A stretch of 52,456 nucleotides of DNA, taken from positions 1-52,456 of the forward strand of contig CAIKZP010000171.1 in NCBI GenBank assembly GCA_903831935.1, read 5' to 3'. The position numbers were made by a program, and so were the translations under genes. Shown piece by piece: positions 1-52,456 of this stretch (positions are counted from its first letter, which is position 1; every line of letters starts with the position of its first letter). The stretch is from an uncultured Bacteroidota bacterium. Lineage in GTDB: Bacteria; Bacteroidota; Bacteroidia; Chitinophagales; Chitinophagaceae. Below the pieces are notes generated by a model. It saw nothing but the letters and a program-made list of their open reading frames with translations, did not search any database and was not told the DNA's origin.

Positions 1-62
1 CTGCATTCAAATAAAACATCTTGTATTTTTTAATTATTGATAATTAGAGTACTAAAATAAAA

Positions 63-542
63 CTAATTTTTTGAAATAGGTTTAACTGGTGTTACAGTTT
101 CTTCTTTTGTATTTTTATCGCCAAAAATGATTCCTGTAAATACTAGTGTTTGGTTAATGCAGTTAGCAGAATTGGTTGTAACAAAAATGCTTTTATGGAA
201 TTCTCCCGGATGAGACTTTTTACTATCAAAAGATCCAGTTACAATACCAGTGCCCCCTGGTGCAATTGCGCCTTTGGTATAATCTGGTACTGTACAGCCA
301 CAACCTGCTGCCACATTGGTTATAAATAAAGGCTTATTGCCAATATTTTTTATTTGAAAACTAGCAGTTTTGGTTTCTCCCATAGTTATCTTTCCCAAAT
401 TTGCTAAAGTATCTACCCACTGTATTTGAGTGAATTTACTAGTGTCTAATACTTTGTCTAAACCTAGTTTAACTGTTGGGTTTGTATTACATCCAATGCA
501 TGCAATAATGCCTAATGATAATACTATAGCTAGTTTTTTCAT
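63..542 (-). CDS. DUF1573 domain lipoprotein
   Basis: Predicted 159-aa exported lipoprotein of unknown function. The chosen ATG at 542 gives a clean lipoprotein signal (MKKLAIVLSLGIIACIGC); a longer in-frame start at 596 would put a basic, non-signal stretch in front. The body is a single DUF1573 Ig-like/MSP-like beta domain: a segment reading NLGKI..GE....F.IKN.GN.PL.I.N, the signature GCGCTVPDY, then PGG.G.....FDS and HPGEFHKSIFV. The start lies 1 bp after the nusB stop (544-546), so it is almost certainly translated from the nusB transcript. The nusB/DUF1573 pairing is common in Bacteroidota. Family assignment is firm; the role (perhaps periplasmic scaffolding) is unknown. Confidence 0.85.
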   Translation of the reverse strand: MKKLAIVLSLGIIACIGCNTNPTVKLGLDKVLDTSKFTQIQWVDTLANLGKITMGETKTASFQIKNIGNKPLFITNVAAGCGCTVPDYTKGAIAPGGTGIVTGSFDSKKSHPGEFHKSIFVTTNSANCINQTLVFTGIIFGDKNTKEETVTPVKPISKN

Positions 543-543
543 T

Positions 544-1479
544 TTAAGCTTGGGTTTTATTTTTAAAATTGATTTTATGAATATCCCCATTTTCAATAAA
601 CTCTTTATGAATACTGTCTAAAATACCATTTACAAATTGACCACTTTGGGCTGTACTATAATCCTTGGCCAAATCAATGTATTCGTTGATGGTAACTTTA
701 GTTGGAATGGTTTCAAAATACAATAATTCACAAACACCTAAACGCATTAGAATCATATCAATCAAAGCAATCCTTTCTGAATCCCAGTTTTTCAATTTTG
801 GTTTTATCAATTCAGCGGTATATTCCTTTTTTTCTATGGCGGTGGTTAATAATGTTCTGGCAAAATTCCATTTTTCTGCACCTACTAATTCTTGTAAATT
901 AAATGTCGCTGGTTTTTGAAGATAATTGAGCACCAATTGATCCATCATTTCAGCATCGTCGTCCCAGTTAGAAAACAACTCTTCAATATGTGTAATAAAA
1001 TCTTCATTAGGTAACATTAAAGTAGTGAAAATCAATTTCATGATCTCTCTTTCTTTTAATGTATCCCTGCTTTGTGCGGTTATATATTCTTGGTATTTTT
1101 CGGTTAAAGTAAGGTCTTGGTAGATCTTTTTAACCAATTCTTTATCAATTTTAAGGGAAGGCTTTAATAGTTCTAGGGCTTTAATAAAAGTATTAGATTC
1201 TATGATTTGCCATAGTAATTCATTGCCTGAAATTTTAGTATTAACATTCAAATCTGCATCTGAAGGTAAATTCTTGGCTGCTCTCTGTCTAGAACTTGTT
1301 TCAGCAAAACGAGCCACTTCTGTAATGAAATAGACTAAATAAACAAACAATTCGGTTGTTTGATCTAAATGTTTTTGTAACTGACTAACTGGGTTTTTAA
1401 ACACATTTGGCGTTTCCGCCGTCTCTATCATGTAGAGCAACTGCATTACCTTAACACGTATATTTCTTCTACTAATCAT
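544..1479 (-). CDS. nusB: Transcription antitermination protein NusB
   Basis: NusB is an RNA-binding factor that with NusE/S10 builds the antitermination complex on rRNA operons. The 311-aa protein is about twice the length of the E. coli protein, as is usual in Bacteroidota. It opens with SRRNIRVKVMQLLYM, followed by a long helical insert. The C-terminal part carries the conserved NusB features: a stretch around DSERIALIDMILMRLGVCELLY, PTKVTINEYIDLAKDYS and the terminal motif FVNGILDSI. The ATG at 1479 is the only sensible start. It is first in a two-gene unit with the DUF1573 lipoprotein and is divergent from groES. Confidence 0.93.
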   Translation of the reverse strand: MISRRNIRVKVMQLLYMIETAETPNVFKNPVSQLQKHLDQTTELFVYLVYFITEVARFAETSSRQRAAKNLPSDADLNVNTKISGNELLWQIIESNTFIKALELLKPSLKIDKELVKKIYQDLTLTEKYQEYITAQSRDTLKEREIMKLIFTTLMLPNEDFITHIEELFSNWDDDAEMMDQLVLNYLQKPATFNLQELVGAEKWNFARTLLTTAIEKKEYTAELIKPKLKNWDSERIALIDMILMRLGVCELLYFETIPTKVTINEYIDLAKDYSTAQSGQFVNGILDSIHKEFIENGDIHKINFKNKTQA

Positions 1480-1530
1480 CTATAAGAACTTATTTGGAAG
1501 GCGCGAAGGTATCAAATAAATCGAGCAGCA

Positions 1531-1538
1531 CAAAAATA
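1531..1538 (-). promoter_or_regulatory. Candidate -7 box for nusB
   Basis: On the minus strand this reads TATTTTTG, an exact match to the Bacteroidota -7 element TAnnTTTG, 52 nt from the nusB start. A -33 TTTG at the best distance is not obvious, so this rests on the -7 box only. Confidence 0.4.
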
Positions 1539-1549
1539 CCTTATGCAAT

Positions 1550-1586
1550 TTTGGCACAGTTCTATACAAATCAGCCCTTATATTTG
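1550..1586 (+). promoter_or_regulatory. Candidate groESL promoter
   Basis: TTTG at 1550-1553 and TATATTTG at 1579-1586 resemble the Bacteroidota -33/-7 pair. The 25-bp spacing is somewhat longer than usual. It predicts a leader of about 135 nt containing two small dyads, CATAG/CTATG near 1600-1615 and TCGAC-ATA-GTCGA at 1676-1688. No CIRCE element is present. Confidence 0.45.
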
Positions 1587-1727
1587 TAAAGTTTCTGACA
1601 TAGTTTGCTATGGACCATATCTGTTTTAGTCTGTTTTCTGAAAATATGACCTATAACTCCTGACTGGCATAATAATCGACATAGTCGAAACACATTATTA
1701 ACTCAATCAAATAAAAAACAATAACGT

Positions 1728-2009
1728 ATGGCTAAAAAATTGCACGTTACTCCGCTACATGACCGAGTAATCGTTAAGCCTGCCGCTGCTGAAGAGAAAA
1801 CTGCAGGCGGAATCATCATCCCAGATACTGCAAAAGAAAAACCACAACGTGGTTCTATTGTTGCTGTGGGTACAGGTAAGAAAGATGAACCAATCACTGT
1901 TAAAGTTGGCGACAATGTATTGTATGGCAAATACGCCGGTACAGAAATCACTATTGAAGGTCAAGATTTGTTGATCATGAGAGAAAGTGATATTCTAGCG
2001 ATTGTTTAA
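1728..2009 (+). CDS. groES: Co-chaperonin GroES
   Basis: A 93-aa co-chaperonin that caps the GroEL ring in the cytoplasm during ATP-driven protein folding. The sequence is typical from end to end: [20 protein letters not shown] at the start of the fold, the mobile-loop region [19 protein letters not shown], then [25 protein letters not shown] and a C-terminal [10 protein letters not shown]. The length is normal for the family. It lies 79 bp before groEL in the same direction, and the two probably share the promoter at 1550-1586. Confidence 0.97.
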
Positions 2010-2088
2010 TTAAATTAATTCAACGTCTTCATTGACTTGAATAATTTAAATAACAATTCCTTTTTCTAACATTACAAAATCAGTATAA

Positions 2089-3726
2089 ATGGCTAAACAA
2101 ATTTTCTTCGATATCGAAGCAAGAAACAAAATGAAAAAAGGCGTTGACACTTTAGCCAACGCAGTTAAAGTAACCCTAGGACCAAAAGGTCGTAACGTGG
2201 TTATTGAAAAAAAATTCGGTGCACCTCAAGTAACTAAAGATGGTGTTACTGTTGCAAAAGAAATAGAATTAGAAGATGCTATTGAGAACATGGGTGCTCA
2301 AATGGTAAAAGAAGTTGCTTCAAAAACAGCAGATATTGCTGGTGATGGTACAACTACTGCTACTGTTTTGGCTCAAGCAATTATTAGCGAAGGTTTGAAA
2401 AACGTTGCTGCTGGTGCAAATCCTATGGATTTAAAACGTGGTATCGACAAAGCAGTTGCTAAAGTTATTGAAAGCTTACGCTCACAATCTCAAGCAGTTG
2501 GTAACGATTCTAAAAAAATTGAACAAGTAGCAACCATATCAGCAAATAGTGATAGCGAAATTGGCAAATTAATTGCTATGGCTATGGCTAAAGTTGGTAA
2601 AGAAGGTGTTATTACTGTTGAAGAAGCAAAAGGAACCGATACAACTGTAGACGTTGTAGAAGGAATGCAATTTGATCGTGGATATATCTCTCCATATTTC
2701 GTTACTAATAGCGAAAAAATGGAAGTTGAATTACAAAATCCATACATCTTAATTTACGACAAGAAGATCAGCGCAATGAAAGACATTCTTCATATTTTGG
2801 AGAAAGTTGCTCAAAGTGGTCGTCCTTTAGTAATCATTGCTGAAGATTTAGAAGGTGAAGCATTGGCTACATTGGTAGTTAACAAATTACGTGGTACTTT
2901 AAAAGTAGCAGCTGTTAAAGCTCCTGGCTTTGGAGATCGTCGTAAAGAAATGCTTACCGATATTGCTATCTTAACTGCTGGTACTGTTATTAGCGAAGAG
3001 CAAGGATTCAAATTAGAAAATGCAGACCTTTCTTATTTAGGTCAAGCGGCTTCTATTACTATTGATAAAGACAACACAACTGTAGTTGGTGGTAAAGGCA
3101 AAAAAGCCGATATCGTTTCTCGTGTTAATCAAATCAAAGCACAGGTTGAAAATACCACTTCTGATTATGATCGCGAAAAATTACAAGAGCGTTTGGCTAA
3201 ATTAAGTGGTGGTGTTGCAGTATTATATGTAGGTGCTGCTACAGAAGTTGAAATGAAAGAAAAGAAAGATCGTGTAGACGATGCTTTACACGCAACTCGT
3301 GCTGCTGTTGAAGAAGGTATTGTACCAGGTGGTGGTGTTGCTTATATCCGTGCTGTTGAATCATTGGAAAAAATGAAAGGTTCTAACCAAGATGAAACTA
3401 CAGGTATACAAATCATCAAAAGAGCAATTGAAGAACCATTACGCCAAATTGTTATCAATAGCGGTATTGAAGGTTCTATTGTTGTTCAAAAAATCAAAGA
3501 AGGAAAAGGCGATTATGGATTCAATGCTCGTACAGAAGTTTACGAGAACTTGTTTAAAGCAGGTGTAATTGATCCTACTAAAGTAACACGTGTTGCATTA
3601 GAAAATGCAGCATCAATTGCAGCAATGTTGTTAACAACAGAGTGTGTAATTGCAGACAGACCAAAACCTGAAGCTGCGGCTGGTGGTCACGGTGGCGCTC
3701 CTGATATGGGCGGAATGGGTTACTAG
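2089..3726 (+). CDS. groEL: 60-kDa chaperonin GroEL
   Basis: A 545-aa subunit of the tetradecameric chaperonin that folds cytosolic proteins with GroES and ATP. Recognisable parts are the nucleotide-binding region [11 protein letters not shown], the [14 protein letters not shown] motif near residues 86-99, the apical domain with [19 protein letters not shown], the [13 protein letters not shown] segment and a C-terminal Gly/Met-rich tail ending GGMGY. Length is standard. The codon bias towards preferred triplets and the strong terminator downstream fit a highly expressed gene. It is the last gene of the groESL operon. Confidence 0.98.
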
Positions 3727-3743
3727 TCTATTCAAGCATATTC

Positions 3744-3778
3744 AAAAAAATCCCGGTACAATTGTATCGGGATTTTTT
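3744..3778 (+). terminator. Rho-independent terminator of groESL
   Basis: A 10-bp stem (ATCCCGGTAC paired with GTATCGGGAT, one G-U pair) with an AATT loop, preceded by an A-run and followed by TTTTTT. Confidence 0.9.
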
Positions 3779-3809
3779 ATGTAATGTATAGATGCTTAAT
3801 TTTGATTTT

Positions 3810-4154
3810 ATGTTAACTACATCGGAGGAAGCGTTTTTAAACTATTGGTCCAAAATAAGAACTGGATATAAAACATCAATCAAGCCTTTATTAATTGGTT
3901 TATCTATTGGATTTGCCATTGGCACTGGTATTTTATTGGTGATATATTTAGGCTGGTATGAAAGAGCCAATATGCAGGCAAATACACAATTCTCTCCTAT
4001 TTTATTTCTTATTTCCATAATGGGAATTTCTATTTTCATGGCATTTATATATAGAAATTACCAATGGGAAAACAATGAACAACGATATTTGCAAATCAAT
4101 GCTAAATTGTCTCGACTTAAAAAAAATCAGGCAAATGCAGCCATTGACCTATAA
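3810..4154 (+). CDS. Small two-helix membrane protein, unknown function
   Basis: A protein of 114 aa from the Met at 3810, or 120 aa from the Met at 3792. The later start is preferred because it begins with the acidic cytoplasmic head LTTSEEAFLNYWSKIRTG. Two membrane helices are clear (LLIGLSIGFAIGTGILLVIYL and ILFLISIMGISIFMAFI), joined by a loop GWYERANMQANTQFSP. A basic tail of the type KWE-NEQRY-LK follows. This pattern (YW..nR, WY.RA.M.ANsQ.SP, WE.NEQRY) is one I recognise from small conserved Bacteroidota proteins without an assigned function. It starts just after the groESL terminator, 28 bp before the FKBP gene, and probably forms a unit with it. Confidence 0.65.
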   Translation: MLTTSEEAFLNYWSKIRTGYKTSIKPLLIGLSIGFAIGTGILLVIYLGWYERANMQANTQFSPILFLISIMGISIFMAFIYRNYQWENNEQRYLQINAKLSRLKKNQANAAIDL

Positions 4155-4182
4155 ATTGCGTCTTTATATTAAATCTATGTAC

Positions 4183-4653
4183 ATGAAAAAAATGTTATTC
4201 GTTGGGGTTTTGATGGTTTTTGGATTCCTTTCTTGTGGAAAAAAAGATACAGGTTGTCAACCTGCTACTGCTGCGTCTGAAAAAGCTGCTTTGGTTGCTT
4301 ATTGTACTGCAAATGCTATTAATTATACCGAACATAGTTCTGGAATGCTATATGAAGTAATTACTCCAGGTACCGGAATGGCGCCTACTCTTACTTCAAA
4401 AGTGTTTATTACTTACAGTGGAAAATTGTTTAATGGAACTGTTTTTGATTCTCAAACCAATGCTACTTTAACCGGTTGGACATTGAATGCTTTAATTGAT
4501 GGCTGGAAAATAGGTCTGCCATTAATTAAAAAAGGTGGACGAATTAAACTGGTAATCCCTTCATCTTTGGCTTATGGATGTGCTGGTGCAGGTGCAAGTA
4601 TTCCATCAAATACCCCTTTATTTTTTGATGTAAGTTTAGTTGACGTTCAATAA
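4183..4653 (+). CDS. FKBP-type peptidyl-prolyl isomerase lipoprotein
   Basis: A probable envelope-anchored prolyl cis-trans isomerase of 156 aa. The start at 4183 gives MKKMLFVGVLMVFGFLSC, a signal with lipobox FLSC; longer in-frame starts run into the preceding gene and destroy the signal. The C-terminal FKBP domain shows VFITYSGKLFNGTVFDS, then LNALIDGWKIGLPLIKKGGRIKLVIP, LAYG and IPSNTPLFFDVSLVDV. The YGCAGAGASIP loop has an unusual Cys, and two further Cys lie N-terminal to the domain (GCQPAT, AYCTAN), so a disulfide is possible. It likely helps outer-membrane or periplasmic proteins fold; its substrates are unknown. Confidence 0.88.
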   Translation: MKKMLFVGVLMVFGFLSCGKKDTGCQPATAASEKAALVAYCTANAINYTEHSSGMLYEVITPGTGMAPTLTSKVFITYSGKLFNGTVFDSQTNATLTGWTLNALIDGWKIGLPLIKKGGRIKLVIPSSLAYGCAGAGASIPSNTPLFFDVSLVDVQ

Positions 4654-4795
4654 TAACATCCTATATATTATAAATAAATTTTATAATTCAGGTGTAAAAG
4701 GGTTGAATTCAGTGATTTTTTGCCATTTTTAATAGAAAGAAATTCTTATTAAAACCAAACTAGTGTTGGGTATCAATAATTCATTATCATTCCCC

Positions 4796-4803
4796 TATCT
4801 TTG
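4796..4803 (+). promoter_or_regulatory. Candidate secDF promoter -7 box
   Basis: TATCTTTG, followed by CCCC, matches TAnnTTTG 34 nt before the secDF ATG. A GTTGGG at 4765-4770 could be the -33 element, at a long spacing of 27 bp. Confidence 0.5.
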
Positions 4804-4836
4804 CCCCTCGAAAAAATAATGTAAACCGTTACTAAT

Positions 4837-7800
4837 ATGCAACTGAAAGGTTTAGTGCGCTTCTTTGCGATTGCTCTGATTTTGATCTGTGTGTATCAAT
4901 TATCATTTACTTGGTTTGTAAGAAACCATGAAGCTGAAATGGATGTTAAAGCTGAATCTTGGCTGAAGAAATTCGCTAGCCCAGAGCAGTTATACCCCAA
5001 TAGTAAAGAACAGCAATCTGTTTATGCAGATAGTTTGAAAGAACTAAAAAAAGAACGTTTGCAACGTTTATTAGACAGTACAAAAGATTCAAAACTTGCT
5101 TTTGGATTAACTACGTACAGAAGTGCTAAAGAAAAGGAACTCTTGTTGGGTCTTGATTTACAAGGCGGAATGAGCGTAACAATGGAAGTTGGCTTGAATG
5201 AATTAATTCGTTCATTGGCTAATTATACCAAAGATCCTAGTTTCGTTAAAGCTTTAGATAAAGCGGTAGAAAGAAAGGCTAATAGTGGTGCAGATTTAAT
5301 TTCTTTATTTAAAGAAGAATATTCAATTGCAGCTCCTAATGCAAAACTTGCTCCACTTTTTGCTACAAGAAGTAATGGAAAAGTAAAATTTGATGCTACT
5401 GATGATGCCGTAATTACTTATTTAAGAGAACAAGCAACAGCTGCATTTAATAATACTTACAGAATTCTACGTACACGTATTGACCAATTTGGCGTTTCTT
5501 CTCCTAATATCAATCCAGATCCTGCTAAAAGCATTATCAACATTGAATTGGCTGGTATTAATGACAAAGAAAGAGTTCGTAAATACTTACAAGCTACTGC
5601 CAACTTGCAATTCTTTGAAATGTACACTTTAGAAAGTAAGGATCTTCAAAGTGGTATTGTTGCTGCAGATAAAGCAGTACAAGAATATTTAAATGGTACT
5701 AAAGCAAATATCGATACAGTAAAAAAAGCAGCTGTTACACCAGTAGCAACTACTACTGCTAAAAAAACTGATACTAGCAAAGCTGCTACCCTATCTTCTA
5801 TTGGTAAAGATTCTAATAAAGCAATAGTTGCTAAAAAAGATACTTCTAAAGCAAAATTGAACGAAGCACCAATGGTTCGTTTAATTCAATTTACACAACC
5901 ATATCAAGGAAAAGGTGGAAAAACTATTTTCCAATCAAATATTGGTTACATACAAACAAAAGATACTGGTGCATTGAACGACTACTTAAGAATGGATATT
6001 GTTAAAAACAAGTTCCCTTCAAATTTAGTATTCATGTATGGTAAAATGGATGCTGCTGATCCTAAAGCAAACGACATTTTAATGTTGTATGCCATTAAAA
6101 CATTAGACAATGGTCAAGCTGAATTAGAAGGCGATCATATTACGAATGCAGGTCAAGATTATGACGAGAGAGGCCGTATTGCTATTAAAATGAATATGGA
6201 TAAAATTGGCGCAAATATTTGGGCCAAAATGACTACTCGTAACGTAGACAAACCAATTGCAATTGTATTAGATAATTTTGTTTACTCTGCTCCTAATGTT
6301 AATGATCCTATCACTACAGGTAATTCTCAAATTAGCGGAAGTTATACTTTAAAAGAAGCACAAGACCTTTCTGAATTATTAACAAGTGGTAAACTAACTG
6401 CTCCTGCAAGAATTGTTGCAGAACAACAAGTAGGTCCAACACTTGGTAAAGAATCTATTAAAGGTGGTGGTTTGTCTTTCTTAATATCATTCATTGTTAT
6501 CTTCTCCTTAATGTTATTGTATTTCAATACAGGTGGATGGGTTGCTAACTTTGCATTAGTATTAAACTTATTATTTACAATAGGAATTTTAAGTGCTTTA
6601 GGATTTACACTAACTGCTCCTGGTATTGCAGGTTTAGTATTAACCATTGGTTTAGCGGTAGATACTAACGTAATTATTTTTGAAAGAATTAAAGAAGAGT
6701 TAACCAAAGGCAAAAGCTATCAAAATGCAGTTACCGATGGTTACCAACGTTCTTTATCTCCAGTATTAGATGCGCACGTTACCACCTTACTTACTGCCTT
6801 AATTCTTGCTTATTTTGGATTAGGTCCGGTACTTGGTTTTGCAACTACTCAAATTATTGGTATTCTATTGTCTTTGTTCTGTGGAATTTTGGTTTCAAGA
6901 TTAATCACAGACTGGTACATGAAAAAGAATCGCCACTTTGAATATTTCACTGGTATTTCTAAAAGAATTTTCAAACACGCTTCTTTTAAATTTATTGAAT
7001 ATAGAAAAGTTGCTTATGTTATTTCGGCTATCGTTTTAACACTAGGTATCGCTTCTTTCTTTAACGGATTTAAACAAGGTGTTGAATTTGCTGGTGGACG
7101 TAGTTACACTATTCGTTTCGACAAACCAGTTAACGAAGAAGAAATTAGAGCTGCTTTAAAAACTACTTTTGGTGAAGATGTTATTACCAAAACAATTAGT
7201 ACTAGCAATCAAATTAATATTACCACAGCATACAAAATAAAAGAAAGCGGCAACAATGTTGATTCTTTAGTAGAAAGCATGTTGTACAAAGGATTAAAGA
7301 AATTCATTCCTGAAACGGTTAGTTTCTCTGAGTTCGAAAATAAATACAAACAAAGTTCACAAACTGTATTACCTACTATTTCAGACGACCTTAAATCAGG
7401 TGCGGCTAAAGCGGTAATATTTGGTATGATTATTATTTGTTTGTACATCTTTATTCGTTTCCGTGACTGGCGTTATTCTTTGGGTACAATTGTATCATTG
7501 TTGCACGATGTATTTGTTACATTGATTGTATTTAGTTTCTTAAAGAATATTGTTCCTTTCCCATTAGAGATAGATCAGTATTTTATTGCAGCGGTATTAA
7601 CTGTAATTGGATTCTCAATGAATGATACGGTAATTGTTTACGATCGTATTCGTGAAGACAGTAAATTGATGAAAGGTGTAGATAATGCTACCATCATTAA
7701 TAGAGCGATTAACGAAACATTAAGCAGAACCATCATGACTTCACTTACTGTATTCTTAACCATTCTTATTCTATTCATCTTTGGTGGAGAAGTAACACGT

Positions 7801-7929
7801 GGTTTTGCTTTTGCAATGTTAGTTGGAGTGATCACTGGTACTTATTCTTCTATCTTTGTAGCAGCACCAATCTTGGTTGATTTTGCTAAGAAAAGACCAT
7901 TAGGAAAATTAAGTTCAGATAAGAAATAG
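4837..7929 (+). CDS. secDF: Fused protein translocase subunit SecDF
   Basis: A 1030-aa fusion of SecD and SecF, the proton-driven inner-membrane accessory of SecYEG that pulls secreted proteins into the periplasm. An N-terminal helix spans residues 8-28. The SecD motif LGLDLQGGMSV lies near 105, the P1 periplasmic region follows, and SecD membrane helices start around 543 (GLSFLISFIVIFSLML; TIGLAVDTNVIIFERIKEE). The SecF half begins near 709 with its own first helix, the motif GVEFAGGRSY near 748 and a TVIGFSMNDTVIVYDRIRE helix. Fused SecDF is standard in Bacteroidota. An Ala/Lys/Thr-rich low-complexity insert sits at about residues 288-345 in the first periplasmic domain. It is a single gene between its own promoter and terminator. 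Confidence 0.96.
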   Translation: MQLKGLVRFFAIALILICVYQLSFTWFVRNHEAEMDVKAESWLKKFASPEQLYPNSKEQQSVYADSLKELKKERLQRLLDSTKDSKLAFGLTTYRSAKEKELLLGLDLQGGMSVTMEVGLNELIRSLANYTKDPSFVKALDKAVERKANSGADLISLFKEEYSIAAPNAKLAPLFATRSNGKVKFDATDDAVITYLREQATAAFNNTYRILRTRIDQFGVSSPNINPDPAKSIINIELAGINDKERVRKYLQATANLQFFEMYTLESKDLQSGIVAADKAVQEYLNGTKANIDTVKKAAVTPVATTTAKKTDTSKAATLSSIGKDSNKAIVAKKDTSKAKLNEAPMVRLIQFTQPYQGKGGKTIFQSNIGYIQTKDTGALNDYLRMDIVKNKFPSNLVFMYGKMDAADPKANDILMLYAIKTLDNGQAELEGDHITNAGQDYDERGRIAIKMNMDKIGANIWAKMTTRNVDKPIAIVLDNFVYSAPNVNDPITTGNSQISGSYTLKEAQDLSELLTSGKLTAPARIVAEQQVGPTLGKESIKGGGLSFLISFIVIFSLMLLYFNTGGWVANFALVLNLLFTIGILSALGFTLTAPGIAGLVLTIGLAVDTNVIIFERIKEELTKGKSYQNAVTDGYQRSLSPVLDAHVTTLLTALILAYFGLGPVLGFATTQIIGILLSLFCGILVSRLITDWYMKKNRHFEYFTGISKRIFKHASFKFIEYRKVAYVISAIVLTLGIASFFNGFKQGVEFAGGRSYTIRFDKPVNEEEIRAALKTTFGEDVITKTISTSNQINITTAYKIKESGNNVDSLVESMLYKGLKKFIPETVSFSEFENKYKQSSQTVLPTISDDLKSGAAKAVIFGMIIICLYIFIRFRDWRYSLGTIVSLLHDVFVTLIVFSFLKNIVPFPLEIDQYFIAAVLTVIGFSMNDTVIVYDRIREDSKLMKGVDNATIINRAINETLSRTIMTSLTVFLTILILFIFGGEVTRGFAFAMLVGVITGTYSSIFVAAPILVDFAKKRPLGKLSSDKK

Positions 7930-7946
7930 TTTAAAAACATACTAAT

Positions 7947-7988
7947 AAAAAAATAGGCTGTATCGAAATGATACAGCCTATTTTTTTT
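7947..7988. terminator. Bidirectional terminator, secDF / lyase gene
   Basis: A 13-bp perfect stem (AATAGGCTGTATC with GATACAGCCTATT) and a GAAAT loop, with an A-run on the left and a T-run on the right. It can therefore serve both converging genes. It shares the core AGGCTGTATC with the hairpin at 10412-10449. Confidence 0.9.
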
Positions 7989-8124
7989 ATGCCAATTGTT
8001 TGATTCTATTTATTCAACCTTATTAAAGAATTACTAATTGGAAGATATTTTATATTTTAAAAGCATATTTAATCAACCATATTATTGCATACAAATTGAA
8101 AGATTTCGTGTAATCTCCAAAGGC

Positions 8125-9312
8125 TTATTTATCTAGCCATAAAATCGGATTACGAATTGGTAGGTTTCTTAGTACTTCTCCATTGGTTGGAAAATGTTCT
8201 AATCTTTCCCAAGTTGTAAAATATTTTTTGTCGTTATATTGTTGAGCAGCAAAAAATAAAAATGGTTGCGCTACTGGCCATTCGTCCCAATACATTACGT
8301 CTTTAGGAAAAGTCCAGGTAGATTTATCCATTACAAACGGCACTAAATACTCAATGGTTTTAATTAAGTTTCTACCATCTGGTAATGTGTAAGTAAAAAG
8401 GTTGTCTGATTTAGTAGATAAAATTTTTGCTACAGCAGTTAAGGCGTCTAAATCAAATAAAGAATAGCCATAAGGTTTGGTTCTTTTTAATTCTAAAGGC
8501 AAACTACCATCTTGCGCCAATTGGTTAGGATAAATAACTGTTTTAACCCGATTGCTACAATAATCTAATAAGGCTTGGTCTCCAGTTAGTTTAGCAAAAA
8601 TAGCTACTTGTAATATCCAACAAGTACCATGGTTGTTCTTGGCTTCTCTTTCTTCAACACCATAAGGATGTGTGGTTACCCAGTTTAAATATTGCGTGAA
8701 CCAATATTTTATTTTTTTCAATTCTTCTTGGTTTACAGACTTAGCATTTTCCATTATTCGAATACCCTGTGCAACTTCTGTTAATTGTATCATATCAATT
8801 AATCCAGTACTTCTTCCTGTAACTTTTCCTTTAATGGCTTGTGCATAAAGTAAAGAAGGATTCATATAAGTACTATCGTTAATAAACCAGGCCTTTAAAT
8901 GCACCATAGCGGCTTTTACATAGCGTTCTTGGTGCGTTATTGCATAAGCACTAGCCAAATTACCTACAATTTGACTAAAGCGAATCATGGCTAGTCTGTG
9001 TGCATTAAAATTATTAGGATTAGATTGACCATCTTTTTGAATATAGGGTCCATTAACATCTGCCGGATTCGGCCACCAATAATCGCCATCAGAATAAAAA
9101 TCATGGATGCCTCCTGCTGATCTATCTGTTTTATTGGCAGTAACTGTTATAGGACTTAATAAAATACTAGAATCTGCTGCTTTAATCACTCTATCTTTTA
9201 AAATAGCAATTACCTGTTTTGAAATAGCTACTTGATTTTGGGCTACACTTGCAACTGAAATAGAAATAGCAAAAATCATGCTTACTAGTTTCGTATAATT
9301 TGATTGAATCAT
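8125..9312 (-). CDS. Secreted alginate-lyase-like protein (PF05426 type)
   Basis: A 395-aa exported protein with a signal peptide ending near residue 24 (ISVASVAQ). The body matches the (alpha/alpha) toroid alginate lyase domain. Visible marks are GGIHDFYSDGDYWWPNP around 67-83, the NNHGTCW segment at 226-232 where catalytic Asn/His would lie, and GSLPLELKRTKPYGYS. It would beta-eliminate a uronic-acid polymer, but the substrate (alginate, glucuronan or other) cannot be told from sequence; families PL5 and PL38 are the nearest I can name. It follows the Tat-type isomerase gene by 6 bp and forms an operon with it. No SusC/SusD pair is nearby, so this is not a classic polysaccharide utilisation locus. 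Confidence 0.8.
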   Translation of the reverse strand: MIQSNYTKLVSMIFAISISVASVAQNQVAISKQVIAILKDRVIKAADSSILLSPITVTANKTDRSAGGIHDFYSDGDYWWPNPADVNGPYIQKDGQSNPNNFNAHRLAMIRFSQIVGNLASAYAITHQERYVKAAMVHLKAWFINDSTYMNPSLLYAQAIKGKVTGRSTGLIDMIQLTEVAQGIRIMENAKSVNQEELKKIKYWFTQYLNWVTTHPYGVEEREAKNNHGTCWILQVAIFAKLTGDQALLDYCSNRVKTVIYPNQLAQDGSLPLELKRTKPYGYSLFDLDALTAVAKILSTKSDNLFTYTLPDGRNLIKTIEYLVPFVMDKSTWTFPKDVMYWDEWPVAQPFLFFAAQQYNDKKYFTTWERLEHFPTNGEVLRNLPIRNPILWLDK

Positions 9313-9318
9313 TGTTTG

Positions 9319-10212
9319 TTATTTTAATGCTTTGATAACTTCTTGAATAAAAATAGCTACTTTTTTTGCAGGATCACCCTGACCAAGTGTTTCAACTGGA
9401 ATGAATCCTCTATAAGTTGATGCTTTAATGATTTGGAATATTCTTTTTAAATCTGTTTTAACCTCTATGCCATTTTCATACATTTTTTCCTTGATCTGCC
9501 AATTAACAGCATAAGGTATGGTTTGTAATATTTGTGCGTAAGGATCTCCTTGATGGAAACTGCCAATATCAAGAATTAATCCAAACCATTCCATATTAAC
9601 TAGTTTTATCAGTTTCACAACATCATCTCCAGTTTGAATAAAATCATTATGGTTTTGAATGGCAACAATAACACCATGTTTTTGGCCATATGCAACACAT
9701 TCTTGAATATCTTTTGCCATCCATTGGGCAATTTCATCCCAGGTATAGCCTTTTGGATTCATCACACCAGAGAAAATCCGAATAACAGGTGCACCCAATT
9801 TGGCAGCTACTTCAATCCAATTTTTAATTAATTGAATATCTTCTTTACGTTTAGAAGCATCTGGATTGGTAAAATCATTTTTAATACCGGTGCCACTAAT
9901 AGATAATCCTAATTGATGCGCCCTGTGTTTTAATTTAAAAATGTATTCATCAGATGGCACACTAGGATAATTAGGAAAATAATACCCTGTTAAATCGACC
10001 CCTTCAAATTCATGTTTGGAACAGAAATCTAACACATCCATTAAATCCATTGTTTTAGCCTTTAATGGATCATTAAATGAATACGCATTTAAACTAGGTT
10101 TTAGCTTAATTGGATTGGGGTTAGCTTTGTTATTAGTAAAATCTACTTTACTAATAACCGGGGCAAATAATAATGATTTAACAAAATTGCGTCGGGCAAA
10201 TGGTTGATTCAT
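9319..10212 (-). CDS. Sugar phosphate isomerase/epimerase-like protein with Tat signal
   Basis: A 297-aa TIM-barrel protein of the xylose isomerase-like/AP endonuclease 2 superfamily. The N-terminus carries a twin-arginine signal (ARRNFVKSLLFAPVIS, Arg7-Arg8), so it is probably exported folded. Barrel motifs include LNAYSFNDPL, FCSKHEFEGVDLTGYYFP, APVIRIFSGV, VAIQNHNDF, LILDIGSFH and GFIPVETLGQGDP; the acid and His residues in the last four are the usual metal ligands. It is the first gene of a two-gene unit with the alginate-lyase-like gene, suggesting a role in handling uronic or other sugars outside the cytoplasm. The true substrate is unknown. Confidence 0.8.
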   Translation of the reverse strand: MNQPFARRNFVKSLLFAPVISKVDFTNNKANPNPIKLKPSLNAYSFNDPLKAKTMDLMDVLDFCSKHEFEGVDLTGYYFPNYPSVPSDEYIFKLKHRAHQLGLSISGTGIKNDFTNPDASKRKEDIQLIKNWIEVAAKLGAPVIRIFSGVMNPKGYTWDEIAQWMAKDIQECVAYGQKHGVIVAIQNHNDFIQTGDDVVKLIKLVNMEWFGLILDIGSFHQGDPYAQILQTIPYAVNWQIKEKMYENGIEVKTDLKRIFQIIKASTYRGFIPVETLGQGDPAKKVAIFIQEVIKALK

Positions 10213-10411
10213 GTATAAAAATTAAATATAAATTGCTAATGATAAATTGAATATAAAAAGCAGCCTTTCTAAATTAATTGAAAAGATTTCAACATCTAAT
10301 TTAATCAATGAATCTATAAATTTCATTTTAATTATTAATTTATCTAATCAATTAATACTGCAATATTATTAACTTAAAATGTTGATTGATAATTAGGAGT
10401 GTAACTATACT

Positions 10412-10449
10412 AAATGAGGCTGTATCAAACTAATGATACAGCCTCATTT
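10412..10449 (-). terminator. Terminator hairpin downstream of the IscA-type gene
   Basis: A 15-bp perfect stem (AAATGAGGCTGTATC with GATACAGCCTCATTT) and an 8-nt loop, 22 bp after the stop of the gene at 10471. The T-tract is short, so efficiency is uncertain. Confidence 0.7.
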
Positions 10450-10470
10450 AAATATATAATCTATTGAAAT

Positions 10471-10815
10471 CTAAACAGCAAATGAAGTACCACAACCACA
10501 AGTACTACTTGCATTTGGATTACTAAATGTAAATCCACGACTATTTAATCCTCCCTGCCAATCAACCTCCATTCCAAATAAATAAATTTGATGGCTCTTA
10601 TTCATTACACAGATAACACTCTCAATTTCAAATACCTCATCGGATTCTTCTGGTTTATCAAAACCCAATACATAGGTCATTCCGCTGCATCCACCACCCT
10701 TCACCCCTATACGTAAACGTTGCGTATGATCAAATTCAGGTTCATTCATTAAACGTTTAACTTCGGCAATTGCGCCTGCTGTTAATTTAACTGGAGATAT
10801 AGTAACAGTAGTCAT
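10471..10815 (-). CDS. HesB/IscA-family iron-sulfur carrier
   Basis: A 114-aa A-type carrier that holds and delivers Fe-S clusters to target enzymes in the cytoplasm. The three ligand cysteines are present: Cys43 in GVKGGGCSGMTYVLGF and Cys106/Cys108 in the C-terminal STCGCGTSFAV. Spacing and length are typical (IscA, SufA or ErpA cannot be separated here). It is a single gene on the minus strand, divergent from the membrane-protein gene at 10936, with a -7 box at 10833-10840. Fe-S clients in the window include NifJ. Confidence 0.92.
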   Translation of the reverse strand: MTTVTISPVKLTAGAIAEVKRLMNEPEFDHTQRLRIGVKGGGCSGMTYVLGFDKPEESDEVFEIESVICVMNKSHQIYLFGMEVDWQGGLNSRGFTFSNPNASSTCGCGTSFAV

Positions 10816-10832
10816 ATTTGAAATTTATACTA

Positions 10833-10840
10833 CAAAATTA
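10833..10840 (-). promoter_or_regulatory. Candidate -7 box for the IscA-type gene
   Basis: The minus strand reads TAATTTTG (TAnnTTTG), 17 nt before the start codon. No convincing -33 element was seen. Confidence 0.35.
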
Positions 10841-10913
10841 CAATCTTTCTAATAGAAATGATCCCTAGCATTTAGCGAATAATGGAATATTATAAATAAA
10901 CCCATCTTTAGCT

Positions 10914-10921
10914 TATTTTTG
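10914..10921 (+). promoter_or_regulatory. Candidate -7 box for the 10936-16281 gene run
   Basis: TATTTTTG matches TAnnTTTG and ends 14 nt before the ATG at 10936. A -33 TTTG is not evident. Confidence 0.35.
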
Positions 10922-10935
10922 AATAAAACAAGCAA

Positions 10936-11439
10936 ATGTTAGATACTACCATGTTTTTTACGGTTGTTATAGGAATTATGATTGCAGGGTTAGCTGGTTA
11001 TCTAATCTATTTACAACGAAAAGCAAAAGCTTCAGAAAATGCCTCTTCAGGGCTTAATAATGGCTTACAATTACAAGCATACGAGCGATTAACGGTTTTA
11101 GCCGATAGAATTGCATTACCCAATTTGATTGCACGATTAGCCATTGTTGGTTTGTCTGCACAAGAAATGCAAGAAATATTATTAAAACATGTTAGGGATG
11201 AATTTGAATATAATATCAGCCAACAAATATATGTTTCTGCCGATGCATGGTCTGCTATTAAAAACTTAAGGGAACAAAACCTTTATATCATTAATCAGGT
11301 AGCACAAAATTTACCATTAGAGGCAAGTAGTTCTGATTTAAATAAACAAATTCTAGCTTATTTAATGAATGATAAAAAAGGCAGGCTACATGAATTAGTT
11401 AGTGAAGTGTTGAGTTATGAGGCGAAAAAAATATTATAA
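10936..11439 (+). CDS. Conserved single-pass membrane protein (DUF7935-like)
   Basis: A 167-aa protein with one N-terminal helix (FFTVVIGIMIAGLAGYLIYL) followed by a basic, cytoplasmic helical domain. Well-marked stretches are LQAYERLTVLADRIALPNLIARL, the region around DEFEYNISQQIYVSADAW, REQNLYIINQVAQNLP and the closing LHELVSEVLSYEAKKIL. I recognise this as a conserved Bacteroidota family, I believe DUF7935, with no known function. The only hint comes from its position directly before the acyl-CoA mutase gene, 35 bp away. The domain label is from memory and should be checked. Confidence 0.7.
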   Translation: MLDTTMFFTVVIGIMIAGLAGYLIYLQRKAKASENASSGLNNGLQLQAYERLTVLADRIALPNLIARLAIVGLSAQEMQEILLKHVRDEFEYNISQQIYVSADAWSAIKNLREQNLYIINQVAQNLPLEASSSDLNKQILAYLMNDKKGRLHELVSEVLSYEAKKIL

Positions 11440-11474
11440 TGCTATTGTTAACCTATTTAATTTAATGATAAAAA

Positions 11475-13034
11475 ATGATAGATAATAAATGCTATACCGA
11501 TAGTGGAATTGAAATAAAAAAAGTCTATTACGCTTTACCAAATAACAATATTTCAATTGAAAATCCTGGTGAATTCCCATTTACTAGAGGCGTTCAAGCC
11601 GATATGTATCGTGGCAAATTATGGACAATGCGCCAATACGCAGGATTTTCTACTGCCGAAGAAAGCAACTTAAGATATCATTATTTATTATCTCAAGGGG
11701 TTAACGGATTAAGTGTTGCTTTTGATTTACCTACACAAATTGGATACGATAGTGATCATCCTTTATCGGATGGAGAAGTAGGTAAAGTTGGTGTTGCAAT
11801 TGATAGCATTGAAGACATGGAAAACCTATTTGCTGGTATTAATTTAGAGCAAGTATCTACTTCAATGACCATTAATGCCACTAGTTTTATTTTATTGGCT
11901 TTATATGTAGCAATTGCTAAAAAACAAGGCGCTGATTTAAATAAAATCACTGGTACAATTCAAAATGATATTTTAAAAGAATATGCAGCAAGAGGCACTT
12001 ATATCTATCCACCCAAACCTTCTATGCGCATTATCACAGACATATTTGAATGGTGTGCTAAAGAATTACCAAAATGGAATACGATATCCATTAGTGGTTA
12101 TCATATTAGAGAAGCTGGAAGTACCGCTGTTCAAGAAATTGCATTTACATTAAGTAATGGAAAATCTTATGTGCAAGCAGCATTAGACAAAGGATTAGAC
12201 ATTAATGTATTTGGAAAACGTTTGTCTTTTTTCTTTAATGCACACAATCATTTATTTGAAGAAGTGGCTAAGTTTCGTGCAGCAAGACGTATCTGGGCTA
12301 AGATGATGCAATCGTTGGGTGCTACAGACCAAAAAGCAATGATGCTGCGTTTCCATACACAAACCGGAGGCGCAACTTTAACGGCACAACAACCATTAAA
12401 TAATATTAGTAGGGTTACCATACAAACATTAGCCGCAGTTTTAGGTGGTACCCAAAGTTTACATACCAATGGATACGACGAAGCATTGAGTTTACCTACC
12501 GAAGAAGCTGCAAGAATTGCATTAAGAACACAGCAAATTGTTGCATTTGAAAGTGGCGTAGCTGATACGGTTGATCCATTAGCGGGTAGTTATTTTATTG
12601 AAAGTTTAACCAATGAAATAGAATTGGCTACCTTACAATTAATAGAAAAAATTGATGTAATGGGTGGTAGTGTTGCAGCAATTGAAGCAGGATTTATGCA
12701 AGAAGAAATTGCCAAATCAGCCTATGAATACCAACGCAATATTGAAAAGGTTGAAAAAGTAATTGTTGGCGTTAATAAATTTCAAATAACTGAAACCAAT
12801 CAAATTCCATCATTTAAAATTGATGATTCAATTCAAAAAGTACAGTCTAATAAATTAGCTATTCTTAAAAATAAAAGAGATGCAGAAAAAGCACATGCAT
12901 TATTAAACAAAATTGAAACAGTTGCTAGGTCTAATGAAAACTTGATGCCTATTGTTATTGAAGCAGTGGAACACTATTGTACACTTGGTGAAATAGCTGA
13001 TGTATTAAGAAAGGTTTTTGGAGAACATAAATAA
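11475..13034 (+). CDS. Methylmalonyl-CoA mutase-type catalytic subunit, no B12 domain
   Basis: A 519-aa TIM-barrel subunit of a coenzyme-B12 acyl-CoA mutase (methylmalonyl-CoA to or from succinyl-CoA). The family signatures [70 protein letters not shown] and [11 protein letters not shown] are intact. Aligning by spacing to the P. shermanii enzyme, Tyr89, Arg207 and His244 correspond to Tyr55, Arg173 and His210. Isobutyryl-CoA mutases usually have Phe and Gln at the first two positions, so methylmalonyl-CoA is the likelier substrate. The protein stops before a B12-binding domain, so it needs a small partner subunit encoded outside this window. It sits in a probable run with the genes at 10936 and 13066. 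Confidence 0.87.
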
Positions 13035-13065
13035 TTTTATGCTATTGATTTTTTAAACCCATTTC

Positions 13066-14364
13066 ATGAAAAAATATATACTTATTTGCCTGTTTGTTTT
13101 ACCTACTTTTTTAAATGCACAGGTAACACCAGTTATTATTGAACAGGCAACAAAACAAGTCAATGATTCAGTCATTGCATGGAGAAGACATTTGCACCAA
13201 TTTCCAGAATTGTCTAATCGCGAAACAAATACAATGCAGTATATCGTTTCAAAATTAAAGGGATTGGGATTAACTATTAAATCGGGTGTGGCAAAAACCG
13301 GAGTAGTAGCAATATTAAAAGGTAATAAACCCGGCCCTGTTATAGCATTGCGTGCAGATATAGATGCATTACCAGTAATTGAGCGATCAACATTAACTTA
13401 TGCATCTAAAGAAATAGGCGAATACAATGGTCAAAAAGTTCCTGTAATGCATGCATGTGGCCATGATGCGCACATAGCCATACTTTTAGGTGCCGCAACT
13501 GTTTTGAGTAAAATGAAAAATGATATTGTTGGAACGATTGTATTTATTTTTCAACCTGCCGAAGAAGGCACTCCAGGAACAGAAGAAGGAGGTGCACCAA
13601 TGATGATAAAAGAAGGTGTCATGGACAATCCTAAAGTAGACGTGATTTTTGGTTTACACATGAATTCGCAAACTGAAATTGGTACCATTAAATACAAATC
13701 TGGAGCTGTAATGGCTAGTTCCGATTGGTTTACTATTAAAATAAAAGGCAAACAATCACATGGTTCACAACCTTGGAGTGGTATTGACCCTATTGTTGTT
13801 TCGGCACAAATTATCAATGGATTACAAACCATTGTAAGCAGACAATCAGAATTAACTAAAGCACCTGTGGTTATTACAGTAGGAAAAATTAATAGTGGTG
13901 TACGACCAAATATTATTCCAGAAGACCTAATTATGGAAGGAACCATTAGAACTTTAGATGCAAGTATGCAAAAAGATGTTCATGAACGCATCCGCATAAC
14001 TACCCAAAAAATTGCAGAAGCATCTGGTGCAAAAGCAGAAATTAGTATAGATACAAAAACACTTGTAACCTATAACGATCCTGCACTTGTAAAGATGATG
14101 TTGCCTTCATTAGAAGCCGCTACTGGTAAAGGAAATTTAATAGAAAATGAATGGACAACTGGCGCAGAAGATTTTTCATACTATGGACAAAAAGCACCTG
14201 CATTTTTCTTTTTTCTAGGAGGAATGCCAAAAGGACAAGACCCATTAAAAGCTGCACCGCACCATACACCTGATTTTATTATTGATGATAGTAAATTAGA
14301 CCTTGGCGTAAAGGCATTTTGTAATTTAGTATTTGATTACTCGAAATTGAAAACATCAAAATAA
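13066..14364 (+). CDS. Secreted M20-family amidohydrolase
   Basis: A 432-aa exported metallo-amidohydrolase with signal MKKYILICLFVLPTFLNAQ. It belongs to the hippurate/N-acyl-amino-acid hydrolase branch of M20: WRRHLHQFPELSNRE at the start of the catalytic domain, ALRADIDALPV, the metal-binding segment MHACGHDAH with Cys131 and His133, and PAEEGTPGTEEGG. The dimerisation domain follows (GKQSHGSQPWSGIDP, NIIPEDLIMEGTIRTLD), then a late catalytic-domain ligand region TGAEDFSYY and PHHTPDF. It probably removes acyl groups or splits short peptides in the periplasm. It lies 31 bp after the mutase gene and 18 bp before the S9 peptidase. Confidence 0.9.
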   Translation: MKKYILICLFVLPTFLNAQVTPVIIEQATKQVNDSVIAWRRHLHQFPELSNRETNTMQYIVSKLKGLGLTIKSGVAKTGVVAILKGNKPGPVIALRADIDALPVIERSTLTYASKEIGEYNGQKVPVMHACGHDAHIAILLGAATVLSKMKNDIVGTIVFIFQPAEEGTPGTEEGGAPMMIKEGVMDNPKVDVIFGLHMNSQTEIGTIKYKSGAVMASSDWFTIKIKGKQSHGSQPWSGIDPIVVSAQIINGLQTIVSRQSELTKAPVVITVGKINSGVRPNIIPEDLIMEGTIRTLDASMQKDVHERIRITTQKIAEASGAKAEISIDTKTLVTYNDPALVKMMLPSLEAATGKGNLIENEWTTGAEDFSYYGQKAPAFFFFLGGMPKGQDPLKAAPHHTPDFIIDDSKLDLGVKAFCNLVFDYSKLKTSK

Positions 14365-14382
14365 TTCACTAAAATTAATACA

Positions 14383-16281
14383 ATGAAAAAGTTCTTGTTT
14401 TTATTAATTAGTATTAGCTATTTAAATAGTCAAGCTCAAGAAAACCTCAGTCCTGAAATGCTTTGGAAACTAGGCAGGGTAAGTGGTATAGGCATTTCTA
14501 CCAATAAACAGTATTTAGTATATAGTGTTAATATTCCAAATATTGAATTGAATAAAGGCAATATTAAAACGTACAAATTATCATTAAACGGCGGCAATCC
14601 TGAAGAAATTTCATCGACCGATAATTTGATTGAAAATTCAAAGTTATCTGCAGATGGAAAATATATGATTAGTAGTGATGCAGTAAAAATTAAAAATATT
14701 TCTGGCGCTGATTTTTATCCTTCATTAACCAAATCGAATGTTCAAATTTACGAATCATTAAACTATCGTCATTGGGATACTTGGGAAGACGGAAAATTTG
14801 ACCATGTATTTTTGGCGCCATTAAAAGATGGAAAAGCTGGCAATGCAATTGATTTATTAAAAGACCAACCATTTGACTGTCCTCAAAAACCATTTGGTGG
14901 AGACGAAGATTTTATTTGGAATCCAGATAGTAAGCATGTGGTGTATGTATCAAAAAAATCATTTGGAACAGCTTATGCCATTAGTACAAATACCGATTTG
15001 TTTGAGTATGATATTACTACAGGCACTACTAAAAACTTAACCGACAATAATAAAGGTTATGATTTAAGTCCTGCCTATAATTCAAAAGGTGTTCTAGCCT
15101 ATTTAAGCATGCAGCGTGAAGGCTATGAAGCAGATAAACAAGATTTAATATTATGGAATGGACAAACTAAAATTAATCTTACCAAACAAAGAGACGACAT
15201 TCATGTAGAAAGTTTTAAATGGAGTGACGATGGAAATACTATCTTTTTTATTGCACCTCAAAAAGGAATGGTTCATTTGTTTCAAGTAACATTATCAGGT
15301 ACGAATTCAAAAATTACACAATTAAATAAAGACGAATTTGAAGTAAATGGCATTGTAGGACAAGTTGGAAATGCTTTATATATATCAAAAGTAGATTTCA
15401 ACCATGCTTCTGAAATTTATAAACTTGATTTAACTAATGGAAAAATTACACAAGTAACACATGTAAACAACGAAAAATATCAGTCAATTGCAAAAGTAAC
15501 TAGTTCTTATAAAATGGTTACAACCACTGATGGCAAACAAATGCCTACATGGGTTATTTATCCTCCTAATTTCGATAAAACAAAAAAATACCCTACCCTT
15601 TTGTTCTGTTTGGGTGGCCCTCAAGGTACAACGCCTCAATACTCATTCAGGTGGAACTTTCAGTTAATGGCATCTCAAGGATATATTGTTGTTGCACCAG
15701 ATAGAAGAGGCGTATTTGGCAATGGCACAAAATGGACAGAAGGTGTTAGTAAAGACTGGGGAGGACAAGCTATTAGAGACTATTTAAGTGCTATTGACGC
15801 AGTTTCAAAAGAATCTTATGTAGACAAACAAAGACTGGGTTGTGTTGGTGCTAGTTTTGGCGGATTTTCAGTATTTGCGCTAGAAGCCTTACACAATGGT
15901 CGTTTCAAAACATTTATTTCTCACGATGGTGTTTTTGATTTTAGAAGTATGTATGGTACTACCGATGAAATGTGGTTTGAAAATTTTGAAAAAGGTGGTG
16001 CTTATTATGATAAAAATAATGCCATAGCCCAACGATCATTTACACAGTCTCCAAGTAATTTTGTTGACAAATGGAATACCCCTATTTTAATTATACAAGG
16101 CGGTAAAGATTATCGCGTACCAATTGAACAAGGACAACAAGCATTTCAAGCAGCACAATTAAAAGGAATTAAAAGTAGATTTTTATATTTTCCAGACGAA
16201 AATCATTGGATTTTGAAAGCACAAGACGCTTTGGTTTGGCACCATGAATTTTATAAATGGTTAACAGAAACCTTACAATAA
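14383..16281 (+). CDS. Secreted S9-family prolyl oligopeptidase-like peptidase
   Basis: A 632-aa exported serine peptidase with signal MKKFLFLLISISYLNSQAQ. The N-terminal half is a beta-propeller of WD40-like repeats (SADGKYMIS, NPDSKHVVYVS, SDDGNTIFFI). The C-terminal half is an alpha/beta hydrolase with GGPQG, the nucleophile elbow GASFGGFS (Ser491), QGGKDYRVP (Asp576) and DENHWI (His608), a complete triad. It resembles acylaminoacyl-peptidases/DPP4-like enzymes that trim oligopeptides. It is the last gene of the run, ends at a strong terminator, and with the M20 gene forms a likely peptide-scavenging pair. Confidence 0.92.
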   Translation: MKKFLFLLISISYLNSQAQENLSPEMLWKLGRVSGIGISTNKQYLVYSVNIPNIELNKGNIKTYKLSLNGGNPEEISSTDNLIENSKLSADGKYMISSDAVKIKNISGADFYPSLTKSNVQIYESLNYRHWDTWEDGKFDHVFLAPLKDGKAGNAIDLLKDQPFDCPQKPFGGDEDFIWNPDSKHVVYVSKKSFGTAYAISTNTDLFEYDITTGTTKNLTDNNKGYDLSPAYNSKGVLAYLSMQREGYEADKQDLILWNGQTKINLTKQRDDIHVESFKWSDDGNTIFFIAPQKGMVHLFQVTLSGTNSKITQLNKDEFEVNGIVGQVGNALYISKVDFNHASEIYKLDLTNGKITQVTHVNNEKYQSIAKVTSSYKMVTTTDGKQMPTWVIYPPNFDKTKKYPTLLFCLGGPQGTTPQYSFRWNFQLMASQGYIVVAPDRRGVFGNGTKWTEGVSKDWGGQAIRDYLSAIDAVSKESYVDKQRLGCVGASFGGFSVFALEALHNGRFKTFISHDGVFDFRSMYGTTDEMWFENFEKGGAYYDKNNAIAQRSFTQSPSNFVDKWNTPILIIQGGKDYRVPIEQGQQAFQAAQLKGIKSRFLYFPDENHWILKAQDALVWHHEFYKWLTETLQ

Positions 16282-16319
16282 AATTAAAGGAGTATCGAAT
16301 TGATACTCCTTTAATTTTT
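16281..16319. terminator. Bidirectional terminator between converging genes
   Basis: A 16-bp perfect stem (AAATTAAAGGAGTATC with GATACTCCTTTAATTT), a GAATT loop and a T-run. It lies between the S9 peptidase and the converging YggS-type gene. Confidence 0.88.
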
Positions 16320-16337
16320 CTCCTATTGACGGAAATA

Positions 16338-16997
16338 TTATTTCGAGTAGTCTCTTGCACCAAATAGCAAACTGCCAATCCTTACCAAATTAGAACCAGC
16401 ATCTATGGCAATTGTATAATCACTACTCATTCCCATAGACAGTATAGAAAAAGAATTAGTTAATTGATATTTTTTATATAAAGATTGTAAATGATTGAAC
16501 TCATTTTTTAGCACCTGTGTATCTGAACTAAACGAAGCCATTCCCATCAAACCCTTAATGTTAATATTAGATAGTGTTGATGCTGCATCAATGGCTTCTG
16601 CTAATTCCTTTTCATCCATCCCAAACTTTGTTTCTTCTTGTGCTATATAAACTTGTAACAAACAATCAATCACTCGATTATTTTTAATTGCCTGTTTGTT
16701 TATCTCTTGCAATAATTTCAAACTATCTACTCCATGAATTAAATGTACAAATGGAGCAATGTATTTTACTTTGTTCGATTGTAAATGCCCTATAAAATGC
16801 CAACGAATATCTAAAGGCAAACTTGCATGTTTGTCAACTAGTTCTTGTACATAATTTTCTCCAAAATCTCTTTGTCCTAAATCATACAATTCTTTAACAG
16901 CTTCATTGGGCTTGGTTTTACTAACTGCTACAAGTGTTGTATGCTGTTCTAATAAAAATTTCGAAATCGCTTTGTATGTATCTGCTGCTATTAACAT
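16338..16997 (-). CDS. YggS-family PLP homeostasis protein
   Basis: A 219-aa single-domain PLP-binding barrel protein (COG0325) that buffers pyridoxal phosphate and affects amino-acid and vitamin B6 balance; no enzymatic reaction is known. Visible: the PLP lysine in TLVAVSKTKP (Lys27), FGENYVQELVDKH, IRWHFIGHLQSNKVKYI, the segment around KFGMDEKEL, GLMGMASF, LSMGMSSDY and the closing VRIGSLLFGAR. Length is typical. It follows the unknown secreted-protein gene by 42 bp in the same direction. Confidence 0.93.
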   Translation of the reverse strand: MLIAADTYKAISKFLLEQHTTLVAVSKTKPNEAVKELYDLGQRDFGENYVQELVDKHASLPLDIRWHFIGHLQSNKVKYIAPFVHLIHGVDSLKLLQEINKQAIKNNRVIDCLLQVYIAQEETKFGMDEKELAEAIDAASTLSNINIKGLMGMASFSSDTQVLKNEFNHLQSLYKKYQLTNSFSILSMGMSSDYTIAIDAGSNLVRIGSLLFGARDYSK

Positions 16998-17039
16998 TTG
17001 GTAAAGATATTTGGTATTGAGCCTTTCTTAATTTTAAAT

Positions 17040-18215
17040 TTATTTTGCTTGCCTCTTTTGTTGCCAAACTAAATTTTCTAATAATAATATTTGATTATAT
17101 GCCGGGCTATGATAAGTGAATTTAACCAATCCAGTAGATGAAGCTATTTTTTTAAACGGATTAGTTAACATTGATGCAATATTGGCAATGAAAAAAGGGT
17201 AATCGTCTTCTTCTATTAATTCAATTAAATTAACCTCAGCAGGAATAACCATCTTTGGCATATCAATTCCCCACCGCATTAGCGAAGTACTTAAAATTAT
17301 TTTTTCTAAAAAACTATTCGAATGAGTATAACAATTTTTTGCCGATAGAATTAATTTAGATTGATACTGATCTAGAGCAGGAATTGATTTTAATGACATT
17401 AATCGAGATAGGTGGTAAAGAATAACAGCTGTAGTATTATAATGCGGAGATACATAACTGGCCGCAGTTTCATAATGATTAGACTCAATCACTTTTACAA
17501 TTAAATCTATGCTAGCAGAATCTGCCTTTGAAAATGGCATCTGGTATTTTTGAACAAAATACAATACGTTCATTAAAACAGATACATCAAAATCAACGGG
17601 CATTTTTTTTCCAAACCAGGTTGAATACGCAGGAATGTCTTGGTATTGTTTAAATGTATTGTTGATTTTTTTCTTTGATTGATTGGTATAATCTTGCATT
17701 AAAACATGGATAGCATTAGCAACTGAATCTGGCGCATTCATTACCATCAATAGCATCACGGTATCATCAAAATCATCTGGTAGTGCTTGTGATTTATTGA
17801 ATAGATTTAATAGACCACTGTTAGGAAAAATCCTAGGCGTATCTGTAGACCAAAAATTATACGTATTTCTACCTTTTTGGTTTTTAAATTTATTAAAATA
17901 AGGTTTTGCTTGGTTGATAATATTATTTACTTGTTCCTTTTCAATTGCATCAAACTGATTTTCTAGGTCTTGAAGTGTAAAACAAATCAATCCAGTATAA
18001 AAGGCATTGATATCGGCTTTCTGACGGTGTTTGTTTAAGTGATAAGTTCTATAAGAAGCAAATGATCCTTTTGGAATATTGCCGTTTGAAATAGCCTGTA
18101 TTGAAGCAATTCTTTGCAATAACATTTTTATTGATAAAGAATCACTTGCCTTTACTGTAAAACAGGATAGACAAATAAATATAAATGGATAATATAAATG
18201 TATTTTTTGCTTCAA
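17040..18215 (-). CDS. Secreted helical protein with DxDDT motif, unknown function
   Basis: I do not recognise this protein. No ATG precedes the signal sequence, so a TTG start is needed. The TTG at 18215 gives a standard signal (KQKIHLYYPFIFICLSCFTVKA) and 391 aa; the TTG at 18245 would add ten residues. The mature part is almost all helical. It has an NTYNFWSTDTPRIFPN stretch, then LPDDFDDTVMLLMVM (residues 145-159), a later PVDFDVSVLMNVLYFV, and a HYNTTAVILYHLSRL helix. The paired acidic turns before helices resemble alpha-toroid proteins (terpenoid cyclase-like, or six-hairpin glycosidase-like), but the length and secretion argue against a true terpene cyclase. It probably shares a transcript with the YggS-type gene. 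Confidence 0.6.
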   Translation of the reverse strand: MKQKIHLYYPFIFICLSCFTVKASDSLSIKMLLQRIASIQAISNGNIPKGSFASYRTYHLNKHRQKADINAFYTGLICFTLQDLENQFDAIEKEQVNNIINQAKPYFNKFKNQKGRNTYNFWSTDTPRIFPNSGLLNLFNKSQALPDDFDDTVMLLMVMNAPDSVANAIHVLMQDYTNQSKKKINNTFKQYQDIPAYSTWFGKKMPVDFDVSVLMNVLYFVQKYQMPFSKADSASIDLIVKVIESNHYETAASYVSPHYNTTAVILYHLSRLMSLKSIPALDQYQSKLILSAKNCYTHSNSFLEKIILSTSLMRWGIDMPKMVIPAEVNLIELIEEDDYPFFIANIASMLTNPFKKIASSTGLVKFTYHSPAYNQILLLENLVWQQKRQAK

Positions 18216-18259
18216 TGCTGTAAATGTAATATCAAATTGAAACAATTGTATACAAGAAA

Positions 18260-18281
18260 GCCCAATGTTTTCACATTGGGC
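18260..18281 (-). terminator. Hairpin after the acyl-CoA dehydrogenase gene
   Basis: A 9-bp perfect stem (GCCCAATGT with ACATTGGGC) and a 4-nt loop, 20 bp after the stop. On the minus strand it is followed by a short T-rich stretch (CTTTCTTG), so termination is probably moderate. Confidence 0.55.
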
Positions 18282-18300
18282 CTAAAAAGGGTTGTTATCA

Positions 18301-19455
18301 TTATTTTAAAATACTTCGGCTAATGACTATTCTTTGCACTTCACTTGTGCCTTCATAAATCTGTGTAATCTTGGCATCACGCATCAATCTTTCTACATGG
18401 TATTCTTTAACAAAGCCATATCCACCGTGAATTTGAACAGCTTCAGTAGCAATCCACATTGCTGCTTCACTTGCAAAAACCTTGGCTATAGAAGAACTTA
18501 AGGTATAGTCTAAATGGTTGTCTTTTTCCCAAGCAGCTTTTAAGCACAATAATCTTGCCGCTTCAATTTTTGTGGCCATATCTGCAAGTTTAAACTGAAT
18601 AGCTTGGTGGTGCATGATTTCTTTACCAAATGCCCTACGTTGTTTGCTATAAGCTAGTGCTAATTCATAAGCACCACTTGCAATACCTAAAGCCTGTGAA
18701 GCTATTCCTATTCTACCGCCACTAAGGGTTTTCATAGCAAATGTGAAACCAAAACCATCTGCTCCTATCCTATTTTCTTTTGGCACTTTTACATCATTGA
18801 ACATGATGGTGTGTGTATCACTACCACGAATACCTAATTTATTTTCTTTTGCTGCAACAGTAATTCCTGCTGTATTTTTTTCAACAATAAATACATTAAT
18901 ACCATGGCTTCCTTTAGATACATCAGTTTGCGCAATTACCAAGTATACTGAGGCCGAAGATCCATTGGTAATCCAGTTTTTGGTGCCATTAATTAAATAA
19001 TGATCGTCCATTTCTTCGGCAGTAGTTTGTTGGCTAGTAGCATCACTACCAGCTTCTGGCTCACTCAATAAAAATGCACCAATATACAATTCGCCATCTT
19101 TTATTCCTTGAGCCAATGGAACCAAGAATTGTTGTTTTTGTGCTTCTGTTCCATAAGTTTCAATCCCCCAACAAACCAAACTATTATTTACACTCATACA
19201 AACACTAGTACTAGCATCAATTTTGCTAATTTCTTCCATAGCTAACACATAACTAACAGTATCCATTCCACTACCCCCATAAGCAGGATCTACCATCATT
19301 CCCATAAAGCCTAGTTCTGCCAATTTTGTAACTTGTTCTCGCGGAAATTGTTGCTTTTCGTCTCTTTCAATAACACCTGCTAAGCATTCGTTATTTGCAA
19401 AATCTCGAGCAGCTTTTTTTATCATTAATTGTTCTTCGCTTAATTCAAAATTCAT
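18301..19455 (-). CDS. Acyl-CoA dehydrogenase, short/medium-chain type
   Basis: A 384-aa FAD enzyme that introduces the alpha-beta double bond in acyl-CoA during fatty- or branched-acid oxidation and passes electrons to ETF. Landmarks: a start region around FELSEEQLMIKKAARDFA, the flavin-contact region LLSEPEAGSDA, WITNGSSASVYLV, KLGIRGSDTH, the LSGGRIGIASQALGIA helix, QAIQFKLADM, QIHGGYGF and the catalytic glutamate Glu368 in IYEGTSEVQR, as in butyryl-CoA dehydrogenases. The exact chain-length preference is not readable. It is a single gene with a perfect 16-bp palindrome 46 bp upstream that could be an operator. Confidence 0.92.
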   Translation of the reverse strand: MNFELSEEQLMIKKAARDFANNECLAGVIERDEKQQFPREQVTKLAELGFMGMMVDPAYGGSGMDTVSYVLAMEEISKIDASTSVCMSVNNSLVCWGIETYGTEAQKQQFLVPLAQGIKDGELYIGAFLLSEPEAGSDATSQQTTAEEMDDHYLINGTKNWITNGSSASVYLVIAQTDVSKGSHGINVFIVEKNTAGITVAAKENKLGIRGSDTHTIMFNDVKVPKENRIGADGFGFTFAMKTLSGGRIGIASQALGIASGAYELALAYSKQRRAFGKEIMHHQAIQFKLADMATKIEAARLLCLKAAWEKDNHLDYTLSSSIAKVFASEAAMWIATEAVQIHGGYGFVKEYHVERLMRDAKITQIYEGTSEVQRIVISRSILK

Positions 19456-19500
19456 TGAAAATATATTTATGCTGTAAAATTAAGGATTTGAACTTGTATT

Positions 19501-19516
19501 ACTAACGTTTGTTAGT
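19501..19516. promoter_or_regulatory. Palindrome upstream of acyl-CoA dehydrogenase gene
   Basis: ACTAAC-GTTT-GTTAGT is a 6-bp inverted repeat with a 4-bp spacer. It lies 46-61 bp before the start codon, where a repressor would act. Size and symmetry suit a TetR-type regulator, the class that often controls acyl-CoA degradation; no regulator gene lies next to it. Confidence 0.4.
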
Positions 19517-19528
19517 TGAATTTAATAA

Positions 19529-19558
19529 AAAGAGGCTGTAAAATTTTACAGCCTCTTT
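19529..19558 (-). terminator. Terminator of nifJ
   Basis: A perfect 15-bp palindrome (AAAGAGGCTGTAAAA with its complement), followed on the minus strand by TTTATTAAA. It lies 39 bp after the nifJ stop and shares the GAGGCTGT core with other hairpins in the window. Confidence 0.8.
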
Positions 19559-19597
19559 CGTAATTTAATCGGGGGTATAATTACTATTTTAAAAAAA

Positions 19598-22500
19598 TTA
19601 TAAATCCTTTAAAGCAATCAGTCTTTCCCAACGATGTTTCATGCCTTCATTTGCCATAGCTAAAAATTCTGTAGCCCTTGATGGGTCATTGTTTTTAATA
19701 GTAGCAAATCGGTTTTCATTGTAAAGGAAATCTTCTAATGGCATGGAAGGATCTTTACTATCAATTACAAAACGGCTTCCTTGTTCTTTCATAGGATTGT
19801 AGCGGAATAACGGCCAATAACCTGTTTTAACAGCTAATTCTTGCTGATCTAAACCATGGCACATATCATAACCGTGCGCAATACAATGACTGTATGCAAT
19901 AATAATTGATGGGCCTGGATATGCTTCTGCTTCTAAAATGGTTTTTAAAGCATGAACATCGTTGGCACCCATGGCTATTTCAGCAACAAATGCATTTCCG
20001 TGTGCAATGGCTTGCATGGCCAAATCTTTTTTGCCGGTTGTTTTCCCTTTAATAGAAAACTTAGCACTTGCACCAACAGGAGAAGATTTAGATTTTTGAC
20101 CTCCAGTATTAGAATACACTTCAGTATCAAGCACCAAAATATTTACATTTTCACCAGTAGATAATACATGGTCTAATCCACTAAATCCAATATCATAAGC
20201 CCAGCCATCACCACCTACAATCCACATAGATTTATGTTCCAAGAAATCGGCAATTTGCAAAAGTAATCCTGCTTCTGGTTTGTCTATTCCTTTCAAAATA
20301 GATTTAAGTGCTTGAACATTTTTTCTTTGCAGTATAATAGACGCTTCATCGGATTCTAAATTATTTACAATTGCATCAGTTAATGCTTCACCAATATCTG
20401 CACGCAATGATTGTAAAATATTTAATCCATAACTACGCTTCATATCAGTTGCCAACTTAATACCTAAACCAAATTCAGCATTGTCTTCAAATAAAGAATT
20501 TGCCCATGCTGGCCCCTGACCTGCTGCATTTTTACTCCAAGGAGTGGTTGGTAAATTACCACCAAATATGGATGAACATCCTGTAGCATTTGCAACAATC
20601 ATTCTATCTCCAAATAATTGTGTTAGTAGTTTTAAGTAGGGTGTTTCGCCACATCCACTACATGCTCCAGAGAATTCAAATAGTGGTTCTAATAATTGTG
20701 AGCCTTTAACGGTACTTCTATTTATTCTTGTTCTATCAATATCTGGTAATGAAATAAAGAAATCCCAATTTTGTTTTTCGGTTTCTTTTAAAGGCAATAC
20801 TTCTTGCATATTAATTGCCTTATGTCCTGGCTGCGTTTTACTTTCTATTGGACAAACTTCTACACAAAGATTACAACCTGTACAGTCTTCTACTGCAACT
20901 TGTAATGTATAAGACTCAGTGTCTTTATAAAATTCTTTACCAATTGGCGCAACATGTTTAAAGAAATTAGGAGCGTCAACTAATAATTCATTGTTATAAA
21001 CTTTTGGACGAATAGCAGCGTGCGGACAAACAAAGAAACACTTACCACATTGAGAACATAAACTAGCATCCCAAACCGGAACTTGTTCTGCAATATTTCT
21101 TTTTTCGTATTTAGTAGTAGCTGATGGATAAGTACCATCTGCAGGGAAAGCACTTACTGGCAACTCGTCTCCTTCTCCAGAAATAATTTTTGCCAACACT
21201 TGTTGCACAAAACTTGGTGCATTTCCAGATATTGCAGGAATGATGGCTCTATTGCCAATTGTAAAGTTCGAATAATCAAGCAGAGAAAGGTTTTCAAGCG
21301 TTTTATCAACTGCATCGAAATTCTTTTGAACAACTGCTTCACCTTTACGTCCGTAAGTTTTTTTAATAGCCGATTTAATATAACTAATTGCTTCTTCTTT
21401 TGGAATCACATTAGAAATAGCAAAAAAGCAGGTTTGAAGAATTGAATTAATTCTTGAACCCATGCCTGTTTCTTTGGCAACTTTAGAGGCATTAATTACA
21501 TATAACTTAATGGCTTTTTCTTTTATTTCTTCCTGAATTTTTTGTGGAAGATTATGCCAAACATCTTCTGTTGCAAATGGTGCATTTAACAAAAGTGTTG
21601 CGCCGTGTTGTGCATCTTTTAAAATATCATAAGTCTGTAAATATGAAAAATGATGACAAGCAATAAAATTGGCAGAAGTAATTAAATATGTTGATTCAAT
21701 TTTCTTTTCACTAAATCGCAAATGAGATACCGTTAATGATCCAGATTTTTTTGAATCATATACAAAATAGCCTTGCACATGGTTATTGGTGGTATCTCCA
21801 ATAATTTTAATGGTATTTTTATTAGCACTTACTGTACCATCTGCACCCAATCCAAAAAATAATCCCCTAAAGAGGTGTTGGTCTTCTAGTGAAAAATCTT
21901 TGTTGTAAGATAAACTTGTATGTGTAATATCATCTTCAATGCCAATGGTGAAACTGTTTTTTGGTTTGTCTTTTTTAAGTTCTTCAAAAATAGCCATCAC
22001 CATTGCTGGGTTAAATTCTTTTGAAGCCAATCCATAACGGCCACCAATAACTTTTGGCATACCATGTTCCCATCCAGCATGTAAAGCATTAATCACATCC
22101 ATATACAATGGTTCTCCAATGGCACCTGTTTCTTTACAACGATCTAATACAGCAATATTTTTTACTGTTGATGGCAATGCATTAATAAAATGTTTCACCG
22201 AAAAAGGTCGGTATAAATGAATATTTAAATAGCCTGTTTTTTCGCCCTTAGAATTTAAATAATCAACTGTTTCATGAACAGCACCTGTACCAGAACCCAT
22301 AATAATAATGATGTTCTCTGCTGCTTCGTGTCCATAGTATTCGAATAATTTATACGCACGACCAGTTAATTGCTCGAATTGTTGCATAGTGGTTTCAACA
22401 ATTGCTGGAACTTTCCAATGGTATTCATTACAAGCTTCTCTACTTTGAAAATACACATCGGGGTTTTGGGCTGTTCCACGAATAGATGGATTCTCTGGAT

Positions 22501-23173
22501 TTAAGGCACGATAACGATGTTTGGCTACATCATTTACATCAATCATTTGTTTGATGATTGAATCGGGTAAAACATTCACTTCATTTAGTTCGTGTGATGT
22601 TCTAAATCCGTCGAATATATTTAAGAAAGGAATACTTGAATGCAATGTGGCTGAAGTAGCAATCATTGCCATATCATGTGCTTCTTGCGCATTGTTTCCA
22701 AATAACATAGCAAATCCAGTACCTCTAACTGCCATAACATCGCTATGGTCTCCAAAAATTGATAGTGCATGTGTAGCCAAAGCGCGTGCAGCAATATGAA
22801 AAACAGTTGGCGTTAATTCTCCAGCTATTTTATACATATTTGGAATCATTAACAATAAACCTTGCGAACAGGTAAAAGTTGAGGCTAAAGCACCACCCTG
22901 TAGCGCACCATGAATGGCACCAGCGGCACCTGCTTCACTTTGCATTTCAATGATTTTGGGAACTTGTCCAAAGATATTTTCTTTGTTATCACTACTCCAT
23001 TCATCGGCCCATTCTCCCATTGTAGAAGAAGGTGTGATAGGATAAATAGCACATACTTCGCTTGTTTTATAAGCTATATGCACAGCAGCTTCATTTCCAT
23101 CCATGATGGCAATTGAAGCTGCTTTTTTTAAAATTGATTGGGAAGGTTTTGTGTGGGTAATTGAACTTTCCAT
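19598..23173 (-). CDS. nifJ: Pyruvate:ferredoxin (flavodoxin) oxidoreductase
   Basis: A 1191-aa single-chain PFOR that converts pyruvate and CoA to acetyl-CoA and CO2 with reduced ferredoxin or flavodoxin. All domains are present in order: the N-terminal pyrimidine-binding domain (VCAIYPITPSSTMGE), the gamma-type middle domain, a two-[4Fe-4S] ferredoxin insert with CSQCGKCFFVCP near residue 702 and CTGCNLCVEVCP near 762, a proximal-cluster/TPP region SGACSGCGETPYLK and NATGCSSI near 863, and VLDTEVYSNTGGQKS. The enzyme is oxygen-sensitive in most hosts. It is a single-gene unit with a strong dyad upstream (23234-23265) and a terminator downstream. Confidence 0.96.
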   Translation of the reverse strand: MESSITHTKPSQSILKKAASIAIMDGNEAAVHIAYKTSEVCAIYPITPSSTMGEWADEWSSDNKENIFGQVPKIIEMQSEAGAAGAIHGALQGGALASTFTCSQGLLLMIPNMYKIAGELTPTVFHIAARALATHALSIFGDHSDVMAVRGTGFAMLFGNNAQEAHDMAMIATSATLHSSIPFLNIFDGFRTSHELNEVNVLPDSIIKQMIDVNDVAKHRYRALNPENPSIRGTAQNPDVYFQSREACNEYHWKVPAIVETTMQQFEQLTGRAYKLFEYYGHEAAENIIIIMGSGTGAVHETVDYLNSKGEKTGYLNIHLYRPFSVKHFINALPSTVKNIAVLDRCKETGAIGEPLYMDVINALHAGWEHGMPKVIGGRYGLASKEFNPAMVMAIFEELKKDKPKNSFTIGIEDDITHTSLSYNKDFSLEDQHLFRGLFFGLGADGTVSANKNTIKIIGDTTNNHVQGYFVYDSKKSGSLTVSHLRFSEKKIESTYLITSANFIACHHFSYLQTYDILKDAQHGATLLLNAPFATEDVWHNLPQKIQEEIKEKAIKLYVINASKVAKETGMGSRINSILQTCFFAISNVIPKEEAISYIKSAIKKTYGRKGEAVVQKNFDAVDKTLENLSLLDYSNFTIGNRAIIPAISGNAPSFVQQVLAKIISGEGDELPVSAFPADGTYPSATTKYEKRNIAEQVPVWDASLCSQCGKCFFVCPHAAIRPKVYNNELLVDAPNFFKHVAPIGKEFYKDTESYTLQVAVEDCTGCNLCVEVCPIESKTQPGHKAINMQEVLPLKETEKQNWDFFISLPDIDRTRINRSTVKGSQLLEPLFEFSGACSGCGETPYLKLLTQLFGDRMIVANATGCSSIFGGNLPTTPWSKNAAGQGPAWANSLFEDNAEFGLGIKLATDMKRSYGLNILQSLRADIGEALTDAIVNNLESDEASIILQRKNVQALKSILKGIDKPEAGLLLQIADFLEHKSMWIVGGDGWAYDIGFSGLDHVLSTGENVNILVLDTEVYSNTGGQKSKSSPVGASAKFSIKGKTTGKKDLAMQAIAHGNAFVAEIAMGANDVHALKTILEAEAYPGPSIIIAYSHCIAHGYDMCHGLDQQELAVKTGYWPLFRYNPMKEQGSRFVIDSKDPSMPLEDFLYNENRFATIKNNDPSRATEFLAMANEGMKHRWERLIALKDL

Positions 23174-23233
23174 AAGTTAGTAATTTGATAAGTTTGAATG
23201 CACAAATTACCAATCACAAATACCTCAAAATAT

Positions 23234-23265
23234 GATTAATATCACCTACTAGTATGATATTAATC
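23234..23265. promoter_or_regulatory. Extended dyad upstream of nifJ
   Basis: Perfect 11-bp arms, GATTAATATCA and TGATATTAATC, around a 10-bp spacer that itself contains the palindrome TACTAGTA. It ends 61 bp upstream of the nifJ start, overlapping the expected promoter. The lack of a T-tract argues against a terminator for the gene at 23307, which also ends in transcription away from it. A homodimeric regulator site is likely; the regulator is unknown. Confidence 0.5.
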
Positions 23266-23306
23266 GGCTTTGATTATATAATTACTTATTGAAAGTTCTA
23301 TTACTA

Positions 23307-24455
23307 CTATGCTTTTTCTAGTTTTATTACGCGCGCATTTTTTTGGGCTTTTAAGGCTAATTCAGTGGCCAGAAAACAATGTGCTTGCGGCATAGCTGTT
23401 TCGGTTCGGTTAATTACATCGTCTACAAATTGCTGTCCAAATGGTAATGGCTCGGCATTGCAATCAATATATTTGGTTTCTTTTTGAGTAACCATGTATA
23501 AATGGTTGCCACCAATATGCCCAGAAGCAATATCAACATTTTTTCTAACCTCAATAAATCCTTCTGTACCTAAAATAGTTAATCTACCATCTCCCCAAGA
23601 AGCCAAACCATCTGGCGTAAACCAGTCAACCCTTATATATCCCATACCACCATTTCCGCTTAACATCACGTCTCCAAAATCTTCGAATTTAGGATATTGA
23701 GGAAAATTGGTATTAGCAATTTGAGAAGCAACCACATCGGCTTTTGTAGTACCTGTAAAAAATAAATACTGATCAAATTGATGCGAACCAATATCAGTTA
23801 TAATGCCACCATAACGTTGTTTATCAAAAAACCATTCTGGTCTTGTTTTTGGAGACATTCTGTGTGGCCCTAAACCTATTGTTTGAATTACTTTACCTAT
23901 AGCGCCAGATTTTACCAACTCACCGGCTTTAACAGTAGCACGATTTTCAAAACGTTCACTAAACATAATAGAATAAATACGTTTGGTTTCTTTTTGAACT
24001 CGTTTAGCTTCAGCCAATTGCTCTAGGGTTGTAATACCCGGTTTGTCTACCAAATAGTCTTTACCATGCTGCATTACGCGAATGCCCAGTGGTGCTCTTT
24101 CGTCAGGGATACCTGAACTAAGTACTACTTGTATCGTTTTATCTTCTAAAATTTCTTTTTCGGAACTAGCCAATTTAACCTCTGGAAATTTCTTAACAAA
24201 AGCTGCCACTAAGTCTGCTTCTTTTGCATATAATGAAACCAATTCTCCACCGCCACGTTTTACAGCTTCAACCATTGAATAAATATGTCCGTGGTTAATA
24301 TTAATTACAGAAAAACGAATTCTTGTTGCAACTGGTTTGTTTTCACCTATTGGTTCTGGACGATTTTTATTAGTGAACCCAGATAAAATAGCAACGCCAG
24401 AAGCAGCTGCGGTATTTTTTATAAAACTTCTACGATTAGACTGTTTGTTTTCCAT
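23307..24455 (-). CDS. Gfo/Idh/MocA-family oxidoreductase with Tat signal
   Basis: A 382-aa NAD(P)-dependent sugar or inositol oxidoreductase-type protein. The ATG at 24455 is preferred; a TTG three codons earlier also opens the frame. The N-terminus has a twin-arginine motif (NRRSFIKNTAAASG), so it is predicted to be exported folded with its cofactor. The Rossmann part shows RFSVININHGHIYSM and LSSGIPDERAPLGI, with VDKPGITTLEQLAEAKR as the EKP-like motif and GIITDIGSHQFDQYLFF as the D..H catalytic region. Exported members are common in Bacteroidota and the substrate is unknown. It follows the amidase lipoprotein gene by 36 bp. Confidence 0.88.
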   Translation of the reverse strand: MENKQSNRRSFIKNTAAASGVAILSGFTNKNRPEPIGENKPVATRIRFSVININHGHIYSMVEAVKRGGGELVSLYAKEADLVAAFVKKFPEVKLASSEKEILEDKTIQVVLSSGIPDERAPLGIRVMQHGKDYLVDKPGITTLEQLAEAKRVQKETKRIYSIMFSERFENRATVKAGELVKSGAIGKVIQTIGLGPHRMSPKTRPEWFFDKQRYGGIITDIGSHQFDQYLFFTGTTKADVVASQIANTNFPQYPKFEDFGDVMLSGNGGMGYIRVDWFTPDGLASWGDGRLTILGTEGFIEVRKNVDIASGHIGGNHLYMVTQKETKYIDCNAEPLPFGQQFVDDVINRTETAMPQAHCFLATELALKAQKNARVIKLEKA

Positions 24456-24491
24456 ATGGGGCAATTTTTTTTAAATTTAATATAAAATCAA

Positions 24492-25325
24492 TTACCAATA
24501 CTTTTTTTGTACATTATAAAGCACCACTTTATCGGCATGATTTAATCTTTTTGTACTGTCTTGTAAAAAATGTCTTTTAAACGATTGAATTGCAGCATTA
24601 GAATCTTTAACATTATAACCAATAATTCTTAATGCCTGAATTGGATTAAAATTTTGTGGAATAGAATCTAAAACTGCATCATACCAAAGTCCAAAACCAT
24701 TGTCTGCCAATGTTTCCCAAGGGAATCTATAATTGGGATCATTCTTTCTAGTTGGTGCAATATCTCCATGACCTATAAAATTTGCCGTTGGAATAGTATA
24801 GGTTGATTTAAGACGAGCTAACAAACTAATTAAACTTTTAATTTGTAAACTATCAAAAGGTTCAAAACCATTGTTATCTAATTCTATACCAATAGAGGCA
24901 GAATTGATATCAATTAAATTACCCCATTTAGAAACACCAGCATGATAGGCACGTAAATAATCATTTAACATATGGTGTATGGTGCCATCTTTACAAATAA
25001 CATAGTGTGCACTTACAGCCGATTTAACGGTTGTAAATGTGGCAAGTGTTTGTAAACAAGCATTTTGTGCGGTATGATGAATAATTACAAAACTTGGTTT
25101 ACGTAAATTAAAATTGGTAGTGCCCACCCAGTATGGCGGTTCTTTAATTGAATCAGTAGTCCATTTTTCTACTGGATTTTCTTTAATAGACAATGCAAGT
25201 TTTTTTACTTGTTGTTGATACTGTTTATTTGAATCTTTATAAGGATTTCTAGTACAAGCCCAAAATCCAACAACAGTAATTACTATTAAAATAAATCCTT
25301 TACGGAATATTTGATTTTTTTTCAT
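24492..25325 (-). CDS. N-acetylmuramoyl-L-alanine amidase lipoprotein (AmpD/Amidase_2)
   Basis: A 277-aa envelope-bound zinc amidase that cleaves the bond between MurNAc and L-Ala in peptidoglycan or its fragments. The signal ends in lipobox GFWAC (Cys24). The Amidase_2 domain starts with FVIIHHTAQN (zinc His83 or 84), continues with VSAHYVICKDGTIHHML and WGNLIDINSASIGIEL, and closes with FIGHGDIAPTRKNDPNYRFP, which holds the second zinc His and an Asp (the usual Ser of GHSDIAP is a Gly here). A short helical tail follows. First gene of a unit with the Gfo/Idh gene, after the M1 terminator. Confidence 0.9.
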   Translation of the reverse strand: MKKNQIFRKGFILIVITVVGFWACTRNPYKDSNKQYQQQVKKLALSIKENPVEKWTTDSIKEPPYWVGTTNFNLRKPSFVIIHHTAQNACLQTLATFTTVKSAVSAHYVICKDGTIHHMLNDYLRAYHAGVSKWGNLIDINSASIGIELDNNGFEPFDSLQIKSLISLLARLKSTYTIPTANFIGHGDIAPTRKNDPNYRFPWETLADNGFGLWYDAVLDSIPQNFNPIQALRIIGYNVKDSNAAIQSFKRHFLQDSTKRLNHADKVVLYNVQKKYW

Positions 25326-25338
25326 CTTATTAAATTAA

Positions 25339-25380
25339 AAAAAGAAGCCAGTTAACTTGAATGTTAACTGGCTTCTTTTT
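25339..25380 (-). terminator. Terminator of the M1 peptidase gene
   Basis: An 18-bp perfect stem (AAAAAGAAGCCAGTTAAC with its complement) and a 6-nt loop, A/T-flanked, immediately after the M1 stop and 13 bp before the amidase start. Confidence 0.92.
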
Positions 25381-25391
25381 ATAGGATAAAT

Positions 25392-27380
25392 TTATTTAGC
25401 ATTCCAAGTGTTATTGGCACTATTCATATCAGGGAATACATGGTCTGGATCAATTACTACTTTTTGTAATTCTTCCGTTGTATTTAATTTTACTTTCCAA
25501 GAAGCATTGTTTTGCCATACTTCTACAGGTAAAGTTTTTCTTTGTTTAACACCCGATTTGGTGGTGTATTCGATGATAACTGGCATGGCTAATTGGTCTA
25601 AATTGTCAATGGTAATTAGTGCGCCATTTTTAGCGTCACTACCAACATAGTCAACTTTAGAAATGGCTTGGTCTAATTTATAATTCTCTAAGAACATTCC
25701 TCTCCAAAACCATGCTAAATCTTCTCCTGCACTGTTTTCGATACTTCTAAAAAAGTCATATGGTGTAGGATGTTTAAATTTCCAATCACGTATATATTTT
25801 TTAAATGCATAATCGAAACGATCTACACCTAAAATTTGTGTACGTAAAAGTGTTAATGCATATCCAGGTTTCATATATAATGAAGTACCAATATTTCTTT
25901 CTTGTAACACATCGGGTGTGTTTAACATTGCTTCTGATGTTGGTCCGAATAAAAATCTTGCATACTGGTGCCAGTCTGTTTTTCCGTCTTTGTATTCTCC
26001 ATTGTTAAAATCATCACCAGCTAAAGTATTAATGAAAGTATTAAAGCCTTCATCCATCCAACCATATTTGCGTTCGTTACTACCTACAATCATAGGAAAC
26101 CAAGTATGTCCAAATTCATGATCTGTAACCCCAAATAAACCTTGTGTTTTAGCAGTTGAGCCACAAAACACAATACCAGGATATTCCATTCCACCTACAT
26201 TACTAGCAACATTAGAAGCAACAGGGTAAGGGAATTCAAACCAACGCTTGCTATAATTTTCAATACTTCCTTTTGTATATTCTGTTGCACGACCCCAACC
26301 TTTTTTACCTGCAGACTCAGCAGGATAAACACTTGTAGCCATACAATTTTTTCCTGAAGGCAAATTAATTTTTGATGCATCCCAAATAAAACTTTTTGAA
26401 CTTGCCCATGCAAAATCACGTGCATTACTAATGGCAAATTTCCAAGTACAAGTTGGTTTGTTTGGTCTTGAATTAGCATCAGCAACTTCTGCTTCACTAC
26501 GAATAACAATAGTAGTATCTGATTTTTTTGCTTGATTAAATCTTTTTAATTGTAATGGTGTAAGTACTTCTGCTGCATTTAATAATTCACCTGAAGCAAC
26601 TACAATATGAGAAGCAGGAACAGTAATGCTTGCTTCTAAATTTCCATATTCTAAATAAAATTCACTTGCACCTAAATAAGGTAATGTATTCCAGCCTTGT
26701 ACATCATCAAATACACAAACACGCGGATACCATTGTGCCACTGCATAAATGTTTCCAGCTTTAGTTTTTAAAATACCTGTTCTGTCGGAACCGTATTCAG
26801 GAATAACATAAGCATAATTTATTTTAACAGTAATAGCGCCAGTTTTAGCAGACAATACTTTGTTCAAACGTAATTGCATACGTGTATCAGTAATTACAAA
26901 TGGAATTGATTCCGCTGGTTTTCCGGCTGTTAATAATTCAACGGAACTAATTTTATAACCACCACTAAAAGTGCTTTTTGCATCGCCATACCGACTTCTG
27001 CCTGTTGCAGGCATTTTTGCTTGACCACGAGAACTTAGCTCGTATAAATTTTGGTCTAATTGTAACCAGATATACGGTAAATCTTGTGGGCTATTATTTT
27101 TATAACTAATAGAAACCGATCCGGTTACTTCGTTTTTTTCTTCATTCAAAGAAGCAGCTATTTTATAGTCTGCTCGGTTTTGCCAATAAGCATTTCCGGG
27201 TTCGCCACTAGCTGCACGAAATTCGTTTCCCGCACTTGGATAGAACAATGGACCAAACAATAAATGTTGGTCGTATTTAGATTTAATTTCTTCTGATTTT
27301 GGAATTAATGCTGTTTGAGCTGTTAATTGACAAAAACTGGCTACAAAAAAAGCCGTTGAGAATAAGATTTTTTTACACAT
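25392..27380 (-). CDS. Secreted M1-family metallopeptidase
   Basis: A 662-aa exported zinc aminopeptidase-type protein with signal ending LTAQT. An N-terminal beta domain ([24 protein letters not shown] and others) precedes the thermolysin-like domain. There GGMEYPG takes the place of the GAMEN exopeptidase motif, HEFGH (His421, Glu422, His425) forms the zinc site, and the third ligand is Glu444 in YGWMDEGFN. The altered GxMEN motif (GGMEYPG) is usual for the secreted Bacteroidota group and leaves aminopeptidase specificity open. It is a single-gene unit, divergent from the HD-domain gene. Confidence 0.92.
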
Positions 27381-27472
27381 ACATCATTTACTTTTATGGT
27401 TCATGAACTTGATAAGGCTAAAATAGCGAAAATCTCGTGGCTGTTATTGAGAAAATTATAAATGGAAATTTT

Positions 27473-28072
27473 ATGTCTTTATTATTAAACAGAAAAGTAT
27501 TTGGCAACCCTTCAAATGCAGGTAATCTACTTACAAAAGAAGCGGCTATGGCGCTTTTTTCGAGTTGGGTATTGAATCCTAAATTACAGGTTCATATGCT
27601 GCAAGTGGCGCATTTAATGAAAACTTGGGCTGCAGAAAAAGAAGGATTAAACGAAACAGAACAATGGAAATGGGAACTTTCGGGCTTATTACACGATGCC
27701 GATTGGGATCAATGGCCTGATAAACACTGTATTAAAATAATAGAACATTTAGAATCTTTAAATATTGACCCTGAAGTGATGCACGCAATAGCTTCACATG
27801 GCCCCAATCATTTTGGTGTTGATCCAGAGAATCAAATGGACAAAATGCTGTTTGCCTTTGATGAACTTTCTGGATTAATTCATGCTTATTCAATTTTAAG
27901 ACCAGGTGGTTACGAAGGCATGGATGTTAAGGGTGTTAAAAAACGTTTGAAAGAAAAATCATTTGCCGCCAATGTTTCTCGCGAAGAAATTCAAGATGCC
28001 GCCAATAGAGCCGGTTTAGAATTAGATACACTAATTGCATTTATTGTATCAAAACAAAGTGCACACCAATAA
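27473..28072 (+). CDS. HD-domain hydrolase
   Basis: A small cytosolic HD-superfamily metal-dependent phosphohydrolase of 199 aa from the ATG at 27473; a GTG at 27437 would add twelve residues. Metal ligands are visible: HMLQVAHLMKTWA (first His), LSGLLHDADWDQWPD (the HD pair), MHAIASHG and FAFDELSGLIHAYSILRP (distal Asp). This fits the uncharacterised COG2316-like HD proteins; the substrate is unknown. It stands alone on the plus strand, diverging from the M1 gene and converging on aguA with only 2 bp between stops. Confidence 0.82.
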   Translation: MSLLLNRKVFGNPSNAGNLLTKEAAMALFSSWVLNPKLQVHMLQVAHLMKTWAAEKEGLNETEQWKWELSGLLHDADWDQWPDKHCIKIIEHLESLNIDPEVMHAIASHGPNHFGVDPENQMDKMLFAFDELSGLIHAYSILRPGGYEGMDVKGVKKRLKEKSFAANVSREEIQDAANRAGLELDTLIAFIVSKQSAHQ

Positions 28073-28074
28073 AT

Positions 28075-29136
28075 TTAAACCAAAGGTTCTTGCTGACTCA
28101 AACAATGAAAACTACCCAGTCCCCAAATAATATCGGTTGAATCAATACCAACAACGGTTCTTGATTTAAAGCACTCACTAATTATTTGTAAGGCCAAATC
28201 GTCTTTCTTTGATTGAAAAGTTGGAACGATTACATGGTTATTGCTAATATAAAAATTAGCATAAGATGCTGGAAGACGTTGGTCTTCATAAACAATTGCA
28301 TCTGGCATAGGTAATTCAACCACATTTAATTGTTTGCCATTCAATAAACGCATGGAATGTAGTTGCTTCAAATTTGTTTGTAATAACGCGTAGTTATCAT
28401 CTTGTTGATTGCTTTCAACAACAGTAAGTACCGTGTCTTCATTTACAAATCTTACAGTATCATCTATATGACCATCTGTATCATCTCCTACAATACCATC
28501 AGCAACCCATAGTATTTGTTCTGCTCCATAATAATCGTGTAAGTATTTTTCAATACTTGCTTGATTTAAAGTAGGATTTCTATTTTCATTTAATAAGCAA
28601 CAAGTAGAAGTTAGAATAGTGCCTTTTCCGTTGAATTCTACCGATCCTCCTTCCATTACAATGCCAGGATGAAATACAGGTAAATTAAATTCCTTACCAA
28701 TTAAGGTTGGAATAATATCATCTAAATCATAAGGAGGATATTTGTTTCCCCAAGCATTATAATTCCAGTCAACGATTACTTTTTTTTGTTCCGCTTTGTT
28801 ATTAATTAAAAATGCAGGACCATGGTCTCTACACCAAGCATCATTGGTAGGATGAATGAAAAAACTTACTTGATTTAAATTTACATTAGCCTGTAATAAA
28901 TGATTGATAGCAGCCATTTTCATTGCTTCATCTACCACATTAATTCTAACTTTTTCACTCTCCGATAAATACTTTACAAACAAAGCATAATTAGGATAGA
29001 TTGAATCGATTTTTCCTGGCCAACTAGCTTCTTTATGCGGCCAACTTAACCAAGTTGCTTCATGTGGTTCAAACTCTGCAGGAAATCGATATCCTAAACT
29101 AGCTGGTAAAATACCATTTGTATTATTCAATAACAT
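28075..29136 (-). CDS. aguA: Agmatine deiminase
   Basis: A 353-aa enzyme of the peptidyl-arginine-deiminase fold that turns agmatine into N-carbamoylputrescine and ammonia. The ATG at 29136 is preferred to a TTG 24 nt upstream. Family marks: PAEFEPHEATWLSWPH, WCRDHGPAFLIN, EGGSVEFNGKGTILTSTCCL, LLNENRNP, DDTDGHIDDTVRFV and the active-site cysteine Cys345 in FHCLSQQEP. It lies 27 bp after aguB, with which it forms the two-step route from agmatine to putrescine. The arginine decarboxylase gene for the first step is 6 kb away. Confidence 0.95.
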   Translation of the reverse strand: MLLNNTNGILPASLGYRFPAEFEPHEATWLSWPHKEASWPGKIDSIYPNYALFVKYLSESEKVRINVVDEAMKMAAINHLLQANVNLNQVSFFIHPTNDAWCRDHGPAFLINNKAEQKKVIVDWNYNAWGNKYPPYDLDDIIPTLIGKEFNLPVFHPGIVMEGGSVEFNGKGTILTSTCCLLNENRNPTLNQASIEKYLHDYYGAEQILWVADGIVGDDTDGHIDDTVRFVNEDTVLTVVESNQQDDNYALLQTNLKQLHSMRLLNGKQLNVVELPMPDAIVYEDQRLPASYANFYISNNHVIVPTFQSKKDDLALQIISECFKSRTVVGIDSTDIIWGLGSFHCLSQQEPLV

Positions 29137-29163
29137 AATCAAATCAATAGCAGTATACAATAA

Positions 29164-30039
29164 TTAGTCTTCGTCTATAAATCTTTGGGTGATAGGTTGA
29201 TAAGAATCAATACGTCTATCACGCAGAAAAGGCCAATGCGTTCTATATTTATCGGTAAGTTCTGTATCAATTGGAATAATTGCAATTTCTTCTTGGTCGT
29301 GAGAAGCTTTGTACAAAAGGGTTCCAAAAGGATTGCTTACAAAAGATCCACCCCAAAATTGCATCGCACCATTCTGTTCTAAACCAACCCTATTAACACT
29401 TACCACGTGTACACCATTGGCAACTGCATGACTTTTTTGAATGGTTTGCCAAGCATTGTATTGCTCTGTATTAGTGGCTTCGTTTTGCTCGGTAGACCAA
29501 CCAATGGCAGTTGGATAAAATAATATTTCAGCACCCATCAATGCCGTAATTCTAGCAGCTTCTGGATACCATTGATCCCAACAAATTAATACACCAAGGG
29601 TTGCAAATTTTGTTTTAAAAACTTTGTATCCTAAATCGCCTGGAGTGAAATAAAACTTTTCGTAATAAGCAGGATCGTCTGGAATATGCATCTTACGATA
29701 CTTACCTAAATAAGTTCCGTCTGCATCAATTACTGCAGTGGTATTATGGTATAAACCTTGTGCTCTTTTTTCAAATAAAGACGCTATAATTACAATATTT
29801 AATTCAGCAGCCAAACTACTGAAAATATTTGTTGAAGGACCTGGCACAGGTTCTGCTAATAAAAAATGATCGTAAGATTCCGTATCACAGAAATACAAGG
29901 AACCAAACAACTCTTGCAAACAAATAATCTGAGCACCTTTTTGTGCAGCTTCTTTAATTTTACTGATTGCATTTTCTAAATTATTTTCTTTAGACGCAGT
30001 ACAGCTCATTTGAATAAGACCAACAGATACAATAGACAT
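29164..30039 (-). CDS. aguB: N-carbamoylputrescine amidase
   Basis: A 291-aa carbon-nitrogen hydrolase (nitrilase superfamily) that cleaves N-carbamoylputrescine to putrescine, CO2 and ammonia. The catalytic triad is intact: Glu43 in ICLQELFGSLYF, Lys116 in GKYRKMHIPDD and Cys153 in LICWDQWYPEAAR. FTPGDLGYKVF and NEATNTEQYNAW are typical of the AguB branch. It is the first gene of the aguB-aguA unit, 47 bp after bshB1. Confidence 0.95.
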   Translation of the reverse strand: MSIVSVGLIQMSCTASKENNLENAISKIKEAAQKGAQIICLQELFGSLYFCDTESYDHFLLAEPVPGPSTNIFSSLAAELNIVIIASLFEKRAQGLYHNTTAVIDADGTYLGKYRKMHIPDDPAYYEKFYFTPGDLGYKVFKTKFATLGVLICWDQWYPEAARITALMGAEILFYPTAIGWSTEQNEATNTEQYNAWQTIQKSHAVANGVHVVSVNRVGLEQNGAMQFWGGSFVSNPFGTLLYKASHDQEEIAIIPIDTELTDKYRTHWPFLRDRRIDSYQPITQRFIDED

Positions 30040-30086
30040 ACACTATCAATTATTAAGTTAGAAATCCAATATTATCTTTCTATATT

Positions 30087-30815
30087 TTATGTAGGAATTT
30101 TTATGATATGATCGAAACTACTAATTCCAATCATTTTTTCTGTTAAATATCCTTCTCCATACTCCACACCAATTCTTTTACCCAGCATCATTGCACGCGC
30201 TTTCACAGATTCAATAAATTGTGGTGTTGAAATATAGGTTTGGGGTTCGTTTAAATCTGGGTTGTAAAACTGAGTAGTATAAGCATGAATAGCAGCCAAT
30301 TTTTGGTTGATATGTGCTGAAATATCTACTACAAATGAAGGCTGAAGAAATCTATCTTGTAAATAGTTAAATACATAAGTAGGTCTCCATTCTTTTTGTA
30401 ATTCGCCATCTTGTAAGGTTTCAATTTTTCTTAATCCAGACAAGAATGCTGCATCAGAAATCATTTTTGAACTTCTTCCATGGTCTGGATGACGGTCTTC
30501 AGGAGCATTGGCTAAAATAATGGTCGGCTGATATTTTCTAATGATTTGAATCAACTTACGCTGATTGGTTTCGTCGTTTTGAAAAAAGCCATCTGGCATG
30601 CCTAAATTTTCTCTAATGTCAATTCCTAAAATATCCGCAGCATTTCTCGATTCTACTTTACGGGTTTCAGCAGTACCTCTAGTACCAAGTTCGCCCCTAG
30701 TTAAGTCAACAATACCAACCTGTTTACCTTCCGCAATGGCAGCCAAAAGCGTACCTGCACAACCTAATTCAACATCGTCTGGGTGAACACCAATGGCTAA
30801 TATATCTAACTTCAT
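30087..30815 (-). CDS. bshB1: Bacillithiol biosynthesis deacetylase BshB1
   Basis: A 242-aa zinc-dependent LmbE-type deacetylase that removes acetate from GlcNAc-malate in bacillithiol synthesis. The metal motif HPDD (His11, Asp13, Asp14) and the second site DRHPDHGR (His112) are present. LTRGELGTRGTAETR and NLGMPDGFF are specific to the BshB1 branch. bshC (48293-49894) and a bacilliredoxin (33163-33579) are also in the window, which supports the function. It lies after the rpmE2 terminator with its own -7 box. Confidence 0.95.
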   Translation of the reverse strand: MKLDILAIGVHPDDVELGCAGTLLAAIAEGKQVGIVDLTRGELGTRGTAETRKVESRNAADILGIDIRENLGMPDGFFQNDETNQRKLIQIIRKYQPTIILANAPEDRHPDHGRSSKMISDAAFLSGLRKIETLQDGELQKEWRPTYVFNYLQDRFLQPSFVVDISAHINQKLAAIHAYTTQFYNPDLNEPQTYISTPQFIESVKARAMMLGKRIGVEYGEGYLTEKMIGISSFDHIIKIPT

Positions 30816-30834
30816 GTGGTTACTATTAATGGTA

Positions 30835-30842
30835 CAAAGTTA
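30835..30842 (-). promoter_or_regulatory. Candidate -7 box for bshB1
   Basis: The minus strand reads TAACTTTG (TAnnTTTG), 19 nt before the start and just after the rpmE2 terminator. No clear -33 element was seen. Confidence 0.4.
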
Positions 30843-30854
30843 CAGTTCCAACAC

Positions 30855-30890
30855 AATAAAAATCCCGTCTCGAAAACTCGGGACGGGATT
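30855..30890 (-). terminator. Terminator of rpmE2
   Basis: A long stem (AATCCCGTC with GACGGGATT, then TCGA with TCGG including a G-U pair) and an AAAC loop, followed on the minus strand by a T-run. It lies 21 bp after the rpmE2 stop. Confidence 0.88.
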
Positions 30891-30911
30891 TTGAATATTT
30901 TATCAAAAAGA

Positions 30912-31163
30912 CTAGTCTTTCTTTGCGTAACGCTTTTTGAATTTATCAATACGTCCTGCCGTATCAACCAACATATTTTTACCAGTATAGAAAGGATGAG
31001 AGGTGTTAGAGATCTCCAATTTAATTACTGGATACTCATTACCATCTTCCCATAAAACGGTTTCTTTTGAATTTGCGGTTGAGCGACTTAAAAATTGATC
31101 ACCATTACTCATGTCTTTAAACACTACAAAACGGTAATTGTCTGGATGGATACCTTGCTTCAT
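30912..31163 (-). CDS. rpmE2: Ribosomal protein bL31, type B
   Basis: An 83-aa protein of the large ribosomal subunit. [17 protein letters not shown], the segment ending in [10 protein letters not shown], and DKFKKRYAK are typical of the type B form. There is no cysteine at all, so this is the zinc-free paralogue. It has a good promoter (31216-31247) and a hairpin in its leader (31181-31198), and it ends in a strong terminator, so it is probably one transcription unit by itself. Confidence 0.95.
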
Positions 31164-31180
31164 GATAGTAGATTTAGGTC

Positions 31181-31198
31181 GTACGGTTTTTGCCGTAC
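31181..31198 (-). promoter_or_regulatory. Leader hairpin of rpmE2
   Basis: GTACGG and CCGTAC pair around a 6-nt loop inside the predicted 45-nt leader, 18 nt before the start codon. It may act in autoregulation or mRNA stability. There is no independent support. Confidence 0.35.
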
Positions 31199-31215
31199 TG
31201 TTATTTTTAGGATGG

Positions 31216-31247
31216 CAAAAGTACAGAAATCCTGAATTTTAACCAAA
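31216..31247 (-). promoter_or_regulatory. Promoter of rpmE2
   Basis: The minus strand reads TTTG (31247-31244), a 20-bp spacer, then TACTTTTG (31223-31216). This matches both Bacteroidota boxes and their spacing and is among the best promoter matches in the window. Confidence 0.7.
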
Positions 31248-31291
31248 TGAAATTTGAAAATAAGCCATAAAAAGGCAAAATAGACCAATTT

Positions 31292-31783
31292 TTAGCTCTT
31301 CATATTAATAAATTGGAGCGGCAAACCTAGGTCACTGGTTTTTGTGAGGGCAATAACATCTTGTAAATCGTCGATTTTTTTAGCCGTAACACGAATAATA
31401 TCATCCATTATAGCAGCCTGTACTTTTAAACCACTTTCTTTAATCAGTTTAACCAGTTTCTTAGCATCGTCTTGTTTTAAACCATTACGAACTGACACTT
31501 CTTTTTTTACTGTTTTTCCACTAGGATAAGCATCTTTACTAAAGTCAAAAGCACTTGCTTCAATTCCTTGCTTCATAGATCGACTAATTACTACATCAAT
31601 TACCTGTTTCATTTTCATATCACTATCTACTTCTAAATGTAGGATATAGTCTTTTTTATTCAGGTCAATTTTAACCATTGAATCTTTAAAGTCGAAGCGT
31701 GTACTAATTTCTTTTTTAACGGTATTGATAGCATTATCTAATACTTGAAGGTCTACTTTGCTAGCGATATCAAATGAAGGCAT
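31292..31783 (-). CDS. yajQ: YajQ-family nucleotide-binding protein
   Basis: A 163-aa cytosolic protein of the YajQ/DUF520 family, made of two ferredoxin-like domains. Some members bind cyclic di-GMP or other nucleotides; the role here is unknown. The N-terminus PSFDIASKVDLQVLDNAIN, KEISTRFDFKDS, RSMKQGIEAS and the segment from GLKVQAAIMDDIIRVT to the C-terminus match the family over the whole length. It follows lgt by 42 bp, which suggests cotranscription. Confidence 0.95.
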   Translation of the reverse strand: MPSFDIASKVDLQVLDNAINTVKKEISTRFDFKDSMVKIDLNKKDYILHLEVDSDMKMKQVIDVVISRSMKQGIEASAFDFSKDAYPSGKTVKKEVSVRNGLKQDDAKKLVKLIKESGLKVQAAIMDDIIRVTAKKIDDLQDVIALTKTSDLGLPLQFINMKS

Positions 31784-31825
31784 AAAATATATTTTTATTA
31801 AGATAAAAATTGATAAAGTACTGTG

Positions 31826-32995
31826 TTAGTTTTTATTAGATAAAGTATTTGATTTTAAATACCATTTCTTAGACTGAATAAATAACCAGATTCCTGTGAG
31901 CATTAAAATTACAGAAATAATTTGTGCTTGAGTAGGCTGCAATGGAAGGTCTTCGTATTTTGTATTTACCCGAATGCTTTCAATGGAAAAACGTTCTACT
32001 CCATTTAGTATTAAGTACAAGCCAAATATTCTTCCGGGAATTTTTATTTTTTTTCTAACCGACCATAAAACAATAAATAAAATAGCACAAACAATTACTT
32101 CATACAAAGCTGTTGGATAAACAGGTTGTGCCAATTGATTACAATATTGTCCAACACAGCCTGGAATTGCAACACCTTCTCCCACAACATTGTGCGGATA
32201 TTGATATGCCCAAAGCCAGTCTGGCAGCCAGCTAAAAGGCTTTGGATGTAAATTAACAATACCCCAATCTCCATCGCCACTTATTTGACAACCAATTCTT
32301 CCAATGGAATAACCTAACATTAATATTGGTGCAAAAGAATCTACTAAATGCACAATCGGCAATTTGATTCTTTTGGAATAAATCATTATTGCAGCACCAG
32401 CACAAATTAAACCACCATAAAATGTTAATCCGCTAAATGATATTAATGCCCCAATTGGGTCTTTAATAAAATCATTCCAGTTTTCTAAATTATGAAAAAT
32501 TTTAGCCCCTAAAAATCCAAAAGCAGCGGCATAAATTACTAAATCTCCTACCCTGTCTTGCGGCCAAATACGAATAGTTCTTTCTTCTGGTTTGACTAGT
32601 TTTTCTTTATTTTTTTCATACCATTTTAATCCTAAAAAGAAAAGTCCTAATAAAACACCTGTTGCAGTATTTCCTTTACTTGAAAGTATAAAAGACTGTG
32701 GATCATTCAAGGCATCTTGAATAATAAATGCCCCAATTATTTTATAGCCAAAAACAAATCCTAAAATAAAATTTAGCAACAAATCCATCAATGATGCAGG
32801 TGCACCCATCATTACTTTTTCTTCAGTAAAACTGAGTAACCCAAGTTGTTGTTTTCGTTGAAATTCTAAGGTTAATGCCCAAGCACTAATAATAAAACAA
32901 AGGGCTACAAAAAATCCAAAAGAATTGATCAGTTTAAGTGCAGACAATTCTATTCCAAATAAATCTTTAAATACGTAGTAGAGATTGGGATACAT
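31826..32995 (-). CDS. lgt: Prolipoprotein diacylglyceryl transferase Lgt
   Basis: A 389-aa inner-membrane enzyme that moves diacylglycerol from phosphatidylglycerol to the lipobox cysteine of prolipoproteins. Several membrane helices are visible, with GLTFYGGLICAGAAIMIY and the Lgt signature around LGYSIGRIGCQISGDGDWG. The Bacteroidota form replaces the usual GCC-type ending with GDGDWG and has a longer N-terminal part, as here. It is needed for the several lipoproteins in this window. It is followed by yajQ. Confidence 0.95.
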   Translation of the reverse strand: MYPNLYYVFKDLFGIELSALKLINSFGFFVALCFIISAWALTLEFQRKQQLGLLSFTEEKVMMGAPASLMDLLLNFILGFVFGYKIIGAFIIQDALNDPQSFILSSKGNTATGVLLGLFFLGLKWYEKNKEKLVKPEERTIRIWPQDRVGDLVIYAAAFGFLGAKIFHNLENWNDFIKDPIGALISFSGLTFYGGLICAGAAIMIYSKRIKLPIVHLVDSFAPILMLGYSIGRIGCQISGDGDWGIVNLHPKPFSWLPDWLWAYQYPHNVVGEGVAIPGCVGQYCNQLAQPVYPTALYEVIVCAILFIVLWSVRKKIKIPGRIFGLYLILNGVERFSIESIRVNTKYEDLPLQPTQAQIISVILMLTGIWLFIQSKKWYLKSNTLSNKN

Positions 32996-33090
32996 GAACT
33001 TATTATTGGAATTTAATAATAAAATATAAGTAGATAAGGATACAATGTTAACCAGAAAAACTGATACTAAAAATGATTATACCTTCTAAA

Positions 33091-33119
33091 AAATAGAAAG
33101 GCCCCACTTGCGTGAGGCC
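33091..33119 (-). terminator. Terminator of the bacilliredoxin gene
   Basis: A stem GGCCcCAC paired with GTGaGGCC (one mismatch) and a TTGC loop, followed on the minus strand by TTTCTATTTTTT. It lies 43 bp after the stop. Confidence 0.7.
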
Positions 33120-33162
33120 CTCATACTTACTAACCCATCTACTTACGAAAATACATTATTTA

Positions 33163-33579
33163 TTAATTGCAATGCTCATTAAATACAGAAATTAAATGCT
33201 GCGCAATAACTTGTGCTGGTCGACCCTCAATTTGGTGTCTTTCTACAATACTCACCAATTCGCCGTCTTTAAATAGGGCAATTGCTGGTGAAGATGGCGG
33301 ATAAGGCATTAAATGCTTACGAACCTGATTAATAGCGTCTACATCAAAGCCTGCAAAACTAGTTGTTAAACGATCTGGTAAATTAGTGGCATTTTGAACT
33401 GCCATTAACACACCTGGTCTGCAAGTGCCTGCTGCACAACCACATACAGAGTTAATTACTACTAATGTAGTACCAGATTTGGCTAATGTAGTGTTAACGT
33501 CTTCTGAAGTTAATAACTCATCAAATCCTCCATCTACTAATTCGGCCTTCATTGGTAACACTATTTCTGCTGGATACAT
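33163..33579 (-). CDS. BrxA/BrxB-family bacilliredoxin
   Basis: A 138-aa thioredoxin-like protein that removes bacillithiol from mixed disulfides on proteins. The active site Cys46-Gly-Cys48 lies in VINSVCGCAAGTCRPG, and an extra Cys53 follows; the common sequence has Ala there. VDAINQVRKHLMPYPPSSPAIALFKDGELV is standard for the YphP/YqiW family. With BshB1 and BshC also in the window, use of bacillithiol by this organism is well supported. A -7 box lies 23 bp upstream. Confidence 0.93.
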   Translation of the reverse strand: MYPAEIVLPMKAELVDGGFDELLTSEDVNTTLAKSGTTLVVINSVCGCAAGTCRPGVLMAVQNATNLPDRLTTSFAGFDVDAINQVRKHLMPYPPSSPAIALFKDGELVSIVERHQIEGRPAQVIAQHLISVFNEHCN

Positions 33580-33601
33580 ATTTTTAAATTTTATTAGACT
33601 G

Positions 33602-33609
33602 CAAATTTA
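33602..33609 (-). promoter_or_regulatory. Candidate -7 box for the bacilliredoxin gene
   Basis: The minus strand reads TAAATTTG (TAnnTTTG), with a TTTG at 33634-33637 24 bp upstream as a possible -33 element. Confidence 0.42.
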
Positions 33610-33817
33610 AGATAATTCAACATTACAATTTTTCAAATAAATCGTCATATTTATAGAAATCAATCTTTTTTTAACCCCAAAACAATTATTTAACATATCC
33701 GTGTAATAACCAAATGCAAGTTATAAGGGGTCAACAATTGTGTTTCATTCATTTTAGTCTATTTTGTAGCACTAAAAATCATAGAATTATTTGTTATTTA
33801 TTGAAAATCAATTAATT

Positions 33818-34678
33818 ATGAGAGTTGTCTCTTTATTATTAGTCATATATCTATTTTCTACATCTGTTAATAGTCAAGTTCAAGTAAAAAACTCCTTATT
33901 GTGGAAAATATCGGGTAAATCATTAAAAGAGCCCTCTTATATATTTGGAACCTTTCATTTAATGTGTAAAGACCAATTTACAATAAGTGATACCCTAAAA
34001 GCCTCTCTACTTAAAACAACGCAGTTTTATGGGGAATTAGATATGGACGACCCAACCATGCAACAGCAAATGATGCAATTAATTGCAATGCCTAATAGAT
34101 CGCTAGAATCTTATATGACAGCAGAAAAATTTAAAATTTGTGATAGTGTATTTAAAACTATTACAGGTATGAGTTTGAAATCTTTAAATCAATTCAAACC
34201 TTTTATGAGTTTAAGTTTTCTTACCATTAAAACTGTTCCTTGTAGCAATTTTGTTCAACCAGAAACCGAGTTAATGAATCTAGCAAAAGCAAATAAAAAG
34301 GATATATTAGGATTAGAAACTGTTGCAGAGCAATTGAGTGCCATTGATATGGAACCTATCGATTCTCAGGTAGTTGCTTTACAAAAAATGGTATTGAATT
34401 TTGATAGCACAAAAGCTACCATGAAAGAAATGATGGATATGTATCAAAAAAACGATTCAGAATTATTGTTTCAATATATTCAAAAACAAGGAACAGATGG
34501 CTTATCTGAAAAAGCATTATTAGTAGATCGAAATAAAAAATGGGCGCCTAAAATGAAAACAATCATGCAAGAAAAATCTAGTTTTTTTGCTGTTGGCGCA
34601 GGACATTTAGGTGGTAAAACTGGTGTGCTTGCTTTGTTACGCAATTTGGGGTTTCGTGTAGAGCCAATTCAATATTAA
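33818..34678 (+). CDS. Secreted TraB/GumN-family protein
   Basis: A 286-aa exported protein with signal MRVVSLLLVIYLFSTSVNSQ. The ATG at 33818 is preferred to a TTG 27 nt upstream. The N-terminal part has KEPSYIFGTFHLMCKDQF, with the GT.H motif, and FYGELDMDDP. The C-terminal GAGHLGGKTGVLALLRNLGF supplies the second conserved GxxH motif. These two motifs carry the putative metal-dependent activity (TIKI-like peptidase) of the family; a substrate is unknown. It stands alone on the plus strand and converges on speA. Confidence 0.88.
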   Translation: MRVVSLLLVIYLFSTSVNSQVQVKNSLLWKISGKSLKEPSYIFGTFHLMCKDQFTISDTLKASLLKTTQFYGELDMDDPTMQQQMMQLIAMPNRSLESYMTAEKFKICDSVFKTITGMSLKSLNQFKPFMSLSFLTIKTVPCSNFVQPETELMNLAKANKKDILGLETVAEQLSAIDMEPIDSQVVALQKMVLNFDSTKATMKEMMDMYQKNDSELLFQYIQKQGTDGLSEKALLVDRNKKWAPKMKTIMQEKSSFFAVGAGHLGGKTGVLALLRNLGFRVEPIQY

Positions 34679-34785
34679 AAACTAATACTGAAATGGTAAT
34701 CTAATAAAAAACAGCCTTCTCAAATTTAAATAAACACGCTGATTATTTTATTAATTAATACAAATATTCATTAAGTATCTATAAT

Positions 34786-34823
34786 AAAATAGGCTGTCTC
34801 AAAATATAGAGACAGCCTATTTT
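34786..34823. terminator. Bidirectional terminator between GumN-like gene and speA
   Basis: A 15-bp perfect stem (AAAATAGGCTGTCTC with GAGACAGCCTATTTT) and an AT-rich 8-nt loop between converging genes. It belongs to the same AGGCTGT-core hairpin set as the one at 7947-7988. Confidence 0.88.
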
Positions 34824-34851
34824 TATATATCAATCAATAATGATAAATCTA

Positions 34852-36282
34852 TTACCTTAAATAACCTAAAATTTTCAACATACTTGCTGAAGTTTGTTCT
34901 TTTGAATATACCCAGTCAATTAGTTTTCCAGATTTATCGTATTCTACAATTACATGTTTAGGAGAAGGAACCATACAATGCTTAATACCACCATATCCAC
35001 TAATGGCATCTTGATAAGCACCTGTATGGAAGAATCCTACATACAAAGGTTCTTTGTTTTGCTCTTCTTCTTTTTTATTAGAAGATGCTAGCTTAGGTAA
35101 GAATACTTCATTAATATGTTCTTCTGAATCATAGTAGTCGTGGCTATCACAAGTGATTCCACCTAATACGACTCGATGGTATTCATTATCCCATTTATTA
35201 ATTGGCAGCATCAAGAACTTTTCTCCTATACCCCAGGTGTCTGGTAAAGTAGTGATAAATGAAGAATCAATCATATACCAACACTCACGATCGTTTTGAA
35301 TTTTTTGGCCCAGTACACTGTATATATGTGCCATACTCTCGCCTACTGTGAAACTACCAAACTCTGTATAAATATTTGGCATAGGTACTTTTGCCTTGTT
35401 ACATGCTTTTTTAATATTGCCTACAATTTCATTAATCATAAATTGGTAGTCGTATTCGAAGCCCAAAGAATGTTTAATAGGAAATCCACCACCAATATTT
35501 ATTGAATCTAACTCCGGACAAATTTTCTTTAATTGGCAATAGAGGTTAATAATTTTATTTAACTCCGACCAATAATAAATATCATCCTTTACTCCTTTAT
35601 TTAAAAAGATATGGAGCATTTTTAACTGAAACTTATCTTCAAATCCTTCAATTTCATCTACATAAAATTCTAGAATATCTTTTGCTCTAATACCTAGTCT
35701 TGAAGTGTAAAATGGAAAGTTAGGCTCTTCTTCTGCCGCAACTCTAATACCTAAACGGAATGGTTGTTTAACAGATTTTCTATAGGCTTGCAATTCTTCT
35801 TTATTATCTAAGATGGGAATAACATTCTTAAACCCATTATTGATCATTTTAGCAATACGAGTGGTATAGTTTTTTTGCTTGTAACCATTACATATAATGT
35901 AAACATCTTTATTAATCTTGCGACGTTCGTATAAACGATTTACAATATCAATATCGTAAGCATAAGATGTTTCTAAATGTATGCCGTGTTTTAAAGCTTC
36001 TTCAACTATAAATGAAAAATGAGAACTTTTTGTACAGTAACAATAAAAATACTGTCCTTCGTATTTGTGCTTTTTAAAAGCATTTGCAAATAAGCTTTTA
36101 GCCTTATTAATTTGCATACCAATTTTAGGTAGGTAAGTTAATTTTAAAGGAGTACCGTGCTTATTAATTAAGGAGATAAGGTCTAGTCCGTTGAATTCTA
36201 AATAACCATCATCATTTTGATCAAACCCTTCTTGAGGAAAATGGAAGGTCTGGTTCACAAGCGAAGTATAGGTGTTATTCAT
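34852..36282 (-). CDS. speA: Arginine decarboxylase, short PLP-dependent type
   Basis: A 476-aa member of the fold-III alanine racemase/ornithine decarboxylase superfamily. The PLP lysine is Lys85 in FYCYCTKSSHF; LETSYAYDIDIVNRL, YIICNGYKQKNY, FRLGIRVAAEEEP, SINIGGGFPIKHS and YTEFGSFTVGES follow in the expected order, and FHTGAYQDAISGYGG supplies the C-terminal active-site Asp. Proteobacterial SpeA is about 650 aa; this shorter form is the one annotated as arginine decarboxylase in Bacteroidota. The presence of aguA-aguB fits the route arginine to agmatine to putrescine. Substrate specificity is inferred, not read directly. Confidence 0.85.
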   Translation of the reverse strand: MNNTYTSLVNQTFHFPQEGFDQNDDGYLEFNGLDLISLINKHGTPLKLTYLPKIGMQINKAKSLFANAFKKHKYEGQYFYCYCTKSSHFSFIVEEALKHGIHLETSYAYDIDIVNRLYERRKINKDVYIICNGYKQKNYTTRIAKMINNGFKNVIPILDNKEELQAYRKSVKQPFRLGIRVAAEEEPNFPFYTSRLGIRAKDILEFYVDEIEGFEDKFQLKMLHIFLNKGVKDDIYYWSELNKIINLYCQLKKICPELDSINIGGGFPIKHSLGFEYDYQFMINEIVGNIKKACNKAKVPMPNIYTEFGSFTVGESMAHIYSVLGQKIQNDRECWYMIDSSFITTLPDTWGIGEKFLMLPINKWDNEYHRVVLGGITCDSHDYYDSEEHINEVFLPKLASSNKKEEEQNKEPLYVGFFHTGAYQDAISGYGGIKHCMVPSPKHVIVEYDKSGKLIDWVYSKEQTSASMLKILGYLR

Positions 36283-36328
36283 TATTAGTATTACGTATTA
36301 TACGGTGAGCAAACAGATTTTTGCAACG

Positions 36329-36336
36329 CAAAAGTA
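36329..36336 (-). promoter_or_regulatory. Candidate -7 box for speA
   Basis: The minus strand reads TACTTTTG followed by C, the same box as at rpmE2, 47 nt before the speA start. Confidence 0.5.
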
Positions 36337-36363
36337 ATAGTTTACTCGCTTGATTGCATAAAA

Positions 36364-36393
36364 AAAACCGGAAAGGTTTAGACTTCCGGTTTT
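36364..36393 (-). terminator. Terminator of rpmI-rplT
   Basis: A 10-bp perfect stem (AAAACCGGAA with TTCCGGTTTT) and a 10-nt loop, with a T-run on the minus strand, 23 bp after the rplT stop. Confidence 0.9.
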
Positions 36394-36415
36394 GTATGGT
36401 ATTCTAGATAGAATT

Positions 36416-36760
36416 CTATTTTACAGAATCAACCAATGCTTTGAAAGCAACTGGCTCATTCATAGCTAAATCGGCCAAAACCTTACGGTTAAGGTCAATT
36501 CCTTTTACACTCAATTTATTAATAAATTGACTATAAGTTAATCCTTCTTGTCTTACTGCTGCGTTAATACGTGCAATCCATAATTGACGGTATTCACGTT
36601 TTTTAAGTTTACGACCTACATAACTGTATGTTAAACCTTTTTCAACGATATTTTTGGCAACGGTATAAACGTTTTTACGTTTACCATAAAAGCCTTTAGC
36701 TTGATCAAGAATTTTTTTCCTTCTAGCCCTAGATGCTACTGCATTTTTTGAACGTGGCAT
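36416..36760 (-). CDS. rplT: Ribosomal protein bL20
   Basis: A 114-aa protein of the large subunit that binds early to 23S rRNA and, in several bacteria, represses its own m[54 protein letters not shown] and YSQFINKL are characteristic. It is the last gene of the rpmI-rplT unit; the leader before rpmI is the natural candidate for L20 control. Confidence 0.97.
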
Positions 36761-36844
36761 AGTATTAATTTTTTACGTAAACGATATTAAATACGCGTCT
36801 ACTGATTTTTAAAATGATGGTGGTTTTTTAAATAAACGCGTAGT

Positions 36845-37045
36845 TTATCCTTTCAAACGTAATAAACGTAGAACAAAATCTTTGTTTGGTGCACTCACCA
36901 TACCTTTTTTGCTCATTGCTCTTTTACGCTTTTTTGACTTTTTTGTTAAGATGTGACGTTTGAAAGCTTTCTGGAAAGTGATTTCTCCAGTACCAGTCAC
37001 CTTAAAGCGCTTTTTTGCGCTAGAATTGGTTTTTACCTTTGGCAT
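36845..37045 (-). CDS. rpmI: Ribosomal protein bL35
   Basis: A 66-aa protein of the large subunit. [37 protein letters not shown] and the short C-terminus ending in RLLRLKG match the family. It lies 84 bp before rplT. Its own promoter and a leader of about 90 nt separate it from infC, although read-through from thrS-infC is possible. Confidence 0.97.
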
Positions 37046-37065
37046 GTTAAATAATCTAATTAAGA

Positions 37066-37107
37066 TTACACCCTGCTGGCGGTTTCGAACAGACGAAACA
37101 CTTGTAA
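37066..37107 (-). promoter_or_regulatory. Structured leader before rpmI-rplT
   Basis: Within the leader, GTTTCG and CGAAAC (37082-37087 and 37094-37099) form a 6-bp hairpin, enclosed by the complementary TTACA and TGTAA (37066-37070 and 37103-37107). Another 6-bp hairpin, ATCCGA with TCGGAT, lies at 37123-37139 near the expected transcript start. Placement suggests control by a ribosomal protein, probably L20; this is inference. Confidence 0.4.
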
Positions 37108-37141
37108 GGCCCTACGGGAAATATCCGATTTTTTCGGATGG

Positions 37142-37172
37142 CAAAGGTAAGGGTTTGTAAACATAAATCAAA
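37142..37172 (-). promoter_or_regulatory. Promoter of rpmI-rplT
   Basis: The minus strand reads TTTG (37172-37169), a 19-bp spacer and TACCTTTG (37149-37142): both boxes and correct spacing. It lies 97 bp upstream of rpmI, after the infC terminator. Confidence 0.7.
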
Positions 37173-37274
37173 AGCCAAATTGGTATATCATAAAAATAAT
37201 TTCAATTAGAATAATTAGAAGTTAACTGCTTCTAATTAATTGAAAATCATTTCAATAGACATCTATAAACTAAA

Positions 37275-37300
37275 AAACAGCAACTATTATGTTGCTGTTT
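37275..37300 (-). terminator. Terminator of thrS-infC
   Basis: A 10-bp perfect stem (AAACAGCAAC with GTTGCTGTTT) and a 6-nt loop, continued by a T-run on the minus strand, 20 bp after the infC stop. Confidence 0.88.
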
Positions 37301-37320
37301 CCTAAAAACAAAATTACCTT

Positions 37321-37896
37321 TTATCCTTTCTTCTTTCCTGTTTTTGGTGTGAATATGGCAAACATTCGCTTTCCTTCTAACTTAGGCATACTCTCTAAAG
37401 TACCTGCTTCTGCTAGTCTTTCAGCAAATTTCAACAATAATAATTGCCCACGATCCTGAAACATAATAGCACGTCCTTTGAACTGTACATATGCTTTTAC
37501 TTTGTTACCATCCTTTAAGAAATTCTCGGCATGTTTTGCCTTGAAATTAAAATCATGGTCATCAGTTCCTGGTGTAAAACGAATTTCTTTTACTTCACTT
37601 TGCTTGGAATTGGCTTTCATTTCCTTTTCCTTCTTCTTCTTCTCGTATAAGAATTTCTTATAGTCGATTACTTTACAAACTGGGGGATCTGCTGTTGGAG
37701 AAATCTCCACAAGGTCTAATTCCTGTTCTTGAGCAATTTTTAAAGCGTCTGCTGTTGGGTAAACACCTACTGTAACATTGTCGCCTACTAAACGAACTTG
37801 TAATACACGAATTCTTTCGTTAATGCGATGTTCAGGCTCCGGTTGCCTGTTAAACCTGGGGTTAAATCTTCCTCCGCCTCTTGGTGGTAATGCCAT
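37321..37896 (-). CDS. infC: Translation initiation factor IF-3
   Basis: A 191-aa factor that keeps 30S subunits free and checks start-codon pairing. After a basic, Gly/Arg/Pro-rich N-terminal extension of about 24 residues the usual protein starts at HRINERIRVLQVRLVGD. DLVEISPTADPPVCKVIDY, KEIRFTPGTDDHDFNFK and KVKAYVQFKGRAIMFQD follow. The start is an ordinary ATG and not the rare AUU used for autocontrol in E. coli. It follows thrS by 53 bp. Confidence 0.96.
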   Translation of the reverse strand: MALPPRGGGRFNPRFNRQPEPEHRINERIRVLQVRLVGDNVTVGVYPTADALKIAQEQELDLVEISPTADPPVCKVIDYKKFLYEKKKKEKEMKANSKQSEVKEIRFTPGTDDHDFNFKAKHAENFLKDGNKVKAYVQFKGRAIMFQDRGQLLLLKFAERLAEAGTLESMPKLEGKRMFAIFTPKTGKKKG

Positions 37897-37949
37897 TAAA
37901 ACTTGTTTTGTGAATAATTATTTATTGTTAAAGATATAAATAAAGCTGA

Positions 37950-39887
37950 CTATTCCGGTGATTTACGATTATCTATTTCATCAACCACTAGTTCTATGAA
38001 CGAATCAACCGATTGTACACCCATATCTCCTTTTCCTTGACGGCGAACTGCCAATTGGTTTTCTGCAACTTCTTTTTCGCCTATTACTAGCATGTAAGGT
38101 ACGCGCATCAATTCTGTATCACGGATTTTTTTTCCAATCTTTTCATTTCTATCGTCTATTTCTACCCTTACGCCTGCTTTACGCAATTTTGCTTTAACAG
38201 CTATGGCATAGTCTTGAAACTTATCACTAATTGGTAAAATCTTTACTTGCAATGGCGCTAACCATACTGGAAACTTACCAGCATAATGCTCTAAAAGGAA
38301 GCCAATAAATCTTTCGTGCGTTCCTAATGGCGCTCTATGAATAATTAATGGCGTTTCGGGTGCATTCTCTTTATTGGTGAATTCTAATTTAAAACGACGT
38401 CCTTGTGCAAAATCAACTTGGTTAGTTGCTAAGGTAAATTCTCTACCAATAGCACTCCAAATTTGTACATCTATTTTAGGTCCGTAAAATGCACCTTCAT
38501 CGGGAACTTCTACATATGGCGTTCCTGATTCTTTTAAAACTTGACGAACCATTTCTTCGGTTTCTAACCATAATTCAGGTTCATCAATGTATTTTTTACC
38601 CAATTTTGCTGGATCGTGTAAACTTAAACGCATCACGTATTTGTCAATTCCAAAAATCTCGAAATACTTTAAATACATATCATTCACCGCCCTAAATTCT
38701 TGCGCAAATTGCTCTTTACTACAATAGATATGCGCATCATTCATGTGTAAACAACGTACACGCATTAAACCAAACAGTTCTCCACTTTGCTCGTAGCGAT
38801 AACAAGTGCCATATTCTGCTAAACGCAATGGCATTTCTTTGTAGCTACGCAATTCAGCCGAAAATATTTTGTGGTGGTGCGGGCAATTCATTGCTTTTAA
38901 ATAGTACTTAGTGCCATCCATTTCCATGGGTGGATACATACTTTCTTGGTAATAAGGTAAGTGACCGCTAGTAATATATAAACTCTCTTTGGCAATATGC
39001 GGGGTAACTACCCTTTTATAACCTGCTTCTTCTTCCGTTTCTTTGGCTAGCCTTTCTAATTCTTCAATAATAATGGTTCCATTTGGCATCCACAAAGGCA
39101 AACCTGGTCCTATATCATCATCCATTGTAAAAATGCCTAACTCTTTACCTAATTTACGATGGTCGCGCTTTTTCGCTTCTTCCAACATTAATAAATAAGC
39201 ATCTAACTCATTTTTATTAGGAAATGTAACACCGTAAACACGGGTTAACATTTTGTTCTTTTCATCTCCTTTCCAATATGCCCCAGATATGCTAGTAAGC
39301 TTAATGGCTTTAATAACGCCTGTACCCGGAATATGCGGCCCTCTACACAAATCGGTAAATTGACCTTGGGTATAAAAACTTATTTCACCATCCTGTAAGC
39401 CTTGTAATAAATCTAGTTTGTATTCGTCGCCTTTATCTGCAAAATATTTAATAGCGTCGGGCTTTGAAATGGTTTGACGGATATATGGATTGTTCTGTTT
39501 TACCAGTTCCACCATTTTTATTTCAATTTGGCGGAGGTCTTCATCACTCATTTGTCTGCCACCTAAATCCATATCGTAATAAAAACCTCTTTCTAAAGCT
39601 GGTCCTACCCAAAATTTCACGCCTGGAAATAAAGATTCAACGGCTTCAGCCATTAAATGCGCTGATGAATGCCAGAATGTATTTTTTCCTTCTGCATCAT
39701 CCCATGTTAATAATTGCAAAGAAGCATCTGCCGTTATTGCACGTGATGCATCCCATACCTGGCCATTTACTTTGGCAGCCAATACTTTTCTGGCTAACCC
39801 TTCACTGATAGACTTGGCGATGTCTAAAGAAGATATTCCTTCTTGGTATTCTCTAGTTGCGCCATCTGGAAAACGAATCTGTATCAT
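37950..39887 (-). CDS. thrS: Threonine--tRNA ligase
   Basis: A 645-aa class II aminoacyl-tRNA synthetase. The ATG at 39887 is chosen; it starts MIQIRFPDGATREY, the beginning of the TGS domain, whereas a start 45 nt upstream adds an unlikely Tyr-rich stretch that overlaps the promoter. Editing domain: HSSAHLMAEAVESLFPG and FTDLCRGPHIPGTG. Catalytic core: zinc-ligand region MNCPHHHKIF, motif 2 RYEQSGELFGLMRVRCLH and motif 3 IIHRAPLGTHERFIGFLLEH. The C-terminal anticodon-binding domain is complete (LAPLQVKILPIS). It is the first gene of the thrS-infC unit. Confidence 0.97.
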   Translation of the reverse strand: MIQIRFPDGATREYQEGISSLDIAKSISEGLARKVLAAKVNGQVWDASRAITADASLQLLTWDDAEGKNTFWHSSAHLMAEAVESLFPGVKFWVGPALERGFYYDMDLGGRQMSDEDLRQIEIKMVELVKQNNPYIRQTISKPDAIKYFADKGDEYKLDLLQGLQDGEISFYTQGQFTDLCRGPHIPGTGVIKAIKLTSISGAYWKGDEKNKMLTRVYGVTFPNKNELDAYLLMLEEAKKRDHRKLGKELGIFTMDDDIGPGLPLWMPNGTIIIEELERLAKETEEEAGYKRVVTPHIAKESLYITSGHLPYYQESMYPPMEMDGTKYYLKAMNCPHHHKIFSAELRSYKEMPLRLAEYGTCYRYEQSGELFGLMRVRCLHMNDAHIYCSKEQFAQEFRAVNDMYLKYFEIFGIDKYVMRLSLHDPAKLGKKYIDEPELWLETEEMVRQVLKESGTPYVEVPDEGAFYGPKIDVQIWSAIGREFTLATNQVDFAQGRRFKLEFTNKENAPETPLIIHRAPLGTHERFIGFLLEHYAGKFPVWLAPLQVKILPISDKFQDYAIAVKAKLRKAGVRVEIDDRNEKIGKKIRDTELMRVPYMLVIGEKEVAENQLAVRRQGKGDMGVQSVDSFIELVVDEIDNRKSPE

Positions 39888-39921
39888 GTATTTATATCGA
39901 ATCTTAATGTGATAAGGGTAA

Positions 39922-39929
39922 CAAAAATA
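39922..39929 (-). promoter_or_regulatory. Candidate -7 box for thrS
   Basis: The minus strand reads TATTTTTG (TAnnTTTG), 35 nt before the thrS ATG. No clear -33 TTTG. Confidence 0.45.
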
Positions 39930-40018
39930 CAAAATTGCAGTCAGACTTTCCCTTACTAAGAATTAATTATAATGAAAACCTTAACGGTTCTTTAGTAAGT
40001 TAACGTAGTTTGGTGCTG

Positions 40019-40026
40019 TAGTTTTG
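40019..40026 (+). promoter_or_regulatory. -7 box almost touching the 40031 start codon
   Basis: TAGTTTTG ends 5 bp before the ATG at 40031, so transcription would start at or next to the start codon. A weaker box TAGTTTG at 40006-40012 would give a short ordinary leader. Confidence 0.35.
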
Positions 40027-40030
40027 CGCC

Positions 40031-41122
40031 ATGAGATTGAATTTTACCCTTCTTTTTCTTTTATTGTTTGCTTTTACCGCCCAATCCCAAAAACTTACGG
40101 GGATTTGGAGGGGTTATTTTAGTTCGTCTAACGGTGTCTACCGTGAGGGGATTAAAGAAGAAATGTATAAATACGAAATTCAAATTGAGCAGCAACAAAA
40201 CAATGCGGTTAAAGGGGTTACCTATTCATACAAAACCACCATTTTTTATGGCAAAGCAACTATTCAGGGGATTTATTCGCCGAATACCAAATCTATCATT
40301 TTAAAGGAAACTGGATTAGTTGAACTTGAAATTGGCGATAAAAGTCAGCCATGCTTAATGACTTGCTATTTAGATTATTCAAAAATTGGCAAACTAGAAG
40401 TTTTACAAGGAACTTTTATTTCTACCAATGTAAAAGACAAAGGTGATTGTGGTGCTGGTAAAGTTTATTTAGAAAGAGTCCCTGTATCTGATTTTAAATT
40501 AGAAGATTTTTTAACTAAAAAGAAACCAACAGATACAACTAAAAACAATGCTAAAATACCTCTAAAACAAAATAGCACAGTTACCAATGCTTCTAAAATA
40601 AGACCAGGTGCAGAAGCTAATTTAGTACCTAAAAATGCTATAGGTATTTTAAAGGATTTGAGTGTTGAGAAAAAAAATATTCCAGCTCCATCAATTGTAA
40701 CGATAGACACAGTTGTTCCTCCTATTCCAAAACCTAAAGTGAATAACAAAATAGTTTTACCTAAAGTATTGGTAGAAAGAGAGAATCATTTGGTTCGTAC
40801 TATTCAAACATCTGAAGAAAATATTCAAATAGAATTATTTGATAACGGCACAATTGACCATGATTCTATTTCTGTTTTTGACAATAACAAACAGGTAATA
40901 AAAAATGGTGAACTGAGTTATAAGCCTATCAAACTAAAAATAAAATTCTCTACCGAAGACAATAAACACGAATTAATTATGGTGGCAGAGAATCTTGGTG
41001 AAATACCACCTAATACTGCATTAATGGTTATTACTGCAGGCAAACAACGTTATGAGATATTTTTAACTTCTACCGAAGAAAAAAATGCCAAAGTTGTTAT
41101 TGAGTATACACCCAAACAATAA
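40031..41122 (+). CDS. Two-domain secreted protein, unknown function
   Basis: A 363-aa exported protein with signal MRLNFTLLFLLLFAFTAQSQ. The N-terminal domain (about 21-155) begins LTGIWRGYF and looks like a small all-beta barrel. A linker of about 75 residues rich in Lys, Pro and Thr follows. The C-terminal domain (about 245-363) has LVERENHLVRTIQTSEENIQ, ELFDNGTIDHDSISVFDNN, HELIMVAENLGEIPPNTALM and TAGKQRYEIFL. I recognise this C-terminal pattern as widespread in Chitinophagaceae but know of no assigned function. It diverges from thrS and converges on the TonB-receptor gene with no base between the stop codons. Confidence 0.7.
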   Translation: MRLNFTLLFLLLFAFTAQSQKLTGIWRGYFSSSNGVYREGIKEEMYKYEIQIEQQQNNAVKGVTYSYKTTIFYGKATIQGIYSPNTKSIILKETGLVELEIGDKSQPCLMTCYLDYSKIGKLEVLQGTFISTNVKDKGDCGAGKVYLERVPVSDFKLEDFLTKKKPTDTTKNNAKIPLKQNSTVTNASKIRPGAEANLVPKNAIGILKDLSVEKKNIPAPSIVTIDTVVPPIPKPKVNNKIVLPKVLVERENHLVRTIQTSEENIQIELFDNGTIDHDSISVFDNNKQVIKNGELSYKPIKLKIKFSTEDNKHELIMVAENLGEIPPNTALMVITAGKQRYEIFLTSTEEKNAKVVIEYTPKQ

Positions 41123-43480
41123 TTAGAATTTTATATTCCAAGTAACTGACGGGATGATTGGAAATAATGATACCTGTTTTGCAACTACCGATAAATTACC
41201 TGTTGCCGCACTACCCTCTTGATCGAAATAAATAAAATAAGGATTCTTTCTACTGTAGATATTGTATACACTAAAAACCCAATTAGTAGTTGTTTTACTG
41301 GTTGATTTATGTTTTGGTGTATACGTTGCTGCGAAATCTAATCGATGGTAGTTTTCCATTCTATATGCATTGATACGACTATATTCTTGTGAAAGTGTTC
41401 CATTAATAAAATAGAATCTTTCTGGAATTGAAATGGCACTGCCAGTACCATAAACAAATACAGACGACAAACGCCATTTTGAATTGAGTTCGTAATTGGT
41501 TACAAATGATAAATCGTGTCGGCGATCATTTCTACTTGGATATTTATTGCCATTATTTAAATCTTTAAATTGACGCCAAGTATAACTCAATGTATACCCA
41601 ATCCAACCAGTTAATCGGCCCTTTACTTTATTAATAAAAAATTCAGAACCATAACTCCAACCCTTTCCAAATACAAATTCTTCTTCGGGATCTTTTAGGG
41701 AAGGTGTATATCCTTCTTTGTATTCTATTTGGTTTTCCATTGTTTTATAATAGAGTTCTACAGAAGTTTCAAACATCCCTTCTTTAAAATTTCTAAAATA
41801 ACCCAATGCATACTGCCAACTCATTTGTGGCTTTACACGAATGGTACTTGGTACCCATAAATCTGTTGGAAGTGTAGTACCTGCATTGGTTACTAAATGT
41901 ATATATTGTAAATTATTGGTAATGGCCGCTTTAAATGAACTCTGCTCATTCAATTCATACCTAAGTGTTGCCCTTGGTTCAAATCCGCCATAGGTTTTAA
42001 CAGTTTTCCCTTTTGCATATACCGTGCTATCAATTTTATTGCCATTAATATCACGGATATAATTTGTGTAAGATCCAACTTGTTGAAATGCGCTATATCT
42101 AATTCCTATATTTAGTTTGATTTTTTTATTGAATTCCCAATCATCTTGTAAATAGATAGCATATTCATTTGCTTGTTTTTTATTTGCATTTTGTGGCGCA
42201 AATACAACACTATCTTGGTTTGCGGTAAAAAGATTCGGTAAAAAAGTATGGAATGTATACTGAGCGCCAAACTTAATTTTATGCTCGGGTGAAGCATAAT
42301 AATCAATATCGGTTTTGGCATTTAAATCTCGAATACCTGAAGATAATTTGATATTGAAATCTTTTTGTTTTCCATTGAGTTCAAATTTATAATCATTATA
42401 CACCAAGGTTGTATTAGAAAATAATTTTTTATTGAACACATGGTTCCACCTTAATGTAGCAGTAGAATTACCCCATGGAATTTCGGTATTAAAATTTCGT
42501 TTGGCATTATTGAAATTGAATTTATCACGTCCAAAATAACCACTTAAATACAAATGGTCTTTTTCGGAAATTTGATAATTCATTTTAGCATTTAAATCAT
42601 AGAAATAATAGCCAGAACCATAATAGTCACTTGTTTTTTTAATGAATGGTTTAGCCAATGCATCTGCATAAGTTCTTCGGGCAGAAATCATATAAGAAGC
42701 TTTGTTTTTTTTCAATGGCCCTTGAATAGAAAACCTTGACGCAATTAAGCCAACACCAATATCCACCTGTGTTTTATTGGTATTCCCTTCTTTCATAGCC
42801 ACATCAACTACCGAAGACAACCTGCCCCCATATTGGGCGGGCATGCCGCCTTTTATGAGTGTTACATTTTTTATAGCATCACTATTAAAAATACTAAAGA
42901 AGCCAAATAAATGCCCTGTATTGTATACAACGGCATCGTCTAATAAAATTAAATTTTGGTCTGCTCCACCGCCCCTTACATAAAATCCTGCATTGCCTTC
43001 ACCTGCATTACGAATACCTGGTAATAATTGTAGTGTTTTTAAAATATCAACTTCACCTAAAAAGGCAGGAATTGCTTTGGCTGTATTTACATTCAATTCA
43101 AACTTACCCATTTGGGCAGTTTTTATATTATTGTCTCTTTTTTTAGCAACAACAGTTACATTGTTTATTACTGCTGTATTTGATAAGAGTTTAAAATCAA
43201 TTTGTTGGTTATTGTGTAAATCTAAAACCAATAATTTAGGTTGATAACCTATGAAGGAGCACAAAAATTCATACTTACCATTTGTTAATGTAATAGAATA
43301 AAACCCATATTGATTGCTAACAATGCCTTTGCGTTCTTTGGGAATAGTTAAGTTGGCTCCAATTAATGTTTCGCCTGTTAAACTGTCTTTGATATAACCA
43401 TTGATTGTAAATTTCTCTTGGGAATTAGCAAGTATATTAAAGCAGATACATACAACAATAAATAGAAACCTTTTATTCAT
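41123..43480 (-). CDS. TonB-dependent receptor with CarboxypepD_reg domain
   Basis: A 785-aa outer-membrane receptor. The ATG at 43480 gives signal MNKRFLFIVVCICFNILANS; a TTG 27 nt upstream also opens the frame. Domain order: CarboxypepD_reg-like Ig domain (FTINGYIKDSLTGETLIGAN), plug (VDILKTLQLLPGIRNAGEGN, GFYVRGGGADQNLILLDDA, YGGRLSSVVDVAMKEG) and a beta barrel that ends in VTWNIKF with terminal Phe. No SusD gene and no anti-sigma FecR are adjacent, so a metal, siderophore or small-molecule ligand is likelier than a glycan. It follows the DUF3347 lipoprotein gene by 45 bp. Confidence 0.9.
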   Translation of the reverse strand: MNKRFLFIVVCICFNILANSQEKFTINGYIKDSLTGETLIGANLTIPKERKGIVSNQYGFYSITLTNGKYEFLCSFIGYQPKLLVLDLHNNQQIDFKLLSNTAVINNVTVVAKKRDNNIKTAQMGKFELNVNTAKAIPAFLGEVDILKTLQLLPGIRNAGEGNAGFYVRGGGADQNLILLDDAVVYNTGHLFGFFSIFNSDAIKNVTLIKGGMPAQYGGRLSSVVDVAMKEGNTNKTQVDIGVGLIASRFSIQGPLKKNKASYMISARRTYADALAKPFIKKTSDYYGSGYYFYDLNAKMNYQISEKDHLYLSGYFGRDKFNFNNAKRNFNTEIPWGNSTATLRWNHVFNKKLFSNTTLVYNDYKFELNGKQKDFNIKLSSGIRDLNAKTDIDYYASPEHKIKFGAQYTFHTFLPNLFTANQDSVVFAPQNANKKQANEYAIYLQDDWEFNKKIKLNIGIRYSAFQQVGSYTNYIRDINGNKIDSTVYAKGKTVKTYGGFEPRATLRYELNEQSSFKAAITNNLQYIHLVTNAGTTLPTDLWVPSTIRVKPQMSWQYALGYFRNFKEGMFETSVELYYKTMENQIEYKEGYTPSLKDPEEEFVFGKGWSYGSEFFINKVKGRLTGWIGYTLSYTWRQFKDLNNGNKYPSRNDRRHDLSFVTNYELNSKWRLSSVFVYGTGSAISIPERFYFINGTLSQEYSRINAYRMENYHRLDFAATYTPKHKSTSKTTTNWVFSVYNIYSRKNPYFIYFDQEGSAATGNLSVVAKQVSLFPIIPSVTWNIKF

Positions 43481-43525
43481 AACTACTAAACACTTAATGT
43501 GCAACAATGTTCTTTAAACAAAATT

Positions 43526-44110
43526 TTATTGTTTATTGGTAAAGCTAAGCGTATCTCTAATTTCTGCACAAGGTGTTTTAAGCTTTGGCGCATAAGGATT
43601 TTTCCCATCAACTATTTGACTAATCCAATAAGCTCCTTGATCGTCGAAAGAACTGGAACAGTAGTAATGATACAAAACAATTTGATCATATTGAACAGTT
43701 CTAATTAAATCATATAATTGGTCACTAACCATTTGAAAAGACCTTCTTTTTGACAATAAATTATTTTCGCCTAACAAGCCTAGGATTTCTGCAGAAATTC
43801 CTTCTGAATAGGTTTTTGCTGTATTTATTAAATTAGAATCGGCCTTTAATTGGTTTAATTGCAAACTATCTGAAGCCAAAATCATTAAACGGGCAGTTTG
43901 TGCAATACCACTATCTTTTTCAGCAATAAACTGGTCTTTTAGGTTGAAATAGGCATTTAGTAAGTTATTAAAAGACTCATTAAATGCATTTGAATTGGCA
44001 GTTTTTGATAAAGCCACTTGTTTTTTACCCAATTCTGCCTGCTTTTTTTCGTTTTGAAAACTACATGATAATAGAAAAAGAACCATAAAACAAGCCAAAA
44101 ACTGCTTCAT
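43526..44110 (-). CDS. DUF3347-like lipoprotein
   Basis: A 194-aa predicted lipoprotein with signal MKQFLACFMVLFLLSC. The helical domain has FNNLLNAYFNLKDQFIAEKD and ends with VLYHYYCSSSFDDQGAYWIS, then KNPYAPKLKTPCAEIRDTL. This matches the pattern I know from DUF3347 (Y.....CPMAF...GAYWLS, NPYFG..M..CG.V), found in proteins linked to copper efflux or periplasmic metal handling. The Met of the CPM motif is missing here; two Cys and nearby His/Tyr remain. It is the first gene before the TonB receptor, suggesting a shared metal or cofactor role. The family call is from memory. Confidence 0.65.
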   Translation of the reverse strand: MKQFLACFMVLFLLSCSFQNEKKQAELGKKQVALSKTANSNAFNESFNNLLNAYFNLKDQFIAEKDSGIAQTARLMILASDSLQLNQLKADSNLINTAKTYSEGISAEILGLLGENNLLSKRRSFQMVSDQLYDLIRTVQYDQIVLYHYYCSSSFDDQGAYWISQIVDGKNPYAPKLKTPCAEIRDTLSFTNKQ

Positions 44111-44128
44111 AAGTAAAAATTTATGTTA

Positions 44129-44136
44129 CAAAATTA
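44129..44136 (-). promoter_or_regulatory. Candidate -7 box for the DUF3347/TonB unit
   Basis: The minus strand reads TAATTTTG (TAnnTTTG), 18 nt before the lipoprotein start and back to back with the ABC-F promoter. Confidence 0.42.
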
Positions 44137-44143
44137 AAGCAAA

Positions 44144-44174
44144 TTGCATTGGGAGCATATTGCAATTACCTTTG
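44144..44174 (+). promoter_or_regulatory. Promoter of the ABC-F gene run
   Basis: TTG at 44144-44146, a 20-bp spacer and TACCTTTG at 44167-44174 fit the Bacteroidota consensus well; the ATG lies 23 bp downstream. Confidence 0.62.
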
Positions 44175-44197
44175 CAGCCTTAAATACTTGTTAAGAG

Positions 44198-46153
44198 ATG
44201 CTGATAGGATTACAAAATGTTACGTTTGAGTTTGGTGCTAGGGTAATTGTTGAAGATGCAACATGGCATATTCAACCCGGTGACCGTATTGGGTTGATTG
44301 GTTATAATGGAACCGGCAAATCAACTTTATTAAAGGTTTTGGTGGGCGAATACCTCCCTTCTAAAGGAACTGTTGAAAAAAGTAAAGAAACAACCATTGG
44401 CTATTTACACCAAGATTTATTGAGTTTCGACACTAGTGAAAACATTACTGAAGTTGCTTTGAGCGCTTTTGAAAGGGTTCGTCAACTAGAAAAAGAAATT
44501 GAAACACTTGGTATTGAATTAGAGAATGATTCAGAAAACGAAACCATTCTTATTAAATATACCGATGCCTTACATGAATTAGATGTTTTGGATGGATATA
44601 ATATTCATCATAAAGCAGAAGAAGTGCTACACGGACTAGGATTTAGTAATAACGACTTGGTTCGACCATATAAAGAATTTAGTGGAGGATGGCGTATGCG
44701 GGTATTGTTGGCAAAAATGATTTTACAACAACCCGATGTATTGTTAATGGATGAACCTACCAATCACTTAGACCTTCCTTCAATTGAATGGCTTGAAAAA
44801 TATTTAATACACTATAAAGGCAGTGTGGTAATTGTTAGCCACGATAAGTTTTTCTTGAATAGAATGGTGAATAAAATTGTTGAAGTATACCAACAACAAT
44901 TACATATTTATACCGGTGACTACGAGTTTTACGAGCAAGAGAAAATGATTCGAATAGATATGCAACAAAAAGCATTCGAGAATCAGCAAGATTATATTCG
45001 TCAACAAGAAAGATTTATTGAAAGATTTAAAGCAAAAGCAAGTAAAGCCGCACAAGCACAGAGTGTACAAAAACGTTTAGACAAAATTGATAAAATTGAA
45101 GACGTTCAATTAGAAAGACCAGATTTAAGAATCAATTTTCAGTTAGACAAAGTGCCAGGTAGAACCTTGGTGTCTTTGAAAAATGTAAGCAAACATTTTG
45201 GTAAAATTAATATTGTTGACTGCACCAATGCAGAAATTGATAGAGGCGATAAAATTGCCTTGATTGGTGCCAATGGTAAAGGAAAATCAACCGTTTTGCG
45301 TATGGTTGCTGGAACCGAAGAATTTACTGGAGAGCGTGTTTGGGGGCATAATGTAGAAGAAAGTTTCTACGCACAGCACCAACTAGAAGCTTTAACCATG
45401 ACGCATACTATCATGGAAGAAATGCAAAACAGTGGCAGCAAAAAAAGCGATGCAGAATTGCGTAGTTTAATGGGTGCCTTTCTTTTTGGAGGCGATGATA
45501 TTGATAAAAAAATACGGGTGTTAAGTGGTGGCGAAAAAGCAAGGGTTGCACTAGCTAAAACCATTGTAAGTAAGGCGAACTTTTTAATTCTAGATGAACC
45601 TACTAACCACTTAGACATGCACTCAGTTGAATTATTAGCTGAAGCATTAAACAAGTACGAAGGCAGTTATATATTGGTTAGTCACGATAGGTATTTTATT
45701 TCTAAAACTGCAAATAAAATTTGGGAAATTGTAGACAATCAAATAAAAGAATTTAAAGGAACTTATCAAGAGTGGATTGAATGGAATGAGCGTATGGCAA
45801 AAATTGGGGCTGAAAATGCCAAGAATGAAAAGCCTGAGCAAAAAGCATCTCAGCCAATTGTGGCTCCTGTTGCAAAACAAGTTGAAAAAAATCCTATCAA
45901 CAAAGACCAACAAAAAGAATTACAACAATTACAAAAGCAACTGCAACAAATAGAAACCAATTTAAATAAAGCAAAAACAGAAAAGCTTCGCATTGAAGCA
46001 GCAATGGGTGATCCTAACAATTATTCCGATAAATCTAAATTTGTTCAGTTAGAAATAGACTATAAAAAAACACAGGCTGAATGGAACAGTTTAAATCAAG
46101 ATTACGAACAAACTTTCGAAAAAATAATGGAACTAGATGCACTAACTAAATAG
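44198..46153 (+). CDS. ABC-F family ATP-binding protein
   Basis: A 651-aa soluble ATPase with two nucleotide-binding domains and no membrane part, of the translation-factor/ribosome-protection ABC-F class. NBD1 has GYNGTGKSTL, the signature FSGGWRMRVLLAK and LLMDEPTNHLDLPS. NBD2 has GANGKGKSTVL, LSGGEKARVALAK and LILDEPTNHLD. The linker between them (about 240-310) is charged and helical, and a C-terminal coiled coil (KDQQKELQQLQKQL onward) of about 80 residues ends the protein, as in Uup-like members. The specific task is unknown. It is followed after 6 bp by the SulP gene. Confidence 0.93.
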   Translation: MLIGLQNVTFEFGARVIVEDATWHIQPGDRIGLIGYNGTGKSTLLKVLVGEYLPSKGTVEKSKETTIGYLHQDLLSFDTSENITEVALSAFERVRQLEKEIETLGIELENDSENETILIKYTDALHELDVLDGYNIHHKAEEVLHGLGFSNNDLVRPYKEFSGGWRMRVLLAKMILQQPDVLLMDEPTNHLDLPSIEWLEKYLIHYKGSVVIVSHDKFFLNRMVNKIVEVYQQQLHIYTGDYEFYEQEKMIRIDMQQKAFENQQDYIRQQERFIERFKAKASKAAQAQSVQKRLDKIDKIEDVQLERPDLRINFQLDKVPGRTLVSLKNVSKHFGKINIVDCTNAEIDRGDKIALIGANGKGKSTVLRMVAGTEEFTGERVWGHNVEESFYAQHQLEALTMTHTIMEEMQNSGSKKSDAELRSLMGAFLFGGDDIDKKIRVLSGGEKARVALAKTIVSKANFLILDEPTNHLDMHSVELLAEALNKYEGSYILVSHDRYFISKTANKIWEIVDNQIKEFKGTYQEWIEWNERMAKIGAENAKNEKPEQKASQPIVAPVAKQVEKNPINKDQQKELQQLQKQLQQIETNLNKAKTEKLRIEAAMGDPNNYSDKSKFVQLEIDYKKTQAEWNSLNQDYEQTFEKIMELDALTK

Positions 46154-46159
46154 CAATTC

Positions 46160-47710
46160 ATGAAGCGAAAAATCAAGTACTATCGACTTGTTTGGTTAAA
46201 ACACGATTTACCAGCAGGACTATCTGTATTTTTTGTTGCGCTTCCATTGTGTTTAGGTATAGCACTTGCTTCTGGGGCTCCATTATATGCTGGAATTTTG
46301 TCGGGTATTATTGGCGGTTTGGTTGTTTCATTAATTAGCGGTTCTGCTTTTGGAGTTTCTGGCCCTGCTGCAGGCTTAACCACTGTTGTAGCTGCTAGTA
46401 TTATTTCTGCAGGTGATTTTAAGATATTTTTATTATCTGTATTTATAGCAGGTTGCTTTCAATTATTATTAGGAATATTAAAATTGGGTGTTTTGGCCAA
46501 TTACTTTCCATCGGCAGTTATTAAGGGAATGTTGGCTGCTATAGGAATTATTTTAATTTCAAAACAAGTTCCAATTGCATTGGGATATGATCAACCTGAT
46601 TTTTGGAGAAGTGGATTTCTACATCTTTTCTCATATCAAAACTTTTTTGGCAATAACAGTATTTTAAAACTCCATTTTACAGCTGGTGCAATATTAATTT
46701 CAATTATATCAATTGGATTAATGTTTTTATTACAGTTACCTTATTTTAAGAAAAAAAGCATTATCCCTCCTGCACTGATAGTGGTAGTAATTAGTATTGG
46801 TGTTAATTTAATATTCTTAAAATTTGCAGAAAGTCAGTCTTTAAAGCCTACCCAACAAGTACAAATTACTAGCAATTTATTTTCAAGTATTTCATTACCT
46901 GATTTTTCTAAAATATTCTCTTCAATTAATATTTGGAAAAACGGTTTAACCATTGGAATATTAGCTACACTTGAAACACTGCTATGTGTAGAAGCCATAG
47001 ATAAATTAGATATTAGAAACCGAATAACGCCAGTTAATAGAGAATTAGTGGCACAAGGAATTGGCAATATGCTTTGTGGATTATTAGGTGCCATACCAAT
47101 GACCGCTGTAATTGTAAGAGGTGCTGCAAATGTTGATGCTGGTGCAAGAACAAAATTGTCTGCATTTACACATGGGTTATTTTTATTGCTTTCTGTTTTA
47201 TTAATACCATTTTTATTAAATCAAATACCTTATGCAGCATTATCGGCTATTTTATTAATTACAGGATATAATTTAACCAAACCAAAACTATACAGAAACA
47301 TGTGGGGTTTGGGTTGGAAACAATTTGCTCCTTTTTTAATAACCATAATTGTTATACTCGCTACCGATTTATTGATAGGTGTATTTATTGGTTTATTAAT
47401 TTCTATTTATTTTATTATTCAAAATAATTTTAAAACAGATTATCAGATTATTAAAACCAAGGAACACGAAACAGATGTGTATTTAATTAAACTAAATTCT
47501 AATGTGAGTTTTTTAAATAAGGTTAAATTACGGTCTGCTCTTGATAAAATTCCAAAATATTCTATATTAACTATAGACGGGTCAAATACCCATTTTATTG
47601 ATTATGATATATTAGAAATGATTAGCGCGTTTCATAATAAAGCACACGAAAAGCATATTGAAACGCACCTATTAAACATAGAAACAGTAAACATTTCGGC
47701 CATTCACTAA
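46160..47710 (+). CDS. SulP-family anion transporter
   Basis: A 516-aa inner-membrane carrier of the SLC26/SulP family. The N-terminus enters the membrane with DLPAGLSVFFVALPLCLGIALASGAP in two pieces, followed by a GIIGGLVVSLISGSAFGVSGP region and about ten more helices, including GMLAAIGIILISKQVP and LETLLCVEAIDKLD. A shortened STAS domain forms the last 85 residues (KYSILTIDGSNTHFIDYDILEMI). Sulfate, bicarbonate or other anions are possible; there is no carbonic anhydrase or sulfate-assimilation gene nearby to decide. Translationally close to the ABC-F gene (6 bp). Confidence 0.9.
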   Translation: MKRKIKYYRLVWLKHDLPAGLSVFFVALPLCLGIALASGAPLYAGILSGIIGGLVVSLISGSAFGVSGPAAGLTTVVAASIISAGDFKIFLLSVFIAGCFQLLLGILKLGVLANYFPSAVIKGMLAAIGIILISKQVPIALGYDQPDFWRSGFLHLFSYQNFFGNNSILKLHFTAGAILISIISIGLMFLLQLPYFKKKSIIPPALIVVVISIGVNLIFLKFAESQSLKPTQQVQITSNLFSSISLPDFSKIFSSINIWKNGLTIGILATLETLLCVEAIDKLDIRNRITPVNRELVAQGIGNMLCGLLGAIPMTAVIVRGAANVDAGARTKLSAFTHGLFLLLSVLLIPFLLNQIPYAALSAILLITGYNLTKPKLYRNMWGLGWKQFAPFLITIIVILATDLLIGVFIGLLISIYFIIQNNFKTDYQIIKTKEHETDVYLIKLNSNVSFLNKVKLRSALDKIPKYSILTIDGSNTHFIDYDILEMISAFHNKAHEKHIETHLLNIETVNISAIH

Positions 47711-47767
47711 TGGCTGATTGGGTTGAATAAATGAATTTATAGTATCTTGCAATTGCAATAATTAAAT

Positions 47768-48289
47768 ATGGAAACAAGACTACCAATAGTTGGAATAGTA
47801 ATGGGAAGCGATAGTGACCTATCAATTATGCAAGACGCAGCTGAAATTTTAAAGCGTTTTGACATTCCTTTCGAGTTAACCGTAGTTTCTGCACATCGTA
47901 CACCTACTCGTATGGTGGAATACGCTAACAAGGCTATTGGTCGTGGTTTAAAAGTAATTATTGCAGGTGCTGGTGGTGCTGCACATTTACCAGGTATGAT
48001 TGCTGCCGTTACTACTTTACCAGTGATTGGTGTTCCAATCAAATCTTCTAATTCTATTGATGGATGGGATTCTGTTCTTTCTATTTTACAAATGCCCAAT
48101 GGTGTACCAGTTGCCACAGTAGCGTTAAATGCTGCAAAGAATGCTGGAATTCTAGCCGCTCAAATTTTAGGCACTAGCAATGCTACAATTGCAAATGCAC
48201 TGGTTGATTATAAAAATGAAATGGATAACGCGGTAACTTCAAAAATTAAATTACTACAAAAAGACTGGCCCAATCAGTTTGATAAATAG
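47768..48289 (+). CDS. purE: N5-carboxyaminoimidazole ribonucleotide mutase PurE
   Basis: A 173-aa class I PurE that rearranges N5-CAIR to CAIR in purine synthesis. The substrate site is clear: [18 protein letters not shown], the lid region [26 protein letters not shown] and [10 protein letters not shown], with [11 protein letters not shown] further on. Length is normal. It lies 57 bp after the SulP gene; no purK is adjacent. It converges on bshC with 3 bp between. Confidence 0.96.
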
Positions 48290-48292
48290 TGC

Positions 48293-49894
48293 TTATTTAA
48301 TGGTAAGCACACTAAACTGCATTTCTAATGTATTTGATGCACGATAAATTAGATTAATAAAATCTTTACCGTGTAAGGCATAAAAGTCTCCAATATTTGC
48401 TACCCTTTCTTGTAAACTATTGTTAGGATATAATGCCGTTTTTAAATTGCTTATTTGTCTTTTAGCTACTTGAAACTTTTCTTTTTCGGCTCTTAATAAT
48501 TTCTTTTGTAGCGCGAGTATTTTTTTTGTTGATTGAATTTCTAGTGCGGTTACATGGTCATTCAAACTCTTATCAACTGAATTTGCTTTTTCTTTTAATG
48601 ATTCAAACAATAATTTACAATTAGCCAATTCATTTGTAAGGTCTAACATGGCTGCAGTATCTCTTTTTACAATTGTATTTAATAATGCTTCGGCCGATTG
48701 AAATAAATCTGGTTCTGAGAAACCTAATTGTTTCATTTTATTAAACTGCGCTTGGGTTAAACACAAAAATGAATTGCGCAAAACCAATACTGGATAAGGA
48801 ATACCGCAATGGTTGAATAGATTTTTTAATTCTAACCAATAGGCTAATTCACCGCCACCACCAATAAAAGCAATATTAGGCAATACCGTTTCTTGGAATC
48901 CACCACGTAAAATTACATTGGCACTAAATCGATCTGGAAAATTATTTAGTTCATTTAAAATTTCTGATTCAGTGAATTGTAAGTTTAATGCTTGTACAGT
49001 ATACATTCCGTTTACTAACTCAATTCTTTCGCGATGATTATCTAGTAAATAAAATAAATTAATCGTTCTGCCAGAAGCCTGTACTTTATAGTGCAGTTTT
49101 AAAGCACTAATTGTTTCTGCAATGATAGCATGTGAGAAATTTTCAACTAATTCTTTTTTTACAACTGATTGATAAGCCGATTTTAGTTTTGCATTATCAG
49201 GAATTAACACAACCAATCCATAATCAGCAAACAAATGATTCACCAATTCAAGTGTTGCTTGTTGAATGGATTTTCCTAAAGTATATACTTGCTTAAATAC
49301 ATTCACTAATTCTAGTCCTGAACTATGTATGGCAATTTGCCCTTCAATGGCATTAATTAATTGTAAAAAAGCTTTATCAACTTTCATTCTACCAACCGCA
49401 CCAGTTTGATTGGTTTTCCAAACAAGATCTTGACCACCTAAATTAATTTGACCCAATTCATCTAAATCGGCGTCTTCACTGCCCATATAATAAACAGGTA
49501 CAAAATTGTATTCAGGCATTTTATCCTGAAGCATTTCTGCTAATTTAATAGTATGCAGAATTTTGTAAATAAAATACAAAGGGCCTGTAAATATATTGGG
49601 CTGATGTGCAGTTGTAACGGTAAAACAAGTAGGCTTTAAAAGCGATTCAATATTAGCTTTTGTTTTGTTCGAAATATCAATACCAGCGTATTGTTCCGTT
49701 AATACCTCCACTAATAATTTTCTTGGTGTATCAAATGATTTTCTTGCTTCAATGGCTGATTGAATTCCTAATAAATTGGGGCTATGAGTATAGAATGGAC
49801 GCAATGATGGGGATTGTGAAATATAATCGACCACTAGCGTTGAAAAATAACCAGTGTGCTCGTATGGCAAATTAAAATTGTCAAACTCCATCAT
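48293..49894 (-). CDS. bshC: Bacillithiol biosynthesis cysteine-adding enzyme BshC
   Basis: A 533-aa putative cysteine ligase for the last step of bacillithiol synthesis (cysteine plus GlcN-malate). The N-terminal Rossmann-like region has FTVTTAHQPNIFTGPLYFIY, PVYYMGSEDADLDEL and a GRMKVD stretch. A middle domain carries NVILRGGFQETVLPNIAFIG and GGGELAYWLELKNLF. A helical coiled-coil domain follows at about 400-500. The match spans the full length. Two Met codons at the start (49894, 49891) are equivalent. A -7 box lies upstream, so it may be independent of the oxidase gene at 49950. Confidence 0.94.
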   Translation of the reverse strand: MMEFDNFNLPYEHTGYFSTLVVDYISQSPSLRPFYTHSPNLLGIQSAIEARKSFDTPRKLLVEVLTEQYAGIDISNKTKANIESLLKPTCFTVTTAHQPNIFTGPLYFIYKILHTIKLAEMLQDKMPEYNFVPVYYMGSEDADLDELGQINLGGQDLVWKTNQTGAVGRMKVDKAFLQLINAIEGQIAIHSSGLELVNVFKQVYTLGKSIQQATLELVNHLFADYGLVVLIPDNAKLKSAYQSVVKKELVENFSHAIIAETISALKLHYKVQASGRTINLFYLLDNHRERIELVNGMYTVQALNLQFTESEILNELNNFPDRFSANVILRGGFQETVLPNIAFIGGGGELAYWLELKNLFNHCGIPYPVLVLRNSFLCLTQAQFNKMKQLGFSEPDLFQSAEALLNTIVKRDTAAMLDLTNELANCKLLFESLKEKANSVDKSLNDHVTALEIQSTKKILALQKKLLRAEKEKFQVAKRQISNLKTALYPNNSLQERVANIGDFYALHGKDFINLIYRASNTLEMQFSVLTIK

Positions 49895-49940
49895 AGATAG
49901 TAAAAATACAACTTAGTAGAAACTATTGTTCAGAACTATT

Positions 49941-49948
49941 CAAAACTA
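49941..49948 (-). promoter_or_regulatory. Candidate -7 box for bshC
   Basis: The minus strand reads TAGTTTTG (TAnnTTTG), in the 55-bp gap between the oxidase stop and bshC. No -33 element at good spacing. Confidence 0.35.
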
Positions 49949-49949
49949 A

Positions 49950-51200
49950 TTAATTGAATCGATTAGGATTAAAAGGTTCAATATTCATTAATAATGGCGT
50001 TTCGTTAATAATTTGGGTAACTAATTTGCCCGTACCAGCTCCCAAACTCAAGCCCAACATAGAATGCCCAGTTGCAATAACAACATTCTTCCACTTATTA
50101 GACCTTCCTATATAAGGCAAGCCATCAGCAGAACAAGGCCTATAACCCCACCAAACTTTATCTATGCTAGGAACAGGAATTTCAAACTCAGGATAAAACT
50201 GCTTAACTGCACCTAATAAACCTTCTACCCTAGCCAAACGTGGCGGTGTTTTGGTAGAAGTTATTTCCATTGTACCTCCAAAACGAATTTTATTGCCATC
50301 CATTGGCGTTAAAGCAACCCTTCCTTCAATTAATACAGATGGATAGTTAATCTTGTGCGGAGAATCTTCGAGTGTTACTGAATAGCCTCTTCCGGGCATT
50401 AATGGTATTTTAACGTCCATCAATTCCGCCAATTCTCTAGACCAGGAACCTGCTGCAATAACTACTGTATCTGTGTCAATAACAGATTTGTTGGTTTTAA
50501 CTTTTGTAATATTTGCTTCTTTATGTTCAAAACCAATTACTGTTTCACTTGTATGAAATTTTACACCAACATTTTTTAAATGTGCTAATAATTGCTCCAT
50601 TAATTTGTTGGGATACAAATGTGCATCACATTTAAAATGGATTGCACCCAATGCATTGATTGTTGTTTGTGGTTCAAGTGCTTGTAATTCTTCGAATGAT
50701 AATAATGCTGTATCATTTAAACCAATTTGGTGCGCTTTTTTTACAGTATGTTCTGCGTGTTCGGCACCCGTTGGTGTTTGAAATATTTCTAATAAACCTT
50801 TGTGTTCATAAGCAAAATTAAACTGGGGTAATTTTGTTAATGCTTCATATAATGACTGACTATAAATAGCAATATCACGTAATGGAATGGCGGCACGATC
50901 TACTTTTTCGGCTGTTGCAGATTTAATAAATTTCAATCCCCAATCAATCAAACTCATATCTAGCCTAGGTTGTACATAAAATGGGCTTTTAGAATTGAGC
51001 ATCCATTTTAATCCTTGCTTTACAATACCAGGAGTTGCTAATGGAATAAAATGACTCGGACAAACATACCCTGCATTTCCATAAGAGCAATTATTTAGCA
51101 AATCTGTTTGGTCTATTATGGTTACTTCATAACCTGACTCTTGTAAATAAAACGCACTACACAATCCTATAATTCCACCTCCTATAATTACTACTTTCAT
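49950..51200 (-). CDS. FAD-dependent D-amino-acid (D-hydroxyproline) dehydrogenase
   Basis: A 416-aa DadA/DAO-type flavoprotein. The FAD motif is VVIIGGGIIGLCSAFYLQESG at the start (read in two parts, GGGIIG at about 7-12). NCSYGNAGYVCPSHF, PLMPGRGYSVTLED, GGTMEITSTKTPP, WWGYRPCSADGLPYIG and VVIATGHSMLGLSLG follow. It lies 26 bp after 4-hydroxyproline epimerase, so the likely substrate is cis-4-hydroxy-D-proline, oxidised to 1-pyrroline-4-hydroxy-2-carboxylate. The assignment to hydroxyproline comes from context; the family is certain. Confidence 0.88.
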   Translation of the reverse strand: MKVVIIGGGIIGLCSAFYLQESGYEVTIIDQTDLLNNCSYGNAGYVCPSHFIPLATPGIVKQGLKWMLNSKSPFYVQPRLDMSLIDWGLKFIKSATAEKVDRAAIPLRDIAIYSQSLYEALTKLPQFNFAYEHKGLLEIFQTPTGAEHAEHTVKKAHQIGLNDTALLSFEELQALEPQTTINALGAIHFKCDAHLYPNKLMEQLLAHLKNVGVKFHTSETVIGFEHKEANITKVKTNKSVIDTDTVVIAAGSWSRELAELMDVKIPLMPGRGYSVTLEDSPHKINYPSVLIEGRVALTPMDGNKIRFGGTMEITSTKTPPRLARVEGLLGAVKQFYPEFEIPVPSIDKVWWGYRPCSADGLPYIGRSNKWKNVVIATGHSMLGLSLGAGTGKLVTQIINETPLLMNIEPFNPNRFN

Positions 51201-51226
51201 ACTAAAATTTTATAATAACTAAAATA

Positions 51227-52276
51227 TTAAATCACTTGAAACCCATATGCATAAGGATCATCTAATGGATCAATGGTTATATGGTTGTGTCCATAAATTT
51301 TAGCCCATCCTTCCACACTTGGCCTGATAGCTGGCTTTTCAGCTACAGTTGTTTCTTCTTCAATTCTACCAATAAATACAGAACCAATAATACTTTCGTG
51401 AACAAATAAATCACCAGCTTTTAATTGTCCTTTTGTGTACCATTGCGCCATTCTAGCCGAAGTGCCAGTTCCACAAGGAGAACGATCAATTGCTTTATCG
51501 CCATAGAATACAGCGTTACGTGCTGTTGATTTTTCATCTAACACTTTGCCTGTCCATAAAATATGAGAACAGCCATTAATGGTTGGATTCTCGGGGTGAA
51601 CAAAAGTATATTTTTGGTTGATATCGTTGCGTAAGTCTCTTGAAAATGCAATTAGTTCACTGGCTGAAAATTGCTCTAGTCCAGGAAAGTTTTTTTGGGG
51701 ATCAACAATGGCATAAAAATTACCACCATAAGCAACATCAATTTGCAAATTGCCTAATCCGTTGCAATGAGCAGTAATATTATCAGCTGCTAAATAGGCA
51801 GGAACATTGGTAAGTTTTACAGAAACCACTTTATTTTCTACTTGCTTGTATTCAATCATCACCAAGCCTGCAGGGGCTTCCATGCGAACAATACCAGGAA
51901 TTTTTGGTGTAATTAGTCCTTCTTCTATGGCAATGGTAATAGTGCCGATTGTTCCGTGTCCACACATTGGTAAACATCCACTGGTTTCAATAAATAATAC
52001 GGCCACATCGTTTAAAGGATTGTGAGGTGGATATAAAATACTGCCACTCATCATATCGTGTCCACGAGGTTCAAACATTAAGCCTTTTCTTATCCAGTCG
52101 AATTCTCTTAAAAAATGCTGTCGTTTTTCGCTCATATTGGCACCTTCTAAAACAGGGCCTCCTTTTGCCACTACCCTTACTGGGTTGCCGCAAGTATGCG
52201 CGTCAATACAATAAAAATGATGACCCGCTTTATTAACTGGATCTATAATTTCAACAGAAATAGGAGCATTACTCAT
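51227..52276 (-). CDS. 4-hydroxyproline 2-epimerase
   Basis: A 349-aa member of the proline racemase family that turns trans-4-hydroxy-L-proline into the cis-D isomer. Both catalytic cysteines are present: Cys105 in LPMCGHGTIG and Cys268 in DRSPCGTGTSAR. The related trans-3-hydroxyproline dehydratases carry Thr or Ser at the first site, so epimerase is favoured. HTCGNPVRVV and MFEPRGHDMMSGS are also typical. It sits between the aldehyde dehydrogenase (26 bp) and the flavin oxidase (26 bp), which fixes the pathway as hydroxyproline breakdown. The usual deaminase gene is not in the window. Confidence 0.92.
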   Translation of the reverse strand: MSNAPISVEIIDPVNKAGHHFYCIDAHTCGNPVRVVAKGGPVLEGANMSEKRQHFLREFDWIRKGLMFEPRGHDMMSGSILYPPHNPLNDVAVLFIETSGCLPMCGHGTIGTITIAIEEGLITPKIPGIVRMEAPAGLVMIEYKQVENKVVSVKLTNVPAYLAADNITAHCNGLGNLQIDVAYGGNFYAIVDPQKNFPGLEQFSASELIAFSRDLRNDINQKYTFVHPENPTINGCSHILWTGKVLDEKSTARNAVFYGDKAIDRSPCGTGTSARMAQWYTKGQLKAGDLFVHESIIGSVFIGRIEEETTVAEKPAIRPSVEGWAKIYGHNHITIDPLDDPYAYGFQVI

Positions 52277-52302
52277 GGGCTAAAAATTGCAAGTTGAAAC
52301 AA

Positions 52303-52456
52303 CTATCTTTTCCACTCACCATCTACCAATCTTAAAATTTGTAAAGGGTTTTCATCTTTCAATGCATTTGGCAAAAGGCTTGAAGGACAATTCTGGAAAC
52401 AAACCGGGCGTACCCAACGTTTTACTGCATTAATACCTACTGCGGTAAACCTGCTA
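52303..52456 (-). CDS. Alpha-ketoglutarate semialdehyde dehydrogenase, C-terminal fragment
   Basis: Only the last 50 codons and the stop lie in the window; the gene continues past the right edge. The fragment AVKRWVRPVCFQNCP, then SLLPNALKDENPLQ and LRLVDGEWKR, matches the characteristic C-terminus of NADP-dependent 2,5-dioxopentanoate dehydrogenases (R.LRPVCYQ..P..LLP..L.D.NPL...R.VDG). This enzyme makes alpha-ketoglutarate in the last step of hydroxyproline degradation, which agrees with the two genes that follow it. Confidence 0.8.
   Translation of the reverse strand, partial: SRFTAVGINAVKRWVRPVCFQNCPSSLLPNALKDENPLQILRLVDGEWKR

Follow-up and report, generated by a model that had tools for sequence, protein, structure and literature searches.

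Leaders of the L20 type are a standard case of one regulatory idea that has been invented repeatedly in unlike RNAs. According to the accessible part of one report, the C-terminal domain of ribosomal protein bL20 binds the helix 40-41 junction of 23S rRNA and also the Escherichia coli operator (PMC6962249), and the accessible text of another states that known L20 leaders have two G-C pairs and an AA dimer in common with the rRNA (PMC7247131). The Firmicutes family RF00558, exemplified by the infC-rpmI-rplT operon of Bacillus subtilis, controls an operon encoding bL35 and bL20 through a bL20 site at a helix junction that has been likened to 23S rRNA (PMC6097659 and PMC10931766, both in their accessible parts); it sits before infC and works by termination. 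The E. coli operator lies before rpmI, acts on translation and has likewise been compared with the 23S site (accessible parts of PMC10931766 and PMC6962249). It has two sites and combines an irregular hairpin with a long-range pseudoknot, one side of which reaches back into the end of infC (PMC6962249, same part). A deltaproteobacterial motif, predicted from sequence, presents the two G-C pairs and the AA dimer on a new scaffold (PMC7247131, accessible part). We found no bL20-operon leader described for Bacteroidota in open-access text, with supplements lying outside this search, so that an earlier listing is possible; the accessible parts of PMC7247131, PMC2864571 and PMC7160235 name none. 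In its accessible part, the last of these places such leaders in Parvimonas, Veillonella and Streptococcus; for several phyla, Bacteroidetes among them, it also describes an RNA that is cis-antisense to the L20 gene and is not a leader.

Here, we analyzed a window of 52,456 nt, which is the whole stretch of contig CAIKZP010000171.1 considered (assembly GCA_903831935.1, an uncultured member of the Chitinophagaceae). Its minus strand carries, in order, thrS, infC, a terminator-like hairpin, a promoter, a leader, rpmI and rplT. The features are given below, where R1 is a model built from the 30 closest loci, R2 is a model built from 100 leaders, and P1 to P4 are the helices of the leader core.

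37896-37321, minus strand: infC, encoding IF3
37271-37299, minus strand: terminator-like hairpin with T run, 3' of infC (-17.3 kcal/mol, z -6.5)
37142-37173, minus strand: Bacteroidota-type promoter, with TTTTG (37173-37169), 19 nt and TACCTTTG (37149-37142)
37123-37139, minus strand: accessory 5' hairpin ATCCGA..TCGGAT, lineage-specific
37045-37121, minus strand: conserved leader core with P1-P4, model match (R1 89.9 bits, R2 83.1 bits), which ends on the A of the rpmI start codon
37071-37118, minus strand: P1, CCC (37118-37116) with GGG (37073-37071)
37078-37111, minus strand: P2, GGC (37111-37109) with GCC (37080-37078)
37108-37102, minus strand: 5' bulge of P2, CTTACAA, followed by the closing pair G37101-C37081 and the bulged U37100; together with P2, the proposed bL20 site
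37082-37099, minus strand: P3, GTTTCG (37099-37094) with CGAAAC (37087-37082), loop TCTGTT
37051-37069, minus strand: P4, GTAATC (37069-37064) with GATTAT (37056-37051), directly 5' of the start codon
36845-37045, minus strand: rpmI, ribosomal protein bL35 (PF01632, E 4e-22)
36416-36760, minus strand: rplT, ribosomal protein bL20, the proposed ligand (PF00453, E 4.3e-44)

The first-pass annotation of this window had described a terminator after infC and, 5' of rpmI, a promoter with both boxes and a leader some 90 nt long; all three are supported by the sequence, the first as a terminator-like hairpin. The infC hairpin and its T run were read by eye and are absent from the program's terminator scan of the window. 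The promoter has the TTG / TAnnTTTG form that we take to be the Bacteroidota type; a sigma-70 promoter was rejected, since the sigma-70 scan lists no site before the leader. A TAnnTT[TC]G box lies 5' of the core in 100/100 family leaders. In 89 of these the distance is no more than about 60 nt, as against 5% of mononucleotide shuffles, and in 58 leaders TTG is found 17-21 nt 5' of the box. The predicted leader length is about 92 nt, counted from an inferred transcript start. Downstream, rplT starts at most 400 nt from rpmI in 78 of 80 named loci (gap 19-148 nt); in the window it begins 84 nt past rpmI, so that direct coupling is not obvious. The spacer in the window (36761-36844, minus strand) holds an ACGCG/CGCGT inverted repeat, shared with locus L190, which could couple the translation of rplT to that of rpmI.

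No Rfam family reaches its gathering score at the leader in a scan of the window, and at E values up to 10 the ten matches around it are weak and all far below their cut-offs. The first-pass annotation had also suggested a search against known ribosomal leader models, which gave no hit above cut-off: the L20_leader model RF00558 exceeded its 58.7-bit cut-off in 0/147 family genomes, with the B. subtilis control matched. Since it stays below the cut-off in all 147, our leader is not that Rfam family. Weaker RF00558 matches occur in 42 of these genomes and, among the matches listed, none lies at rpmI; two of them away from rpmI (G000:C133:3810-3935, 37.3 bits, and C75:26919-27023, 30 bits) are probably due to chance. 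Unlike RF00558, the present leader stands before rpmI and has no listed terminator. From the E. coli operator it appears to differ as a compact fold, local and some 50 nt long, with its own promoter; the terminator-like hairpin and the promoter separate it from infC, and the conserved pairing that we detected is local. Compared by description, the deltaproteobacterial motif belongs to another lineage and another scaffold, whereas the present scaffold itself appears to copy the rRNA junction. On present evidence, our leader seems to work like an L20 leader: it lies 5' of the bL20 operon and has a conserved structure with covariation.

The leader is a conserved and structured element. In the 30 closest loci the RNA upstream of rpmI follows one order: UUUCCC, 4 nt, GGC, some 7 nt with AA at their 3' end, G, U, a variable hairpin, C, GCC, 4 nt, GGG, GUAAUC..GAUUAU and AUG, with the GUAAUC..GAUUAU part broken in loci L026 and L029. 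In a MAFFT alignment of these loci, made from sequence alone, 97.2% of the cells that belong to proposed pairs are paired, compared with 85.9% in shuffled controls and 36-47% with slid partners, the structure having been derived from those same 30 rows. We then have a model-fitted alignment of 100 rows, which covers 100 of the 102 leader-bearing family loci (left out were L011, whose leader equals that of L010, and L105). Here the whole structure is 92.9% paired, compared with 38-51% for slid partners, and the individual helices are paired in 98.0% (P1), 100% (P2), 93.3% (P3) and 85.7% (P4) of cells. P4 is paired in 95.4% of cells across the 30 close relatives, with hardly any variation, and decays in divergent members. 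The GG:CC of P2 is invariant in 100/100 leaders, and the A of the bulge, its AA and the G of the closing pair are invariant in the 30 close relatives.

A covariance analysis across Chitinophagaceae had been proposed for this leader, with a lack of compensatory changes named as the outcome that would speak against it. The result was the opposite, with compensatory changes in P1, P2 and P3. On a tree built from rpmI coding DNA, and therefore independent of the leader, and with only Watson-Crick cells counted, the minimum numbers of pair-type changes are 3, 5 and 3 for the pairs of P1 (variants CCC/GGG, CUC/GAG, UCC/GGA and GCU/AGC) and 20, 23, 28, 14, 15 and 20 for those of P3; the last pair of P2 switches 9 times between C-G and U-A, and the closing pair changes once. 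In a comparison with alignments that were simulated on a tree of the leaders themselves, the five highest scores among all column pairs belong to pairs of P3, and two of them exceed all 60 simulated sets. By a second measure, all six pairs of P3 rank above every other column pair, one being beyond all 100 simulated sets. In the first of these comparisons, neither the nearly invariant P1 and P2 pairs nor the first pair of P3, which is non-standard in 34/100 leaders, stand out singly.

In unconstrained folding, the mean pair probabilities are 0.71 for P1, 0.79 for P2, 0.69 for P3 and 0.46 for P4. Over their first 60 nt, the 100 leaders have a mean z of -1.18 relative to mononucleotide shuffles, with values below -2 in 14%; folding energy alone is a weak signal for the leader. 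The z-score of -3.87 obtained for the window fold was discarded as evidence because it is inflated, that fold pairing the -7 box with rpmI codons. The GTTTCG/CGAAAC hairpin of the first-pass annotation is P3 and covaries strongly. The TTACA/TGTAA helix that was thought to close it had to be rejected: across 30 relatives, 56.6% of its cells are paired, compared with 55.9% in shuffled ones, and it also crosses the conserved P1 and P2, which the annotation had missed. Apart from this one helix, the earlier observation was sound. The ATCCGA/TCGGAT hairpin described at the 5' end is present in the window and recurs only in some relatives; among 18 close named loci it folds in L190, L191 and L209, with similar hairpins in L002, L014 and L027, and the base of its stem changes from A-U in the window to G-C in L002, or the reverse. 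In 177 of 180 leaders a box was available to delimit the segment between promoter and core, and 112 of these 177 segments fold at -3 kcal/mol or better, compared with 60 expected from mononucleotide shuffles. In addition, the P3 loop (37093-37088 in the window, minus strand) keeps a CNGU-like core in many relatives despite a freely changing stem.

We also compared the leader with 23S rRNA. No 23S rRNA match was found in the window's own genome, and therefore the family relatives G018 and G066 were used; the Rfam LSU structure was aligned to the 23S rRNA of G018. The position compared is the helix 40/41 junction. The 5' strand of the rRNA junction consists of GGu, six unpaired CCCuAA, a paired g, an unpaired u and paired gcgggc, and its opposite strand, gcccgc-c-aCC, is unbroken. 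In the R2 consensus, the 5' strand of the leader consists of GGC, seven unpaired UCaAcAA, a paired G, an unpaired u and six paired bases, and here too the opposite strand (six bases, C and GCC) is unbroken. The two thus have in common the GGY:RCC pairs, a 5' bulge ending in AA, a lone closing pair, a 1-nt bulge, a 6-bp helix and a continuous 3' strand. They differ in the size of the bulge (7 nt in the leader, 6 nt in the rRNA), in the short loop that caps P3 unlike helix 40/41, and in the lower part, which in the leader is P1, joined to P2 by an internal loop that is not the UAA/GAA loop of the rRNA. In the LSU structure lines, with most of the 2,925 positions examined, the 5'-strand pattern is unique. 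The leader likewise has two consecutive G-C pairs and an AA, which putatively corresponds to the published dimer.

A descriptor of the rRNA pattern was given ranges that also cover the leader, with 5-8 nt for the bulge, 3-10 nt for the capping loop and a minimum of 5 pairs for the helix. It matches 105 of 180 leaders, which represent 165 distinct sequences with 150 kept under 92% identity (one weak match, L203, E 0.46, was left out of this set and of the segment folding above), whereas the 1.05 million strand-bases of these loci contain 7 matches elsewhere. Only 2 of 20,000 mononucleotide shuffles match. The descriptor fails on the other 75 leaders, and it also matches one other site in the window and two places in 75 leaderless rpmI loci. 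When 6 pairs are required, 96 of the 180 leaders and 2 other places match. This likeness suggests that the P2-bulge-P3 core is a copy of the 23S helix 40/41 junction, scaffold included.

We next consider the distribution of the leader. R1 matches 90 of 147 Chitinophagaceae genomes, once each (E up to 0.1), and in every one of the 90 the match ends at the start of rpmI, from 16 nt inside to 12 nt before it. The gene rpmI itself was detected in 139 of the 147 genomes. Among the 49 other rpmI-bearing genomes, 12 (loci L038-L049) have diverged leaders, which R1 detects weakly on small loci (E 0.004 to 0.46). Therefore, the leader is present in 102 of the 139 family genomes with rpmI and absent from 37. 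The diverged leaders mostly belong to a second type (CCUGAAGAGG..CCUCAAGGG), which is also present among the 90. This type, represented by L038-L049, L117, L118, L127 and similar rows, has a lengthened P2 (GAGGC/GCCUC) and a shorter internal loop, and intergrades with the first type within the family. R2 places the leader beside rpmI in 80/80 named loci, a set that overlaps with the 147 genomes and is not independent of them. The named genera are Sediminibacterium, Hydrotalea, Ilyomonas, Foetidibacter, Ginsengibacter, Flavihumibacter, Segetibacter, Puia, Pinibacter, Terrimonas, Ferruginibacter and Flavitalea, and many metagenome-assembled genomes carry it as well.

Beyond the family, we ran whole-genome searches with strict filters, under which weak matches are lost. 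In the order, R2 matches 30 of 198 genomes, every one within Chitinophagaceae, and in the phylum it matches 10 of 296. Nine of these ten are in Chitinophagaceae; the other, a marginal match (G310, 26 bits, E 0.095), lies far from the rpmI of that genome and was therefore taken for chance. R1 matches 7 of the 296, all Chitinophagaceae. R2 was also run on the 37 family loci that lack a leader, on one rpmI locus from each of 40 other families of the class and on two 23S loci; apart from the leader of the window itself, this gave just two weak matches, with E values of 0.82 and 8.6. In 38 of the 40 loci from other families, an IF3-like frame ends 10-135 nt before rpmI. In these searches the element is confined to part of Chitinophagaceae. 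The first-pass annotation had proposed that it could be the Bacteroidota version of an L20 leader. As an L20 leader it stands as the best-supported reading, given the covariation, the strict link to rpmI and the helix 40/41 likeness; the phylum-wide scope is too wide, as the counts for the order and the phylum and the 37 leaderless genomes of the family indicate.

On a tree of rpmI proteins the leader state changes once, compared with 33 changes in shuffles, the tree resting on 65 columns with a support of only 75 for the dividing branch. The 35 leaderless family members L052-L086 have a divergent bL35 and almost no 5' UTR left; in 34 of them a -7 box lies 17-29 nt before the ATG. Two further loci, L050 and L051 (genomes G145 and G065), have a different leader of about 111 nt, unmatched by R2, with GGUAACCCCUUAGGAAAGGUUUACC and GGCAAGCCCUUAGGAAAGGCUC, and their bL35 stands between those of the leader-bearing and leaderless groups. 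This leader may be another bL20-type fold or a precursor.

Beyond the observed structure, conservation, fixed place before rpmI and rRNA likeness, we consider it likely that the element is an autogenous bL20 leader, which occludes the rpmI start site and so lowers the synthesis of bL35 and bL20. In this mechanism, the rpmI-rplT mRNA would start with a fold imitating the helix 40/41 junction, the site of the C-terminal domain of bL20. When bL20 is in excess of free 23S rRNA, it would bind the imitation at P2 and the bulge, and the complex would keep the 30S subunit off a start site that has no Shine-Dalgarno sequence. Synthesis of bL35 would then fall, and that of bL20 too, through coupling or mRNA decay. 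Judged from sequence comparison, bL20 very probably represses its own operon via the leader, and this repression would probably be translational rather than transcriptional. Against this reading, 37 of 139 family genomes manage without a leader.

The distances within the leader bear on the level of control. The gap between the end of the core and the AUG measures 20-28 nt in 100/100 leaders, a constancy that the model may favour because it covers the stretch up to the AUG, with P4 lying between in close relatives, whereas the box-to-core distance ranges from 5 to 81 nt. This suggests that the place of the core is held relative to the start codon and not to the promoter. According to the accessible part of one report, ribosomes in Bacteroidota hide their anti-Shine-Dalgarno sequence (PMC10931766), and occlusion of the start region, rather than of a Shine-Dalgarno sequence, would thus be expected. 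It could also be that bL20 binds the leader and acts by transcription termination or mRNA decay instead of blocking initiation, termination being the mode of the B. subtilis L20 leader (PMC6097659, accessible part). We regard this as unlikely: no T run follows any hairpin of the leader and the terminator scan lists no site at 37046-37142 (minus strand), although its silence is weak evidence because it missed the infC hairpin too, and a core held 20-28 nt from the AUG is a constraint that termination does not need. In the absence of any sign of a terminator within the leader, the simplest reading is that translation initiation would be blocked.

There is a slim chance that the structured leader responds to another ligand, such as bL35, IF3, another ribosomal protein or a factor, or serves mRNA stability alone. 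The first gene of the operon is rpmI, the case for bL20 as ligand comes only from the rRNA likeness and the operon content, and the accessory 5' hairpins could be mere 5' protection; however, the junction that is imitated is the bL20 site, and the invariant GG:CC and AA are features common to known L20 leaders. A conserved sequence without RNA function, be it a promoter-proximal DNA element or chance hairpins, would agree with the modest folding energy (mean z -1.18) and the several invariant positions, but it is already contradicted by compensatory changes in three helices, by the weaker pairing of shuffled and slid controls and by a distance fixed to the start codon and not to the promoter, and we give it practically no weight.

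Within the autogenous bL20 reading, a more specific proposal can be made, which we hold tentatively and at slightly under even chances: a near-literal copy of helix 40/41 was gained or lost once in Chitinophagaceae and works by start-site occlusion free of any Shine-Dalgarno sequence. In this family rpmI-rplT has its own promoter with or without the leader. The bL20 complex would then sit at a constant distance from the start codon, and P1 and P4 could stack end to end.

If the leader acts as proposed, it would add a further L20-leader solution, in a phylum for which we found no published one, and in this solution the scaffold, and not only a few bases, would repeat the rRNA site. Because relatives keep the promoter with almost no leader, the gain or loss of an autoregulatory RNA could be compared among close relatives, and this comparison would be made in bacteria that start translation without Shine-Dalgarno pairing. 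If true, the finding would mean that a ribosomal protein can control its own synthesis by start-site occlusion where there is no Shine-Dalgarno sequence to hide.
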